From Dissulfurimicrobium hydrothermale (GTDB lineage: Bacteria; Desulfobacterota; Dissulfuribacteria; Dissulfuribacterales; Sh68), in contig NZ_CP085041.1 in NCBI RefSeq assembly GCF_022026155.1, forward strand, positions 1,954,306 through 2,018,305: a DNA stretch of 64,000 bases, written 5' to 3'. The position numbers and the translations under genes are program-made. A model generated the notes under the pieces. That model made no database searches and was not told where the DNA came from. It saw only the letters and a list, made by a program, of their open reading frames with translations. This document shows positions 1 through 64,000 of this stretch, piece after piece (position 1 is the stretch's first letter; each line of letters begins with the position of its first letter).

Positions 1-2
1 CA

Positions 3-1196
3 AGAGAGACGACCTGCCCCAGGATGTCGGGCGACAAATGCCCTGCCGAGATCGCCTTTAAGTCAGGACGAATGTTCAATACAGATGTGCTGTTAAAAGA
101 CAGCGAGGGTCGGATCAGATGGTTTTCCGCCCACGCATTTCCGGTCTTAGACGACAATGAAGAGACAAGACAGGTCACGCTTTTTTTAAGGGACATCACC
201 TCTCAAAAGGAAGCTGAAAGACAGGTCACGCTTCTAAACCAAGAATTGAAGCAGACTCTTGCAGATCTGACGGAAAAAAATTCAAGGCTTAATGCGGCGT
301 TGAATAGCCTCAAAGAGACCCAGGCCCATCTTTTACAGTCAGAAAAGATGTCGTCCATCGGTCAACTTGCCGCAGGGGTGGCCCACGAGATAAACAACCC
401 TGTCGGCTTTGTAAGCAGCAACCTCCACACCCTTCTTTCATACAGCAAAGATTTGGTCGAAATCATAAGGCTCTACCTGTCGCTAGATGAGAAGATCTCA
501 AAGGCTCAAGGGGTGCCTGAAGACGCCATTGCACTTATCGCGACCATCAAAAGGCGAAGGGAAGAAATAGACCTTGATTTCCTACTGAAAGATATGAATG
601 ACCTGATACTCCAAAGTATCGAAGGTACAGAAAGGGTAAAGAAGATCGTCGCCGACTTGAAGGACTTCTCCCATGTGGACCAGGCCGAACTCAAGGATGT
701 AGATATAAACCGCTGTCTTGAGAGCACGATAACCATCGTGTGGAACGAGATCAAATACAAGGCCGTCTTGAAAAAGAACTACGGCGAATTGCCGACCATT
801 ATCGGATATCCCCAGCAATTAAACCAAGTATTCATGAACATCCTTGTAAATGCTGCTCAGGCAATAAAAGGCAAGGGAGAGATCACGGTGACCACCAGGG
901 CGGTTGACAAGCCCAGGCGTGGGGTTGAGGTCGAGATCAAAGATACTGGCGAAGGCATACCAGAAGATGTCATGCCAAGGATTTTTGACCCGTTTTTTAC
1001 CACAAAATCCGTTGGCAAAGGCACAGGGCTTGGACTCCATGTCTCATACAAGATCGTCAAGAGGCATAAGGGCGAGATAAGGGTCGAGAGCACACCTGGA
1101 AAAGGCTCAATATTTACAGTCTTTCTTCCCATATTAAATGAAGATGAACTAGGAGACGCCGAAGAAGATGATGCAAGGCCGCATCCTCATAGTTGA
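3..1196 (+). CDS. Sensor histidine kinase (5' end outside window)
   Basis: The frame is open from base 3 with no stop, so the gene begins upstream of the window. Counting from the first visible ATG (24), the protein shows the C-terminal half of a PAS/PAC fold (about residues 10-60, ending LFLRDITSQKEAE), a coiled coil (about 62-108), a HisKA H-box with the phospho-acceptor His121 in GVAHEINNP, and a HATPase_c domain with N-box (NQVFMNILVNAAQA), G1 (DTGEGIP) and G2 (GKGTGLGL). An unusually long helical stretch of some 80 residues separates H-box and ATPase. No membrane segment is visible, so the input is either cytoplasmic or in the missing N-terminus. It overlaps the next regulator by 29 bp and should phosphorylate one or both REC proteins behind it. 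Confidence 0.93.
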   Translation, partial: RETTCPRMSGDKCPAEIAFKSGRMFNTDVLLKDSEGRIRWFSAHAFPVLDDNEETRQVTLFLRDITSQKEAERQVTLLNQELKQTLADLTEKNSRLNAALNSLKETQAHLLQSEKMSSIGQLAAGVAHEINNPVGFVSSNLHTLLSYSKDLVEIIRLYLSLDEKISKAQGVPEDAIALIATIKRRREEIDLDFLLKDMNDLILQSIEGTERVKKIVADLKDFSHVDQAELKDVDINRCLESTITIVWNEIKYKAVLKKNYGELPTIIGYPQQLNQVFMNILVNAAQAIKGKGEITVTTRAVDKPRRGVEVEIKDTGEGIPEDVMPRIFDPFFTTKSVGKGTGLGLHVSYKIVKRHKGEIRVESTPGKGSIFTVFLPILNEDELGDAEEDDARPHPHS

Positions 1197-2028
1197 TGAT
1201 GAACAAAATATCCTCCATGCCATAAAGCGCCTACTGCGCAAGGAAAGTTATGAAATCAGCACGGCGGTGAGTGGGGAAGAGGCACTCGCCTTCTTAAACG
1301 ACCATCAAGTGGATGTGATAATATCTGACCATAGGATGCCCGGGATGAGCGGAATAGAGTTTTTGGAACACGCAAAAGGGCTTTGTCCCCTGTCCGTAAG
1401 GATAATCCTTAGCGGGTATGCAGACCTCAAGACCGTCACCGAGGCCATCAATCGCGGATATATATACAAATTCATATTGAAGCCCTGGGATGACGAGGAA
1501 TTCAAGGCCGCCATACGCGAGGCCATAAACGTCGCCCATCTCCAAAATGAGAATTACAGGCTAACCGAGGAACTGAAGATAAAAAATGAAAGGCTTCAAT
1601 GGCTCAACAACAATCTGGAAGATGAGATCGAAAAGAGGACACAGGAGCTCCAGATGCGAAACATGGTCCTCGAGAGATTTCACTATATCATACACCAGAT
1701 GCCGATAGGCTTTATTGGGTTGGGGGATGATAAGAGGATCGCATTTGCAAACAACTGGGCCTACGTACACATCGGCAGACTGAAGGATCTGTTGGATCAA
1801 GACATCGAGGCGGTTCTTGGTACGGATGCGGCCTCTAGGCTCGATGGCCTTACACATGGGGAAGGTCCTCTATCAATGACCGTCGATATCGACGGGATGA
1901 ACGATCCGATCGAGATGCGTGGCACGGTGGTAAGGTATCCGGATGGGGCTTACGGCTATTTATTGATCTTCATCGACCATCCCATATCCTCTTTGAAAGA
2001 AAAGGGCGCCAGCCATGGAGACACCTGA
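1168..2028 (+). CDS. Response regulator, REC-coiled coil-PAS
   Basis: An N-terminal receiver domain (residues 5-125) carries the acidic pocket D10-D11, the phospho-acceptor D54 in VIISDHRMPG, and the conserved K of FILKPWDDEE. It is followed by a coiled coil (about 130-165) and a PAS-like sensor fold (about 170-275: MPIGFIGLGDDKRIAFANN). There is no DNA-binding or enzymatic output domain, so it probably acts as a relay or modulator of a partner. Two adjacent ATG codons (1168, 1171) can start it; both lie inside the end of the kinase gene. Its 3' end overlaps the HD-GYP regulator by 14 bp, so the three signalling genes are translationally coupled. Confidence 0.88.
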   Translation: MMQGRILIVDDEQNILHAIKRLLRKESYEISTAVSGEEALAFLNDHQVDVIISDHRMPGMSGIEFLEHAKGLCPLSVRIILSGYADLKTVTEAINRGYIYKFILKPWDDEEFKAAIREAINVAHLQNENYRLTEELKIKNERLQWLNNNLEDEIEKRTQELQMRNMVLERFHYIIHQMPIGFIGLGDDKRIAFANNWAYVHIGRLKDLLDQDIEAVLGTDAASRLDGLTHGEGPLSMTVDIDGMNDPIEMRGTVVRYPDGAYGYLLIFIDHPISSLKEKGASHGDT

Positions 2029-3325
2029 ACCAAGCACCCAGACAGGGCAGTCTCAAAAAGATGCCGTCCTCTTTGTAGACGACGAAGAGAATATCTTAAA
2101 GGCCGTACATCGACTTTTGCGCAATGAAAACTACAGACTGCTTTTTACCACCGATCCCGAAAAGGCGATTGAGATCCTGCAGACCGAAGATGTGGCCGTA
2201 ATCGTCTCTGATCAAAAGATGCCCGGGATGACTGGTACGGAACTCCTTGCAAAGGCCAAGACGATCGACCCCGACATCATCCGAATAATCCTTACAGGCT
2301 ATGCCGACATAAAGGCCGCTGTAGAGGCCATAAACAAGGGCGAGGTATTCAGATTCATAAGCAAACCATGGGATGATGAGGAACTGAAGACCATTATCAG
2401 GCAGGCCATCTTCCACCACTTTCTTATTGTTGAAAACAAACGTCTCTTGAGGGTTACACAGGAACAGAATCAAAGACTCGAAGAGCTGAATGCCGATCTC
2501 GAAAAAAGGGTTGATGAGCGTACCAGCCAATTGCTTGAAAAGCATCAGGAATTGGCAAGGCTATACCAGAAACTCCAGAGCAATTTCAAAGACACCGTCC
2601 GTGTCTTTGTCGATCTCATAGAACTGTATGATCCATTCCTGGGCGGTCACTCAAAACGCGTAGGCATGCTTGCAAAGGAATTGGCGGAAAAGATGAACAT
2701 CATGGGGGCGGATCTTGACCTCATAGAGATGGCCGCATCCTTGCATGACATAGGACTGATGGGTGTCCCAAAAGAATTCTGGCATTGGAAACCGTCCGGC
2801 TTCAGCCCGGCCCAGGAGGCGGTTTTCAAGACCCATCCCGAAATAGGCTATAGACTGCTCTACAAGATCGAATTTCTCAGACAGACGGCAGTGATAGTAA
2901 TGTGCCACCACGAGCGTTTTGACGGCATGGGCTTCCCATCTGGTCTTCCTAGCGTCTCAATACCCCTCGGGGCTAGGATAATAAATGTCGTCAGCACATA
3001 TGACAACTATCTGCATCAGCAGGATCTGGACAAGGAAAACGCCTTGAAACGTCTAAGGAAGCTTGCCGGCTCCGCGCTGGATCCTGAAATAGTGAGGGTG
3101 TTCGAAGACATAATAAAATCCATACCTCCAGTCCGCGGTGAGAAACAAATAAACATTGACGATCTCAAGGCTGGCATGCAGTTGAGCAGGGATATAGTTA
3201 CTGCGTCGGGCAGGATGCTCATGGCGAAGGACTCCGTCCTGACAAACACACACATAATAAGGCTAAAGAACATCCATGAAATGGACCCAATAATAGACAA
3301 GATTTATATCTATCATCTTTACTAG
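2015..3325 (+). CDS. RpfG-like response regulator: REC + HD-GYP c-di-GMP phosphodiesterase
   Basis: A REC domain (about 15-135, phospho-acceptor Asp in VIVSDQKMPG) is joined by a coiled coil (145-190) to an HD-GYP domain (about 195-360). The metal-binding signature is visible: the first His in GGHSKRVG, the HD pair in AASLHDIGLMG, a later conserved His in KTHPEIG, and HHERFDGMGFP. The last motif has Phe where the family name-giving GYP has Tyr. About 60 further residues (from KQINIDDLKAGMQLSRDI) follow. In the family this enzyme cleaves cyclic di-GMP when phosphorylated. Its position directly before motA-motB fits control of motility by c-di-GMP, which is inference from context. Confidence 0.92.
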   Translation: METPEPSTQTGQSQKDAVLFVDDEENILKAVHRLLRNENYRLLFTTDPEKAIEILQTEDVAVIVSDQKMPGMTGTELLAKAKTIDPDIIRIILTGYADIKAAVEAINKGEVFRFISKPWDDEELKTIIRQAIFHHFLIVENKRLLRVTQEQNQRLEELNADLEKRVDERTSQLLEKHQELARLYQKLQSNFKDTVRVFVDLIELYDPFLGGHSKRVGMLAKELAEKMNIMGADLDLIEMAASLHDIGLMGVPKEFWHWKPSGFSPAQEAVFKTHPEIGYRLLYKIEFLRQTAVIVMCHHERFDGMGFPSGLPSVSIPLGARIINVVSTYDNYLHQQDLDKENALKRLRKLAGSALDPEIVRVFEDIIKSIPPVRGEKQINIDDLKAGMQLSRDIVTASGRMLMAKDSVLTNTHIIRLKNIHEMDPIIDKIYIYHLY

Positions 3326-3380
3326 ATACGGCTTGGCGGGTTAAATTTAATTTAATTAAAAGGAGAAGTAAAAAGGCCTT

Positions 3381-4238
3381 ATGTTTGTATTGATCGGAAT
3401 ATGTGTTGTCTTGACAGCCGTCATAGGCGGTTATCTCATGGAGCACGGCAATCTGAGCGTCCTTGTCCAGCCGGCGGAGGTCATAATCATATTCGGTGCT
3501 GCACTGGGCTCCTTTTTCATCGCCTCCCCCATGAAAGTAGTCAAGGTCGTAGCAAAAGGCTTCTCCAGTCTCCTGACATACAAGGGGCCGAGCAAGGAAA
3601 AATACCTAGAGCTTTTGGCACTGCTCTATCAATTGTTCGCAAAAAGCAGACAGCATGGGCTCCTTGCAATCGAGTCGGACGTCGAGCATCCAGAGAAAAG
3701 CCCGATCTTCAGCAAATATCCAAACATCCTGGCGAACCATCATGCACTCAATATCATCTGCGATAACTTGAAGGTAGTCATCTCTACAAACCTGCCTGCT
3801 CACGAACTTGAGAGCCTCATGGACCTCGATATAGAAACACACCACAACGAGGCCATGATACCAGCGCGCAGCATAGAAAAGATCGCTGATGCCCTTCCTG
3901 GCCTCGGTATAGTCGCAGCCGTCCTTGGCGTCGTCATCACCATGGGCAAGATCGACAAACCACCGGCTGAGCTTGGGCACAGTATCGGCTCAGCCCTTGT
4001 CGGGACCTTTCTGGGCGTACTCATGTGCTATGGCTTTGTAGGGCCAATGTCCATCAACTTTGAACACCAGGCGCACGATGATGAGGTATATCTTCAGATA
4101 ATCAAATGGGCCTTGGTTTCATATATAGGCGGCGCACTGCCACAAATCGCAGTGGAATTCGCGCGAAGGGCCATCCCTGACTCGGAAAAGCCAACCTTTG
4201 ACGAACTTGAAAAATACGTAAAAAGCAGGGCCAAATGA
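3381..4238 (+). CDS. motA: Flagellar motor stator protein MotA
   Basis: The 285-residue inner-membrane protein has four hydrophobic segments (about 1-22, 31-50, 170-192, 203-224) separated by the large cytoplasmic loop typical of MotA. The conserved prolines are present in ALPGLGIVAAVLG (TM3) and FVGPM (TM4). With MotB it forms the ion-conducting stator that drives flagellar rotation. An AAAAGGAG sequence lies about 20 nt upstream and a weaker AAGG directly before the ATG. The stop overlaps the motB start by 4 bp (ATGA), as expected for a stoichiometric pair. No flagellar sigma-28 promoter was recognised; transcription may come from the signalling genes upstream. Confidence 0.97.
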   Translation: MFVLIGICVVLTAVIGGYLMEHGNLSVLVQPAEVIIIFGAALGSFFIASPMKVVKVVAKGFSSLLTYKGPSKEKYLELLALLYQLFAKSRQHGLLAIESDVEHPEKSPIFSKYPNILANHHALNIICDNLKVVISTNLPAHELESLMDLDIETHHNEAMIPARSIEKIADALPGLGIVAAVLGVVITMGKIDKPPAELGHSIGSALVGTFLGVLMCYGFVGPMSINFEHQAHDDEVYLQIIKWALVSYIGGALPQIAVEFARRAIPDSEKPTFDELEKYVKSRAK

Positions 4239-5053
4239 GCGATCAGCAAGGCAACATCATTATAAAAAAGATAAAAAAGGTATCCGGCGGCGGGCATCAC
4301 GGCGGGAGCTGGAAGGTTGCATATGCGGATTTCGTAACCGCCATGATGGCCTTTTTTCTGCTCCTATGGCTGATCACCATGGTATCCCCTGAAAAACGAC
4401 CTGCCATTGCCGCCTATTTCAAATACTTCAGCATATTCGAGTCAAGCGGCACATCGTTTTTGGAACACGAAAACGCCGTACTGACAGAACCCAGCCAGAG
4501 TGAGGAAAAGGTCGAACCTGAGCTAGAAGGTAACAAGGCCACATTGTCATCAAACGAGGGGAAAGAGACAAGTCCCGAGACATTCCAAAGGCTTCTTAAA
4601 CAGGCGATAGAAAAAAAACTGGGCGACATCAAGGACCAAATCATTGTAGATACATTCAAGGGTGGGGTGCGTATCCAACTGGTTGATAAAGAGGGGAAAC
4701 CCATGTTCGATCTCGGGTCCGCCAAACCTACCCCCCTAGCCCTTCGCATACTGCGTGTGATAGCCGAAAACATAAAATCCACCACAAACCCGATATCAAT
4801 AGAGGGCCATACAGACTCCCTTGCATACAAGACAAGCAACTACAGCAATTGGGAACTCTCGACCGAACGGGCACTTACCACGCGAAAGATAATCGAGCAA
4901 ATGGGAATAGACCCATCCAGGCTTAAGACCATCTCTGGCTATGCAGACACTGAGCCGCTAATACCGGACAATCCCAAAGATCCAAGGAACAGGCGGATAA
5001 GCATACTTCTCTATTTCCCTAAAACGGCCGCAGGTACGGACAAGACCGGCTAG
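4235..5053 (+). CDS. motB: Flagellar motor stator protein MotB
   Basis: The 272-residue protein has a single N-terminal membrane helix (about 28-50) containing the ion-carrying aspartate D32 in AYADFVTAMMAFF, the same position as in the E. coli protein. A linker of about 70 residues, which includes the usual plug region, leads to a C-terminal OmpA-like peptidoglycan-binding domain (about 150-265) with the motif GHTDSLAYKTSNYSNWELS and the terminal NRRISILL. It anchors the MotA4MotB2 stator to the cell wall. It starts inside the motA stop codon and is the last gene of this run. Confidence 0.97.
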   Translation: MSDQQGNIIIKKIKKVSGGGHHGGSWKVAYADFVTAMMAFFLLLWLITMVSPEKRPAIAAYFKYFSIFESSGTSFLEHENAVLTEPSQSEEKVEPELEGNKATLSSNEGKETSPETFQRLLKQAIEKKLGDIKDQIIVDTFKGGVRIQLVDKEGKPMFDLGSAKPTPLALRILRVIAENIKSTTNPISIEGHTDSLAYKTSNYSNWELSTERALTTRKIIEQMGIDPSRLKTISGYADTEPLIPDNPKDPRNRRISILLYFPKTAAGTDKTG

Positions 5054-5367
5054 ACCTTAGCGGCCCGCCCCACCACTATCGGCGTCGAAAATAAAAATTC
5101 TTAAAAAGAGCCCTTGACAAGCATACCTCAAGACGGCTATTTTTCATCATCATCATTATGATTCTGTGAAATCAACGATCCAGCCGCTCAAGCCAGGGCA
5201 AATCTCAGGCTAACAACCTTCTAAAATGCAGGACTTTCCCTTGTGAAGATGCGAAAATCCTGTTGATGAAAGATGGCTCGTTTAAAACATCCTGTTTGAT
5301 TTAAAAATAATGTTCTTAAGACCTGGAGCGGAGATCATCGCCTTGAATCCGAAGAGGTATATCATAC
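5054..5367. other. motB-rho intergenic region, no gene seen
   Basis: These 314 bases hold no convincing ORF, tRNA or strong hairpin. A TTGACA at 5114-5119 is followed at about 17 bases by a poor -10 (CTATTT), so a promoter there is only a weak possibility. A GAAGAGG about 10 nt before the rho ATG is the likely ribosome-binding site. Rho genes are often autoregulated through their leader; nothing in this leader proves that here. Confidence 0.5.
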
Positions 5368-6696
5368 ATGCCTAGAACAAAGAAAGAAAATAGTGAACAA
5401 TCTGTTGCAAAGGAATCATCCACTGCACAAACCAAGGGCAATCAATCCATTAATCTGGCCGACTTCAAGAAAAAAAACATAACCGAGCTCTATCAGATGG
5501 CAAAAGACCTCGGCGTCGAGGTCACCAGTGGGATGCGCAAACAAGAATTGATTTTTGCCATCTTAAAAGCCCAAACAGACAAAAATGGCGGGGTCTACGG
5601 AGAAGGCGTCCTGGAGATACTGCAAGACGGGTTCGGTTTTCTAAGAAGCCCGGACTACAGCTACCTCCCTGGCCCGGACGATATATATGTATCGCCGTCT
5701 CAGATAAGGCGCTTCAACTTGAGCACCGGTGATACGGTCTCAGGGCAGATACGCTCTCCTAAGGAGGGAGAGAGGTATTTCGCCCTCTTGAAGGTCGAGT
5801 CAATAAACTTTGACCCGCCAGAGGCCTCTTTCGGCACGATAAACTTTGACAACCTCACGCCGACCTATCCTGACAAACGGCTGAAGCTCGAGACAGAGCC
5901 TGACAACTATTCCGCCCGCATAATGGACCTCATGACCCCTATAGGCAAGGGACAAAGGGGACTTATCGTGGCCCCACCAAGGACAGGCAAGACTATGCTG
6001 CTTCAAAACATTGCAAACAGCATAGCCAAAAATCACCCCGATGTAATCCTGATAGTCCTACTGATAGACGAAAGGCCGGAGGAGGTTACGGATATGCAGC
6101 GTTTGGTAAAGGCAGAGGTGGTGAGCTCCACATTCGATGAACCTGCCCAGCGCCATATCCAGGTCTCTGAGATGGTCATAGAAAAGGCAAAGCGCCTGGT
6201 GGAACACAAAAAAGACGTGGTCATCCTCCTTGACAGCATTACAAGGCTTGCCCGGGCATACAATACCGTTGTACCGCCAAGCGGCAAGATACTCTCGGGC
6301 GGCGTTGACTCAAACGCCCTTCACAGGCCGAAACGCTTCTTCGGCGCGGCGAGAAACATTATGGAAGGTGGAAGCCTTACCATTATAGCTACCGCCCTTG
6401 TTGATACAGGGAGCCGCATGGACGAGGTGATATTCGAGGAATTCAAGGGCACGGGTAACATGGAGATACACCTTGACAGGAAGCTGGCTGACAAGCGCAC
6501 ATTTCCTGCAATAGACATAAACCGCTCCGGCACGAGAAAAGAAGAACTGCTACTGCCCAAAGATGTATTGACCAGGGTCTGGATACTGCGGAAGCTCCTC
6601 TCTCCGTTGAATCCGGTCGATAGCATGGAGTTCTTGTTGGATAAGATGCAACATACCAAAAATAATGAAGAATTCCTGGCATCAATGAACCGGTGA
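5368..6696 (+). CDS. rho: Transcription termination factor Rho
   Basis: The 442-residue protein has the Rho N-terminal helical domain ([15 protein letters not shown], about 38-75), the RNA-binding cold-shock fold (about 78-150, with GFGFLRS), and the RecA-like ATPase with Walker [11 protein letters not shown] (201-210), a Walker B region [16 protein letters not shown], and the Q-loop/R-loop region. It is a hexameric RNA-dependent ATPase that unwinds RNA and ends transcription. A polar N-terminal tail of about 30 residues makes it slightly longer than the E. coli enzyme. rpmE follows after 84 bp, an arrangement common in proteobacteria. Confidence 0.98.
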
Positions 6697-6780
6697 GACG
6701 TCCAAACCTGTTGACCAACGGCATGATTAGTGATTTCTTTAAATTAAGAACGATAACATAGACTACGGAGGCGAACAAAA

Positions 6781-6990
6781 ATGAAAGATGGCATACATCC
6801 AAAATATCAGACGGTAAAAGTACGCTGCGCGTGCGGCAACGAATTCGAGGTAGGCTCGACCGCCAACGAGATCAGGGTTGAAATTTGCTCGCAGTGCCAT
6901 CCATTTTTTACGGGCAAACAGAAACTGATCGATACCGCTGGCAGGGTTGAAAAATTCCAGCGCAAATATGGCCTCATTGAAAAGAAATAA
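6781..6990 (+). CDS. rpmE: 50S ribosomal protein L31, zinc-binding form
   Basis: The 69-residue protein matches L31: it starts [19 protein letters not shown] and has the [15 protein letters not shown] signature. The CxC and CxxC pairs (C17/C19 and C37/C40 region) identify the C+ zinc-binding paralogue rather than the zinc-free YkgM type. A GGAGGCG sequence lies 8-12 nt before the ATG. The end of the gene overlaps the DUF1385 gene by up to 44 bp. Confidence 0.97.
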
Positions 6991-7978
6991 CCGGCGAAGC
7001 GCCCTCAAATCATTGGTGACGGCCTCGCTCTGCGCCCCTATTGCAGTGGGCGGCCAGGCCGTAATCGAGGGCGTGATGATGAGGGGCCCGAAGGCGATGG
7101 CAATAGCGATCCGCCGCGCAGACGGCGGTATATTTGTGAAAGAAGGAAAATGGCGCTCGTTCGGCAGGAAATTAACATTTCTAAAGTGGCCTTTTATAAG
7201 AGGTTCGGTAGTGCTAGCAGAGGCCATGATAAATGGGATACAGGCCCTCAATTTCTCCGCGCAGGAGGCACTGGCCGGCATCGATAACGACGGCAAAAGA
7301 ACAAACGCTGACAACTTATCCAATAAGGCGATCGCCTTGGCCATGTTGTCATCCGTAGCTGTCGGCCTGTGCCTGTTCTTGGTGATCCCGCATCTTGCAA
7401 GCAGCTTCCTGCTCAAGATATTGGGCGCTGGAGGCGGCGTCAGGTCGTTTGCATTCCACGCCCTGGACGGACTCATAAAAATGCTTATATTTATTAATTA
7501 TATCCTGCTTATCGGCAGGATGGCAGATATAAAAAGACTGTTCGGGTATCACGGCGCCGAGCACAAGGCTATCTATACCTATGAGGCCAATAAAGAACTC
7601 TGTATAGCCAATGCAAAGGGCTACAGCACCCTCCACCCGAGGTGCGGCACGGCATTTATCATGGTAGTAGTTTTTGTAAGCATAGGCGTCTTTGCCACGG
7701 TCATTCCGCTGATCTCGTTCAGCGGGACCGGATGGTATGTCACGGGTGAGATTATACTCACAAAAATATCTCTGATGCTCCCGATTGCAGGTATCGCCTA
7801 CGAGATAACACGCCTTGCCGACAAAGATGCAATGAGGCGGTTTGCCGCACCACTTATTTACCCAGGTCTTCTCATACAGACCCTCACCACCTCCAACCCG
7901 ACGGACGATCAGCTTGAAGTGGCGATAGAGGCACTGAAGAGGGCCTTAAAGATGGAAAATGATCAATCCATCGATTGA
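6947..7978 (+). CDS. DUF1385 integral membrane protein
   Basis: The protein belongs to the DUF1385 (YqhQ-like) family: [23 protein letters not shown] near the N-terminus and [18 protein letters not shown] plus [12 protein letters not shown] in the second half. It has several hydrophobic segments (about 125-150, 165-190, 228-255, 262-285), so it sits in the inner membrane. The biochemical role of the family is unknown; the conserved His and Cys residues suggest metal binding, which is conjecture. It sits in the common rpmE-DUF1385-prfA-prmC order. Start is uncertain: ATG 6947 and ATG 6968 are inside rpmE, and GTG 7016 just after it; none has a strong ribosome-binding site. Confidence 0.85.
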
Positions 7979-8002
7979 ATAATCAATAGGCGGCAAAGAA
8001 TA

Positions 8003-9076
8003 ATGCTATCTAAACTCCAGGAGTTAGAAGAAAAATTCCTTTCCCTTGAGTCGGAGATGAGCGACCCTAAAGTTGCTCAAGACCGTGAAAGATACAGAAA
8101 ACTCGCCAAGGAACACGCCGACATAAGCGAAATAATGCGGGTATACAACGACTACAAGGACCTCCTGAGGCAGATAAGCGACAATAAAGCCCTTGCCGCC
8201 AATGACCCTGATCCCGCGATAAGAGAGATGGCCAAGGTGGAGCTAACCGAGCTCGAAGAAAAGGCCGCAAAGATACTCCATAAAATAACGCTCATGCTCC
8301 TCCCAAAAGATACAAACGATGAGAAGAACATCATCCTTGAAATAAGGGCGGGGACCGGCGGCGACGAGGCGGCACTATTCGCCGCCGATCTCTTTCGCAT
8401 GTACAGCCGTTACGCCGAGAGAAAAAGGTGGAGGGTAGAGATCTTGAGCTCCAACGAAACAGGGATAGGCGGTTTCAAAGAGATCATCGCCCTTATATCC
8501 GGCGACAGGGTCTATAGTAGGCTTAAATACGAAAGTGGGATACATCGCGTCCAGCGTGTGCCTGAAACCGAGTCCCAGGGGCGCATCCATACATCGGCAG
8601 TAACAGTAGCGGTGATGCCTGAAGCCGATGAAGTGGATGTCGATATAGACCCTTCAGAGATAAAAGTGGATGTATACAGGGCCTCCGGCGCAGGAGGGCA
8701 GCACGTAAACAAGACAGAGTCTGCGGTCCGGCTTACTCATATCCCTACAGGGATCGTTGTACAGTGCCAAGATGAACGCTCGCAGCACAAAAACAAGGCA
8801 AAGGCCATGAAAATCCTATATGCCCGCATCCTTGAAATGAAAAAGGCGGCACAACAGGCACAACTGACCGAAGAACGCCGTAACCTGGTAGGCACAGGCG
8901 ATAGGAGCGGGCGCATACGCACATACAACTTTCCACAAGGCAGGGTGACAGACCACAGGATCGGATTAACCCTTTATCGACTCGAAAGCTTTATGGATGG
9001 CGATATAGACGAGATGATCGAGGCCCTTGGCACCCACTATCAAACACAGGCCCTGGCAGGGTCAAGGGAGACATGA
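8003..9076 (+). CDS. prfA: Peptide chain release factor 1
   Basis: The 357-residue protein has the RF1 layout: N-terminal coiled coil, PCRF domain (about 60-180), and the peptidyl-hydrolase loop GAGGQHVNK with the catalytic GGQ at 231-233. The codon-recognition tripeptide reads PET (187-189, in [14 protein letters not shown]) where RF1 normally has PAT; this still fits the PxT of RF1 and not the SPF of RF2. It releases finished peptides at UAA and UAG. prmC, which methylates the GGQ glutamine, starts within the last codons (4-bp overlap). Confidence 0.97.
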
Positions 9077-9936
9077 ATGTAGCCGATGCGCTAAAAAAGG
9101 CGACATCTCGACTTTGCCGCATCCCTGACATCGAGCATCCACGGATGGAGGCAGAGGCGCTCCTTGCCTCCATCCTTCAAAAAGATAGATTATGGCTCTA
9201 TCTAAACCATCTGAAGGAGCTTCCACTCGATCTCGTCGAAAGATATGAAGAGGTGACAATGCGGAGGCTCAATGGCGAACCCCTTGCTTATATCACTGGC
9301 AGAAAGGAGTTTTGGTCTCTTTATTTTGAAGTGACCAGAGACACATTGATCCCTCGGCCCGAGACCGAACTGATCATAGAAACCGCCCTTTCTATACTCA
9401 CAAGCGATTCAAACCGCCCGATGCGCATCTTGGACCTCGGCTCAGGGAGTGGCGTCCTGGCCATAAGCCTCCTCTATGAGCTGCCCTGCATCACAGCTAT
9501 TGCGACTGATATCTCATATGGTGCCCTCCTGGTGGCGAGGCGAAATGCCGAAAGGAACGGCGTGGCCTCCAGGATCAGCTTTATTCAGGCCGACTGGCTC
9601 AGTGCATTCAAAGAAAACAGCCCTTATTTTGACATGATCGTTTCAAATCCGCCCTATGTGGCCCTTAACGTAAAGGATGCTCTGCCGAGAGACATAACGG
9701 CATACGAGCCACATACCGCCCTCTTCAGCGGTATGGACGGTCTCAAGGATATATCAAGGCTTATAACGGGCTGTCCCAATGTCTTGAAGACTGGCGGGTG
9801 GCTTCTCTGCGAAATCGGATGGAATCAAGAAGAGGCTGTCATCAGAATGGTCGAGGAATCCAACCGTTACATGAATATAAAGATGCTGCGCGATTACAGC
9901 GGCAATGCAAGGGTCCTCGCGGCCATGAAATCATGA
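9073..9936 (+). CDS. prmC: Release-factor glutamine N5-methyltransferase PrmC
   Basis: The 287-residue protein has an N-terminal helical substrate-recognition domain (1-85) and a class I SAM methyltransferase fold with the SAM loop LDLGSGSG (120-127), an acidic residue in IATDIS and the catalytic NPPY motif at 192-195 (VSNPPYVAL). It methylates the glutamine of the GGQ motif of release factors. It overlaps prfA by 4 bp and ends convergent to the SlyD-like gene. Confidence 0.97.
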
Positions 9937-10033
9937 CAGAAATCTCAAGTCCGCCACCCCCCCCCCCTCAAGGCCTTAACCCGTCAAGACGTCGGCGACT
10001 TTTCAAGGGCAGCGGACTTGAAAAAATACGGCG

Positions 10034-10540
10034 TCAGCAACAGCCGCAAGACGAAGGAGACCTGCTGCCCGAACCGCAACTGCTGCCGCACCCGCATCCA
10101 CATGAAGATGCGTCAGCGATGTCTATAACCTGGACCTTGAAATTCAATGTCTTGCCAGCCAGCGGCGGATTCATGTCTATCGTTATCGATTCTTCGGTAA
10201 CCTCTGTAATGCTTGCCGGCATCTTTGTGCCGTCTTCCATCTGTATCCCTATGGTCATGCCAACCTCGGGTTTGAACTGACTGCCCACTATGGAGCGTGG
10301 AATGCTCCGGACAAGCTCTTCATCTCTGTAACCGTAAGCCATATCTGGATCAAGACTAAAGGTCTTTTCAGCGCCGACCTCCATACCTATTATTGCATCG
10401 TTGAATCCCTGGATGATCTGGCCCGATCCAACCTGAAACTGGAGCGGCTCCCCGCCGATACTGGTATCGAACACCTCGCCGTTATCAAGCGTACCCGTAT
10501 AATGCACGGTTACTATATCACCATTCACCACTGTCCTCAT
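10034..10540 (-). CDS. SlyD-like FKBP peptidyl-prolyl isomerase with Cys-rich tail
   Basis: The 168-residue protein has the SlyD-type FKBP fold with an inserted flap: VTVHYTGTLDNGEVFDTS, PLQFQVGSGQIIQGFNDAIIGMEVGAEKTF, then the insert (about 70-125). Instead of the His-rich nickel-binding tail of E. coli SlyD, the last 25 residues are rich in Gly, Ser and Cys (seven Cys, no His), with CGCGCG and CGCC motifs. The family folds proteins and handles nickel for hydrogenases; the Cys tail suggests a thiophilic metal, which is inference. An AAAAGGAG lies 8 nt before the ATG. Confidence 0.93.
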   Translation of the reverse strand: MRTVVNGDIVTVHYTGTLDNGEVFDTSIGGEPLQFQVGSGQIIQGFNDAIIGMEVGAEKTFSLDPDMAYGYRDEELVRSIPRSIVGSQFKPEVGMTIGIQMEDGTKMPASITEVTEESITIDMNPPLAGKTLNFKVQVIDIADASSCGCGCGSSCGSGSRSPSSCGCC

Positions 10541-10699
10541 AAGCTGTCTCCTTTTTATATTTTACCGCCGGCGCGGCAATAATCCACTAAGTATTAATTT
10601 GCTTCAATCTGTGTGGACGGGTTGGAGGGAGCTAACTATGGCCTGGGGCCAAGACTGGCAAAACACCTTGACCCCTACTAATTTATCCATCAAATGACA

Positions 10700-10894
10700 T
10701 CAATATTGCCTACGGCGAGCCTTGCGGCGCCTTCTTTCGGCGTCTTGCATCTTACGTCGCCTTTTTACGCTTGGTTTTTCATAAAAACGACGATTTTTAA
10801 GTTCCCTTTGAATCCCGTCAAGCTGCATCTTTTTTTTAAGGGTTCTAAGGGCCTTCTCCAGATTATCGTCCTGGACGTCCACCACAATCGCCAA
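10700..10894 (-). CDS. rpsU: 30S ribosomal protein S21
   Basis: The 64-residue, strongly basic protein matches S21: V-x-V start, NLEKALRTLKKKMQLDGI, RRRFYEKPSVKRR-like core (NRRFYEKPSVKRRRK) and an Arg-rich end. The start codon is TTG (10894), fixed by the family N-terminus (A-I-V-V-D-V) and a GGGGGG stretch just upstream. A good sigma-70 promoter lies upstream. It is transcribed away from cobQ. Confidence 0.95.
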   Translation of the reverse strand: MAIVVDVQDDNLEKALRTLKKKMQLDGIQRELKNRRFYEKPSVKRRRKMQDAERRRRKARRRQY

Positions 10895-10930
10895 AGGAAT
10901 CCCCCCTTCCTTGTTCTAGAATTATCTTTG

Positions 10931-10960
10931 AATATAGCTTCTAAACAAACCGGATGTCAA
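10931..10960 (-). promoter_or_regulatory. sigma-70 type promoter of rpsU
   Basis: On the minus strand TTGACA (10955-10960) and TATATT (10931-10936) are separated by 18 bases, about 40 bases before the rpsU TTG start. The match to consensus is 11 of 12. Confidence 0.7.
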
Positions 10961-11032
10961 TGAATAACTTGCAGCAATGCAAAATAAATAAAATGTTGCA
11001 TGCATTTCCATTTGGTCATAAATTCTCGAACC

Positions 11033-12529
11033 ATGTCGATCGATTCAAAATCAATCATGTTTCAAGGTACCGGCTCCGGTGTTGGGAAGAGCATCGTGGT
11101 CGCAGCATGTTGTCGGGTCCTGCGGCAAATGGGCATAAAGGTGGCACCGTTTAAGGCACAGAATATGGCCTTAAACTCGTTTGTAACACCAGATGGACTG
11201 GAGATGGGCAGGGCCCAGGTCTTTCAGGCAGAGGCCTGCGGACTCCAACCCGACGTCAGGATGAACCCGATACTTTTGAAACCACAAGGAGACACCCGCT
11301 CCCAGGTGATCCTCATGGGGAAGGTGGCCTATAACCTCTCTGCGCGTTCATTTTACGAACAAAGAGACAGACATCTCGCCGTTGCAAAAGATGCATACCG
11401 ATCCCTGGCAAGGGAATATGATGTAATTGTAATAGAAGGGGCTGGAAGCCCTGCTGAGATAAATCTCCAGGCGACGGACATAGTCAATATGGAGACGGCC
11501 TCCTATGCCAACTCACCGGTCATAATCATAGGCGACATAGACAGAGGCGGGGTCTTCGCCTGGCTCAAAGGCACCTATGATCTGGTACCGGACAGACACA
11601 GGGCGAGGATAGTAGGTTTTCTTATCAATAAATTTCGAGGCGACGCATCGATCCTCACCCCTGGCCTCATCCAGTTCAGGCACATCGTTCCGCTGCAATT
11701 TTTCGGCGTACTCCCATGGTTTGACAATATAACCGTGGATCAAGAAGACGGGGTCTATGTCCATGCGACAGCACCTGAACGCGATGCCCAGGTCAAACTC
11801 GCAGTCATCCATCTGCCGCGGATCAGCAACTTCACAGACTTTGCCCCGCTTGCATTTGAAGAAGATGTCTCGGTCTCGTTCGTCCGTCGCCCTTACGAAA
11901 TTAAAGAGTGCGACTGCATTATCATACCGGGTACCAAGACCACGCGAGCAGACCTGGACTTTCTCAAGATATCCGGTTGGGACACGGCAATAAAGCGGTT
12001 TCTGGGGAAAGGCGTCTTTATCCTCGGCATCTGCGGCGGCTATCAGATGCTCGGCAAGGAAATCGCCGATCCGCACGGCATTGAAGGGCAGCCCGGGACA
12101 TCGAAAGGCCTTGGTCTTTTGCCAATCGTAACTGAATTCGCGGCTGAAAAACAACTCAGGCATACCAGCATCATGCTGGATTCACCGCCGATCTTTACCA
12201 GGCCAATCAAGGCCGCTGGTTATGAGATACACATGGGGCACACGAGGGCGACCGGGACGTTCAGCCCCCTCGGGCCGGATATCGAGGCCGACATCGGAGC
12301 GATCGATACAAACAAGTCGGTAATGGGTCTTTATCTGCACGGTTTTTTCGAAAACGACCTCGTCAGAAGGGTATTTTTGGACTATTTAAGGGACAAAAAA
12401 GGCCTACCTACCATCGGAAAGGTATCTTCATATGGTGAATTCAGGAAGACCCAGCTCGACCGCCTGGCAGACTGGTTCAGGGATAATTCGGACATCCCTG
12501 CACTCCTTTCTCTCATCGGCTTAAAATGA
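11033..12529 (+). CDS. cobQ: Cobyric acid synthase
   Basis: The 498-residue amidotransferase has an N-terminal dethiobiotin-synthetase-like ATPase domain (MFQGTGSGVGKSIVVAA; KAQNMALNS) and a C-terminal type-1 glutamine amidotransferase domain with the nucleophile Cys near residue 333 (LGICGGYQMLG) and the His in YLHGFFEND. It amidates four carboxylates of adenosylcobyrinic acid a,c-diamide in the cobalamin pathway. The start at 11033 gives the usual MSIDSKSIMFQGTGSG N-terminus; the ATG at 11000 would add 11 unusual residues. Neither has a clear ribosome-binding site. It overlaps cbiB by 4 bp. No cobalamin riboswitch is visible in the short leader. Confidence 0.96.
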   Translation: MSIDSKSIMFQGTGSGVGKSIVVAACCRVLRQMGIKVAPFKAQNMALNSFVTPDGLEMGRAQVFQAEACGLQPDVRMNPILLKPQGDTRSQVILMGKVAYNLSARSFYEQRDRHLAVAKDAYRSLAREYDVIVIEGAGSPAEINLQATDIVNMETASYANSPVIIIGDIDRGGVFAWLKGTYDLVPDRHRARIVGFLINKFRGDASILTPGLIQFRHIVPLQFFGVLPWFDNITVDQEDGVYVHATAPERDAQVKLAVIHLPRISNFTDFAPLAFEEDVSVSFVRRPYEIKECDCIIIPGTKTTRADLDFLKISGWDTAIKRFLGKGVFILGICGGYQMLGKEIADPHGIEGQPGTSKGLGLLPIVTEFAAEKQLRHTSIMLDSPPIFTRPIKAAGYEIHMGHTRATGTFSPLGPDIEADIGAIDTNKSVMGLYLHGFFENDLVRRVFLDYLRDKKGLPTIGKVSSYGEFRKTQLDRLADWFRDNSDIPALLSLIGLK

Positions 12530-13515
12530 CGCCATCTTTATTCATCTTGACAAAAGAAGGCTGGTGGATACTGGCCCTGGCCTTACTCCTTGATCTTGCA
12601 GCAGGGGATCCAGAGTCCCTTCCTCATCCTATACGGCTGATAGGGAAGGCGATATCCAGGCTCGAGCCATATTTTAGATCCATCCCCGTGCAAGAACAGG
12701 CCCAGGGCGCTGTATTTGCTATATTCATCACGACGATTACCGGGTTTTCCGTATATGCCGCCCTTCGAGGATTGGCCCATATCTTGTTTGCAGCCTATTG
12801 GGCGACGTCTATAGCCTTCATCTACTATGCCGTCTCCCTGAAATGTCTAGCCGATGAGGCGTTGGCCGTAAAGGCAACGCTGGAAAGAGACGGTCTCGAG
12901 GCGGCAAGGATACGGGTCTCAAGAATAGTCGGCAGGGATACAGCCAGGCTCGACGAAACAGGCGTTGTTATGGCCGTCATCGAAACAGTGGCGGAAAACA
13001 TGGTGGACGGGGTGATCTCGCCCTTTTTTTATGCTGCCATCGGGGGACCGGTCCTTGCCATGTGCTACAAGGCGGTAAATACACTCGACTCCATGATCGG
13101 CTATAAGGATGCACGATATCTGAGATTCGGGACATGGGGCGCTAAAATGGACGATGGAGCGAATTATATACCGGCAAGGCTCTCCGTACCGATAGTTGCA
13201 ATAGCAGCTGTCATACAAGGGCATAGACAACCGATTGACATCTTCATGGCAGCGGTGAAGGATGGCGCAGGCCATGACGGCCCCAATTCAGGCCTTCCAG
13301 AGGCCGCGTTCGCCGCAGCCCTCGATGTGCGCCTTTCCGGACCGGCATGGTATAAAGACAGGTATATTGACAGGCCATTTTTGAACCCGTCAGGCAGGGA
13401 CCCATGCACAGACGACATAGACAAGGCGGTAAGACTCCTATACCAGGCATCGGCTGTATTTTTCGGCTTGCTTTTTGAAACGTCTTTATTTATAAGGTTA
13501 TTTTTGGCTGTCTGA
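12526..13515 (+). CDS. cbiB: Adenosylcobinamide-phosphate synthase
   Basis: The 329-residue membrane protein matches the CbiB/CobD family: LALLLDLAAGDPESLPHPIRLIGK at the N-terminus, ETVAENMVDGVISPFFYAAIGGPVLAMCYKAVNTLDSMIGYK in the middle, and DGAGHDGPNSGLPEAAFAAAL near the C-terminus. It attaches the aminopropanol arm to adenosylcobyric acid, the step after CobQ. The start codon overlaps the cobQ stop, so the two consecutive pathway enzymes are translationally coupled. Confidence 0.96.
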   Translation: MTPSLFILTKEGWWILALALLLDLAAGDPESLPHPIRLIGKAISRLEPYFRSIPVQEQAQGAVFAIFITTITGFSVYAALRGLAHILFAAYWATSIAFIYYAVSLKCLADEALAVKATLERDGLEAARIRVSRIVGRDTARLDETGVVMAVIETVAENMVDGVISPFFYAAIGGPVLAMCYKAVNTLDSMIGYKDARYLRFGTWGAKMDDGANYIPARLSVPIVAIAAVIQGHRQPIDIFMAAVKDGAGHDGPNSGLPEAAFAAALDVRLSGPAWYKDRYIDRPFLNPSGRDPCTDDIDKAVRLLYQASAVFFGLLFETSLFIRLFLAV

Positions 13516-13552
13516 AGACAGGGCGGTTAAGAATCTAAGGAGAATACACGTC

Positions 13553-14041
13553 ATGGCAACGCCTGAAGATACGGCGGAAAGGGCAAGAGAGCTCTTTGAT
13601 TCAGGTTTTCACTGCAGCCAAGCGGTCTTTGCAGCTGTTGCGGAGGCGCTTGGCATTACGCCGCCGAAAGAGGTGATCGCGGCCCTCTCCCCATTCGGCG
13701 GCGGTATCGGGTGCAGCGGCGGGCTATGCGGCGCACTGCCGGGTGCCATGGCGGTCATAGGACTTGTCATGGGAAAGACGGTGCCAGGACATAAAGATCA
13801 CAAGGACATGTGGCGTCTGGGTCACAAAATGGCCGAAGAGTTCAAAGAACTCACAGCCGCATACGGAGGGCAGGATTGCTGCAATATAGCAAGGGTCGAC
13901 TGGAAAGAGAGGGAGCAGGTAAAGTCTTTCAAAAAAGACCCTGACGGTCGCCGGAAGGAATGCGTCTGGGTGATAGGCGAAACTGCAAGGCGTTTACAAA
14001 TAGCACTTGAGGGGATCGGATGGCCGAGGAAGATTCTTTGA
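13553..14041 (+). CDS. C_GCAxxG_C_C family redox protein
   Basis: The 162-residue protein has the pattern of the C_GCAxxG_C_C (split-Soret related) family: FHCSQAVFAAVAEALG, GGGIGCSGGLCGALPGAMAVIGL, and a distal QDCCNIARVDW. The spaced cysteines suggest a redox or metal role; members are common in anaerobes and often near metal or redox genes. No signal peptide is seen. A TAAGGAG lies 11 nt before the ATG. Its 3' end overlaps the K+ transporter gene by 22 bp. Precise function is unknown. Confidence 0.85.
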   Translation: MATPEDTAERARELFDSGFHCSQAVFAAVAEALGITPPKEVIAALSPFGGGIGCSGGLCGALPGAMAVIGLVMGKTVPGHKDHKDMWRLGHKMAEEFKELTAAYGGQDCCNIARVDWKEREQVKSFKKDPDGRRKECVWVIGETARRLQIALEGIGWPRKIL

Positions 14042-15834
14042 TAAAAGGCATAATAAAATCCTTCGGCCTTGTCTTCGGCGACATCGGCACAAGCCCGATC
14101 TATACCATTGCAACAATATTTTTAATCACAAAACCTACCCAAGAAAACATAATGGGCGTCCTATCCCTGATCGTTTGGACGCTGATCATACTCGTAACCA
14201 TAGAATACGCCTGGCTTGCCATGAGCCTCGGGAAAAAAGGCGAGGGTGGCACCATCGTATTGAAAGAGATACTCGTTCCCCTGCTCAGGTCGAGGAGAAA
14301 TGCCGTACTCGTCACATACCTTTCATTTATAGGCATATCCCTTCTTATGGGGGACGGCGTAATCACCCCTGCGATAAGTATCCTCAGCGCCGTGGAAGGC
14401 CTTTTGCTGGTCCCGCAGTTTTCAAATACGCCGCAGTGGGTGCTCATACTTGTAGCGGGCGTCATAGCTGTCACATTGTTTTTATTCCAGAAAAAGGGGA
14501 CAGAAAAGGTGGCTGTCGCCTTTGGCCCCTTGATGGTCCTGTGGTTTTTAGCCCTCGCAATCTCAGGCATAGTCTCAATAATCCATGCTCCATCGGTTTT
14601 AAAGGCCCTGAGCCCGCACTATGCCATTAAATTCCTTATGGAACACGGCGTGGCTGGTTTTTTCGTGCTCTCAGAGGTTATACTCTGCGCAACAGGCGGA
14701 GAGGCCCTGTATGCGGACATGGGGCATCTGGGCCGCATGCCCATCATCAGGGCCTGGTATATCGTATTCGCAGCCCTGTTGCTCAATTATCTTGGGCAAG
14801 GGGCGTTCGTCATACGGCATCCTGAGGTCAAAAATGTGCTGTTCGGCATGGTCTATCGACAGGCCCAGGCGCTCTACATCCCGTTTCTGATACTTAGCAT
14901 TGCGGCAACGGTCATCGCCTCACAGGCGATGATAAGCGGCATGTTTTCTATAATCTATCAAGGCATAACTACGCGTGTCATGCCCCTTCTAAAGGTTGAA
15001 TACACATCGACCAGACTGAGGTCGCAGATATACATAGGCTCGGTCAATTGGTTTCTGCTCTTCTCCGTACTATTTATCATGTATGAATTCAGGGAATCCA
15101 ATCGTCTCGCCGCCGCATACGGCCTGGCAGTTACGGGCACGATGACCCTGACGGGTATTATGCTGACGTGGATATTTTATTTAAAAAATAATATGGCAAA
15201 GACGGCACTGTCGTCATTTGTAACCCTTGTCGATCTGACCTTTCTCTTGTCTAACTTATACAAGATCCCGCATGGCGGCTATTGGTCGATCATCATAGCC
15301 GCCTTCCCGCTCAGCACAATCCTTGTATATACATCGGGACAGAAAAAACTTTACAGGACGCTCAAACCCTTGGAAAGGGACATCTTTCTCAAGGGTTACA
15401 ATGAACTGTATAAAAATACAAATAAGATAAAAGGGACGGCCCTTTTCTTCGCAAAGGTTACAGATAAATTCCCTCCATATATCGTCCATACGATGTTCAT
15501 CAACAATATTGTCTATGAAGATAATATCATAGTGTCTATTGTAAAATGTGACACTCCATTCGGGGTGATGGGATATTTCAAAGATAAACTCGCGGATGGC
15601 CTACGGATATTCGAGATTCAACTCGGCTACATGGAGGTCATAGATGTGGAAGATCTGTTAAAAGAGGCCGGCATAGATGAAAAGGTCATATTTTATGGCA
15701 TTGAAGACATAATCACATCAAATTTTATATGGAAGTTGTTTGCCATCATAAAAAAACTTACCCCGACATTTGTTCAATTCTATAAGCTTCCACCGAATAA
15801 AATGCACGGGGTGATCACCCAGGTTGAGATGTAA
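14020..15834 (+). CDS. kup: Kup/HAK-type potassium transporter
   Basis: The 604-residue protein begins with the family signature SFGLVFGDIGTSPIYT (TM1) and has about 12 hydrophobic segments up to residue 450, including LGKKGEGGTIVLKEI, GDGVITPAISILSAVEGL and ALYADMGHLGR. A hydrophilic C-terminal domain of about 150 residues follows. It imports K+ together with protons in the inner membrane. A GAGGGG lies 5 nt before the ATG, inside the end of the preceding gene. Confidence 0.95.
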   Translation: MAEEDSLIKGIIKSFGLVFGDIGTSPIYTIATIFLITKPTQENIMGVLSLIVWTLIILVTIEYAWLAMSLGKKGEGGTIVLKEILVPLLRSRRNAVLVTYLSFIGISLLMGDGVITPAISILSAVEGLLLVPQFSNTPQWVLILVAGVIAVTLFLFQKKGTEKVAVAFGPLMVLWFLALAISGIVSIIHAPSVLKALSPHYAIKFLMEHGVAGFFVLSEVILCATGGEALYADMGHLGRMPIIRAWYIVFAALLLNYLGQGAFVIRHPEVKNVLFGMVYRQAQALYIPFLILSIAATVIASQAMISGMFSIIYQGITTRVMPLLKVEYTSTRLRSQIYIGSVNWFLLFSVLFIMYEFRESNRLAAAYGLAVTGTMTLTGIMLTWIFYLKNNMAKTALSSFVTLVDLTFLLSNLYKIPHGGYWSIIIAAFPLSTILVYTSGQKKLYRTLKPLERDIFLKGYNELYKNTNKIKGTALFFAKVTDKFPPYIVHTMFINNIVYEDNIIVSIVKCDTPFGVMGYFKDKLADGLRIFEIQLGYMEVIDVEDLLKEAGIDEKVIFYGIEDIITSNFIWKLFAIIKKLTPTFVQFYKLPPNKMHGVITQVEM

Positions 15835-16082
15835 AACCATATGGAATCACCCCCCATCATCCTCCACCTGCGCCTCACCGCTTCGGCCAACGGCGGCCTT
15901 CTCGGCGGCAAGGCAGGCCCTGTCAAATGGTCATGTAGTCGATCATGCAAAGGCCTTGGGTGGTGATATTTTATACCGATTGGTTTATAATTTGAAAAAT
16001 TCTTGGCGTCATCCGGAAGGTCATCTCTGAGGTTCTTCCTGTGTCTGCAAGATTTTTGACAATGCAAACAAAAGGAGAACTT

Positions 16083-17525
16083 ATGGATCATTTTGAACAA
16101 CTCGGGCTTTCGGAAAACATGCTGGACGTGATGCGCAAAAAGGGCTTTGGGACGCCAACCCCCATACAACAAAAGGTCATCCCCTTCCTGCTCAATGAAA
16201 GACGTGATGTCTTGGCGCAGGCGCAGACCGGCACCGGCAAAACGGCCGCCTTCGGCATCCCTATCATCGAACAAATAGAGGCCCGCCCCAGGCACGTAAA
16301 GGCCCTGGTACTTGTGCCAACAAGGGAGCTTGCCATACAGGCCGCGGAAGAACTAAATAGTCTCAAGGGTGCCAAAAAACTCAAGATCGCCCCCATCTAC
16401 GGCGGTCAAGCTATAGGGCTGCAGCTGAAACACCTGCAGGAGGGCGTCGATATAGTCGTAGGCACGCCAGGCCGCACTATAGACCATCTGAGACGCGGTT
16501 CGCTCAGATTGGACAAGATATCCTTTCTGGTATTCGATGAAGCGGACGAGATGTTGGACATGGGATTCATCGACGAAATTAATGAAATCATGGAGTTTGT
16601 GCCGGCCGAGAAACAGACGATGCTCTTTTCTGCAACCATGCCGAGACCTGTAGTTTCGATTGCAAGGCGCTACATGAACGAATATGAGACCATTTCCGAC
16701 AACCAGAGACAACAGACTGCGACCCTTACAGACCAGATATACTTCAAGGTCAGTGAGCAAGATAAATTCGAGGCCTTGTGCCGAATCTTAGACATGGAAC
16801 CAGACTTCTACGGCCTGATCTTTTGCCGGACACGCACCGATACAGAGAACGTCGCATCCAGGCTCATCTCAAGGGGCTATAAAGCTGCGATCATACACGG
16901 TGAAATCAACCAGGGCCAGCGTGAAAAGACGATGCGCGGCTTTCGGCAACGACAGACGAACATACTAGTCGCCACTGATGTGGCCGCACGCGGCATTGAT
17001 GTCAACGATCTCTCCCATGTAATAAACTATGCGCTGCCGCAAGATCCTGAATCTTATATACATCGTATAGGACGCACGGGTCGTGCAGGCAAGAGGGGCG
17101 CAGCCATCACCTTTGTTGCGCCGAGGGAGTTGCGCCTGTTAGATTTGATACGCAAGGTCTCCGGCGCCCCGATCCGCAAAGGGAGCGTCCCAAAAATCGA
17201 CGACATCATAAAATCTAGAAGAAACCGCCTTAAAAACGAGATAAAAACGACTATGCAGTCCAAGGATCTTGGGACTTTCAAAATCATGGCCGCAGAACTT
17301 CTAAAAGACGCCGACCCTGTCGAGGTCCTCGCCGCCTGCCTAAATATCTCGTTCGGAAACAAACTCGATACCTGCGGCTACAATGAGATACAAGAGGTGG
17401 ATCCTATAGACATCAAAGACCATACAAGGATATTTATGGCCAAAGGGCACAGGCCCCCCAGAAAAAAAGCTGCCCGATGGCATCAAGGATCGAGAGCAGG
17501 AAAAGGACCTGACCGTCTGAAATGA
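16083..17525 (+). CDS. DEAD-box RNA helicase
   Basis: The 480-residue protein has all core helicase motifs: Q motif (GFGTPTPIQQKVIP), I (AQTGTGKTAA), Ia (PTRELAIQ), II (DEAD), III (SAT), IV-VI (ATDVAARGIDV; HRIGRTGRAG). A basic C-terminal tail (about 370-480) contains a DbpA/CsdA-like RNA-binding remnant and ends in KKAARWHQGSRAGKG. It remodels RNA in ribosome assembly or decay. The start at 16083 is chosen because AAGGAG (16072-16077) stands 5 nt before it; ATG codons at 16041 and 16062 lack this. The end overlaps der by 4 bp. Confidence 0.95.
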   Translation: MDHFEQLGLSENMLDVMRKKGFGTPTPIQQKVIPFLLNERRDVLAQAQTGTGKTAAFGIPIIEQIEARPRHVKALVLVPTRELAIQAAEELNSLKGAKKLKIAPIYGGQAIGLQLKHLQEGVDIVVGTPGRTIDHLRRGSLRLDKISFLVFDEADEMLDMGFIDEINEIMEFVPAEKQTMLFSATMPRPVVSIARRYMNEYETISDNQRQQTATLTDQIYFKVSEQDKFEALCRILDMEPDFYGLIFCRTRTDTENVASRLISRGYKAAIIHGEINQGQREKTMRGFRQRQTNILVATDVAARGIDVNDLSHVINYALPQDPESYIHRIGRTGRAGKRGAAITFVAPRELRLLDLIRKVSGAPIRKGSVPKIDDIIKSRRNRLKNEIKTTMQSKDLGTFKIMAAELLKDADPVEVLAACLNISFGNKLDTCGYNEIQEVDPIDIKDHTRIFMAKGHRPPRKKAARWHQGSRAGKGPDRLK

Positions 17526-18940
17526 GCAAAATGCCGAAAATAGCCCTGATAGGGCGCCCGAATGTCGGGAAATCAACACTCTTCAACCGGCTTACAAGAT
17601 CAAAAAGTGCCCTTGTGGCCCCTATGCCTGGCCTTACAAGGGACCGCCACTACGGGCGCTTCACCGCCGCCTGCGGCATGACGATGGAGGTCATCGATAC
17701 TGGCGGACTTGCGTTTCCATCCGGCCGGGACAGCGAGATGGAAACGCTGGTTTTGAAACAAGGCTTAAAGGCAATTGACGAGGCTGACATCATCCTGTTT
17801 ATACTGGACGCCAAGGAGGGATTGACCGGCAGCGACAAAGATATAGCAGAGATGTTGAGGGTCAGCCAAAAGCCCGTCATAATTGCAGTCAACAAAATGG
17901 ATGACCCTGCGCAGGAAGCGGCTCTTGGAGAATTTTATGAATTGGGCATGGCTGAGATAAACCCTATCTCCGCCGAACACGGATGGAATATATCAGAGCT
18001 TACGGATAAACTTGCAAAGTCGGCCATGTCACTCGGATTCGGCAAGCCGGAGGAACGGCTTGGATCATACGCAGAACTCACCACATGGACCGAATCGAAC
18101 CCTGTGGCCGAATCAAGACCTCAGGCACACATAGATGCACCGATAAAAGTAGCCATCATAGGTAGGCCGAATGTCGGAAAATCCTCCCTCCTGAACCGCC
18201 TCCTTGGAGAGCCGCGTATGATAGTCAGTAATTTGGCCGGCACAACCAGAGATGCCATAGACACCTTGCTCAAGAGAAACGGGGACAGAGACATCCTGTT
18301 TACCGACACGGCGGGGATAAGGCGCAAGGCCAAGATAGACGACAAGATAGAAAAATTCAGTGTCATAAAGGCGATCGAGGCCTTAAAGACCTGCGACACG
18401 GCCGTTGTAGTCCTGGACGCAACAGAAGGCATAACTGACCAGGACAAAAGGCTCATAGGCTATATAGAGGAATACAAACGAGCGGTTGTGACAGTATTCA
18501 ACAAATGGGACCTGATCCAGGGCGATAAATTATTGGTACGTCTAAGAACGGAGGAACTTGAATCTGCCAAACGGTTTATCTCTTATGCACCGCATGTCAA
18601 CCTCTCGGCCCTGACGGGTAGAAATGTAAATAAACTCCTTGCAGTCATCGACAGCGTCTATAAAGAATTTACAGCCTCGGTAGGCACAGGGAAGGCAAAT
18701 CAAGCACTGCAAAAGGCCATGGCATTAAAGACCCCGCCGATTATTAAGGGGCATTTCCTAAAACTCTATTATACGACACAGGTGGCAACCGCGCCGCCTA
18801 CATTTCTAGTCTTTGCCAACTATCCCGAGCTCATACCTAATTACTATCTGCGTTTTATGCTGAACCAGTTCAGAAAGCAGCTGGGGTTGATCCATACCCC
18901 AATCCATTTTATCTTTAAAGAAAGAGAACGCCGCAAATAA
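17522..18940 (+). CDS. der: Ribosome biogenesis GTPase Der (EngA)
   Basis: The 472-residue protein has two tandem GTPase domains, each with G1 (GRPNVGKST near residue 12; GRPNVGKSS near 217), G3 (DTGGL; DTAGI) and G4 (NKMD; NKWD), and a C-terminal KH-like domain (about 380-470). This double-G arrangement is unique to Der, which assembles the 50S subunit. The start overlaps the helicase stop; a second ATG nine bases later (17531) is equally possible. Confidence 0.98.
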   Translation: MSKMPKIALIGRPNVGKSTLFNRLTRSKSALVAPMPGLTRDRHYGRFTAACGMTMEVIDTGGLAFPSGRDSEMETLVLKQGLKAIDEADIILFILDAKEGLTGSDKDIAEMLRVSQKPVIIAVNKMDDPAQEAALGEFYELGMAEINPISAEHGWNISELTDKLAKSAMSLGFGKPEERLGSYAELTTWTESNPVAESRPQAHIDAPIKVAIIGRPNVGKSSLLNRLLGEPRMIVSNLAGTTRDAIDTLLKRNGDRDILFTDTAGIRRKAKIDDKIEKFSVIKAIEALKTCDTAVVVLDATEGITDQDKRLIGYIEEYKRAVVTVFNKWDLIQGDKLLVRLRTEELESAKRFISYAPHVNLSALTGRNVNKLLAVIDSVYKEFTASVGTGKANQALQKAMALKTPPIIKGHFLKLYYTTQVATAPPTFLVFANYPELIPNYYLRFMLNQFRKQLGLIHTPIHFIFKERERRK

Positions 18941-18952
18941 AGAAAATATGGT

Positions 18953-19444
18953 ATGGCGACGGGCAAAATTATAAATATAGGCGGTGTAAATATAGGGATT
19001 GTAGGACTTGATGAGGCCATCTCACAAATAAGGGCATCCGATCCGACTGGCCGCAAGACCTCTGACGAGGCCGCTATTGAGGTGCTCCATATTATCGAGA
19101 AGAAAAACTACATACCTCTGTCTGCAAGGGACGCCTATATCGAGGCCATTAAAAAGTTATGGAACGGGACCATCGATGGAAATGAGTCTGGCCTATCCAT
19201 CCGCATCCTGGGGCCTGGATGTGTAAGCTGCAATAGGCTTGAAGAGATCGTGAGGTCGGCCCTCGATCAGAAAGACATAGCCGCTGACATCGAACATATA
19301 AAAGACCTGGACGAGATCTGGAGATATGGGGTTATAAGCACCCCTGCCCTTGTTATAAACGGGCAAGTTTTATGTTCAGGCCGTCTCCCTACAAAGGCAA
19401 AGGTTGAGGAATGGCTGCGTGAGGCGCTCTTGCGGTCAATGTAA
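18953..19444 (+). CDS. Thioredoxin-like CxxC protein with extra N-terminal domain
   Basis: The C-terminal 80 residues (81-160) form a small thioredoxin/glutaredoxin-like domain of the redox-active-disulfide type: ILGPGCVSCNRLEEIV with C90 and C93, and the cis-Pro motif in ISTPALVINGQVL. The N-terminal 75 residues (GGVNIGIVGLDEAISQIRA...) are a separate helical domain that I do not recognise. No signal peptide, so cytoplasmic. The 3' end overlaps the convergent ABC ATPase gene by 56 bp. It probably transfers electrons to a protein disulfide; the partner is unknown. Confidence 0.8.
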   Translation: MATGKIINIGGVNIGIVGLDEAISQIRASDPTGRKTSDEAAIEVLHIIEKKNYIPLSARDAYIEAIKKLWNGTIDGNESGLSIRILGPGCVSCNRLEEIVRSALDQKDIAADIEHIKDLDEIWRYGVISTPALVINGQVLCSGRLPTKAKVEEWLREALLRSM

Positions 19445-20525
19445 ATATCTTTTCCGCCCTTAAGGCTACAACGGCCTTTGCACCCTTTGTAATGTCCATT
19501 TTCCGCATGGCGTAATCAGGAATATCTATCTCGATAACCCTGTCTGACCCATCCGGCACAAACAGGAGAGTGTTAGACCGACCCCTCGAAAATATCTCAT
19601 AAACAACCCCTTCGAGGAGATTGTCATTATCCCGTCTATTAAGATCAGGTCTGATGAGCATTACATTCTCCGGCATTATCCCGATAATAAAGGGGAGTCC
19701 TTGCAAGATGGAGGTGGTGCCTGAATGTCTCCAGGCCGGGACGATGAGGTCGGTGTTGAGTTCATTACATCTCACCTCAGCCCATTTCCCTCGCATTCTT
19801 ATAACTTCCGCTGAAAAAAGGTTCTTAATCCCGAAGAATCCTGCAACATCTATGTCTATGGGATGTCCGTATACCTCACCCCTTGGGCCAGCCTGGCGAA
19901 TCATACCGTCTATCATAACAGCTATCTCATCCCCCATGAAGAAGGCCTCGTCCATATCGTGAGTAACCATGACTATGGCAAGACCAAACCTCACCTTAAT
20001 ATCGGCAATCAGGAACCAGAGGTCTTTTTTCATGGCCTCATGGAGGGCAGATAAGGGCTCGTCGAGCAACAGATACCTGCTTCCTGTGGCAAGGGCCCGA
20101 ACAAGCGCCACTCGCTGACGCTCACCGCCGCTTAAGTGGTCTACCATCCTCTTAAGCAAATGGGTTATGCCCAAGGTCTCCGCCAATTCCAGGACGAAAT
20201 CGCGCCGGCGCTCATTCAACCTTTTTTGATGCTTAAGGCCATAAAAGATGTTGCCTTCAACGGTCAGGTGTGGGAAAAGGGCGAGGTCTTGAGGCAGATA
20301 GGCTATACCACGCCTTTCAATAGGCAGGTCATCGATTCGTCTGCCTTCCAATCGAATTACTCCCGAATCAGGCCTTCGTATACCAATAATGGCCTCAAGA
20401 AGCGTGGTCTTGCCGCAACCGGTAGGCCCTACAAGCACATTGCAGCTGCCTGGCTGGATCTTTAGACTCACATCTTTTACAGAAAACATGCCTGTATTGA
20501 TGGTAAGTCTTTCGAGTTCAAGCAT
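19389..20525 (-). CDS. modC: Molybdate/tungstate-type ABC transporter ATPase
   Basis: The 378-residue protein has a complete ABC ATPase domain: Walker A VGPTGCGKTT (about 33-42), Q-loop LPQD, signature LSGGERQRVALVRAL, Walker B YLLLDEPLSAL and H-loop VTHD. The C-terminal about 140 residues form a TOBE/MOP-like regulatory domain (IVPAWRHSG; GIMPENVMLIRPD). It powers import of an oxyanion, most likely molybdate or tungstate given the nif cluster next door. It overlaps the permease gene by 8 bp. Confidence 0.88.
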   Translation of the reverse strand: MLELERLTINTGMFSVKDVSLKIQPGSCNVLVGPTGCGKTTLLEAIIGIRRPDSGVIRLEGRRIDDLPIERRGIAYLPQDLALFPHLTVEGNIFYGLKHQKRLNERRRDFVLELAETLGITHLLKRMVDHLSGGERQRVALVRALATGSRYLLLDEPLSALHEAMKKDLWFLIADIKVRFGLAIVMVTHDMDEAFFMGDEIAVMIDGMIRQAGPRGEVYGHPIDIDVAGFFGIKNLFSAEVIRMRGKWAEVRCNELNTDLIVPAWRHSGTTSILQGLPFIIGIMPENVMLIRPDLNRRDNDNLLEGVVYEIFSRGRSNTLLFVPDGSDRVIEIDIPDYAMRKMDITKGAKAVVALRAEKIFTLTARAPHAAIPQPLPL

Positions 20526-21294
20526 GCCTTCGTGCCTTTATTAAAAATCTGGCGACATACAGCACAAAGAAACCAACAGAGACTAAGATCAGGATGAGCA
20601 CAACTGCGCCCTCGATATCGGCGCTTGCAAGCCGCATAAATATGGCGACAGGCAGGGTCTCTGTCCTCATGGCCATCGAGCCCGCCACCATAATGGTTGC
20701 GCCGAACTCTCCCAAGGCCTTTGCCCAGGTAAGGATGATGGACGCCAGGATCCCGCGTCTGGCAAGGGGCAGAGTGACGCTGAAGAATGCTGAGAGAGGG
20801 GATGCGCCGAGGGTCCTGGCAACATCTTCATATCGTCGCGGGATCTCGTCAAGAGCGGCCTTTAAAAGCCTGGTTGCAACACCCAGAGTAGTAACAAACT
20901 GGGCAAGCACTATGCCTGCAAAGGCAAAGACGAACTGAAAGGTATTTTTCTGCACGAACCCGCCCAATGGGGTGTTGAAAAAGATCAGAAGCAAGGCGCC
21001 AAGGGCTGCTGGCGAGACGACCATTGGAAACTCAAGGGTGGTGTCGAGGATGTCCTTGCCCTTGAAATCAAATCTGCTCAAGGCATAGGCTGACGGTACC
21101 GCAAGACACACGGAAAGCGCTGTCGCGATGGTTGCGCAAAGAAGGCTCAACCTTATGGAAAAAAGCGTCCTTCCAGACAAAATGGTCTCCACAAAGAGAC
21201 GGCCGCTCAGAAAGTAGCACATCGACAGGACAAGACCTGCATAGACTGAAAATGTCGAAAAGGCACAGAAGATGCTAAGTCTTTTCAAATTCAT
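20518..21294 (-). CDS. modB: Molybdate/tungstate-type ABC transporter permease
   Basis: The 258-residue protein has six hydrophobic segments and the inner-membrane ABC permease motif EAA---G as ARTLGASPLSAFFSVTLPLARRGI (about 160-183). It matches ModB/WtpB/CysT-type permeases with SIRLSLLCATIATALSVCLAVPSAYALSRF near the N-terminus. It forms the membrane channel for the oxyanion handed over by the binding proteins. Its start directly follows the stop of the binding-protein gene. Confidence 0.9.
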   Translation of the reverse strand: MNLKRLSIFCAFSTFSVYAGLVLSMCYFLSGRLFVETILSGRTLFSIRLSLLCATIATALSVCLAVPSAYALSRFDFKGKDILDTTLEFPMVVSPAALGALLLIFFNTPLGGFVQKNTFQFVFAFAGIVLAQFVTTLGVATRLLKAALDEIPRRYEDVARTLGASPLSAFFSVTLPLARRGILASIILTWAKALGEFGATIMVAGSMAMRTETLPVAIFMRLASADIEGAVVLILILVSVGFFVLYVARFLIKARRHA

Positions 21295-22149
21295 CTATCT
21301 GCTAATCCATTCCTGGCCGACTTGCGGAACGCCGCCTACCGGCTTTTTGGCCCCTAAAAAGGCATATGTCTCCTTAAGAGAAGTGAGATACCCATACTTT
21401 TTAAACACCTCCTGTCCCTTGCCCGATAAGACAAACCCGATGAATTTCTCTGCCCCCTGGGGATCTTTTGAAGATGTAGTGACACCTATCTGACCGTTTC
21501 CGATGCGAATGACCTCATTTGGTTTTAATTTTACGATATCCACCCTGTTAGGGGCCCACCCCTTGAGAAAATCAAATCCCAGCACCGCATCCACCTGATC
21601 CATCAGTAGATAGCTCAAGAGTTTCGAGATGTCATCTACATAGGTCTGCACCTTTTTCCTCAAGGCATCAACTTTATCAGGGGGGAGGTTTCTATCGAAA
21701 ATCTCCGCGGCAAGCCGTCCTATATATACCATCTCTGGATTCGCCATGGCAAACCTGACGTCAGGCCTGAGGAGGTCCTCGATGCTGTGTATGCCTTTGG
21801 GATTTCCTTTTTTGACAACCATGACGGGAACGGCATAGACGAAACTCCTTACACTCTCCTTTTTCACAAGCCCATTTTGAACCGCCTGCTCCATGACATC
21901 AGGTGACGGGACGACAAAGACGTCACCCTGTCTGCCAAGGCTCAGCTGGGTCAGTATAGCCGTCACGCCCCCATAATTGGCGCTCACTTTTGCCTTATCG
22001 TAGCTTTGTATGAGATCATCCAAGGGTTTCTTAAAGGCGGCGCCGCTAAAGACCATAAGTTCTTCAGCGCATGCAATGGATAATACATTCAGTATGATAA
22101 AAGGCAGCATCACCAGATAGATCAAGATCTTCGAACTTATTCTTTTCAT
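21295..22149 (-). CDS. modA: Periplasmic oxyanion-binding protein of the ABC transporter
   Basis: The 284-residue protein starts MKRISSKILIYLVMLPF, a signal peptide ending about CAEE, followed by the ModA-like start of the mature protein (ELMVFSGAAFKKPLDDL) and SLGRQGDVFVVPSPDVM. The start at 22149 is chosen because GAGAGGG stands 6 nt before that ATG; the longer reading uses a TTG. It captures the anion for ModB. It ends PQVGQEWISR, similar to its paralogue at 23087-23953, which ends VVPQEWLKK; the two share about the same length and a clear common origin. Confidence 0.88.
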   Translation of the reverse strand: MKRISSKILIYLVMLPFIILNVLSIACAEELMVFSGAAFKKPLDDLIQSYDKAKVSANYGGVTAILTQLSLGRQGDVFVVPSPDVMEQAVQNGLVKKESVRSFVYAVPVMVVKKGNPKGIHSIEDLLRPDVRFAMANPEMVYIGRLAAEIFDRNLPPDKVDALRKKVQTYVDDISKLLSYLLMDQVDAVLGFDFLKGWAPNRVDIVKLKPNEVIRIGNGQIGVTTSSKDPQGAEKFIGFVLSGKGQEVFKKYGYLTSLKETYAFLGAKKPVGGVPQVGQEWISR

Positions 22150-22167
22150 TATCTTCCCTCTCAATAT

Positions 22168-22300
22168 TGATGATCTCGTAAAAAGTCATTAATGGCTAAG
22201 CAAAAATGCGCGCAGATCCTGAGGAATGCGGCATACTTATACGCCGCAGTGACGAAAAAGATGCAGCGCAACGCGGTTGGCGACCTTTTGCGACGCCGCA
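22168..22300. repeat. MITE-like intergenic repeat with inverted ends
   Basis: The stretch begins TGATGATCTCGTAAAAAGTC and ends CGACCTTTTGCGACGCCGC; the inner ends CGTAAAAAGTC and (reverse complement) CGCAAAAGGTC match at 9 of 11 bases. In the middle TGCGGC/GCCGCA (22227-22248) forms a small hairpin. It lies in the gap between two genes of one operon and encodes nothing obvious. I recall sequences of this kind as dispersed repeats in Desulfobacterota genomes; that is memory, not a search result. Confidence 0.5.
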
Positions 22301-22352
22301 ATATTAGCTTCCTTTTAGTATTGCTTTTAGTATTGAAAGTTGTGCGGTGGAT

Positions 22353-23102
22353 TCAATATGCACATGGGCAATACCTTTCATATCCACAAATCTTTGCTAT
22401 TCCAGCTATAGATACACCATAAAATATAACTGGTTTATCTTTGATAAATTTCTCAATTGTAGCATTTACGCATGTTGACCCTGTTGCAATAATAATATCA
22501 GCCCATGATACTATCTCATCTGTCTTGTCAGGTCCATTTATTATCACCCCATATTTTTCCTTATTGATATTATCTTCATCAAGATCAATGACTTTTAGTT
22601 CAAATGACCCTGATAGACTATTTATCATTGCGGGTTGAAATCCTATAAATGCTATTTTGGGCTTTCCAAAGCGTTTCTGAATATAATGAGGCAACATGGT
22701 CGCACACCTTTCAGGATCGCTATTCCTGCAATGGATTGTCTTTTCAATGCTACCAAGATGCCTCATAACGGCATTTAAGCTGGATATCAGACATGCCCTT
22801 TCAAAATCGTTGGATAGAGAAAGTTTGATGATATCTTCTATTGTCCCTTGGTAATCGCCAGGCATACTGGTGTATGCCTGGCCCTTCTTATCCAGAAATC
22901 TAGCCTCAATCATCACCTCTTTCCCCTTCAGAAGCGGAAAATCCATTCTTTCCGGCTCACCGATAGCCTCTTTCGGTGTTAAGGTTTTTGCAGTAATTGT
23001 AATATGTTCTTTAAAAAGATCATGCTTTTCGACTAAATACCCAAGCTCTTGTTTTAAACGGCTATAGAATCCCATAGCTTTATCTTTTATTTCTTCAACC
23101 AC
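22353..23102 (-). CDS. DUF364/DUF4213-type putative metal-binding protein
   Basis: The 249-residue soluble protein resembles the DUF4213-DUF364 (putative heavy-metal chelation) family: a helical N-terminal part (GFYSRLKQELGYLVEKHDL; YTSMPGDYQGTIEDI) and a Rossmann-like C-terminal part with AFIGFQPAMI, DLDEDNIN and IIIATGSTCVNATIEKF. Three Cys sit near the end (CGYERYCPC). In the family it is found near nitrogenase and Mo-transport genes; a role in cytoplasmic handling of the metal is inference. The start is uncertain: GTG 23102 overlaps the upstream gene by 16 bp, and ATG 23075 lacks a ribosome-binding site. Confidence 0.75.
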   Translation of the reverse strand: MVEEIKDKAMGFYSRLKQELGYLVEKHDLFKEHITITAKTLTPKEAIGEPERMDFPLLKGKEVMIEARFLDKKGQAYTSMPGDYQGTIEDIIKLSLSNDFERACLISSLNAVMRHLGSIEKTIHCRNSDPERCATMLPHYIQKRFGKPKIAFIGFQPAMINSLSGSFELKVIDLDEDNINKEKYGVIINGPDKTDEIVSWADIIIATGSTCVNATIEKFIKDKPVIFYGVSIAGIAKICGYERYCPCAY

Positions 23103-23953
23103 TCCTGCGGCACCACATAGTCCCCGCCGACGGGTTTCTTCTCGCCAATATAGGCAAAGGCCTCATCAGGGGTCATGAGGTAGTGATATTTTCTGAATAT
23201 CGCCTTTCCTTCGTCAGACAAGATGAAATCTATAAACTTCTGGGCAAGGGCCTTGTTTTTGGTGAATTTAGATATAGCTATTGGGATATAACCTACACGG
23301 ACGATTTCTTCTTTTTTAAGCCGGACATTCTCTATTCTTTCCGGATCCCAGTAATGGAAAACCCGCCAACCGATCACCGCGTCCGCCATCTTAAGTGATA
23401 CGGCGGTGGCAGTCTTGTCGCAACTCTCAGTATAGTTGATGAGGTTCTTTCTGAACGCCTCCTTTTCTTGGGGAGTAAAGTTTTTTTCAATTATTTCAAC
23501 GGCATAGGCGCCCACACATACATCCTCAGGATTTGCGATGGCGACCTTGAGCCCACGCCTTGTAAGGTCCTTCAAACTATGGATCCCTTTGGGATTGCCT
23601 TTCTGCACGTTTATGGCAGGGACGAGATAGACCACTATCTTTTCCGTCTCAGGCAACACCATCCCTTTCCTCTTCGCGAGCTCCATGTAGTCAGATGAGC
23701 CAGGAAAATAGATATCCCCCTCCTTTGCAAGGATCATCTGGGAAAGGACAGTCCCTGAACCACCGAAGCTGATATCCACCTTAACGCCGGTTTTCTTTTC
23801 AAAGGCCTTTGCAGCCTCCTCAAGCGGCGGCTTTGAGGCTGCACCAGCAAAGACCATAAGCCTCTCAGCCGAAAAGGCATCCCTGGGAAGACATGACATG
23901 GCCAAAAACCCTACAACAAGCACAGTCATAACTACTTTTTTAAATATCTTCAT
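23087..23953 (-). CDS. Second ModA-like oxyanion-binding protein
   Basis: The 288-residue protein has a signal peptide (MKIFKKVVMTVLVVGFLAM, cleavage after FSA) and a ModA/WtpA-like mature part: RLMVFAGAASKPPLEEAAKAF, SFGGSGTVLSQMILAKEGDIYFPGSS. Start 23953 is set by AAAGGAGG 6 nt upstream; the longer reading to 23977 lacks this. It is the first gene of the transport operon and carries a good promoter with an operator-like dyad. Having two paralogous binding proteins for one permease suggests two related ligands (for example molybdate and tungstate) or different affinities; this is inference. Confidence 0.85.
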   Translation of the reverse strand: MKIFKKVVMTVLVVGFLAMSCLPRDAFSAERLMVFAGAASKPPLEEAAKAFEKKTGVKVDISFGGSGTVLSQMILAKEGDIYFPGSSDYMELAKRKGMVLPETEKIVVYLVPAINVQKGNPKGIHSLKDLTRRGLKVAIANPEDVCVGAYAVEIIEKNFTPQEKEAFRKNLINYTESCDKTATAVSLKMADAVIGWRVFHYWDPERIENVRLKKEEIVRVGYIPIAISKFTKNKALAQKFIDFILSDEGKAIFRKYHYLMTPDEAFAYIGEKKPVGGDYVVPQEWLKK

Positions 23954-23983
23954 ATAGTTCCTCCTTTCGCTATACATAGTTTA

Positions 23984-24001
23984 ATATAACGTGCGTTATA
24001 T
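23984..24001. promoter_or_regulatory. Operator-like dyad (ModE-like half-sites) on the transport promoter
   Basis: ATATAACG-TG-CGTTATAT is a perfect dyad with 8-bp arms. The half-site CGTTATAT is that of classical ModE boxes, but the order of the halves is reversed compared with the E. coli box (CGTTATAT first). It overlaps the -10 of the promoter and lies 31-48 bases before the start of the binding-protein gene, which suits a repressor acting when molybdate is plentiful. Confidence 0.55.
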
Positions 24002-24026
24002 AACATATAAGATAAAGCATTGTCAA
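23997..24026 (-). promoter_or_regulatory. sigma-70 type promoter of the Mo-type transport operon
   Basis: On the minus strand TTGACA (24021-24026) is followed after 18 bases by TATATA (23997-24002). The -10 lies within the dyad at 23984-24001. The promoter starts just after the end of nifB, so the transport operon can be expressed separately from nif. Confidence 0.65.
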
Positions 24027-24075
24027 TCTTTAATTGATCCACCCTAAAAAACAGAATCGCTACGAGACAACCGAC

Positions 24076-25401
24076 CTAAAAGATAGGCAAGCTGGACAAA
24101 TCATCACAACCAAGACCCGCACCTTTACAACCGCCGCACCCGCCCTTCCTTCTCACCTTGAGAAAGGAGATATCATCGCCCATGAATACGGATTTAAGCC
24201 CCATCTCTATAAAACCGTTCAGCTCAAAGACCTCAATGCCTTCCCCTGAAAGAATATTTCGGGGGTTTTCACCGATACCGCCCACGAGTATCGCCCTGCA
24301 GTCCCTGAGCATCTCTGAAAGGGCCTCCCATCTTTTAGGCCCGCCACCAGGGAGAGGTGTCCTGCGCTCTTCAACCAGGTAGAAACCATCTTTGCCCCTG
24401 CCCCATATCTGAAGCCTCTCCGCCTCACCAAGGTGCTGGTTGACCAGCATCCCCTCAAGTGTCGCCACCGCGACAAACGGCCGTTCATTGCCGGCAAGGG
24501 GTTTTGGAAGACTGGCACATGCGGAGAGACATCCATGCATCTCAGTTGAGCGGTCTTCACCCAGAAGCCCTATGGCGTCAGCACGGCATCTGGTACAGTG
24601 TCTCATCTGGGCGATATGTTCCCCTGCCCTGTCCTGCAAGATTCTGATCTCCTTCTTGTCTGGCTCCCTGATGTTTTCAAAGGCGGTGCCGGCATTGGGA
24701 TACATGGGCATACAGTTCAGCACATCAGCGCCCATCTCTGCCATTTTCTTTGCAATATCAATTATATGGCCACCATTGATTTCAGGATCATAATTTATTC
24801 CTGGGATAACGATCGTATTTATCTTGAGCGTGATACCCCTGGCCTTGAGCTTCGAGACGGCGTCAAGCTGTCTTTGAAGGAGCAGTCCGGCTGCCTCCCT
24901 GCCGCGGTAAACCACCTTCCCGTCCCTAACCCAGGCATAGATATTCTGGCTCACGTCAGGGTCAACGGCATTTATGGTGACAGTGATATGAGAGACGCCC
25001 AGGGAGGCGAGGTCATCCACATAAGGAGATACGCCAAGGCCGTTTGTGGCAAGACATAGGATGATCTCAGGGAATCTCTCCTTGATAAGCCTGATGGTCT
25101 CTATGGTTTCATCAGGGCTTGCAAACGGGTCTCCCGGCCCTGCTATACCTGCAACTGTTATGCGCGGTTCCTTCTCAATGACCCTTTCCATATAGGCAAG
25201 CGCCTGATAAGGTGAGAGTATGGCGCTTGTGACACCAGGCCTGCTCTCATTTACGCAGTCATATTTTCGATTGCAGTAATTACAAAGTATGTTGCATTTT
25301 GGCGCTACAGGAAGATGCACCCTGCCACAGCTTCCCTTTACACTTGCATTAAAACATGGATGTCTTGATCTATCAGGTGTTATATTTATCATATTTTTCA
25401 T
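24076..25401 (-). CDS. nifB: FeMo-cofactor biosynthesis protein NifB with NifX-like domain
   Basis: The 441-residue protein is a radical-SAM enzyme: the cluster-binding CxxxCxxC is C36-C40-C43 (KCNILCNYC), after the family-typical HPCFNASVKGSCGRVHLPVAP. The radical-SAM barrel spans about 30-290 with GPGDPFA and the CTRCRADAIGLLGED motif. A C-terminal NifX/NafY-like domain (about 310-420: VAVATLEGMLVNQHLGEAERL) ends in a Cys-rich tail (GGCGGCKGAGLGCDD). It makes the 8Fe-9S-C NifB-cofactor, the precursor of FeMo-co. AAAGGGG lies before the ATG. It is the last gene of the nif operon, 18 bp behind nifN. Confidence 0.97.
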   Translation of the reverse strand: MKNMINITPDRSRHPCFNASVKGSCGRVHLPVAPKCNILCNYCNRKYDCVNESRPGVTSAILSPYQALAYMERVIEKEPRITVAGIAGPGDPFASPDETIETIRLIKERFPEIILCLATNGLGVSPYVDDLASLGVSHITVTINAVDPDVSQNIYAWVRDGKVVYRGREAAGLLLQRQLDAVSKLKARGITLKINTIVIPGINYDPEINGGHIIDIAKKMAEMGADVLNCMPMYPNAGTAFENIREPDKKEIRILQDRAGEHIAQMRHCTRCRADAIGLLGEDRSTEMHGCLSACASLPKPLAGNERPFVAVATLEGMLVNQHLGEAERLQIWGRGKDGFYLVEERRTPLPGGGPKRWEALSEMLRDCRAILVGGIGENPRNILSGEGIEVFELNGFIEMGLKSVFMGDDISFLKVRRKGGCGGCKGAGLGCDDLSSLPIF

Positions 25402-25419
25402 AATTTTACCCCTTTCATT

Positions 25420-26784
25420 CTACATATAGCTATAGCCTACGGATGAATCATCCTGTTTCTTCTCTATTATTGCATTCACTATTGTATCAAGCAGATTCTG
25501 CGCGCCTCTGTAGCCTATATGGACAATGCGCTGCCCACCTATACGGTCATGGATTGGAAAGCCTACCCTTATAAGCGGTATGCCCAACTTTCTTGCCAGA
25601 GGATAGCCCTTGCTGTGACCGACCATGATATCCGGTTGCATTGACTCGACATCAATAGCTATATCATAGAAGTCGGCATCGTCTCTGACATCAGGATCAT
25701 CAGTAAGGATGCCTTCTGTCACCTCTTTTATGGACTCCTGGAATGCGCCGCCTTTGCTACCCGATGCGCACAGTACGGGCTGAATGCCGATTTCAGTAAG
25801 AAAAGAGGTAAGGCCTGTCACGAGGTCTTCTTCACCATAGACAACGGCCCGTTTGCCAAAGACATATTTGTGGCAATCCACAAAGGAATCGATGAGTCTC
25901 GCACGTTCCATCATGTATTTTTGAGGGGCAGGGATACCCGATATCTCCTCAAGCGCCGTAAAGAAGGCGTCTGTCTCCCTGAGCCCTATGGGTGTCCCTA
26001 TCCGGCGGTTAACCACCCCGAATCTTGACTTAAGAAACTCACCGGCAGTCACCATTGTCTTCAGGTTCCGGCCGAACTCTATGCTGCCCAATGCCCTGCC
26101 CATCTCTTTTATCGCCGAGACAGGGGTGCCGCCCTGGGGTATCCTCTCATACTCACGCATGGCCGGCCCATCGAGGGTATCTGAATAATCAGGAAGGATC
26201 GTGCACTCCAGACTGAAATCAGAGACGATCTCATAGAGATGACGTATATCAGCCGGAGATACAAAACCAGGGAAGAGATTTATGAAATCAAGCGGCTCGC
26301 CGCCCTCCGCAAGCTGTTCGACAACGGCCTTCACAGCCTCATGAAAACCTTCCATATGGGTTCCTGAATAGCTGGGTGTCGAGACATTCACCAGAAAAGG
26401 CGCCGGATCGCCCTGCTGCGCTATCCCGCTTCTGTATTCCCTGAGTATCATTGGGACATCATCGCCTATGGTCTCTGTAAGGCATGTAGTGGCGACGCCT
26501 ATCATGCTGGGGCTGAATTTCCGGCATACATTTTTCAGCCCCTTCTTGAGATTGGCTGCGCCTCCGAATACCGCATGTTTTTCCCCCAGAGATGATGATG
26601 CAATATCCATAGGTTCATTGAAATGACTTATGATGTATCTTCTCATATAGGTTGCGCATCCTTGAGAACCATGCAGAAAAGGCACTGCGCCTTCTATGCC
26701 CTTGAATGCCAGACACGCACCCAGGGGTTTACAGAGCTTACAGGCATTGGTGGTTGAGACATATTTATTTTCCTGTTTTTTCAT
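25420..26784 (-). CDS. nifN: FeMo-cofactor scaffold subunit NifN
   Basis: The 454-residue protein is homologous to NifK and NifN: CKLCKPLGACLAFKGIEGAVPFLHGSQGC, GVATTCLTETIGDD, and LVNVSTPSYSGTHMEGFHEAV. Order and pairing with the preceding nifE-type gene identify it as NifN of the NifEN scaffold, on which NifB-co matures to FeMo-co. The ATG at 26784 has GAGG 8 nt before it and overlaps the nifE stop (ATGA); the longer reading would use a GTG at 26793. Confidence 0.95.
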   Translation of the reverse strand: MKKQENKYVSTTNACKLCKPLGACLAFKGIEGAVPFLHGSQGCATYMRRYIISHFNEPMDIASSSLGEKHAVFGGAANLKKGLKNVCRKFSPSMIGVATTCLTETIGDDVPMILREYRSGIAQQGDPAPFLVNVSTPSYSGTHMEGFHEAVKAVVEQLAEGGEPLDFINLFPGFVSPADIRHLYEIVSDFSLECTILPDYSDTLDGPAMREYERIPQGGTPVSAIKEMGRALGSIEFGRNLKTMVTAGEFLKSRFGVVNRRIGTPIGLRETDAFFTALEEISGIPAPQKYMMERARLIDSFVDCHKYVFGKRAVVYGEEDLVTGLTSFLTEIGIQPVLCASGSKGGAFQESIKEVTEGILTDDPDVRDDADFYDIAIDVESMQPDIMVGHSKGYPLARKLGIPLIRVGFPIHDRIGGQRIVHIGYRGAQNLLDTIVNAIIEKKQDDSSVGYSYM

Positions 26785-28178
26785 GATACGCACCTCAGGA
26801 TTTTCTCTTTATGGCTTGAGAGTCCATCAAGCATCCCCTGGCTGTTTTTAGGCACAAAACGCCAGACAGGACTCATGACAGAGGAATAGACCTCTTTTGC
26901 AAAATTGAGCATGCCCACAAAGCCTTCAAGCGCCTCTTTTCTCTCGTGATTGTGGTCACAGAAGCCGACACCTAATTTATATGCTATGGGCCGTTCCTTG
27001 ACGCCGCCCACAAAGATATCGACCTCCTTTTCCTGCAGAAACGCCGACAGCTCCAGCGGGTTTGAGTCATCCACTATAATTGTCCCGTCGTCGGTTATCG
27101 CCTCAAGCTCCCTGTAGTCTTCCTGTGTGCCGGTCTGTGAACCTACCATCACCACCTTCATGCCAAGGTGTCTGAAGGCCTTAACCAGCGAAAACGCCTT
27201 GAATGCGCCGCCGACATATATGGCGGCCTTTTTGCCGCTCAATGCCTTGCGGTATCTCTGAAGCTCAGGATAGAGGGCTGAAAGCTCCTCCCTCACAAGC
27301 TGCTGTGTCCTTTCCATGATAGATGGCTCCTTGAAGAAGCGGGCTATGCCGTAGAGCGCCTCAGCCATGTCCTCGATCCCGAAATAGGATACCCTCATGA
27401 CCGGGGTGCCATATTTTTCCTTCATCATGACCGCAAGGTCCATCGTAGCCCCTGAGCACTGCACGAGATTGAGCGCCGCGCCATGGGCGCGCCTTATGTC
27501 ATCCACCCTGCCGTCGCCTGTGATATTGGCCACGACCTGGACACCCATGCGCTTAAAGTAATCGCGTATGATCCATAGTTCCCCGGCCAGGTTGAAGTCT
27601 CCGAGTATATTTACGCTGTATGGAGAGATGCCCTCGGTGCTGCCCTCACCCACCAGCCTGAACAAGGCCCTGCAGGCCGCATTGTAACCCGCTCGCTTGT
27701 TGCCCTTGAAACCCTCTGACTGGACAGGGATCACGGGGATATTTTTTTCTTCGCTCACCCTTCGGCATATTGCCTCAAGGTCATCCCCGATGATACCAAC
27801 GATGCATGTTGAATATACAAACGCCGCCTTGGGGGCATGGCGATCTATGAGTTCGACAAGCGCGCTGTAGAGTTTTTTCTCGCCGCCGAATATGACATCC
27901 TTCTCCTGAAGATCGGTGGAAAAGCTCAGGCGGTGGAGCTCAGGGCCTGATGAAAGGGCGCCTCTGATATCCCATGTATAGACCGCGCATCCCACAGGAC
28001 CATGTACGAGGTGGAGCGCATCGGCTATGGGATAAAGGACGACCCTCGAACCGCAGAATACGCACGCCCTCTGGCTTACCGCCCCTGCGAGGCTTTCCTT
28101 TTCACATTCAAGATCAAAGGGCCTGCTCCCCTTGAGATATACCTGTTTTTCCCTTTCTTTGAATATTGCAGAGGCCAT
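26781..28178 (-). CDS. nifE: FeMo-cofactor scaffold subunit NifE
   Basis: The 465-residue protein is NifD-like: RACVFCGSRVVLYPIADALHLVHGPVGCAVY, SFSTDLQEKDVIFGGEKKLYSAL, STCIVGIIGDD, and NILGDFNLAGE. It forms the alpha subunit of the NifEN scaffold. The start at 28178 is set by AGGAGG 6 nt upstream; the longer reading to 28232 adds an unrelated peptide. It follows nifK after 87 bp and overlaps nifN by 4 bp. Confidence 0.96.
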   Translation of the reverse strand: MASAIFKEREKQVYLKGSRPFDLECEKESLAGAVSQRACVFCGSRVVLYPIADALHLVHGPVGCAVYTWDIRGALSSGPELHRLSFSTDLQEKDVIFGGEKKLYSALVELIDRHAPKAAFVYSTCIVGIIGDDLEAICRRVSEEKNIPVIPVQSEGFKGNKRAGYNAACRALFRLVGEGSTEGISPYSVNILGDFNLAGELWIIRDYFKRMGVQVVANITGDGRVDDIRRAHGAALNLVQCSGATMDLAVMMKEKYGTPVMRVSYFGIEDMAEALYGIARFFKEPSIMERTQQLVREELSALYPELQRYRKALSGKKAAIYVGGAFKAFSLVKAFRHLGMKVVMVGSQTGTQEDYRELEAITDDGTIIVDDSNPLELSAFLQEKEVDIFVGGVKERPIAYKLGVGFCDHNHERKEALEGFVGMLNFAKEVYSSVMSPVWRFVPKNSQGMLDGLSSHKEKILRCVS

Positions 28179-28265
28179 CCGTTTCCTCCTGTCTGGTTTG
28201 ACATAAGCCTGCGGGCAACCCACAAGCAGCATTAATATTTTAGATGCCGCCCTCCACAGGCATTC

Positions 28266-29639
28266 CTACATGATAAGTTCGAAATTTTCTTCAGCGGCAT
28301 CCCTGTCTTTGCGGTCAAGGAGGACGCCAAGTATCTTTTCCATCAGGTGCATGGCGCCTCTATAGCCCACGACAGGGAAGTAGCTGTGCCCTACTCTATC
28401 CAGTATCGGGAAACCGAAACGGACAAACGGTACGTCCTCCGCCCTGGCAATGTGCTTGCCATAGGTGTTGCCCATAAGAAGATCGACCGGCTCGGCCTTT
28501 ATCCACTGATGGAGTTCAAACAGGTCTCCAGCGGCCTTTACCCTTGCATCCGGCGCAACATCTTTCAATATCTCTCTTATGCGCTGCTCAAACCTCTTGC
28601 CAGGGGTCCCTGTCAAGATATGGATTGGGATCATATCCATGCTTACCAGAAATTCGGTCATGGATATCACATGATCCGGGTCACCAAAGACCGCCACCTT
28701 TTTCCCATAGAAGTACTGCTGGTTATCTGTCATCATGTCAACCAGGCGTCCCCTGTCATCCAATATCCTTTCGGATGGCTCCTTGCCAGTAATATCCATC
28801 AGAGACTGCATGAAGCGGTCGGTGGCGGCGATGCCTATGGGCAGATCGATCAGGTCATACGGCACATCGGCCTTGACCATGAGGGCCTGGGCGGCGGCCT
28901 CGGATGCAAAGGACCCCATCGCTATGGTCTTCTTGCTTGAGCCTGTTGATTTAAGCGCCTCCACGGTCACGCCACCCTTTGGATAAAACCTGTGGCTGCC
29001 TGTCTGGGGGGCGTCCAGCACATCAGAGGTATCAGGAAATACGACGGCCTTTACGCCCATCTCATTCAAGAGCATCTTTATGTGACGCATGTCAGATGGC
29101 TCCACAAATCCTGGTATGACATTTATCTGCCCTTTCTTTTGTTTAGCAGGCTCTGCAAAATAGTTCACCATGGACCGTGTCATGTTCGAGAAGCCTGTTA
29201 CATGAGAGCCTACATAGCTTGGCGTATTGGTGTGTATGACAAAACTGCCTTCAGGTATAAGTCCGTCATCCTTTGCCTTGGCTATCAGGGTGGAAAGATC
29301 GTCACCTATGGTCTCGGAAAGGCATGTTGTATGCACAGCCACAACCCTGGGCTTATATATCTGAAAGATATTCTTTATGGCCTGCCGCAGATTGGCGCCG
29401 CCTCCAAAGACAGCGGTTCCTTCTGTAAATGAACTGGTCGCAGCCATCACAGGTTCCTTGTAGTGTCTCGTAAGATGACTGCGATGATATGCACAGCAAC
29501 CCTGGCTTCCGTGACTGTGCGGCAGGCATTCATGTATGCCAAGGGCTGCATAAAGGGCCCCTATGGGCTGACACGTCTTGGCTGGATTGATCGTGAGTGC
29601 GCTGCGTTCTGCTATTCCTGGTGGTGTCATGTCTAACAT
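28266..29639 (-). CDS. nifK: Nitrogenase MoFe protein beta subunit
   Basis: The 457-residue protein has the P-cluster cysteines C23 (KTCQPIGALYAALG), C48 (SHGSQGCCAYHRSH) and C106 (HTTCLSETIGDD). It lacks the long N-terminal extension of the Azotobacter protein (about 523 residues) and has the length known for Clostridium pasteurianum-type NifK. With NifD it forms the alpha2-beta2 MoFe protein that reduces N2. AAGGAG stands 6 nt before the ATG. Confidence 0.98.
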   Translation of the reverse strand: MLDMTPPGIAERSALTINPAKTCQPIGALYAALGIHECLPHSHGSQGCCAYHRSHLTRHYKEPVMAATSSFTEGTAVFGGGANLRQAIKNIFQIYKPRVVAVHTTCLSETIGDDLSTLIAKAKDDGLIPEGSFVIHTNTPSYVGSHVTGFSNMTRSMVNYFAEPAKQKKGQINVIPGFVEPSDMRHIKMLLNEMGVKAVVFPDTSDVLDAPQTGSHRFYPKGGVTVEALKSTGSSKKTIAMGSFASEAAAQALMVKADVPYDLIDLPIGIAATDRFMQSLMDITGKEPSERILDDRGRLVDMMTDNQQYFYGKKVAVFGDPDHVISMTEFLVSMDMIPIHILTGTPGKRFEQRIREILKDVAPDARVKAAGDLFELHQWIKAEPVDLLMGNTYGKHIARAEDVPFVRFGFPILDRVGHSYFPVVGYRGAMHLMEKILGVLLDRKDRDAAEENFELIM

Positions 29640-29654
29640 GGCTTTCTCCTTCTT

Positions 29655-31277
29655 CTATGCCGCAAATTCGGCATTTATTATAGGTGTGCCTTTCCATGGG
29701 GGAGTTATATATGACCAGACACGGCTGTTGACCCTCATGTCAATATCTTTTGCGAAGTTGACAGCGCCGCGATAGCCTGCAAAAGGCCCTCCGTAGTCAT
29801 AATTGTGCAACTGCTTGGATGGTATGCCCCATTTTTCAATAAGATACTTGTCTTTTATACCGGAGCAGATGATATCCGGTTTATATATCTCTATAATTTT
29901 CTCAAGCTCATGGTGACTTATGTCATCAATGACAAGAGAGCCGCTTTCCATCTCGCCTATCATCCCTTCATAGTATGAAAGGAATTTCTCCTTTTTAAGC
30001 TGTTCATATCTTTCAGGTGATATCCTCAGCCTGAAACGCGCCGGATCTGGCTCCACATACAGTTGCTCGATATTGCGACTGTCTGCATCTACCTTGATGT
30101 CAGAGATGACATCCCTTCCTTCGTAATCATCCCTGTGGGCGAACTCATAACCGGCTGCAATCACCTTCATCCCAAGATCTTTAAAAATATCCTGATAGTG
30201 ATGCGCCCTTGATCCGCCCACGAAAATGGCGGCCGTCCTGCCATTGAGACGTTCACGGTATGGCGCTATGGCGTTTTCAGCCTCCACCTCCTCCTCTGTT
30301 ATTATCTTCTCTATTCTCTCTGACAGGTTTGGGTCATCGAAGAATCTTGCTATCTTCCTTAGACTCTTTGACATGGACTTGATACCTATAAAATTTATTT
30401 TTATCCATGGTATGCCAAACTTGGTCTCCATCATCTCTGCCATGTAGTTAATCGAACGGTGGCACTGTATGATATTCAGCTTTGCAGTATGAGACTTGGC
30501 GATCTCATCATAGGAACCATCGCCGCTGAATTTGGAGATGACCTTGATGCCTGCCTTGTTAAATATTCGCTCTATCTCCCACGCATCACCTCCTATATTG
30601 TATTCGCCAAGGATATTTACTGTAAAACCCTCTTCCTCAGTGTCATCCATGCCAACTACATTCTTGAAAAGACCATTGTTTGCAAGATGATGACCGGCAG
30701 ACTGGCTTACTCCCTTATAGCCTTCGCAAGAGAAACCAAATATATTTATTCCAAGCTTTTCTGACATCTCCTTTGACACTTTTACCACATCATCTCCGAT
30801 TAGACCTACTGGACATGTTGCGTGGACAGATATGGCCTTTGGCTTGAATATATTATATGCCTCTTCTATTGCTGCCTTCAGCTTCTTTTCTCCGCCAAAT
30901 ACTATATTGTCTTCCTGTATATCAGTAGAAAAACAGTACTGTAGATAGTTCTTGCCGTCGCTTCTTGCTCTGCCCTGATTTCGCCTGGTCAGCCAGGCAT
31001 AATATGAACATCCGATCGGGCCATGCACTATGTGAATCATATCCACTATTGGGCCTATAACCACACCCTTGCAGCCTGCATAGCAGCAGCCGCGCTGAGT
31101 GATTATCCCGGGAATGGTGCGCACATTGGCGTCAATCTTCTGTTTTTCCAGGCTATTGACACCTATCATGTGCTGAAGCCGTTTTCTGGCAACCTTTGTC
31201 GGATATGCCTTGGATATATCTTCAATAAATTCTTTTGTATCGCTTGCCCTTGTCTTATCATCCGTTTCATCATACAT
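29655..31277 (-). CDS. nifD: Nitrogenase MoFe protein alpha subunit
   Basis: The 540-residue protein has the FeMo-co ligands C272 (IIQCHRSINYMAE) and H491 (SKQLHNYDYGG), the P-cluster cysteines C64, C90 and C155, and the active-site pair Q192/H196 in GVSQSAGHHLAN. An extra block of about 50-60 residues (about 385-445, ARFRLRISPERYEQLKKEK) matches the insertion known from Clostridium pasteurianum-type NifD and is absent from Azotobacter. The ligand set marks it as a true MoFe nitrogenase, not a NifD-like homologue. GGAG lies before the ATG; nifI2 ends 11 bp upstream. Confidence 0.98.
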   Translation of the reverse strand: MYDETDDKTRASDTKEFIEDISKAYPTKVARKRLQHMIGVNSLEKQKIDANVRTIPGIITQRGCCYAGCKGVVIGPIVDMIHIVHGPIGCSYYAWLTRRNQGRARSDGKNYLQYCFSTDIQEDNIVFGGEKKLKAAIEEAYNIFKPKAISVHATCPVGLIGDDVVKVSKEMSEKLGINIFGFSCEGYKGVSQSAGHHLANNGLFKNVVGMDDTEEEGFTVNILGEYNIGGDAWEIERIFNKAGIKVISKFSGDGSYDEIAKSHTAKLNIIQCHRSINYMAEMMETKFGIPWIKINFIGIKSMSKSLRKIARFFDDPNLSERIEKIITEEEVEAENAIAPYRERLNGRTAAIFVGGSRAHHYQDIFKDLGMKVIAAGYEFAHRDDYEGRDVISDIKVDADSRNIEQLYVEPDPARFRLRISPERYEQLKKEKFLSYYEGMIGEMESGSLVIDDISHHELEKIIEIYKPDIICSGIKDKYLIEKWGIPSKQLHNYDYGGPFAGYRGAVNFAKDIDMRVNSRVWSYITPPWKGTPIINAEFAA

Positions 31278-31288
31278 TTTATTATCTC

Positions 31289-31687
31289 CTATATGCCCTT
31301 CATTTCGTCTATTGCGCTCTCACCACTCTCCCCTGTACGTACCCTTACTACGTCCAGCATGGGCATCACAAATATCTTCCCATCACCTGGACTACCAGTC
31401 TGATTTATCTCTGTTATTATTTTGACAACACTTGAGACCATTTGATCAGGGACTACCATACTTATCATGCGTTTTGGCATACAAGCAGGTCCCTTAGCTA
31501 TAAGCGGAAGCATTTCATCAGATTCAACAGAACCTGTATATATTGCCTCAACAAGCTCCTTGTCGAGGGTTCGCTTCCCGCGCCCCATGACCATGGCAGC
31601 AGTAAAGCTTGGGATGCCTGCGCCAACAAGGGCCTGTTTAGTGACATTCATCCTGTTTGGCCTTATTATCGCCAGGACCTCTTTCAT
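31289..31687 (-). CDS. nifI2: PII-like nitrogenase regulator NifI2
   Basis: The 132-residue GlnB-family protein starts MKEVLAIIRPNRMNVTKQAL and has a long T-loop region (MVMGRGKRTLDKELVEAIYTGSVESDEMLPL) and the C-terminal GDGKIFVMPMLDVVRVRTGESGE. The start at 31687 is set by AAGGAGG 6 nt upstream. In methanogens the NifI1-NifI2 complex binds the MoFe protein and switches nitrogenase off when ammonium is present, relieved by 2-oxoglutarate. Position between nifH and nifD is typical. Confidence 0.94.
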   Translation of the reverse strand: MKEVLAIIRPNRMNVTKQALVGAGIPSFTAAMVMGRGKRTLDKELVEAIYTGSVESDEMLPLIAKGPACMPKRMISMVVPDQMVSSVVKIITEINQTGSPGDGKIFVMPMLDVVRVRTGESGESAIDEMKGI

Positions 31688-31688
31688 G

Positions 31689-32015
31689 CTATGCCTCCTT
31701 TTTACCGGAGCTGATTGTATATACATCATCCACAGGACTCACGAATATCTTGCCGTCCCCGTATGCCCCTTTTTCGCTGGTCCTTGCGCTTTCCATGATT
31801 GCCTTGACTACGAGGTCCTTTTCTTCATCAGGGACGACTGTCATAAGCATTGTCTTAGGCAGCTCATCATATGTGATATTGCCGACCTTCAGCCCGCGTT
31901 GTTTCCCGCGGCCAAAGACCTCTATTTTTGTAACGGCTGGATATCCGCCCTCAAGCAGGGCCGCCTTAACTGCATCACACTTTTCAGGACGTACTATTGC
32001 CCGTATCATTATCAT
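31689..32015 (-). CDS. nifI1: PII-like nitrogenase regulator NifI1
   Basis: The 108-residue GlnB-family protein starts MIMIRAIVRPEKCDAVKAALLEGGYPAVTK and contains GRGKQRGLKVGNITYDELPKT (T-loop) and GDGKIFVSPVDDVYTISSG. The start at 32015 is preferred because GGAGG stands 8 nt before it; the ATG at 32030 would place that Shine-Dalgarno inside the gene. It acts with NifI2 in post-translational nitrogenase switch-off. One base separates its stop from the nifI2 start. Confidence 0.94.
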   Translation of the reverse strand: MIMIRAIVRPEKCDAVKAALLEGGYPAVTKIEVFGRGKQRGLKVGNITYDELPKTMLMTVVPDEEKDLVVKAIMESARTSEKGAYGDGKIFVSPVDDVYTISSGKKEA

Positions 32016-32066
32016 CTTGTTTTCCTCCATTTATATTCAGGTTATATTCAGGAAACTTTTAAAAAT

Positions 32067-32906
<840 letters not shown>

Positions 32907-32945
32907 TTATGATTTCTGATATTGCGCCTTTGATAAATATCAAAA

Positions 32946-32961
32946 AGCAACATCGATGCCA
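32946..32961 (-). promoter_or_regulatory. sigma-54 (-24/-12) promoter of the nif operon
   Basis: The minus strand reads TGGCAT-CGATG-TTGCT, with GG (32959-32960) and GC (32947-32948) at the obligatory 10-base spacing; only the last base of the -24 hexamer departs from TGGCAC-N5-TTGCW. The inferred transcript starts about 45 bases before nifH. Confidence 0.85.
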
Positions 32962-33057
32962 AAATTTTTTATTTATAAGTATTTGATATTAAAAATAAAA
33001 AAATATAATTCCTTGTTTCAGGCATAAGAGAAAAATATTTTTGCAATAAAAAATACG

Positions 33058-33096
33058 AAAATGAAATCTTCTATTCATTTTTGTAAGAAATGTTTC
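33058..33096. promoter_or_regulatory. Tandem dyads between nifH and nifA
   Basis: AAAATGAA-N8-TTCATTTT (33058-33081) is a perfect dyad with 8-bp arms, followed directly by AGAAA-TG-TTTCT (33085-33096). They lie 97-150 bases upstream of the nifH -24/-12 promoter, where an activator-binding site for a sigma-54 promoter is expected. Which protein binds is unknown. Confidence 0.45.
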
Positions 33097-33207
33097 TTTT
33101 ACAGAAATGAAAAGACATTCAACAAAAATGTACTATAAATTCGTGGAAAAACTGTATTATAAGCTATAACTTATTATTATAATTCATAAAAAATTGATTA
33201 TAGACTG

Positions 33208-33221
33208 GGTATGAAAATTGC
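33208..33221 (+). promoter_or_regulatory. Possible sigma-54 promoter of nifA
   Basis: GGGTATGAAAATTGCA has GG (33208-33209) and GC (33220-33221) separated by 10 bases and the TTGCA of the -12 element; the -24 element is otherwise weak. It lies about 75 bases before the nifA ATG and would make nifA itself sigma-54 dependent. Confidence 0.5.
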
Positions 33222-33294
33222 AGCAAAAGTAAGAATCATAAAATCTTATGGTTGCTGCATAGGGCATTAATAAAAAGAGATAAGACAGCTGTTC

Positions 33295-34929
33295 ATGAAC
33301 TATTTCCCAATACATAATAGAAAGCCATCCATTGAAGATACATTAAAGATACTCAATGGAGAACTGGCTGCCCTTTATGAAATATCCAAACTTATAGGCA
33401 CGGCTATATCGCTTGAAAAAAGTCTCTCCGAGATACTGCATATCCTACACAAGATCTTGAATATGCAGCGTGCGACGATGGTGCTGCTTGACAGAACAGG
33501 GAAACAGCTTCGCATCAGGACCTCTTACGGCCTGACGGCCGAAGAACAAATGCGCGGCGTATACAATCTAGATGAGGGCATAATAGGCAAGGTCTTCACG
33601 ACCTCTTTGCCATTTGTTGTACCGGACATCAATAAAGAGCCTCTTTTCCTCAACAAGACCGGCGCCAGGCCGCGTTTTGAAAAGGGGCAAATATCTTTTA
33701 TAGGTGTACCGATAATGATCCTGCAAAAACCAGCAGGTGTTCTCACGGTTGACCGTCTTTTCGGGCCGGAGATATCGTTTGAAGAAGATGTCAAGTTCCT
33801 CACTGTCGTGGCTACGTTGGTGGCCCAGTTTCTTCAACTCAATGATGAGATAAATCTGAAAGAAGAGTGTTTGATTGATGAAAACCGTTCCCTCAAGGCG
33901 GAACTCGACAGCATTTACAACCGGCACAATATAATAGGAAACAGCAAGGCTATGCGCGACGTGCTCACAATTGTCGAGAAAGTCGCATCCACCAATGCGA
34001 CGGTGCTGCTTCTGGGTGAATCAGGCACTGGAAAGGAACTTGTCGCCAGGGCCATCCATCAGACAAGCCCAAGGAAGGAGAAGGGCTTTATCAAGGTAAA
34101 TTGCGCCGCCTTACCTGAAAATCTCCTGGAAAGCGAGCTGTTTGGCCACGAAAAAGGTGCCTTTACTGGGGCCTTCAGCGCCAGAAAGGGAAGATTCGAG
34201 CTTGCAGACGGCGGGACGTTGTTTTTGGATGAGATAGGTGAGATGGGTCTTAATGTGCAGGCAAAACTTTTGAGGGTACTTCAAGAGCAAAGATTCGAAC
34301 GGCTTGGCGGAGAGAGAACGATCGAGGTAGATGTGAGGGTTATAGCAGCCACCAACAGGAGTCTTGAACAGGCCGTCGTCAATGGTATTTTCAGGACCGA
34401 CCTCTATTATCGCCTGAATGTCGTGCCGATAAAACTGCCTCCACTGAGAGACCGCCCTGAAGACATTCCGGCCCTAATAGGACATTTCCTCGATAAAAGT
34501 AATGCACGCAACCATAAAAACGTAAAAATATCACGTGAGGCCCTGCAATTCCTTCAAGGTTATTCATGGCCGGGCAATGTCCGCGAGCTCCAAAATCTCA
34601 TAGAACGCCTGGTGATACTTTCGGACAGAGGATACATCAGACTTTCAGATATACCCTCAGTCATACAGGCCGAACCCGAACTTATTACAAACCAGGATCA
34701 AAAGGCCAACGGTACAGACAATGCATGGAAAGGCCGCACCAATACATATGGGAAATTGCTCGACCTCGAGAAAAACAGGATAGAGGAGGCCCTGATCAAA
34801 CATAGTTGGGTCCAGGTCAGGGCCGCAAGGGAGCTTGGGATAACGCAGAGACAAATGGGGTATAAGATCAAAAAATTCGGCCTTAAGCCCCCATGGACGC
34901 AAGGATCATCGGACCATCTGAAGAACTGA
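33295..34929 (+). CDS. nifA: NifA-type sigma-54-dependent activator
   Basis: The 544-residue protein has an N-terminal GAF domain (about 30-180), an AAA+ domain with Walker A GESGTGKE, the sigma-54 contact loop GAFTGA (about 289-294), Walker [10 protein letters not shown] and the R-finger region, and a C-terminal Fis-type helix-turn-helix ([22 protein letters not shown]) of the NifA pattern. The linker between AAA+ and HTH has no Cys pair, so it lacks the direct oxygen-sensing feature of rhizobial NifA. No nifL is adjacent; the GAF domain probably senses 2-oxoglutarate or a related signal. Divergent from nifH. Confidence 0.93.
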
Positions 34930-35217
34930 ATCCGACACTCGACGCCGTTGCCGAACCGGTGTCGACAATCTTCCTTCTTTCAAACAAACGACCCCAAAAA
35001 AAACAAAATGCAGTATGCGAATTTCGCAGGTGTCCGCCTCGAAATCGCACCTTCCCGTAGATTTTTTATTCAAATTATTCGAAAAACCCCCTTGGGGGGG
35101 GCGGAACTCCTCGGTCGAAAAAAGCCCATCCCCTACCGAGACATTCAGCATGAGAAAGGAACGGCTTGGATTCGCAAAAGATTGACCGGATGCCACATTG
35201 ACCGTATAATTTTAATA
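34930..35217. other. nifA-rnr intergenic region
   Basis: The RNase R frame is open through most of this stretch (from 34948), but the peptide is unlike the family and is not taken as coding. CGACAC/GTGTCG (34933-34964) can form a stem after nifA, without a T-run. A C5-TT-G8 tract lies at about 35096-35110. A strong promoter ends the region at 35210. Confidence 0.5.
35182..35210 (+). promoter_or_regulatory. sigma-70 type promoter of rnr, close to the ATG
   Basis: TTGACC (35182-35187) and TATAAT (35205-35210) are separated by 17 bases, 11 of 12 consensus bases. Transcription would start near 35217, at the ATG at 35218, implying a leaderless mRNA if both calls are right. Confidence 0.65.
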
Positions 35218-37437
35218 ATGACAAAGAAAAAAAATACGCTGGATAAAAAACCCCCAACAAAGCCTAAACATACATCCAAAACAGATCCATTATCCATCCG
35301 CATCCTGAGGGTGATGAGAGATGCAGGACGTCCTCTTTTCTTAAGAGAGATCAATAAGGCAGCCAATCTCAATAGGGAAGAGAGGCATGAATCCGCCAGC
35401 GCGCTGGAGGCCCTCATAAATAAAGGGCTAGTCCTACAGATCAAGGGCAAGAGATATGGGCTCTCAGATCTCATGCACCTTGTTACAGGGAACATCTCCG
35501 TTCATCCTGACGGCTTTGGATTCGTAACACCGGAACAGACAGGAGGTCCTGACATCTTTATCCCGCCGAAGGCCTTAAAAGGGGCCATACACGGCGACAG
35601 AGTGGTGGTGCGGATAGAACAGACCAGGGGGAGACGGCAAGAAGGCTCAGTTATAAGGATACTTGAGCGGAGGACAAAGCGGATAGTCGGGACCTTCCAT
35701 AAGGGCAAGGATATTGCAATTGTTGTACCCGAAGATGAGCGCCTTGCATTTGAGGTCGCCATACCGAAAAAGGCCACACTGAAGGCCAAAAACGGCGATG
35801 TGGTGGTTGCGGAGATAGTAAATTACCTGCCGGAGGGGAGGAGTCCAGAGGGCCGTGTGATAGAGATACTCGGCGATCCGAACGACCTCGGTGTCCAAGC
35901 TAGGATAGTCATAAACAAGTACGAGCTGCCGCATGAATTCTCCGACGATGTTGTCAGGCAGGCCGCTGAACTGCCAAAGATCATAAGCCAAGAGGACATC
36001 AGCGACAGAAAGGACCTGCGGGCCATACCCCTTATTACGATCGACGGCGAGAATGCAAGGGACTTCGACGATGCGGTCTTTGCAAAAAAGACAAAGACTG
36101 GTTATGTCATTATCGTAGCCATAGCGGACGTAGGCCATTACGTAAAAGAAGGCTCACCTATAGACGAAGCCGCGCGAGAAAGGGGCACAAGTGTCTATTT
36201 CCCAAACGCGGTCGTCCCCATGCTGCCCGAAACCCTTTCAAATCACCTATGCAGCCTGGTGCCAGGTGAAGATCGCCTGGTCCTTGCAATAGAGCTCAAC
36301 CTTGACAGGCAGGGAAATCTAAGGCGGGTCGTTTTCTCGAAGGCCGTGATAAAGAGCCATCGGAGGTTGACATATACCGAGGCGACCAGCCTATTGGGGT
36401 GCAAGACGAGTGATATTGCAGAGGAAGATCGCTGGCTTGCAAAGATGTTGAAGTTGATGAAAGAGCTCGCCCTTATCCTCAATGCAAAGAGGGTCGAGAG
36501 GGGCAGCATAGACTTTGACATGCCCGAACCAGAAATAATCCTTGGGCTTCAAGGCAACCTCGAAGATATAGTAAGGCGCGAACGCAACATCGCCCACCGT
36601 ATAATAGAGGAGTTTATGCTCGCGGCAAACGAGGCTGTAGCCGCGCATCTTGCAAAGAACGACGTCCCGACCCTCTACAGGGTACATCCTGAACCCGACA
36701 GGCTGAGACTGAACGACTTTGTCTCATTCGCCCGAGGTATCGGCCTTGACATCGCGCTTCCAGATGAGATGAGCCCAAGGTGGTGTCAAGAGGTACTGCT
36801 AAAGGCAGCTGGCTCGCCTATTGAATACATAATAAATACGCTGCTCTTACGCTCCATGCAGCAGGCCGTATACTCGCCGATAAATATCGGGCACTTCGGC
36901 CTCGCCTCGACCCACTACCTGCATTTCACCTCGCCCATTCGCCGTTATCCTGACCTCATAGTTCACAGAATACTCACCGCCAATATGGGACGCAGAAAAA
37001 AGACGCCTCTCTATACGGAAGAGGTCCTCTCTGATCTAGGCCGACACTGTTCGCAGAAGGAGCGGACGGCCATGGAGGCCGAACGCGAGATGATAGACAG
37101 GCTCAAGGTCAGACTTATGGCAGACAAGATTGGAGAGGTGTATGAAGGCGTCATTTCAGGGGTTGCGTCATTCGGCTTCTTTGTTGAACTCAAAGATGTC
37201 TTTATCGAAGGGGCGGTCAGGCTTGTCGATCTTACGGACGACTATTATGTATTTGACCAGGCGGGATACAGGCTTGTAGGTCAAAGGCATAAGAGAACGT
37301 TTCAAATCGGCGACATAGTGAAGGTACGTGTAAAAGAGGTAAATGTCGCACGCAGACACATAAATTTTGAGGTAATTGAAGAACGGCCTGCATCAAGCAG
37401 GGCGAGTAATTGCAACAAAACAGTAGTAGGCGGATAA
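35218..37437 (+). CDS. rnr: Ribonuclease R
   Basis: The 739-residue exoribonuclease has an N-terminal winged-helix part (about 20-75), cold-shock domains (GNISVHPDGFGFVTPE; about 85-235), the RNB catalytic domain with the metal-binding TIDGENARDFDDAVFAKK (about 278-295), HFTSPIRRYPDLIVHR, and a C-terminal S1 domain (about 640-725: GEVYEGVISGVASFGFFVEL). It degrades structured RNA 3' to 5'. Start 35218 gives a normal basic N-terminus (MTKKKNTLDKK); a longer frame to 34948 exists. ligA follows after 3 bp. Confidence 0.95.
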   Translation: MTKKKNTLDKKPPTKPKHTSKTDPLSIRILRVMRDAGRPLFLREINKAANLNREERHESASALEALINKGLVLQIKGKRYGLSDLMHLVTGNISVHPDGFGFVTPEQTGGPDIFIPPKALKGAIHGDRVVVRIEQTRGRRQEGSVIRILERRTKRIVGTFHKGKDIAIVVPEDERLAFEVAIPKKATLKAKNGDVVVAEIVNYLPEGRSPEGRVIEILGDPNDLGVQARIVINKYELPHEFSDDVVRQAAELPKIISQEDISDRKDLRAIPLITIDGENARDFDDAVFAKKTKTGYVIIVAIADVGHYVKEGSPIDEAARERGTSVYFPNAVVPMLPETLSNHLCSLVPGEDRLVLAIELNLDRQGNLRRVVFSKAVIKSHRRLTYTEATSLLGCKTSDIAEEDRWLAKMLKLMKELALILNAKRVERGSIDFDMPEPEIILGLQGNLEDIVRRERNIAHRIIEEFMLAANEAVAAHLAKNDVPTLYRVHPEPDRLRLNDFVSFARGIGLDIALPDEMSPRWCQEVLLKAAGSPIEYIINTLLLRSMQQAVYSPINIGHFGLASTHYLHFTSPIRRYPDLIVHRILTANMGRRKKTPLYTEEVLSDLGRHCSQKERTAMEAEREMIDRLKVRLMADKIGEVYEGVISGVASFGFFVELKDVFIEGAVRLVDLTDDYYVFDQAGYRLVGQRHKRTFQIGDIVKVRVKEVNVARRHINFEVIEERPASSRASNCNKTVVGG

Positions 37438-40181
<2,744 letters not shown>

Positions 40182-40215
40182 AAAAGCCAATTTGATCTTG
40201 ACTACAAAGGGTTGT

Positions 40216-40237
40216 TTTTTTGTTGCGCAACAAAAAA
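40216..40237. promoter_or_regulatory. 22-bp perfect palindrome upstream of the Crp/Fnr gene
   Basis: The centre is TTGTTGCGCAACAA, extended by A/T runs to arms of 11 bp. It lies 35-56 bases before the ATG of the regulator, as expected for an operator. The A run on the exit side argues against a transcription terminator in either direction. Confidence 0.6.
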
Positions 40238-40333
40238 TTTTATATTAAAAATTAAAATATGTGTCAATATGATACAATAAACAAAAATTTATACAACATG
40301 TTATCAAAAATAATTTATTCGTTACTCCTGAAC

Positions 40334-41660
40334 GCCCTTATCGGGGGTCTGGTTATAAAATATAGCAGGGTCTATTGCCAATTAGTTGAATAAAAGGAGA
40401 GATTTAAAGTTTGATCAGGGGGCGTTTGATTCCGCGGATGGTGATGGTTCCTCAATCATAAAACCCGGTTGATATATGAGATGCCGGATATTGCAGGCGA
40501 GCGCAGCACTGGCCAGAATCACCTGGTTCACAGATGGCATGGAAGAGATGAACCGATCCAGGCCTGTTTCATTTTTAAATCTACTTATGTGCCGCCCCTG
40601 GGCCAGGTGATCTTGATAAAGGGCGATGACAGCCTCTTCAGAGAGCCGCAGCGAGGTCCACCACCCCTCAAGTTTGACCTCTGGCACCAACAGTGTCGCC
40701 CCTGACTTATCAGTGGTGTATTTGGTCACCATTATCACCAGCCGCGCACCGGCCTTGTGCTGGGTCCCGTCTTCATTATCCCGGCTGTGTTGATCTTCCA
40801 CGCTTAAAAGCGCCACCTCTTTGCCAGGGCAGGATGTGTTGACCCTGCCTTCAGTAAAGGCCCGGCGGTACCAGAGGGGCAGGTTTTGATCGTGGCAATT
40901 CCATTTCAGTATGTAGTCCGCCTGGTTACATTTGGATAGCGCCTTGCATGCATCCCACGCCCCGCAGACATCGTCCATGCGAATAAGCAGAGGGGCGTCT
41001 GTCAGCCCTTGCGCCTTGTCAATCACCCTGGCAAGAAATGCGGCGAATTCGTCATTGCTTCGTCCGAGAAGCCCTGTGGTCAGGGCCCATTTCCTCATGG
41101 ACAGACAGGCAACCACAGGGATTAAATCTCGAAGATTTTTGCAGACATGGCCCCACCGCGCCCTTCCCAGGAAGGAGCATGGGTCAGCCATGGGCAACAC
41201 GCCGATATCCAAAGTAACATGGCCATCCGGCAAGGTATCAAGAGGGATACTTGCGCGTTTAAAAAATTCAGTAATACAGATATCTGCAACAGCGCCGAGG
41301 GGTTCGGCATATTCTTCCAGGTGCCGCCTTAGCGCGGACTCTGAAGGGATTTCTTTGAGCCCGAGAGACTCGGCAAAAAAACGATCGCTGGAAAGTTGAT
41401 CTATTGTTTCAAAATCGCCTCTGCCAACAAACAAAATGGCTACAAGGCTTTTGAGCGCATCAACGTGGGCGATCCATGCCCGGCCCTGACCGGGCAGATG
41501 GCTCAGCCGCTTTGACATGCTGGTGAAACGCTCCAGATACTGGTTCAGTATGGCCAGGTCTGCCAAGTCTGAACGACGGGCGCAGGGTTCTCCGTCCGGC
41601 CCTTTCCCGGGAAAGGGCTTCATGGGGATCCATCTCGACATCGCCATTAGACTTAAGGGC
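40334..41660. mobile_element. Possible IS1380-like insertion
   Basis: A single transposase gene is flanked by a short inverted match GCCCTTA (40334-40340) / TAAGGGC (41654-41660). The inverted repeats are too short to be convincing, and no target duplication was seen. The element may be an old remnant. Confidence 0.25.
40415..41647 (-). CDS. IS1380-like transposase
   Basis: The 410-residue protein resembles IS1380-family DDE transposases: SESALRRHLEEY near residue 100, the first acidic block GHVTLDIGVLPMADP, a central ADYILKWNCHDQNLPLWYRRAF region, and the C-terminal helix with the conserved Glu (RFKNETGLDRFISSMPSVNQVILASAALACNIRHLIY). The stretch after the first block differs from the usual IS1380 YKG pattern, so activity is uncertain. 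No strong ribosome-binding site. It sits between the Crp/Fnr gene and a small secreted-protein gene, 18 bp from the latter, which may have lost its 3' end by the insertion. Confidence 0.7.
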   Translation of the reverse strand: MAMSRWIPMKPFPGKGPDGEPCARRSDLADLAILNQYLERFTSMSKRLSHLPGQGRAWIAHVDALKSLVAILFVGRGDFETIDQLSSDRFFAESLGLKEIPSESALRRHLEEYAEPLGAVADICITEFFKRASIPLDTLPDGHVTLDIGVLPMADPCSFLGRARWGHVCKNLRDLIPVVACLSMRKWALTTGLLGRSNDEFAAFLARVIDKAQGLTDAPLLIRMDDVCGAWDACKALSKCNQADYILKWNCHDQNLPLWYRRAFTEGRVNTSCPGKEVALLSVEDQHSRDNEDGTQHKAGARLVIMVTKYTTDKSGATLLVPEVKLEGWWTSLRLSEEAVIALYQDHLAQGRHISRFKNETGLDRFISSMPSVNQVILASAALACNIRHLIYQPGFMIEEPSPSAESNAP

Positions 41661-41665
41661 CTAGG

Positions 41666-41992
41666 CTAGTCTTCCCTTTTGGGGGCGGCCCATCTCAACT
41701 TGAACCAGCTGCCATCATTGCTGTCTTTGGCCTTTTCGACCTTGCCCTGGGCCTGGCCCTGCCTTTGAGCCTGAGGCTGGCCTGTCTGCTGCGCGGCCGC
41801 TCCATCAGGGACGCCCTGTATGTTCATGGCCTCTATGGCGTCGGTTGTACCCTTAAGCGTCACCCCCTGAATGGTTCCTGTATATTTTATTACTATGGTA
41901 TTGCCTGATTTCAGATTCACCACCAGCTCCTCTGCAAAAGAGACCGCGCAAAAGGCCATGCCTATGACGAAGAAAACGACTATTTTTTTCAT
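41666..41992 (-). CDS. Small exported protein of unknown function
   Basis: The 108-residue protein has a clear signal peptide (MKKIVVFFVIGMAFCAVSFA, cleavage before EEL). A short beta-rich part follows (ELVVNLKSGNTIVIKYTGTIQGVTLKGTT), then a Gln/Ala/Gly-rich linker (GAAAQQTGQPQAQRQGQAQG) and a polar end (GSWFKLRWAAPKRED). I do not recognise a family. It lies downstream of the porin, separated by the porin terminator, and 18 bp from the transposase gene. Confidence 0.65.
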   Translation of the reverse strand: MKKIVVFFVIGMAFCAVSFAEELVVNLKSGNTIVIKYTGTIQGVTLKGTTDAIEAMNIQGVPDGAAAQQTGQPQAQRQGQAQGKVEKAKDSNDGSWFKLRWAAPKRED

Positions 41993-42012
41993 TTTTTCCC
42001 CTTAATTTATAA

Positions 42013-42049
42013 AAGTAACCCCCTGTCTCTTTAAGACATGGGGTTACTT
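42013..42049 (-). terminator. Rho-independent terminator of the porin gene
   Basis: AAGTAACCCC pairs with GGGGTTACTT (10 bp) and, inside one mismatch, TGTCT with AGACA, around a 5-base loop. On the minus strand the hairpin is followed by TTTTATAAATT. It starts 12 bases after the porin stop codon. Confidence 0.85.
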
Positions 42050-42060
42050 AAAATCACGCC

Positions 42061-43431
42061 CTAGAATACGACCATGAACATTGCAGTATATACATCATAA
42101 CCATCGTAAAGCTTATGGTTCTTTGACATGTCCATGTAATCGCCGATCATTGTCTTTTTGTCAAAATCAGTCCTCTGATACTCCAAACTGAATCTGACCG
42201 AGTCGTTTCCCATGACAAAGTAGTTAGCGCCAACACCAAACTGGTCAATATGCTGATTCTTTACGTTAAATATGGATGCCATATTCCAGTGCTCATAGCG
42301 TCCGAACGGCTGTAACTTGCCCTTTGGCCCGACTGTCACAGGGAGTATATAGCCAAGCTTTGTGTACCAGCCCTCTTTCTGCCCGAGGAGACCAGCGACT
42401 ATCGTGGCCTGATCCGCCGGGGCAAGGGCGGTCTTGTAGGCATCATCCAGGTCTGCATGCAGATACAGCGCTGTGGCGGTCACCACGCCACCATTATCAA
42501 ACGGGTATTCAAAAAAGATATCCGTTGTATACGCCTTATAATCAACGGTGTCATTCTTATTTAATACCACGGCGTCAAGCGGGTTGTTTGGGTCGGCCTT
42601 TGTGTATTTGTATGCGGCTTCCGGCTGATATGCGGCGGCAGCGCCGATGGTGAGTATCTTGCCCTTCCTGCCAAGATATGTGCCCATGTAGCCTGAGCCA
42701 CTAGGTCCTGTCTCTGGTTTCAGAAATGACCAGTGCACCCTGCCGACATACTCAAGATAGCTCCTTGGCGCAGCGCTTGACTTGAATGTTTTATCAACAA
42801 ATGTATTTTCATAACTGGTTGATCCCTCCCTGCCCTCCATTACGGCAAGCCAGTATTTCATCTGATTTTCAAAGAAATTGCCGTGCACCACGATGCCCAT
42901 GTCTCTGCTGTTCTTGGTGGCGTCCGTGCCGAAGGGCGAATAGACAAAGGCCGATCTCTCTGTGGAAAGCGGGCTGAAGCACTCATCCAGATTCGCCCTT
43001 GTAAGAGGGATCTTGGTCAGACCGACTTTCAGATTAAATTGGTCACTGAGCATACCGATCAAGTAGCCATCGACCAGTCTTATCTGGGAGTTGGCCTTGG
43101 TGTTCGACTTGGCAAGCTCATAGCCGCCGCCTCCAAGGTTGCGGGTTGCGCTGGTGCCGCCGCAGGTCTGGAATTTGGCGCCCCAGGTGTCATTAAACAT
43201 TCCGGTAAAGACAAGCCTCGCCCTTCTTAAGTAGAGGTCATTGCGAGATTTGTTATTATCGGTTCCTGCCCCAAAATCAGTATGGTCCAGGATGCCCTGA
43301 AATTTTACATCAATCTGCAAGTAACCCCCATTGTCCCCAAAATCAATCGCAGGGCCTGCGTTAGCCTGTTTACTCAGGCAAAACACAGACAAAAACAAAA
43401 AGACAGAAAGCACTATCCCCTTTTTTGACAT
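42061..43431 (-). CDS. Outer-membrane porin (phosphate-selective porin type)
   Basis: The 456-residue protein has a signal peptide (MSKKGIVLSVFLFLSVF, cleavage after ANA) and alternating beta-strand patterns throughout. DLYLRRARLVFTGMFNDTWGAKFQ near the N-terminus and a C-terminal aromatic residue (VYTAMFMVVF) match the porin O/P-like family. The start at 43431 has AAGGAGGG 7 nt upstream; the reading to 43461 lacks that. It forms a channel for small solutes, substrate not predictable. A CRP-type site (43507-43524) lies about 80 bases upstream and a terminator follows it. Confidence 0.88.
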   Translation of the reverse strand: MSKKGIVLSVFLFLSVFCLSKQANAGPAIDFGDNGGYLQIDVKFQGILDHTDFGAGTDNNKSRNDLYLRRARLVFTGMFNDTWGAKFQTCGGTSATRNLGGGGYELAKSNTKANSQIRLVDGYLIGMLSDQFNLKVGLTKIPLTRANLDECFSPLSTERSAFVYSPFGTDATKNSRDMGIVVHGNFFENQMKYWLAVMEGREGSTSYENTFVDKTFKSSAAPRSYLEYVGRVHWSFLKPETGPSGSGYMGTYLGRKGKILTIGAAAAYQPEAAYKYTKADPNNPLDAVVLNKNDTVDYKAYTTDIFFEYPFDNGGVVTATALYLHADLDDAYKTALAPADQATIVAGLLGQKEGWYTKLGYILPVTVGPKGKLQPFGRYEHWNMASIFNVKNQHIDQFGVGANYFVMGNDSVRFSLEYQRTDFDKKTMIGDYMDMSKNHKLYDGYDVYTAMFMVVF

Positions 43432-43506
43432 AACAAACCCTCCTTGTTTTTTTAAACACACTAAGGGATAGCGTCAGATCGATTCAATGACGCCGCTCAC
43501 AAAGGA

Positions 43507-43524
43507 TTGTGATCTATGTCACAA
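43507..43524. promoter_or_regulatory. CRP/HcpR-type binding site
   Basis: TTGTGA-TCTATG-TCACAA is a perfect TTGTGA-N6-TCACAA palindrome, the consensus for CRP-like regulators of the TGTGA class. It lies 76-93 bases before the porin ATG and about 255 bases before the nitroreductase gene on the other strand. Confidence 0.75.
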
Positions 43525-43681
43525 AAACGGTAAATAAAAAATATCTTATGCAAGGTCTTTTTAGGAAAATCAAGTAGTTAAGGCTAAAAAAGAACTGGTC
43601 TCTTTATTTTGCCAAGACGGCCGGAGATGATATATTAAATAATGGTTCTCTATAAAAAATTAAGGTTAAAGAAGGCAAAAA

Positions 43682-43720
43682 TCCCCCCCTCCCTTTGTGG
43701 GAGAGGGCTGGGGTGAGGGA
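43682..43720. repeat. REP-like C/G-rich hairpin repeat
   Basis: The stretch reads CCCTCCC-TTTGT-GGGAGAGGG followed by CTGGGGTGAGGG. This is the form of a REP-like intergenic element that I recall from many proteobacteria; it encodes nothing. It lies about 60 bases before the nitroreductase gene. Confidence 0.55.
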
Positions 43721-43777
43721 TAAGAAGGGAGGGGAAAGAGCAGATGTATGCGGATGAGCATCCTGAAGGAGGATACC

Positions 43778-44599
43778 ATGATTGAGTTTCACATCGATGA
43801 GGAGCGTTGCATCCAGTGCGGCGAATGTGCGCTTGACTGCCCGGCGGGTGTCATCGTCATGGATGGCTACCCTAAAATGACCAATGAAGCGGGGTGCTTC
43901 CAGTGTCAGCACTGCCTTGCCGTCTGCCCGACCGCGGCCGTTTCGATCCTCGGCAAGGACCCTGACGCGGGCACCGTGCTCAAGGGAAACATGCCGGATC
44001 CGGCAGGCCTTGCGACCCTGATCAAGGGGAGGAGGTCGGTGCGCCGCTATCGCGATAGGGATCTGGCCCCGGAGCTGATCGACGAGCTGCTTGAAATCTC
44101 CTGCCATGCGCCCACCGGGGTCAACTCAAGGTCGGTGCTCTTCACCGTGGTCAGGGAGCGGGCCGTGATGAACAGGCTACGGGATCATCTGATTAGCCGC
44201 CTTGCGCAACTTCAAGATGAAGGGAGACTACCGGAAGGTCTGACCGGCAAGTACCTCGGCCGAGCTGTCATTGCCTGGCAGCAGGAGGGCAAGGACATTC
44301 TTTTTCGGGGAGCGCCGCATCTTATCATCACCAGCGCACCGGCGGACGCCCCCTGTCCGGTACAGGATACCCTTATCGCCTTGACCACTTTCCAGCTGAT
44401 CGCCCATGCCCACGGGGTCGGCACTGTCTGGGACGGCATCTTCATGATGGCACTTGCCGCCTGCCCCGACGTGGCCGGCAGGCTCGGCATTCCCGAAAAC
44501 CACACCCTGGGGTATGCGATGGCCTTTGGCGAACCGGCGGTGGAATACCACCGGACCGTGCAGCGGGGCCCGGCCCTGGTGAATGTGGTAAAGTGGTGA
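43778..44599 (+). CDS. Ferredoxin-domain nitroreductase family protein
   Basis: The 273-residue protein fuses an N-terminal 2x[4Fe-4S] ferredoxin domain (C11, C14, C17, C21 and C40, C43, C46, C50) to a nitroreductase domain (about 75-260) with the FMN-binding RRSVRRYRDRDL and HAPTGVNSRS motifs. It would pass electrons from ferredoxin to a flavin to reduce an unknown (nitro- or quinone-like) substrate in the cytoplasm. The start at 43778 has AAGGAGG 6 nt upstream. It is GC-richer than the nif region; it ends just before the MarR promoter, next to the arsenic/selenium genes. Confidence 0.92.
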   Translation: MIEFHIDEERCIQCGECALDCPAGVIVMDGYPKMTNEAGCFQCQHCLAVCPTAAVSILGKDPDAGTVLKGNMPDPAGLATLIKGRRSVRRYRDRDLAPELIDELLEISCHAPTGVNSRSVLFTVVRERAVMNRLRDHLISRLAQLQDEGRLPEGLTGKYLGRAVIAWQQEGKDILFRGAPHLIITSAPADAPCPVQDTLIALTTFQLIAHAHGVGTVWDGIFMMALAACPDVAGRLGIPENHTLGYAMAFGEPAVEYHRTVQRGPALVNVVKW

Positions 44600-44616
44600 T
44601 TGCTAGGAAGCCATCC

Positions 44617-44645
44617 TTGACAAACTGGGTTATTTTAGATATGTT
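44617..44645 (+). promoter_or_regulatory. sigma-70 type promoter of the MarR gene
   Basis: TTGACA (44617-44622) and TATGTT (44640-44645) are separated by 17 bases. The -10 lies inside the 20-bp palindrome, so a bound repressor would block RNA polymerase. Confidence 0.7.
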
Positions 44646-44659
44646 GTATATACAACATA
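44640..44659. promoter_or_regulatory. MarR operator O1 (20-bp perfect palindrome)
   Basis: TATGTTGTATATACAACATA is a perfect palindrome overlapping the -10 of the MarR gene and ending 11 bases before its ATG. The core GTTGTATATACAAC recurs at 45148-45163. This is the usual size and place of an autoregulatory MarR operator. Confidence 0.78.
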
Positions 44660-44670
44660 GAGACATATAC

Positions 44671-45132
44671 ATGAAAAACTCTAATCTTCGCAAGCAGGCG
44701 GAGCTGATCTCAAGAGACTGTATTGCCGTCAGGGTCAGACTGCTAAATCGCATCATAACAAATATATATGATACGGCCATGCGTCCGTATGGCATAAGCC
44801 TCAATCAGGCTAGCATCCTGACGATCATCCTTATTACAGGCGGCGCTAGATACGGTGACATATGCAGGATTCTGCATATGGAGAAATCAACCCTGAGCAG
44901 GAATATCGAGCGCATGAAAAAAAATAATTGGATAGACTCCATCAAAGAAGGTGGGAGCGGGTTTGCTGTTGTCAAAATCACCCCCAAAGGCGAAAGCGTC
45001 CTTGAGAAGGCGTATCTTGCCTGGGCGAAGGCGCAGGATGATACATTGAGCTGTCTCGGCCGGGATGGAGCCAATGCGTTGATGAAGCTGACGGAAAGGT
45101 TTTGGCCGATGGGAACTATCCAAAATAAATAA
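44671..45132 (+). CDS. MarR family transcriptional regulator
   Basis: The 153-residue protein has the MarR winged-helix fold: helices for dimerisation (about 1-40), ISLNQASILTIILITGGARYGDICRILHMEKSTLSRNIERMKKNNWI (HTH, about 48-92) and the wing with GSGFAVVKITPKGESVL. One Cys lies in the HTH (DICRIL) and one near the C-terminus (TLSCLGRDG), so thiol sensing is possible but unproven. The start at 44671 is chosen because it follows operator and promoter; the ATG at 44593 would place both inside the gene. It likely represses itself and the selenoprotein gene behind it. Confidence 0.88.
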   Translation: MKNSNLRKQAELISRDCIAVRVRLLNRIITNIYDTAMRPYGISLNQASILTIILITGGARYGDICRILHMEKSTLSRNIERMKKNNWIDSIKEGGSGFAVVKITPKGESVLEKAYLAWAKAQDDTLSCLGRDGANALMKLTERFWPMGTIQNK

Positions 45133-45147
45133 TTTTTTTGTCCATAG

Positions 45148-45163
45148 AGTTGCATATACAACT
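45148..45163. promoter_or_regulatory. MarR operator O2 before the selenoprotein gene
   Basis: AGTTGCATATACAACT differs from the O1 core by a single base (C for T). It lies 16 bases after the MarR stop and 94 bases before the ATG of the GrdB-like selenoprotein gene, suggesting that gene has its own regulated promoter. No good -10/-35 pair was identified. Confidence 0.7.
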
Positions 45164-45256
45164 TATTAGGGTATTGGGCATCGGGCGCAGCCGGATATCT
45201 TTCCTTGCCGGAACGCAGGACCCGGGAAGACAATGCATAACGGAAAAGGAGTTTAA

Positions 45257-46477
45257 ATGGCAAGACTTGAAAAAATACCAGAACCTCTTCGCTCTCACAT
45301 AGCGGACCTTCCCTGTCCTTCATTTAAGGACGAGCCATGGGTGCAGGGGTCGCCTCTATCGCAACGGCGGGTGTCCTTAATATCCACCGCCGGACTGCAT
45401 CGTCGTGACGACCGTCCTTTCGTGGGGATGAGCGGGGAGTACCGTATAATCCCGGCGGACACGAAGGCCATGGATCTGGTGATGACCCACATATCGACCA
45501 ATTTCGATCGCACCGGCTTCCAGCGGGATTGGAATGTAGTGTTTCCTTTGGATCGGCTCCATGAACTAGCAGCTGATGGCGTCATCGGAAGCGTGGCCGA
45601 TTACCATTATTCATTTATGGGAGGGGCCAATCCAGCAGAAATGGAGCCGTCAGCGCGCAACATGGCCGCTATTCTAAAGGGTGACGGCGTGGACGCAGCC
45701 CTCTTGGTGCCGGTGTGACCGCTCTGCACCCGCGCCGTGGGCGCATTGGCGCATTACCTCGAATCAGAAGGCATTCCCACCACACAGATCAGCCTTATCC
45801 GTGAACATACGGAAATCATACGCCCACCTAGGGCGCTCTGGGTACCCTTCGAACTCGGCCGCCCATTGGGCGCCCCTGATGCCGCTGACTTCCAGCGCAG
45901 GGTGCTCCTGGAGGCCCTTGAACTTCTGGAGACCTCGGAAGGGCCGGTGCTCCGGGACTTCACCGAAGAAGCGCCTGGGGATGGACCCGGAGCGGAATAC
46001 GGAGAGAAAGGGTTGGCCTGCCCCGCCAGTTTCGCTCCGCCTCCGGGAAACGAGACGGGTGAGAGGGCGCTCGTATCCGCCTTCAGGCGCGAGGTCGCGG
46101 AACTGCGGCCGTGGTATGACCTGAATCTTAAGAGGCGCGGGCGTTCGACGGTCGGATACTTCGGGCCGGAGGACGCCTTGGAACTGCTTTCCCGCCTTGC
46201 CTTGGGAGAGGCAATTGATGTGCCAGTGCACAACTTCGATCTGGCTACCGCGCTTCGCCTTGCTGCAACTGACCTCAGGACGTTTTACTACGAGGCAGTG
46301 CTGGCCCGGCCAGGCTCGATCGGATTGTCCGGGGCTTCGGCGTTCAAACAATGGTTTTGGAATAAGACAGCGGCTGGAAGGCTTCTAAGAGTGGTCAAAG
46401 AAAGATGTGCCGAGGAAGAGGATGAGGCGTTGCGGATGACAGGAGAGATATTCTTGGTTCCAATGGACCAGGCGTGA
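45257..46477 (+). CDS. GrdB-like selenoprotein with in-frame UGA (Sec154)
   Basis: One frame runs from ATG 45257 to the stop at 46475-46477, interrupted only by TGA at 45716-45718. Read as selenocysteine it gives VPV-U-PLCTRAVGALAHYLE, a UxxC-T-R motif like that of selenoprotein B of glycine/sarcosine/betaine and D-proline reductases. The 406-residue protein has N-terminal VGMSGEYRIIPADTK and SVADYHYSFMGGANP, and a C-terminal part (about 290-400: RSTVGYFGPEDALELL; FKQWFWNKTAAGRLL). A bacterial-SECIS-like hairpin lies 18 nt after the UGA. Homology continues on both sides, so it is not a broken gene. It probably performs thiol-based reduction in the cytoplasm; substrate unknown. A GGAAAAGGAG precedes the ATG. 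Confidence 0.88.
45716..45744 (+). promoter_or_regulatory. Sec UGA and bacterial SECIS-like hairpin (GrdB-like)
   Basis: After the TGA (45716-45718), GCGCC (45732-45736) pairs with GGCGC (45740-45744) around the 3-base loop GTG. The loop starts 18 nt after the UGA and begins with G, within the known bSECIS constraints. The stem is all G-C. Confidence 0.75.
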
Positions 46478-46527
46478 ATCCGGAAGGCCAAGGGGGAAAT
46501 TTCCATTGCTAAGGAGGACACAACGGG

Positions 46528-46934
46528 ATGCAAGCTGTTACACGAGGAACAGGCTACAGGGAAAGCGGCGGAGTTTATGACGATATGAAGGCAAATTTTG
46601 GCATGATACCCAATTTCTTTAAAGCACAGGCGGCGGTGGATCCCGAGTGGGCCGAGTTGAACTGGTTTCGGGTGAAGAGGATCATGCTGGGGAGGGTAGT
46701 TTGGACCGCAAGACAAAGGAGATAATCGCTATGGTGGTCTCGGTAATGAAGGGATGCCAATACTGCCATCTGGCGCACCAGACCATGGCCTTATGTCCCG
46801 GAGCCACCGAGAAGGAGATATGCGAGGCGATGATGGCGGTGAAGCTGTTCCAGAGTTTTATGAGTATCGCCGATTCGCTTGAGGTGCCATGTGACGTAAC
46901 ACCAGACATGGCCGCAAAACAACAACCGGCATGA
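46528..46934 (+). pseudogene. AhpD/CMD-family gene with a -1 frameshift
   Basis: Two overlapping frames together encode one carboxymuconolactone decarboxylase/AhpD-like protein of about 135 residues: VYDDMKANFGMIPNFFKAQAAVD...NWFRVKRIMLG (frame from 46528), then EGSLDRKTKEIIAMVVSVMKGCQYCHLAHQTMAL (frame ending 46934), with the redox CxxC of the family. The break lies in the G-run 46689-46692, which is one G short. It may be a recent mutation, a sequencing error or programmed slippage. AAGGAGG lies 10 nt before the ATG. It follows the selenoprotein gene by 50 bp and is probably its partner in peroxide or thiol chemistry. Confidence 0.82.
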
Positions 46935-47092
46935 AAAAAGGCTAAAAGAGGTGCCCAGCTCGAGTCTGTGGCGCTGTAGAATGCTGGAGCGACGACCGAG
47001 TTCATCCTGATCCAGACGCGCTCCATACAGATATGACTCGACTTATACGAAATGGTTTCGTCCCTGCATCAGGTATACTGTACCAGGGATTA

Positions 47093-47413
47093 TTATTCCA
47101 CCGGGGCAAAGAAAAAGACAAAGCGGCCGTTCTCGATATCCACCTTGAGTTTTGCGCCATGGCTCAGGCCATAGAAGATATAGCCATTCTTTTGACAGGC
47201 CTTCGGACACTCGGTGGTATTGGGCGGTGACTCGAAATCCCGATCCCTGTCATACCAGGAAACGAGCATATACTCCTCGAACCGCTGCGCAGCCTGGCTC
47301 CTGGCAAGGGTCACGGCCTCCTGGTAATCACTGACCCTGCTTTCCGGCTTCAGGACTACAACCTCTATCTGCGAAAGGTCGGGGGAGGTTATTGAACAAC
47401 TCTGCTCAGACAT
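47093..47413 (-). CDS. Small conserved protein, AF1514-like
   Basis: The 106-residue soluble protein (start MSEQSCSITSPDLSQIEVVVL) contains YMLVSWYDRDRDFESPPNTTECPKACQKNGYIFYG, a pattern I associate with the AF1514 family; function unknown. Three Cys (S-C-S near the start, EC and AC in the middle) may bind metal. AAGGAGG stands 8 nt before the ATG and a promoter (47534-47561) lies upstream, so it can be expressed apart from the ars-type genes that precede it on the same strand. Confidence 0.7.
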   Translation of the reverse strand: MSEQSCSITSPDLSQIEVVVLKPESRVSDYQEAVTLARSQAAQRFEEYMLVSWYDRDRDFESPPNTTECPKACQKNGYIFYGLSHGAKLKVDIENGRFVFFFAPVE

Positions 47414-47533
47414 AATTCATCCTCCTTCTGGTAAGGTTCGCCCCTGTTTGGCCATCACATTCCGGATTTTTTACGAAAGCATCGGATATTGGACCCGTTT
47501 ATGCGCGCAAGTCTGCATCCAGCCCTTGTTCAA

Positions 47534-47561
47534 ATTATATATCATATTTTATCCTTGTCAG
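47534..47561 (-). promoter_or_regulatory. sigma-70 type promoter of the AF1514-like gene
   Basis: On the minus strand CTGACA (47556-47561) and TATAAT (47534-47539) are separated by 16 bases; the ATG follows about 120 bases later, leaving a long leader with no recognised structure. Confidence 0.5.
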
Positions 47562-47581
47562 GAGAATCAGGTCATTAAGAC

Positions 47582-48292
47582 TCAATGGAATATGGGAGAG
47601 AGCAGAAAAGACCATGTATAATAGCCGCCCACGGCAAAAAATACCGCTGCCGTAAGGCTTTTTATCCAGGTCTCAAACACCCTGGCCGTGGAAAAGAGCC
47701 TGCCTGTCACATCCATGCCCAGGGAGAGCAGGATGGCGATAACCACCACAGGGAGGGCCGTGCCAAGGCCGTAAAAGACTGGCATGATCACCGGGCTTTG
47801 CTTTGTTATTGCAATGGGAAGGAGGCTTCCGAAGAACAGGGCCGCCGAAACCGGACAAAAGGAAAGGGCGAAGAGGAGGCCGAGGAACCCAGCGCCGGCC
47901 ATACCGGTCCCGGCCCTGTCCGCGAGGCCCTTCAGCCTATCCCCCTTTGAAAGCCCTATGGCCGGAAACCTGATCCACCCCATCAGCACCGCTCCAATTA
48001 TCAATAACACCGGCCCAAGGACCTGGTTCAGATAGGTCTGGAGAAAATTCGCAACGGCCGGCACTGAAAGGACGCCCCAGGCCAGAAGCCATGCCACGAG
48101 GGTGTAGGCCACGGCCCTGCCGGCGGCGTAACAGAGCGCCTTAAAAAATACCCTGCCTGGCCTTGCGCCACCGGCGCCGCCAGCCATGTAAAAGAGGGCG
48201 GTTATGTTGCTTGCAAGCGGGCATGGGCTGATGGATGTGAGCACGCCGAGCCAGAGGGCGGTCAATGCCGGATAGGAGCTGTTAAAATCCAT
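47582..48292 (-). CDS. arsG: ArsG-type membrane protein, CcdA-like
   Basis: The 236-residue protein has six hydrophobic segments and matches the CcdA/DsbD-like ArsG family (annotated as aromatic-arsenical efflux permease). Two Cys sit in Pro-flanked motifs, C24 in SISPCPLASN (TM1) and one near 144 in LSFCPVSAAL (TM4), the same arrangement as the redox-active pair of CcdA. It may therefore pass electrons across the membrane to the exported selenothioredoxin encoded just upstream (12 bp), rather than only exporting a compound. In Shewanella arsEFG confers resistance to nitro- and amino-aromatic arsenicals; the present function is inference. Confidence 0.82.
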   Translation of the reverse strand: MDFNSSYPALTALWLGVLTSISPCPLASNITALFYMAGGAGGARPGRVFFKALCYAAGRAVAYTLVAWLLAWGVLSVPAVANFLQTYLNQVLGPVLLIIGAVLMGWIRFPAIGLSKGDRLKGLADRAGTGMAGAGFLGLLFALSFCPVSAALFFGSLLPIAITKQSPVIMPVFYGLGTALPVVVIAILLSLGMDVTGRLFSTARVFETWIKSLTAAVFFAVGGYYTWSFLLSPIFH

Positions 48293-48304
48293 GGGGTCTT
48301 GTCC

Positions 48305-48769
48305 TCATTTTGCAGCCTTCAGAAATTGGGCCGTTTCATCATGCACATATTTTTTAAGTGCGGTGTCATCACTTGCCAGTTCCCAGACCCTGGCGAGGTT
48401 TTTGTAGCGCACTGAGCGCCCGTTTTCCTGCTCCACAAGCACAAGGGAGCTGGTGAAGAGCCCGAAATCCTTTATGAAGTGCTCGCCCTCAGGGGTTTGC
48501 ACGTTAACTACCTCGAAACTGAGCCTTTTTGCCTTGATGTAATCAGCAAAATCCTTTGTGATGACTTCTTTTGAAAGATCGCCGATCTTTCTGCATGTAA
48601 CTCACTGGTACGTGCCGTGGAAAAAGTAGGCGATGACTGATGGTGCGACAGGGCGCGCATCCGCAGCCCATGCAGCCTTTGACGCCCATGGCGTCAACAC
48701 AAAGGCCACGGTCAAAAAAAACGCCGTGATTACAGTAAGGGCTGCTTTGAAGCGAATTCTCTCGATCAT
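48305..48769 (-). CDS. arsF: ArsF-like exported thioredoxin-fold selenoprotein (Sec56)
   Basis: One frame runs from ATG 48769 (AAGGAG 5 nt upstream) to the stop at 48305, interrupted only by TGA at 48602-48604. Read as Sec it encodes 154 residues: signal peptide (MIERIRFKAALTVITAFFLT, cleavage near AWA-A), then VIAYFFHGTYQ-U-VTC-RKI, a UxTC redox site in the place of the CxTC of ArsF relatives, and a thioredoxin-like remainder (SFEVVNVQTPEGEHFIKDFGLFTSSLVLVEQ). A perfect 8-bp hairpin follows the UGA at the bSECIS position. A normal gene caller would report only a 65-residue GTG-started fragment (48305-48502). Mature protein in the periplasm or on the membrane. Upstream of arsG by 12 bp. Confidence 0.87.
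48573..48604 (-). promoter_or_regulatory. Sec UGA and bacterial SECIS-like hairpin (ArsF-like)
   Basis: On the minus strand TGA (48604-48602) is followed by 10 bases and then GAAAGATC-GGC-GATCTTTC, a perfect 8-bp stem with loop GGC (48591-48573). The loop begins 18 nt after the UGA and starts with G, identical in position and loop size to the hairpin at 45732-45744. Confidence 0.85.
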
Positions 48770-48854
48770 ATTTTCTCCTTTTATTTTAGAGGCGCCATTA
48801 CAACCTCTGTGACATGGTTATAGGTGTTTGTGCGTTGTGCGCGCCAAAAATATA

Positions 48855-49253
48855 TCAAAAACCACAGGAACAGCCGAAATTCTGTATGTCATATCCATAG
48901 TGTTCGAAGGCCTGCCTGAGTTTCAGACGCTGGTTATCGGGAAGGCCGTAATAGAAATGGTTAAGCGCGCTGACTGAGTCCTTGCCTCCGCATATAAATG
49001 AATGAAGCTTCTGCTGCTGATCCGGATCAAGCGAAGCAGAGGTCATGATCTTACTGAGGTCTCCTCTGCAAAGGGTATCTTTGTCCCTGCTTGGCTGAGG
49101 GGAACCGAGCACCGTAAGCCGACTCTCGTTTGCCATCCCTAATTCATGGGTTGAGGTCATCAGCACGGCAGGTTTTGCGCAACCCGAAAGGACAAGGGCA
49201 AGCGTCAAAAAGAGGGCTGATGGAAAGGTCTGGTGTTTTTTTAAAGCTGACAT
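48855..49253 (-). CDS. Cys-containing lipoprotein of unknown function
   Basis: The 132-residue protein has a lipoprotein signal (FLTLALVLSGC, lipobox LSGC at about residue 25). Besides the lipidated Cys the mature part has TLCRGDL, SFICGGKD and a terminal FGCSCGF, four Cys in all. The start at 49253 has AAGGAG 7 nt upstream. No family recognised. It stands between acr3 and the ArsF-like selenoprotein on the same strand, which suggests an extracytoplasmic partner in arsenic/thiol chemistry. ArsE, the usual neighbour of ArsF, is thioredoxin-like and is not recognisable here. Confidence 0.72.
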   Translation of the reverse strand: MSALKKHQTFPSALFLTLALVLSGCAKPAVLMTSTHELGMANESRLTVLGSPQPSRDKDTLCRGDLSKIMTSASLDPDQQQKLHSFICGGKDSVSALNHFYYGLPDNQRLKLRQAFEHYGYDIQNFGCSCGF

Positions 49254-49371
49254 TAGAGACTCCTTTTTCAATCTTTTGCTTATTTTAACAACATCTTGCA
49301 ATGTTACAGACGGCCTTTCTTATCGCATCCGATGGTATGGCTTCATAATCATTGCCGTTCCAAACATTATT

Positions 49372-50448
49372 TTATAATTGTTCTATTTCGCTGACCTTGC
49401 AGTATTGATCGGTAAAATATTTTCTCTGAAAATAAAGCGCCAGGTTTACAAGACTGATCAAGACCGGCACCTCGACCAGCGGACCGATTACTGCTGCAAA
49501 GGCCTCGCCTGAATTTATCCCGAAGACCGCGATGGCTACGGCGATGGCCAGTTCGAAGTTGTTGCTGGCTGCGGTAAAGGAAAGGGTAGCTGTTTTTTCA
49601 TAACCAGCCCCAAACAGCTTTCCAAGATAAAATGATACAAGAAACATGCTGACAAAATAGATAAGCAGTGGTATCGCTATACGGAGTACATCAAGCGGAA
49701 GCCTTACAATATACTCGCCTTTAAGGGCAAACATAACAACTATGGTAAAAAGAAGGGCGATAAGGGTAACAGGACTTATGACTGGAATAAAAGACCTTTC
49801 ATACCACTCCCTGCCTTTGATTTTTAAAAAGACAAAACGGGTAACAATGCCTGCCGTGAAAGGTATGCCAAGATAGATAAATACGCTCTTGGCTATCTCT
49901 AACATGCTTACTTCAACGATTATTCCCTTAAGGCCAAACAACAGCGGAAATTTTGTAATGAATATGTATGCATAGAGGGAATAAAACAGTACCTGAAATA
50001 TGGAGTTAAACGCCACAAGGCCTGCTGCATACTCACGATCTCCACAGGCAAGATCATTCCATACTATCACCATGGCTATGCAGCGGGCAAGCCCTATCAT
50101 GATAAGGCCGTACATATAGTGTGGATAGCCACTTAAGAAGATGACTGCAAGTAAAGACATCAGGATCGGCCCTATGATCCAATTCTGCACAAGGGAAAGG
50201 GTCAAGACCTTTTTGTCTCTGAATACCTTGCCAAGCTCTTCATAGCGCACCTTGGCAAGCGGGGGATACATCATGAGGATAAGGCCTATGGCGATTGGGA
50301 TATTTGTCGTCCCGACCTGAAAAAGATCTATAACGTCCTTTACCGACGGAAAAAAATAACCGCCTAGCACCCCTGCCGCCATCGCAAGGAATATCCACAT
50401 GGTTAGAAACCTGTCAAGAAAACTGAGACGCCTGGTAAGATTATCCAT
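49372..50448 (-). CDS. acr3: Acr3-type arsenite efflux permease
   Basis: The 358-residue membrane protein has ten hydrophobic segments and the Acr3 signature [19 protein letters not shown] with the essential Cys (C123) in TM4, plus [18 protein letters not shown] with the conserved Glu in TM9. It exports arsenite with the proton gradient. GGGAGG lies before the ATG. It is the first gene of the minus-strand arsenic-type operon and has a strong promoter within a palindrome far upstream (190-base leader). No ArsR gene was seen in the window. Confidence 0.93.
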
Positions 50449-50632
50449 TTTTACCTCCCTTAATCTTGTTATATTGTAAACATGCCGGATTTTAATAAAA
50501 GAGCTCTTGTTTTTTTAGGATGGCCATCATAGATTTTATAAATGGAGTTCATCTATCATACACATCATGAGGGGCAGTAGATCGAAATCTTTAAATATAT
50601 AGCCGAATATCTTTGAAGGATAATTTTTAGAC

Positions 50633-50652
50633 ATATATAATTAATTATATAT
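50633..50652. promoter_or_regulatory. 20-bp palindrome on the acr3 promoter
   Basis: ATATATAATTAATTATATAT is a perfect palindrome that contains the -10 hexamer of the acr3 promoter. ArsR/SmtB-type repressors bind AT-rich dyads of this size; the binding protein here is unknown. Confidence 0.55.
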
Positions 50653-50673
50653 AAAAAAATAATGATATGTCAA
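50644..50673 (-). promoter_or_regulatory. sigma-70 type promoter of acr3
   Basis: On the minus strand TTGACA (50668-50673) and TATAAT (50644-50649), both perfect, are separated by 18 bases. Confidence 0.72.
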
Positions 50674-50738
50674 GCCGCAATCCTCTATGACGGAACGATC
50701 AGCCGACTCCTTAATATTCGGCATCAAGACGGTTTATA

Positions 50739-50760
50739 ATTGTGACAAGATTGTGACAAG
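50739..50760. repeat. Two tandem copies of an 11-bp repeat
   Basis: ATTGTGACAAG is present twice, directly adjacent (50739-50749, 50750-50760), 55 bases before the chrA start. An 11-base period puts both copies on the same helix face, as in Pho-box-like direct-repeat operators. Confidence 0.5.
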
Positions 50761-50814
50761 GCAAAGAACGAATTCCGCCGAAAATAGATTTGAAAATTAA
50801 TGTAAAGGATTGTC

Positions 50815-51354
50815 ATGGCGACCATCTCTTTGAAAAAGATATTTTTGGTCTTCCTTAAAATAGGTACTCTTTCCTTCGGAGGGGTCTATTCCATGCTTGC
50901 CTTTTTTGAAAGGGAGCTGGTTGAAAGGCGCAAATGGCTGACACATGAAGAATTTATTGAAAGCATAGCCATCGGACAGATGACGCCCGGTCCGCCCATA
51001 GTAAATACTGGTATTTGCATAGGTTACAGGCTGCGAGGGATAAAAGGCGCCCTTGCCGCAACCGTCGGCCAGTCGTTTACAGGCAGCGTGCTGGCCATAT
51101 TACTTGCGATCTTTTATATAAAAAACAGAGACAATGTCCTGCTGAATTCGGCCATGAAAGGCGTTGGAGCAGCCGTAATAGGATTGCTGCTTTCAATCAT
51201 TCTAAAAATGGCAAAAAGCACTATCAGGGATTACAAGACGGCGCTGTTTGCCTTGGCCGCCTTTTTTGCCCTCATATTGTTCAAATTGAATCCCATCGGC
51301 CTTATCCTGGCATCAGGAGCACTCGGCTTCGTTGTCTATGGAAGGAGTATATGA
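50815..51354 (+). CDS. chrA: Chromate-transporter family protein, short form A
   Basis: The 179-residue membrane protein is one CHR domain: SFGGVYSMLAFFERELVERRKWLTHEEFIESIAIGQMTPGP. With the next gene it forms a split pair equivalent to one full-length ChrA. The family exports chromate or imports related oxyanions; the actual substrate is not predictable. The stop overlaps the start region of the second half. Confidence 0.88.
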   Translation: MATISLKKIFLVFLKIGTLSFGGVYSMLAFFERELVERRKWLTHEEFIESIAIGQMTPGPPIVNTGICIGYRLRGIKGALAATVGQSFTGSVLAILLAIFYIKNRDNVLLNSAMKGVGAAVIGLLLSIILKMAKSTIRDYKTALFALAAFFALILFKLNPIGLILASGALGFVVYGRSI

Positions 51355-51869
51355 TGGTTTTGCTAAGACTGTGCTGGTTGCTTATCGTCATCAACGCACT
51401 CACCATAGGAGGTGGCTATGTGATGCTTCCTATGCTCCAGAGAGAATTCGTGGAAAAGAATCATCTGCTTACCAACCAGGAATTTCTGGATGCCATCGCG
51501 ATCGGGCAGATCACCCCTGGCCCCATGACCGTTATGAATGCCGTTATCGGATACAAAATCAGCGGTTTGATAGGGGCTATATTGGCAATGCTAAGTTCAT
51601 ACTTGCCGTGCATTATAATTGCAACGCTTGTGACGAAATATTATTACGATTACAAGGAATCGATAATCGTTCAATCGGGCTTCAAAGGGATAAAACCAGC
51701 CGTTATAGGATTGTTGTCAGTAGTGGCCGTTTCGCTTGGACATACAGCGCTTGTGGACCTTCCCACATTAGGGATCGCCGTTATAAGCTTTGCTGTAATC
51801 GCCTTCACCAAGACAGATCCGTCTTTCGTGATCGTCGGGGCAGGGATCCTAGGGGCTATCCTATCATAA
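51354..51869 (+). CDS. chrA: Chromate-transporter family protein, short form B
   Basis: The 171-residue membrane protein is the second CHR domain: INALTIGGGYVMLPMLQREFVEKNHLLTNQEFLDAIAIGQITPGP. Two adjacent ATGs (51351, 51354) are possible; 51354 has AAGGAG (51342-51347) 6 nt upstream. A longer frame to 51015 is a shadow of the preceding gene. The pair ends 22 bp before the stop of the convergent full-length ChrA. Confidence 0.88.
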   Translation: MVLLRLCWLLIVINALTIGGGYVMLPMLQREFVEKNHLLTNQEFLDAIAIGQITPGPMTVMNAVIGYKISGLIGAILAMLSSYLPCIIIATLVTKYYYDYKESIIVQSGFKGIKPAVIGLLSVVAVSLGHTALVDLPTLGIAVISFAVIAFTKTDPSFVIVGAGILGAILS

Positions 51870-51891
51870 AATCATAAAACTCTCGATAGGA

Positions 51892-53088
51892 TTAAAACAC
51901 AATCAAAGAGGCAACGGCCCCTGCAACTACAACATATAGGACGTCTATCTGTTTGGACAATGCAACAAAGGCCACCAACGCCAACAACGCTCTCACGACA
52001 TCCCAATGGATGTCAAAGGCGAACTTCAACGTTACATAAAAGAGCAACCCCACAAAAGACGAAAGGATTCCCTTTGTAACCGGCAGGAAATACCTGCATG
52101 ACCTCAGCCTGTCAAAAACCGGGACGACCATGACCAATATCAGAAATGACGGCGTGAAGACCGCTATAGTTGCAACCACTGAACCTGCAAATCCATATAA
52201 CAAATATCCGACAAATGCAGCCGTAATGACGATGGGGCCTGGCGTAACCTGGCCTAGAGCTATTCCATCCATAAACGTCTTGCCGTCGAGCCAGCCCTTT
52301 ACGTTTACAATCTCATGGAGCATCAACGGTAAAGAGGCAAAGCCCCCTCCAAATGCGAACATGTCTATTTTCATCATCAGAAGGGCGAGGTGAAAAAATT
52401 TGTCATCTAAGACATAAAGGGCAAAAAGGCCTGAAAACAAGGCTGCAACAAGAACAATATCGCGTTTGACGACAGACAAGACTGACTCGCCGCGGGGGTT
52501 TGGGAGGTCCGTACCTTCAGTGGTGCTGAAAAACAAACATCCTGCCACTCCAGAGCCAATCACAACAAAAAAAGGGCTTATGCCTTGCCAGAAGAACACG
52601 GCGGATGCAACCGCCATCAAGACAGCCTTGGCGCCCTTCAATATAGACCTGCCGAATACGAAAGTGGCGTTAGCTACGATGCAAACCACGATCACCTGGA
52701 GTCCGGCAAAGACTGATGCAGTCCACGAAACCCCGTGGGATATGATATAACCAATCGAAAGCCCCACCATGAGGATAAAGGCCGGAAGGCCGAAACCTAT
52801 GTAGGACGCCAAGGCCCCGGTTATGCCGCTCACCTTGAGCCCCACATAGGCCGCCATCTGCATGGCGGTCGCACCAGGTATGGACTGGCAGAGGGCGACG
52901 CCATCGTTAAAGGTCTTGCTGTCCAGCCACCCCTTGCGCCTTACCGAAAGTTCCTTTATATGCGCAACCATAGCTGGGCCGCCGAATGCCGTAAGCCCGA
53001 GCCTTAAAAAAGATAAAAACAAGGAAATGACCACGTTGGGGCTGCTATCAGGGTAAACCATGGATTTCATTTGTACCACAAAATCCAT
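51892..53088 (-). CDS. chrA: Chromate transporter ChrA, fused two-domain form
   Basis: The 398-residue protein has two CHR domains in one chain: LGLTAFGGPAMVAHIKELSVRRKGWLDSKTFNDGVALCQSIPGATAMQMAAYVG in the first, MFAFGGGFASLPLMLHEIVNVKGWLDGKTFMDGIALGQVTPGPIVITAAFVGYLLYG in the second. It lies tail to tail with the split pair, so the region has four CHR domains. Internal Met codons at 53070 and 53061 are alternative starts. Confidence 0.92.
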   Translation of the reverse strand: MDFVVQMKSMVYPDSSPNVVISLFLSFLRLGLTAFGGPAMVAHIKELSVRRKGWLDSKTFNDGVALCQSIPGATAMQMAAYVGLKVSGITGALASYIGFGLPAFILMVGLSIGYIISHGVSWTASVFAGLQVIVVCIVANATFVFGRSILKGAKAVLMAVASAVFFWQGISPFFVVIGSGVAGCLFFSTTEGTDLPNPRGESVLSVVKRDIVLVAALFSGLFALYVLDDKFFHLALLMMKIDMFAFGGGFASLPLMLHEIVNVKGWLDGKTFMDGIALGQVTPGPIVITAAFVGYLLYGFAGSVVATIAVFTPSFLILVMVVPVFDRLRSCRYFLPVTKGILSSFVGLLFYVTLKFAFDIHWDVVRALLALVAFVALSKQIDVLYVVVAGAVASLIVF

Positions 53089-53265
53089 CTCAAAACAACG
53101 ACCAGGGCAAAAGCCATGTAGTCATTTCTTCATATTTCATGTATCTTAATGGCAACTTTTACGCATTTTACCCCATCTTGCCCATTGAATTGGCATACGA
53201 TTGGGTGTTCTGTCTATCTGTTTGATCGAACGGCTGCAATTTGTCAAAGAAAGGGATTTAAAAAA

Positions 53266-56091
53266 ATGGAATATAAAGACACGCTGAATCTCCCGAAGAC
53301 AGGCTTTCCAATGAAGGCCAACCTGGCGCAGAAGGAGCCGGAGATGCTCAAACGCTGGGAGGCGATGGACCTCTACAGACTCCTGAGGGAACAGGGCAAG
53401 AGACGCCCTAAATTCATCCTCCATGACGGCCCTCCCTATGCAAACGGGCATATCCACCTCGGCCATACGGTCAACAAGGTCTTGAAGGACATAATCATAA
53501 AGTCGCGTCAGATGATGGGCCTTGACGCCCCATATATCCCTGGCTGGGACTGCCACGGCCTCCCCATCGAACACAACGTGGAAAAGGAACTCGGCCCCAA
53601 AAAGAAGGAGATGGGACGCCTTGATATCCGCAACCTTTGCCGCCGATACGCTGAAAAATTTGTAGGCGTTCAAAGAGATGAATTCAAGAGGCTTGGCGTC
53701 CTGGGCGACTGGGAAAACCCGTATCTCACCATGACCTTTGACTATGAGGCGTCGATTGCAAGGGAGTTCTGCCGCATATTCAACGAAGGCCACGTGATAA
53801 AGAACAAAAAACCCGTACACTGGTGTCCGACCTGTGTAACGGCCCTTGCAGAGGCCGAGGTCGAATATGAAGACCACCGCTCCCCTGCCATCACCGTAAA
53901 GTTCAAGGCCGAAGATGACCTAACAGATTGGCTCAAGGCGCGCATCAAAGACCTCGCTCGCCCTGCATCTGTGCTAATCTGGACAACCACGCCCTGGACG
54001 CTTCCGGCGAACATGGCGATCGCTCTTCACCCGGAATTTGACTATCTAGTCGTAGAAGTAAAAGACGAGGTCTGGATCCTTGCCGAAGGGCGGCTCCTGC
54101 AGATCCTTGCACTCTGCGGTCTCGAGCAGACGGATGCAAGGATCTTGGGTAGATTCAAGGGCGCTGAGCTTGAGGGATTGTCTGCGAGGCATCCGTTTCT
54201 TGATCGGTCGAGTAGGATCATACTTGCAGACTACGTAACGCTTGAGGCAGGTACAGGCTGTGTCCACACAGCCCCCGGTCACGGGGTGGACGACTACGAG
54301 AGCGGTCTCAAATACGGCCTTGAGGTCTATTCACCTGTGGACGACCTGGGCCGTTTTACCGCGGATGTCCCGCTTTTCCACGGCAAAAACATATTTGACG
54401 CCAATAACGAGATAATCGAGCTCCTTCAAGGCAATGGCGCGCTTGTATCAAGCGAGTCCCTAACACACAGCTATCCTCACTGTTGGCGCTGCAAAAGGCC
54501 GGTGATATTCAGGGCCACGCCCCAGTGGTTCATATCGATGGAAGCCGGCGACCTTAGGAAAGAGGCGTTAAGGGCCATAGACACCGTAAGGTGGATCCCA
54601 TCGTGGGGAAGGGAAAGGATCTACGGCATGGTCGAGTCAAGGCCTGACTGGTGCATATCCCGGCAGCGGGCCTGGGGGGTGCCTGTTACTGTATTTTTGT
54701 GCGGAGATTGCGAAGAGCCGGTGATGGATGAAGAGATCGCGGCGCACCTAGTCTCCATATTTGAAAAGGAAGGGGCGGACGCCTGGTTCAGGAGAGACGC
54801 CTTGGAACTCCTACCGCCTGATACAAGGTGCCCGAAGTGCGGCGGAACAGCGCTCAAAAAGGAGATGGACATCCTTGACGTCTGGTTCGACTCGGGCGTA
54901 AGCCACGCAGCGGTCCTTGAAAATAGAGAAGGGCTTCACGCCCCTGCCGACCTCTATCTCGAGGGGAGCGACCAGCACCGTGGGTGGTTCCAGAGCTCAC
55001 TCCTCACCTCTGTGGCCGCAAGGCACAGGGCGCCTTATAAGGCGGTCCTCACACACGGATTCGTTGTGGACAAAGAGGGCAAGAAGATGTCCAAGTCCGT
55101 GGGAAACGTGATCCCGCCTGCCGACGTAATAAAGGAGTATGGCGCTGAGATATTGAGGCTCTGGGTCTCTGCCGAGGACTATCAGGACGACATCAAGATA
55201 TCCAAAGAGATTCTGAAGCGCCTGACAGAGGCCTACAGAAAGATAAGAAATACGATCCGCTACCTCTTAAGCAACCTCTCTGACTTTGATCCTGAAAGGG
55301 ACACACTGCCCTTGAAAGAGCTCGAGCCCATAGACCGCTGGGCGCTGTGGCGGCTTGAAAACCTTATAGCCAAGGTGAAACAGGCCTATGAGGATATGAG
55401 ATTTCACATGGTGTTTCATCAGACCTACCAGTTCTGCACGGTTGACATGAGCGCCCTTTATCTCGATATCCTGAAAGACAGGCTCTACTGTGAACTCCCT
55501 GCCGGGCGGCTGAGGCGTTCGGCCCAGAGCGCCATCTACCGGATAGTCCGCGATCTGATGCTTTTGATCGCACCTGTCCTTTCCTTTACCGCGGATGAGG
55601 CCTGGGATTATCTGCCTGGCGATAAGGAAGAGAGCGTATTCCTGGCTGGATTTCCGGATGTTGATGCAAATGTTCTAAGTGAAGAGGAAAGACTGGAATG
55701 GGAGCGGCTTTTGTCCATAAGGGCCGAGGTCACAAAGGCCCTTGAGACAGCGCGCAAAGAGAAGCGGATAGGGCTTGCCCTTGATGCCAAGGTCACGTTG
55801 TATACAAGCGATGGGGAGACCGAAGCCTTCCTGAAGGGACACGAGTCCATCATGAAGATGCTAGCCATAGTCTCCCAACTTGAGACGATCTATACGAAAC
55901 AACGCCCTAATAGGGAAGATATCCGGGAGGCCGAAGGGGTAGCAGGCCTTTACATCAAGGTAGAACCAGCAGCCGGACAAAAATGCGCCAGGTGTTGGAC
56001 ATGGAGCGAAGACGTAGGCAAAGACCTTACGTTCAAAGATGTATGCGGCCGCTGCTCAGGGGTTCTCAGGGCCCTTGGGCTCAACGGTTAG
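53266..56091 (+). CDS. ileS: Isoleucyl-tRNA synthetase
   Basis: The 941-residue enzyme has the HIGH motif as PYANGHIHLGH (about 55-65), the editing domain in the middle (ILIWTTTPWTLPANMA; GTGCVHTAPGHGVDDY), KMSKS near 606, and a C-terminal zinc-binding KCARCWTWSEDVG...CGRC. Start 53266 gives the family N-terminus MEYKDTLNLPKTGFPM; the frame to 53149 adds 39 foreign residues. No T-box leader was recognised in the short upstream region. Confidence 0.98.
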   Translation: MEYKDTLNLPKTGFPMKANLAQKEPEMLKRWEAMDLYRLLREQGKRRPKFILHDGPPYANGHIHLGHTVNKVLKDIIIKSRQMMGLDAPYIPGWDCHGLPIEHNVEKELGPKKKEMGRLDIRNLCRRYAEKFVGVQRDEFKRLGVLGDWENPYLTMTFDYEASIAREFCRIFNEGHVIKNKKPVHWCPTCVTALAEAEVEYEDHRSPAITVKFKAEDDLTDWLKARIKDLARPASVLIWTTTPWTLPANMAIALHPEFDYLVVEVKDEVWILAEGRLLQILALCGLEQTDARILGRFKGAELEGLSARHPFLDRSSRIILADYVTLEAGTGCVHTAPGHGVDDYESGLKYGLEVYSPVDDLGRFTADVPLFHGKNIFDANNEIIELLQGNGALVSSESLTHSYPHCWRCKRPVIFRATPQWFISMEAGDLRKEALRAIDTVRWIPSWGRERIYGMVESRPDWCISRQRAWGVPVTVFLCGDCEEPVMDEEIAAHLVSIFEKEGADAWFRRDALELLPPDTRCPKCGGTALKKEMDILDVWFDSGVSHAAVLENREGLHAPADLYLEGSDQHRGWFQSSLLTSVAARHRAPYKAVLTHGFVVDKEGKKMSKSVGNVIPPADVIKEYGAEILRLWVSAEDYQDDIKISKEILKRLTEAYRKIRNTIRYLLSNLSDFDPERDTLPLKELEPIDRWALWRLENLIAKVKQAYEDMRFHMVFHQTYQFCTVDMSALYLDILKDRLYCELPAGRLRRSAQSAIYRIVRDLMLLIAPVLSFTADEAWDYLPGDKEESVFLAGFPDVDANVLSEEERLEWERLLSIRAEVTKALETARKEKRIGLALDAKVTLYTSDGETEAFLKGHESIMKMLAIVSQLETIYTKQRPNREDIREAEGVAGLYIKVEPAAGQKCARCWTWSEDVGKDLTFKDVCGRCSGVLRALGLNG

Positions 56092-56104
56092 GGGGACTAC
56101 GGCC

Positions 56105-56701
56105 GTGAAGTCACCAAGCGATCTGGCCAGGGGATGGTCAAGGCCCCTTCTCCTGCCCGTCGCACGCCTCTTTTCTCACATAGGTCTTGGCCCAAATGCT
56201 ATATCCATAATCGGACTTGCGGCATATGGGGCGACAGGGGTCATGATTGGTCTCGGATCTTTATTTTGGGCAGGGATAATGCTAGCCGTATTCGGCCCCC
56301 TGGACGCCGTCGACGGCCTTGTCGCGCGGGAGAACGGTATGGTGAGCCGATTCGGGGCCTTTCTTGACTCTGCCGTTGACCGCTATGCGGAATTCTTTTT
56401 GTTTGTAGGGCTCATGATTCATACATCCTCAGATACAGACGGTTGGGGATGGTGGGCACCCCTCTTGACACTTTCCGCCATGTCAGGCTCCCTTCTGGTG
56501 AGCTACACAAGGGCCCGCGCAGAGGCCTTGGGTTTTACCTGCAATGTCGGACTCCTCACGCGTTTTGAGAGAATCCTCATCCTGGTTGTAGGGCTCATCT
56601 TCGATCTCATCTATCCTATGCTCATAATCCTCGCTGTCTTTACACACGCAACCGCCATTCAGCGGATAATCCATGTCTACAGACAAAAAGACGCACATTA
56701 A
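56105..56701 (+). CDS. CDP-alcohol phosphatidyltransferase
   Basis: The 198-residue membrane enzyme has the family motif D(x2)DG(x2)AR(x8)G(x3)D(x3)D as DAVDGLVARENGMVSRFGAFLDSAVD. Several hydrophobic helices follow. It joins a CDP-linked lipid or alcohol to a small alcohol; whether it makes phosphatidylglycerol phosphate, phosphatidylinositol-type or another phospholipid cannot be told. The start is probably GTG 56105, preceded by GGGGGA; the frame to 56039 lies in the end of ileS. It overlaps rsmI by 29 bp. Confidence 0.88.
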   Translation: MKSPSDLARGWSRPLLLPVARLFSHIGLGPNAISIIGLAAYGATGVMIGLGSLFWAGIMLAVFGPLDAVDGLVARENGMVSRFGAFLDSAVDRYAEFFLFVGLMIHTSSDTDGWGWWAPLLTLSAMSGSLLVSYTRARAEALGFTCNVGLLTRFERILILVVGLIFDLIYPMLIILAVFTHATAIQRIIHVYRQKDAH

Positions 56702-57533
56702 ACCGGGTCGACTCTATGTAATCGCAACCCCGATTGGAAACCTCAAAGACATAACCATTAGGGCAATTGAGACCCTCGCAAGGGTACATCTGGTGGCTGC
56801 AGAGGATACGAGACAGGCGAGGAAACTCCTAAGCCATCTCGGACTCAACCCAAAACTCATAAGCTCCAGGCAGCAAAACGAACTTATAGTAAAAGATGTG
56901 ATCTTGAAGACACTCGAACAGGGAAAGGACGCAGCCCTGGTCACTGACGCAGGGACCCCCGCGCTTTCAGATCCAGGGGCCAGGCTTGTAGCAGCTGCAA
57001 GAAAGGCTGGTTTTTCGGTCATCCCGATCCCAGGCCCGTCAGCCGTCACGACCGTCCTCAGTGTGGCCGGTATGCCAGCGGACAACTTCCTCTTTCTCGG
57101 ATTCCTGCCATCCAAGAGAGGTGAACGCAGAAAGAGTCTTGAAGCAGCATCAGGCCTCCCTTGCACGCTCGTCCTCTTTGAGGCCCCACACAGGCTCCAC
57201 GAACTCATGGTGGACATGCTGGATGTGCTGGGGGACAGAAAGATAGTTATTGCAAGGGAGATAACAAAGGTGCATGAGACTATTATGGCGGGCCATATAA
57301 GTGAAATCATGAAAGACCTGCCGAATGAAATAAAAGGGGAGATCACCATTGTTGCTGAAGGGGCGCCTCCTGTCAAACCGGATATCAAGGGCCGCGAAGA
57401 GGCCATAAGGGACGCTGTTTCCCTTATGCTCGCCTCGACATCAGTCAGAGAGGCGGCTGAGACCTTGAGTAAGGCCACAGGCATAGCCAAGGGCGTCATC
57501 TATAAAATCGCACTGGAGGTGAAAAAGGGATGA
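56673..57533 (+). CDS. rsmI: 16S rRNA (cytidine-1402-2'-O)-methyltransferase RsmI
   Basis: The 286-residue protein is a tetrapyrrole-methylase-fold enzyme with the RsmI start GRLYVIATPIGNLKDITIRAIETL, AAEDTRQARKLL, ALVTDAGTPALSDPGARLV and PGPSAVTTVLSVAGMP. It methylates C1402 in the decoding centre. It begins inside the preceding gene and overlaps kdsB by 4 bp, so translation is coupled. Confidence 0.97.
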   Translation: MSTDKKTHIKPGRLYVIATPIGNLKDITIRAIETLARVHLVAAEDTRQARKLLSHLGLNPKLISSRQQNELIVKDVILKTLEQGKDAALVTDAGTPALSDPGARLVAAARKAGFSVIPIPGPSAVTTVLSVAGMPADNFLFLGFLPSKRGERRKSLEAASGLPCTLVLFEAPHRLHELMVDMLDVLGDRKIVIAREITKVHETIMAGHISEIMKDLPNEIKGEITIVAEGAPPVKPDIKGREEAIRDAVSLMLASTSVREAAETLSKATGIAKGVIYKIALEVKKG

Positions 57534-58285
57534 AGATCGTTGCCATTATCCCAGCCAGATTCAAGTCAACCAGACTACCCGGGAAACCGCTTGCCGACAT
57601 CGGAGGCAGGCCCATGATACTGCATGTATATACACGGGCCGTGTGCATCCCTGACATGGATCAAGTAGTGGTGGCCACTGACGATAGGCGCATATCCGAA
57701 TGCATAAAAGAGGCAGGAGGCAATGCTGTGCTCACGGATCCGACGCTCTTGTCGGGCACGGATAGGATCACCGAGGCGGCGCGCGCACTTGGGCTCTCGG
57801 ATGAAGATATTGTGGTGAACATTCAAGGAGATCAGCCGCTGATCGAGGAGGAGCCGGTCCGAATGATCATAGAAAGGCTCGTCCGCGAAACCGAGCTCGC
57901 TATAACCACACCTGCATGCCCCATGGATATGGAAGAGGCGATAAACCCCAACAGGGTTAAAGTGGTGGTGGATGCCAGGTGGCACGCCATATATTTTTCA
58001 AGGGCGCTGATCCCATTCGACCGCGATGGGGTGCTGAAAGGGATCAGAGGGGCCTTTTTGAGGCATGTCGGCCTCTATGCCTATCGTTTTGGCTTTTTAA
58101 AGACCTTTGCTGGACTTAAACCCGGCGCCCTCGAAAGGATCGAACAACTTGAACAGCTAAGGGCCATTGAAAATGGCTTCCGAATCGGCGTGGTAAAGAT
58201 TGAAAAGGCCCCGCTGGATGTGGATACGGCCGAAGATCTCGAGGTGATTCGAAGGCTATTTAAAGAACCCATGTCGCCACTCTAG
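57530..58285 (+). CDS. kdsB: 3-deoxy-manno-octulosonate cytidylyltransferase
   Basis: The 251-residue enzyme has the nucleotidyltransferase start PARFKSTRLPGKPLADIGGRPM, IATDD-like motif VVATDDRRI, SGTDRITEA, NIQGDQPLIEEE, and YFSRALIPFDRDG. It activates Kdo for lipopolysaccharide synthesis, which shows an outer membrane. It overlaps rsmI by 4 bp at the start and the convergent murI by 4 bp at the end. Confidence 0.97.
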   Translation: MKIVAIIPARFKSTRLPGKPLADIGGRPMILHVYTRAVCIPDMDQVVVATDDRRISECIKEAGGNAVLTDPTLLSGTDRITEAARALGLSDEDIVVNIQGDQPLIEEEPVRMIIERLVRETELAITTPACPMDMEEAINPNRVKVVVDARWHAIYFSRALIPFDRDGVLKGIRGAFLRHVGLYAYRFGFLKTFAGLKPGALERIEQLEQLRAIENGFRIGVVKIEKAPLDVDTAEDLEVIRRLFKEPMSPL

Positions 58286-59088
58286 CCAATGGTCACCTTT
58301 TCGAGCCTTACCTTTTCTCCCAAAAACCATGCGACTATCCGCTCGGTCATGGGGGTGACGTCAGACAGAAAGAACCTGGCCTTGGCCCGCACCCCTAACA
58401 TGCCGGCAGTGCTGTCGTCTCCAAGATAATTTCTGATAGCCGCCGCAGCCTCTCGCGATGGATCTATTATCTCAACGCGTTTCCCCATCTTCTCCGTAAT
58501 CACTTGCTTTAAAAGCGGATAGTGGGTACAACCGAGTACCAGGGTGTCTATTCCTTTGTCTTTAAGGGGCCTAAGATATCTCCTCACAATCATCCTGGTC
58601 TCGCGTGCCTCGAACCAACCCTCCTCGACCAAGGGTACAAGCAGTGGGCATGCCTGGCTATAGACCTTTATCTCAGGATCCCTGGCGCTGATCTCCCGCT
58701 CATATACCATACTTGAGACAGTAGCCCTCGTCCCTATAAGCCCTATGACCTTTTTACGCGTCCTGGCCACGGCCTGGTCTATGGACGGCGTGATAACCTC
58801 GAATACAGGCACATCAAGCGTCTTCCTCAACGCCTCTGTGGCGACGCTAGCAGCGCTATGACAGGCGATCACTATCAACCCCGCCCCCTGACTGATGAGA
58901 AACCGTGCATCCTCAACCGCATACCTGATAAGCGTCTCGGGACTCTTTGCACCATAAGGAGCTCTGGCCGTATCGCCGAAATATACGAGCTGTCTGCCGG
59001 GAAGCATGCGCCGTAACTCCCGTGCCACGGTAAGCCCACCAACACCTGAATCGAAAATACCGATTATCATATCCCTCATGACCTTCAT
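58282..59088 (-). CDS. murI: Glutamate racemase
   Basis: The 268-residue enzyme has IGIFDSGVGGLTVARELRRMLP, YFGDTARAPYGAKS, a first catalytic Cys in VIACHSAASVAT (where most family members have CNTA) and the second in VLGCTHYPLLK. It makes D-glutamate for peptidoglycan. Start is uncertain among ATGs at 59088, 59079 and 59070; none has a good ribosome-binding site. Confidence 0.95.
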   Translation of the reverse strand: MKVMRDMIIGIFDSGVGGLTVARELRRMLPGRQLVYFGDTARAPYGAKSPETLIRYAVEDARFLISQGAGLIVIACHSAASVATEALRKTLDVPVFEVITPSIDQAVARTRKKVIGLIGTRATVSSMVYEREISARDPEIKVYSQACPLLVPLVEEGWFEARETRMIVRRYLRPLKDKGIDTLVLGCTHYPLLKQVITEKMGKRVEIIDPSREAAAAIRNYLGDDSTAGMLGVRAKARFFLSDVTPMTERIVAWFLGEKVRLEKVTIG

Positions 59089-59169
59089 AACGACTTTTTA
59101 CATTGACACAGCAGAGTATTTTTGGCTAGTGTAAAAGATCAAAAAATAAACATCTTCGAGGTAGCCGAT

Positions 59170-60546
59170 ATGTTGCAAGAAAAAGATAGATGCCTGCCCA
59201 ACGTTGCAGGATACAATGACATAATAGATGAAATAGGTGAGGATGAGGAAATAGAGACGACGATAATCTCGCTCGGTGAATGCAAGATAGACTCGCCGCT
59301 GGTGAAAAAACTGTATTCCTGCTTCATCCGAGATGAAGACCGGGTGCTCGTAAGGGTGTCGGAACATAACATCAGACAGACCATCAAACGCGGCGCATCC
59401 CTACCCTCCTTTGAGATGGCCGGGCCAAGAAGAAAGATATACTTCGATCCAGCCAAGACACGTTGCGCGATAGTGACATGTGGCGGGCTCTGTCCAGGCA
59501 TAAACGACGTAATCCGCGCTATCGTCATGACCCTGCACTTCGGCTATGGTGTGCAGCCCATAGTTGGCATCCGTTATGGACTTCGGGGCTTTATCCCAAA
59601 ATACGGCATCCCGGTAATGGAACTTACGCCCGAATCGGTGGTCCGCATACACGAATACGGCGGCACAGTTTTGGGATCCTCCCGTGGGAATCAACCTGCG
59701 GACGAGATAGTAGACGCCCTGACGAGACTAAATGTGAACATACTTTTTATGATTGGCGGTGACGGGACCTTCAGGGCTGCAAGCAAAATAGACGATGAGA
59801 TCGCGGCAAGGGGGCTTAAAATATCAGTGATAGCCATCCCGAAGACAATAGACAACGATATCTATCTGGTATCAAAGACGTTTGGATTTGACACAGCCGT
59901 GGAGATGGCGTGCGAGGCCATAAGGTGCGCGCACACAGAGGCGGTCGGCGCCCCAAATTGCATAGGTCTTGTAAAGGTAATGGGCAGACACTCTGGATTC
60001 ATCGCCGCCGCCGCGGCAAACGCCCTTCGGGAGGTCAACTTCTGTCTGATCCCAGAGAGCGATTTCGACCTTGAAGGCGACGGGGGGTTGTTAAAGGCCC
60101 TTGAAAACAGACTCAGGGAACGTGGGCATGCCGTAGTGGTAGCCGCCGAAGGGGCAGGGCAACGGTATGTAACCGGCGGCGTTGTTGAAACAGACCCTTC
60201 GGGGAATGTAAAGCTCGGGGACATCGGCCTCTTTCTGCGGGACCGCTTCAAGACCTATTTTGATGAGATTGGAATGGACGTCTCTATACGCTACATAGAC
60301 CCGAGCTATATCGTCCGCAGTGTACCAGCCAATGTAAACGACCGCCTCTACTGCGCAAACCTTGGGCAAAACGCGGTCCATGCAGCCATGGCCGGAAAGA
60401 CCGCTATGATGGTAAGCCTCTGGAACGACCGCTATGTCCACGTACCCATAACTGCAGCGATAAAACGTAGGAAAAAGGTGGATTTGAATAGTCGGTTCTG
60501 GCTGAGCGTACTTGAATCAACAGGACAATCAACGCTTAAAAACTAA
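59170..60546 (+). CDS. 6-phosphofructokinase, plant/trypanosome-type clade
   Basis: The 458-residue protein is a PfkA-superfamily kinase with CGGLCPGINDVIRAIV, GTVLGSSRGNQ, GGDGT (nucleotide discrimination site with Gly, indicating ATP rather than PPi), PKTIDNDI and KVMGRHSGFIAAAAA. GGDGT together with PKTIDND is the combination of the long ATP-PFKs of plants and trypanosomatids. Start 59170 has GAGG 8 nt upstream; a TTG at 59122 would add 16 residues without a ribosome-binding site. Confidence 0.93.
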   Translation: MLQEKDRCLPNVAGYNDIIDEIGEDEEIETTIISLGECKIDSPLVKKLYSCFIRDEDRVLVRVSEHNIRQTIKRGASLPSFEMAGPRRKIYFDPAKTRCAIVTCGGLCPGINDVIRAIVMTLHFGYGVQPIVGIRYGLRGFIPKYGIPVMELTPESVVRIHEYGGTVLGSSRGNQPADEIVDALTRLNVNILFMIGGDGTFRAASKIDDEIAARGLKISVIAIPKTIDNDIYLVSKTFGFDTAVEMACEAIRCAHTEAVGAPNCIGLVKVMGRHSGFIAAAAANALREVNFCLIPESDFDLEGDGGLLKALENRLRERGHAVVVAAEGAGQRYVTGGVVETDPSGNVKLGDIGLFLRDRFKTYFDEIGMDVSIRYIDPSYIVRSVPANVNDRLYCANLGQNAVHAAMAGKTAMMVSLWNDRYVHVPITAAIKRRKKVDLNSRFWLSVLESTGQSTLKN

Positions 60547-60586
60547 ACGCCGCCTATGTATAAAGGCGCATGGGAACAGCCGAAAA

Positions 60587-60943
60587 TCAAAATATGGGCG
60601 GGCTGTGTATGATAAACAGCCTCAGCTCTCCGTCGCTTGAACTTCTGATGCCGTGTGGAACGGCCTCGGGGACGAATATATAGTCGCCCTGGCCGATCTC
60701 CTGATGCCGCCCGTTTATAAAGGCCTCTCCTCTGCCGCTGAGGACATATATAGAATCTATCTCATGCTCGTGGACATGAATAGGTATCTCCGTGTCTGGT
60801 TTAAGGATGAGTATGGAGACACCCACCTTCTGACACTCTGTCTTTGTAATGAGCTTGGCGATCTTGACGCCCTCATATTTTGGATGGGGCTCGAATCTGA
60901 TCCCATCACCGCATTGAAAGAAAGCAGTCTTTAATGAGACCAT
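60587..60943 (-). CDS. Cupin-domain protein
   Basis: The 118-residue protein is a single cupin barrel with the metal-binding motifs PIHVHEHEIDSIYVLSGRGE and DYIFVPEAVPHGIRS. Such small cupins bind a metal and may act as sugar isomerases, oxygenases or sensors; no specific role is assigned. It stands alone between pfk and the RND pump. Confidence 0.85.
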   Translation of the reverse strand: MVSLKTAFFQCGDGIRFEPHPKYEGVKIAKLITKTECQKVGVSILILKPDTEIPIHVHEHEIDSIYVLSGRGEAFINGRHQEIGQGDYIFVPEAVPHGIRSSSDGELRLFIIHSPPIF

Positions 60944-61050
60944 TACAGACCTCGCTTAAAAAATAAAATATAAGGCATCTCGTTTCAATTTTGAATCTAG
61001 GTCGGTCTATAATATTTGTCAACAAGGCACTTTCAGCCCAAGATATCAAT

Positions 61051-64000
61051 TTAAATCAACATCGAGAGCAAAATGGGCAAGAACACCAGCACAAGCGGCA
61101 TTTGGAGAAACAAGCCCGAAACAATGGCTATGGCAAGCGGTTTCAACATAGCCGCCCCTTCACCGAGCCCAAGCGCAAGCGGCATTAAGGCCAAGATGGC
61201 AGCTATGGTGGTCATGGCGATGGGGCGGAGGCGGTTTTCCCCGGCCTCGACCAAGGCGGCCTTAAAAGGCATTGTGGACGAGATGCAGATGGCATTGAGC
61301 TCGGAGATATAAAAAATGGAGGCCTCTGTGACTATACCGATAATCATTGTAATGCCCATCATAGACGAGATGTCAATCTCCGACCCTGTAATCCACAAAC
61401 CGAAAAAGACCGCCGAGATGGAAAGGAGGGTGGTAAAAAGAATAGCCAAGGCGATCCTGAATCTCTCATAGAGAAAAAGGAGCAATAAAAATACAAGCAT
61501 CACCGCCGCAACGAAGACCGTGATCAGGCCCTTGAAGGCGATCTTTTGCTGTTCGTAAAGCCCGCCGAGCTCATAATACACCCCTTTTGGGATCAATCCC
61601 GGCCGACGCAGAACCTTCTTTACATCTCTTATGACAGAACCCATGTCACGCCCACTTATCCTACCCGTTACGGCTATCATCCTCTTCAGGTCTTCATGCA
61701 TAATCTGGGGCTGGCCGGTAAGTATATTGATCTTAGCTATCCTCTTCAGGGGAAAGAGATGTCCTCCGGAACCCTTGAGCTGTAGATTTTCTATGTCCTT
61801 CATATTCTTTCTGACATCTTCAGGGACCCAGACCCTCACGCCCACCATCTTCATGTTCTCCTGTATCTTTGTCGTAACAACGCCTGTAAGATACTGGGTG
61901 ACAAATCGTGTCACAGCCTCTGGATCAACCCCTTCGAAGGACGCCTTATCCCGGTCCACACGGATTTGAAGGGCATCGCCTGCGAAAACGATCCCGTCCT
62001 TCACCTCCACTACCCCTGGGATATTGCTTATTGCCTGCGCCACCTTAGGCCCAAGCCTTCCAAGGAGGGACTGATCATCGGAAAAAAGTTTTATCTCTAT
62101 AGGTTGCGGTACCGCAGTCAAGTCTCCTATAAGATCCTCCATCAATTGGGCCATCTCGACCTGGATCCCAGGTATGGTCCTCTCTATCCTGCCCCTTACC
62201 TCATCCATTACGGCCTCTATAGGACGTCTGGGTCCAGGCTTGAGCCTTACAAAGAAATCGCCCTCGTTGGCCTCCGTGAGGAAACCGCCAAGGGCCGTGC
62301 CTGTCCGTCTCGAATAGGTGTCAACCTCTGGGGTGGCGCGCAGTATCGCCTCAACCTGCCTTAAGAGCCTATCTGTTTCAGTAAGGGATGTGCCTGGAGG
62401 GGTGCGGTAATCGAGTATAAAACCGCCCTCGTCCATCTTCGGCATAAATCCTGAACCTAGCCTCTTGTATGAAAACCAGCCGGCAAATGCCAAGCTGACA
62501 AGGGTCAGCATGAGAAAAAGGGGGGCCCGATCAAGTATACACCGCATAAACCACCCGTATCCATTTTTAAACCGCTGTTCAATACCTCCTTTTCCGCCGT
62601 CCATGACCCTGATGTCGTCTTCTTTTAAGAGGTGTGCAGCCAGTACCGGAACCCCTATCCAGGCCACTAAGAAAGACACCACAAGGGCAGAGGCCATAGT
62701 CAAGGATAAGGCCTTGAAAAAGGCGCCAGTTACGCCCGAAAGAAAGGCGAGCGGGGCGAATATGATGACGGTCGAGGCGGACGAACCAGCAAGGGGGCTG
62801 GTAAGCTCCTTCATAGCGGCCATTATCCTCTCATGTCTGGTACCACTGTGCCTTGCGAGGCCCCTTACGATATGCTCCTCCATAACTATCATGTCGTCGA
62901 TGATGAGCCCAACTGCAGCGGCCATACCCCCAAGCGTCATGATGTCGAACCTCATGTGCAGAAGATAGAGGACCAGAACGGTAACCGCCAGAACGCTGGG
63001 CACGGCGGCGGCGGCGATAAGGGTCATCCTTGCATTTCTCAAAAATATCCACAGGATGACTGCGGCAAACAAGACACCTAAAAACACTGCATCGCGGACA
63101 CTCTTGGCAGAGGCGAGTATCAACTCGCTCTGATCATACCAGTTGGCTATCTTTATATCGCTGGGAAGGTGGGGCTTAAAGGCCGCAAGCTTTTTCTTGA
63201 TATCCGTTGCTATCTGAACGGTATTGCCCCTTGGCTGCTGGTAAACCTGGATGAGTACGGCATCGCGTCCATCAGCCGTGACCTTTATCCACTGCGGGAC
63301 CGTACCCAGTGTCACCGTCCCTATGTCGTCAAGGCGAAGCAGACCGTTTTGCCCTGAACGGATGACCGTGTTCTTAATCTCACCTATCCCGCCTAGTCTG
63401 GTATCGGATACAGCAAGATAGAGACGGTAGTGGTCCTCAATGCGGCCGACGGCCTTTACCACATTCGACGCCGAGAGCGCCTTTGCAACATCGTCCACTG
63501 TAAGCCCAAGGGCCTCCATCTTTGCCGGATCAAGCATAACCTGAAACTCCGCCTCCTGACCGCCCTGGACCTCGACCTTCGCAACGCCTTTCACCGTTGA
63601 CAGGAAAGGAGCCAGCTGATAGAGGGCGATGTCCCTAAGCTCCACCAAGGAATGGGTATTTGAGGTAAGGCTGTAGGCCAACACCGGAAAGACGGTCGGA
63701 TCCATTCGCCTAACCGTGAAACTAAGACCCTGCGGAAGCGTCGATCTTATCTGATTTATGGCCGATTCCACCTGAAGCATAGCCGAGACCATATCTTCGC
63801 TCCAATCGAAATTGACCGAGATATCAGCACTGCCGCGACTGGTGGTGGAACGCACGTTCCGCACGCCGGGTACGCCCCTGATCGCCTCCTCGACAGGTCT
63901 TGTAACCTCAATGGCCATTAGATCAGCCGGCCTGTCGCCTGCGTCTAAGCTGACCTCGACGCGCGGGAATTCAACATATGGGAAAAGGGCAACAGGGAGA
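61051..64000 (-). CDS. RND-family efflux pump permease (5' end outside window)
   Basis: The frame continues through the window end: upstream of the ATG at 63918 the codons read PYVEFPRVEVSLDAGDRPADL, the normal N-terminal porter region of this family, so the gene is truncated. Visible are the first porter domain, the TM block with GLIIDDMIVMEEHIVRG (TM4 proton-relay Asp pair), the second porter domain, and TM12. It belongs to the HAE1/CzcA-like superfamily (VTRPVEEAIRGVPGVRNVRS); metal or drug export cannot be separated. The membrane-fusion partner gene would lie upstream, beyond the window. Confidence 0.95.
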   Translation of the reverse strand, partial: LPVALFPYVEFPRVEVSLDAGDRPADLMAIEVTRPVEEAIRGVPGVRNVRSTTSRGSADISVNFDWSEDMVSAMLQVESAINQIRSTLPQGLSFTVRRMDPTVFPVLAYSLTSNTHSLVELRDIALYQLAPFLSTVKGVAKVEVQGGQEAEFQVMLDPAKMEALGLTVDDVAKALSASNVVKAVGRIEDHYRLYLAVSDTRLGGIGEIKNTVIRSGQNGLLRLDDIGTVTLGTVPQWIKVTADGRDAVLIQVYQQPRGNTVQIATDIKKKLAAFKPHLPSDIKIANWYDQSELILASAKSVRDAVFLGVLFAAVILWIFLRNARMTLIAAAAVPSVLAVTVLVLYLLHMRFDIMTLGGMAAAVGLIIDDMIVMEEHIVRGLARHSGTRHERIMAAMKELTSPLAGSSASTVIIFAPLAFLSGVTGAFFKALSLTMASALVVSFLVAWIGVPVLAAHLLKEDDIRVMDGGKGGIEQRFKNGYGWFMRCILDRAPLFLMLTLVSLAFAGWFSYKRLGSGFMPKMDEGGFILDYRTPPGTSLTETDRLLRQVEAILRATPEVDTYSRRTGTALGGFLTEANEGDFFVRLKPGPRRPIEAVMDEVRGRIERTIPGIQVEMAQLMEDLIGDLTAVPQPIEIKLFSDDQSLLGRLGPKVAQAISNIPGVVEVKDGIVFAGDALQIRVDRDKASFEGVDPEAVTRFVTQYLTGVVTTKIQENMKMVGVRVWVPEDVRKNMKDIENLQLKGSGGHLFPLKRIAKINILTGQPQIMHEDLKRMIAVTGRISGRDMGSVIRDVKKVLRRPGLIPKGVYYELGGLYEQQKIAFKGLITVFVAAVMLVFLLLLFLYERFRIALAILFTTLLSISAVFFGLWITGSEIDISSMMGITMIIGIVTEASIFYISELNAICISSTMPFKAALVEAGENRLRPIAMTTIAAILALMPLALGLGEGAAMLKPLAIAIVSGLFLQMPLVLVFLPILLSMLI

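Follow-up and report, generated by a model that had tools for sequence, protein, structure and literature searches.

A predicted selenocysteine form of the thioredoxin-like protein ArsF in Dissulfurimicrobium hydrothermale and related bacteria

Thioredoxin-fold selenoproteins with a UxxC motif have been catalogued in several groups (Trx, the PF13098 thiol:disulfide interchange protein, DsbG-like proteins, SaoT and HUIPC; PMC13188914), which have in common a thioredoxin-like fold and a Sec residue at the N-terminal position of the active site. The ArsF protein described here would share both features, whereas it has no Pfam match at E 0.1 and belongs to a family, NF040494, that is absent from the 119 prokaryotic selenoprotein families and subfamilies of that May 2026 review. 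Compared with the ArsF family itself, the Dissulfurimicrobium hydrothermale protein matches over the whole domain, scoring 98.3 bits (E 3.1e-28) against a curated cut-off of 60 bits when translated through its in-frame UGA, and it has the active-site CxTC motif aligned and ArsG encoded next to it; it differs in that the first active-site Cys is replaced by a predicted Sec and in that the gene carries a UGA and a hairpin. The membrane protein ArsG resembles the DsbD/CcdA transmembrane thiol relays in that it matches DsbD_2 and keeps two Cys residues, but its partner is ArsF, and electron transfer by ArsG is a putative function. Three published genes with a proposed redox role, discussed as assisting ArsC, the arsenate reductase of the cytoplasm, probably correspond, we infer, to ArsG, ArsF and ArsE; unlike the gene analysed here, they have no reported Sec.

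The locus lies in a window of 64,000 nucleotides (64 kb) from D. hydrothermale Sh68T (CP085041), whose single-contig genome of 2,025,450 bases was reported as a finished assembly from Illumina and MinION reads (PMC8780430). On the minus strand the gene order is acr3, a small lipoprotein gene, arsF and arsG. The first of these (49372–50448) encodes an arsenite efflux transporter (TIGR00832, 458 bits), and the second (48855–49301) a putative small lipoprotein with the C-terminal sequence GCSCGF, for which searches of Pfam and NCBIfam profiles gave no family above cut-off. The arsF gene (48308–48769) is preceded by a ribosome-binding site, AAGGAG, read at 48775–48780, 5 nt upstream of the ATG. 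From this ATG at 48769 the frame runs to a terminal TGA at 48307–48305 and is broken only by a TGA at codon 56 (48602–48604), so that readthrough gives a 154-aa protein with the sequence YFFHGTYQ-U-VTC-RKI and the motif U56-V-T-C59. The arsG gene (47582–48292; NF040495, 236 bits; PF13386 DsbD_2, E 3e-11) starts 12 nt downstream of the arsF stop codon and encodes a DsbD/CcdA-like membrane protein whose two conserved Cys residues lie in the motifs SPCPLA and SFCPVSA. The first-pass annotation of this DNA had proposed a single frame interrupted by TGA alone, of which conventional annotation would leave a 65-residue fragment, and both points held up: the open reading frames callable without recoding are one of 55 aa (48602–48769) and one of 65 aa with a GTG start (48305–48502). 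Elsewhere in the window a side-by-side pair of half-length chromate-transporter-like genes was seen on the plus strand at 50815–51869, and an Rfam scan of the 64 kb returned no match.

The strongest evidence for recoding is comparative. In an alignment of 38 homologous proteins, in which U is written as C, the column of codon 56 contains UGA in five and Cys in 33, with no other residue, and C59 is invariant (38/38). Proteins of the NF040494 type were found in 15 of the 46 genomes of the order, D. hydrothermale included, and the TGA occurs at this column in five of them (G000, which is D. hydrothermale, G032, G006, G004 and G031), which represent three of its families. G006 holds a sixth Sec gene (L102), which also has the UGA but is incomplete at a contig end. 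The relatives in G004 and G031 score below the NF040494 cut-off, at 43 and 29 bits, and G031 appears without a stop in the table of profile matches because its TGA precedes the matched stretch. Among approximately 395 genomes of the phylum surveyed, UGA forms were confined to Dissulfuribacterales; a search of genome contigs with the single ArsF protein gave only one Cys relative, and a plasmid search gave one remote ArsF. The tree is compatible with either one or two origins of Sec: it calls for two changes, a single Sec clade is not rejected (p-AU 0.48), and the relatives in G004 (L034) and G031 (L035) lie on long branches. The CxTC motif expected of ArsF relatives at the active site and the replacement of its first Cys by Sec, both put forward in the first-pass annotation, agree with the alignment.

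Any TGA is by default read as a stop, and the codon could accordingly be a true terminator, or else have arisen by misreading during sequencing or by decay of the gene into a pseudogene. We regard this as extremely unlikely. The TGA is shared by five genomes from three families of the order, among them independently sequenced relatives of D. hydrothermale, and the finished genome rests on a hybrid assembly in which the codon is TGA and not TGC. Downstream of the UGA, comparison of D. hydrothermale with G032 gave dN 0.18 and dS 1.26 over 98 codons, and the sequence past this codon is, on such a comparison, under purifying selection; the hairpin that follows the codon covaries among the Sec genes.

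This hairpin (48573–48591, minus strand) is of the bSECIS type and has the form GAAAGATC-GGC-GATCTTTC, with eight perfect base pairs and a GGC loop that starts 18 nt after the UGA; the first-pass annotation had described a perfect 8-bp hairpin with a GGC loop at the bSECIS distance. The UGA-to-loop distance equals that of the E. coli fdhF element. Among the window's 2349 TGA triplets, counted over both strands, two are followed by eight uninterrupted pairs around a loop that begins with G at +18, namely the arsF codon and one in a frame that does not look coding. All six Sec genes have a hairpin at the same place, with a G-first loop starting 17–18 nt after the UGA and lying on or next to codon +7, which reads GGC, GGC, GAG, GTT, GTC and GTA. 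At fixed geometry the Sec genes form 8, 8, 8, 7, 6 and 5 pairs and the Cys homologues, which are largely without the hairpin, no more than 6, with a median of 4 (p ~6e-5, computed without one Cys row of 3 pairs, which has no effect). Compensatory changes are present across the Sec genes, and 87.5% of cells are paired, with a covariation score of 0.45 against 0.21 for shuffled alignments, a value reached in 0 of 500 shuffles and at most 0.18 when the structure was slid; this result is supportive only, since it comes from five related sequences. Reshuffling of synonymous codons was borderline for the arsF hairpin alone (p 0.05), and such single-gene tests of the hairpins are weak overall (p 0.04–0.42). 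This null is conservative because some of the residues encoded under the hairpin have also changed, as in the Glu to Gly change at the loop.

The decoding machinery, without which the selenocysteine reading would have failed, is encoded in the D. hydrothermale genome, which contains selA, two selB genes, selD and a tRNA-Sec with a UCA anticodon. The selA gene is found in all five Sec genomes and in 42 of the 46 genomes of the order. An in-frame TGA was also seen in selD (L001:1528-1530, context SGUASKIG), so selD is itself a predicted selenoprotein gene. Two tRNA-Sec matches were above cut-off, one of which is a tRNA-Cys with a GCA anticodon, an 8-bp acceptor stem and U73. This selC*-type tRNA (L013:1501-1590) lies directly upstream of the second SelB gene (L005:1500-3471), at about 1461214–1463310 of the genome, in the selC*/selB* arrangement of Mukai et al. 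(2017) as summarised in PMC7609411. With its own SelB, a tRNA-Cys shaped like tRNA-Sec could in principle insert Cys at the arsF UGA, and such tRNAs may bear an opal anticodon in Desulfobacterales (PMC7609411). The tRNA found here has GCA, which should read UGC/UGU, and the one with UCA is the canonical tRNA-Sec; the second SelB-tRNA pair should therefore not compete for the arsF UGA, and Cys insertion by this route was ruled out on the anticodon, which makes a cysteine reading very improbable. The pair may instead deliver Cys at UGC/UGU codons. Our main reading is thus that codon 56 of arsF, a UGA, specifies Sec through the canonical SelB, tRNA-Sec(UCA) and the bSECIS element, to which we assign a probability of about 0.95 on the sequence evidence.

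The protein predicted by this Sec reading has a hydrophobic, signal-peptide-like N-terminus (KD-17 = 2.47), as had been anticipated together with a thioredoxin-like fold. The AlphaFold2 model adopts the thioredoxin fold with a mean pLDDT of 87.6, and its top structural matches in the PDB are thioredoxins. Residue 56 lies just ahead of the first core helix of the model, the position at which the active-site residue of a thioredoxin fold is found. In the alignment ArsF has no Pro at the place where the usual cis-Pro precedes the third strand.

Further Sec relatives were observed away from this setting. The genes L034 (G004) and L102 (G006) encode a form with the motif UKVC that has no signal peptide and lies downstream of a CBS-domain gene, the L102 copy ending at the contig end, and L035 (G031) encodes a very divergent relative with the motif UAAC and a signal-peptide-like N-terminus, around which no ars genes were seen nearby. 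The Sec relatives in G004 and G031 do not adjoin arsG. An arsenic operon had been proposed as the context of the gene, and for D. hydrothermale this stands, with acr3 upstream and arsG downstream; it is refined in that not every Sec relative belongs to an ars operon, and in that ArsF itself is not necessarily an enzyme of arsenic chemistry. Given these relatives, and because the UKVC form follows a CBS-domain gene and has no signal peptide, the Sec branch may serve several functions.

For the ArsF of the arsenic operon we lean slightly towards a role in an electron relay from ArsE through ArsG to ArsF(U). Electrons would pass from a cytoplasmic ArsE-type thioredoxin to ArsG in the membrane and from there to periplasmic ArsF, where Sec56 would be the residue attacking a periplasmic substrate (an oxidised arsenical, a nitro compound or a disulfide) and Cys59 would resolve the selenylsulfide. 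The change from Cys to Sec may speed the attack step or give the catalytic residue better protection against irreversible inactivation. Candidate substrates are nitroaryl arsenicals (from the family name), arsenate, and protein or small-molecule disulfides. The Cys residues of ArsG in the SPCPLA and SFCPVSA-type motifs are kept among the ArsG homologues listed in the alignment, incomplete ones aside, and a gene of the MTH895/ArsE thioredoxin family (TIGR00412) adjoins arsF and arsG in many loci, including those of G032 and G006. Against the relay, ArsE is encoded outside the arsF operon in D. hydrothermale, beside a permease gene, the G004 and G031 relatives are not adjacent to arsG, and NCBIfam files ArsG as an aromatic arsenical efflux permease. 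An ArsE-type thioredoxin domain was also seen at the end of a longer open reading frame on the plus strand of the window, at about 19199–19417.

With the UGA still read as Sec, ArsF(U) and ArsE could instead form a nitroreductase for nitroaryl arsenicals, with ArsG as the efflux permease. The NCBIfam names say as much (NF040494, nitrophenyl compound nitroreductase subunit ArsF; NF040495, aromatic arsenical efflux permease), and the ArsEFG study of Chen, Zhang and Rosen (2019), as cited in PMC9144182, stands on the same side. The nitroreductase activity is putative here, taken from the family name, and we consider this assignment unlikely: the N-terminus of ArsF is of the export type and its predicted fold that of a thioredoxin, ArsG is of the DsbD_2 type with two conserved Cys, and a hot pond in Kamchatka is not a place where one would expect synthetic nitroaryl arsenicals. 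The combined statement that Sec is inserted and that ArsE, ArsG and ArsF form a relay with attack by Sec56 appears reasonably probable. More tentatively, ArsEFG may be a transmembrane thiol/selenol relay that brings reducing power to the periplasm for metalloid chemistry, whose terminal carrier was shifted to Sec in this order, with the UKVC Sec branch now serving another, cytoplasmic task.

On these comparisons ArsF(U) looks like the Sec form of a known family and like a real subfamily, as the first-pass annotation had suspected: five further Sec genes occur in related bacteria, and the 2026 catalogue lists no ArsF. A literature search, with subscription papers and NCBI protein records outside its scope, found no paper containing both "selenoprotein" and "ArsF" as whole words; ArsF goes unmentioned in the deep-Sep paper, and neither "selenoprotein" nor "selenocysteine" appears in the genome paper of Sh68T (PMC8780430). 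Genes like arsF(U) end up as two fragments under standard gene calling. ArsF and ArsG are at present named as a nitroreductase subunit and a permease, and the relay reading sets a testable alternative beside those names. The finding would also add a selenoprotein subfamily linked to arsenic resistance, whose Cys and Sec forms, both present in one order, allow a direct comparison.
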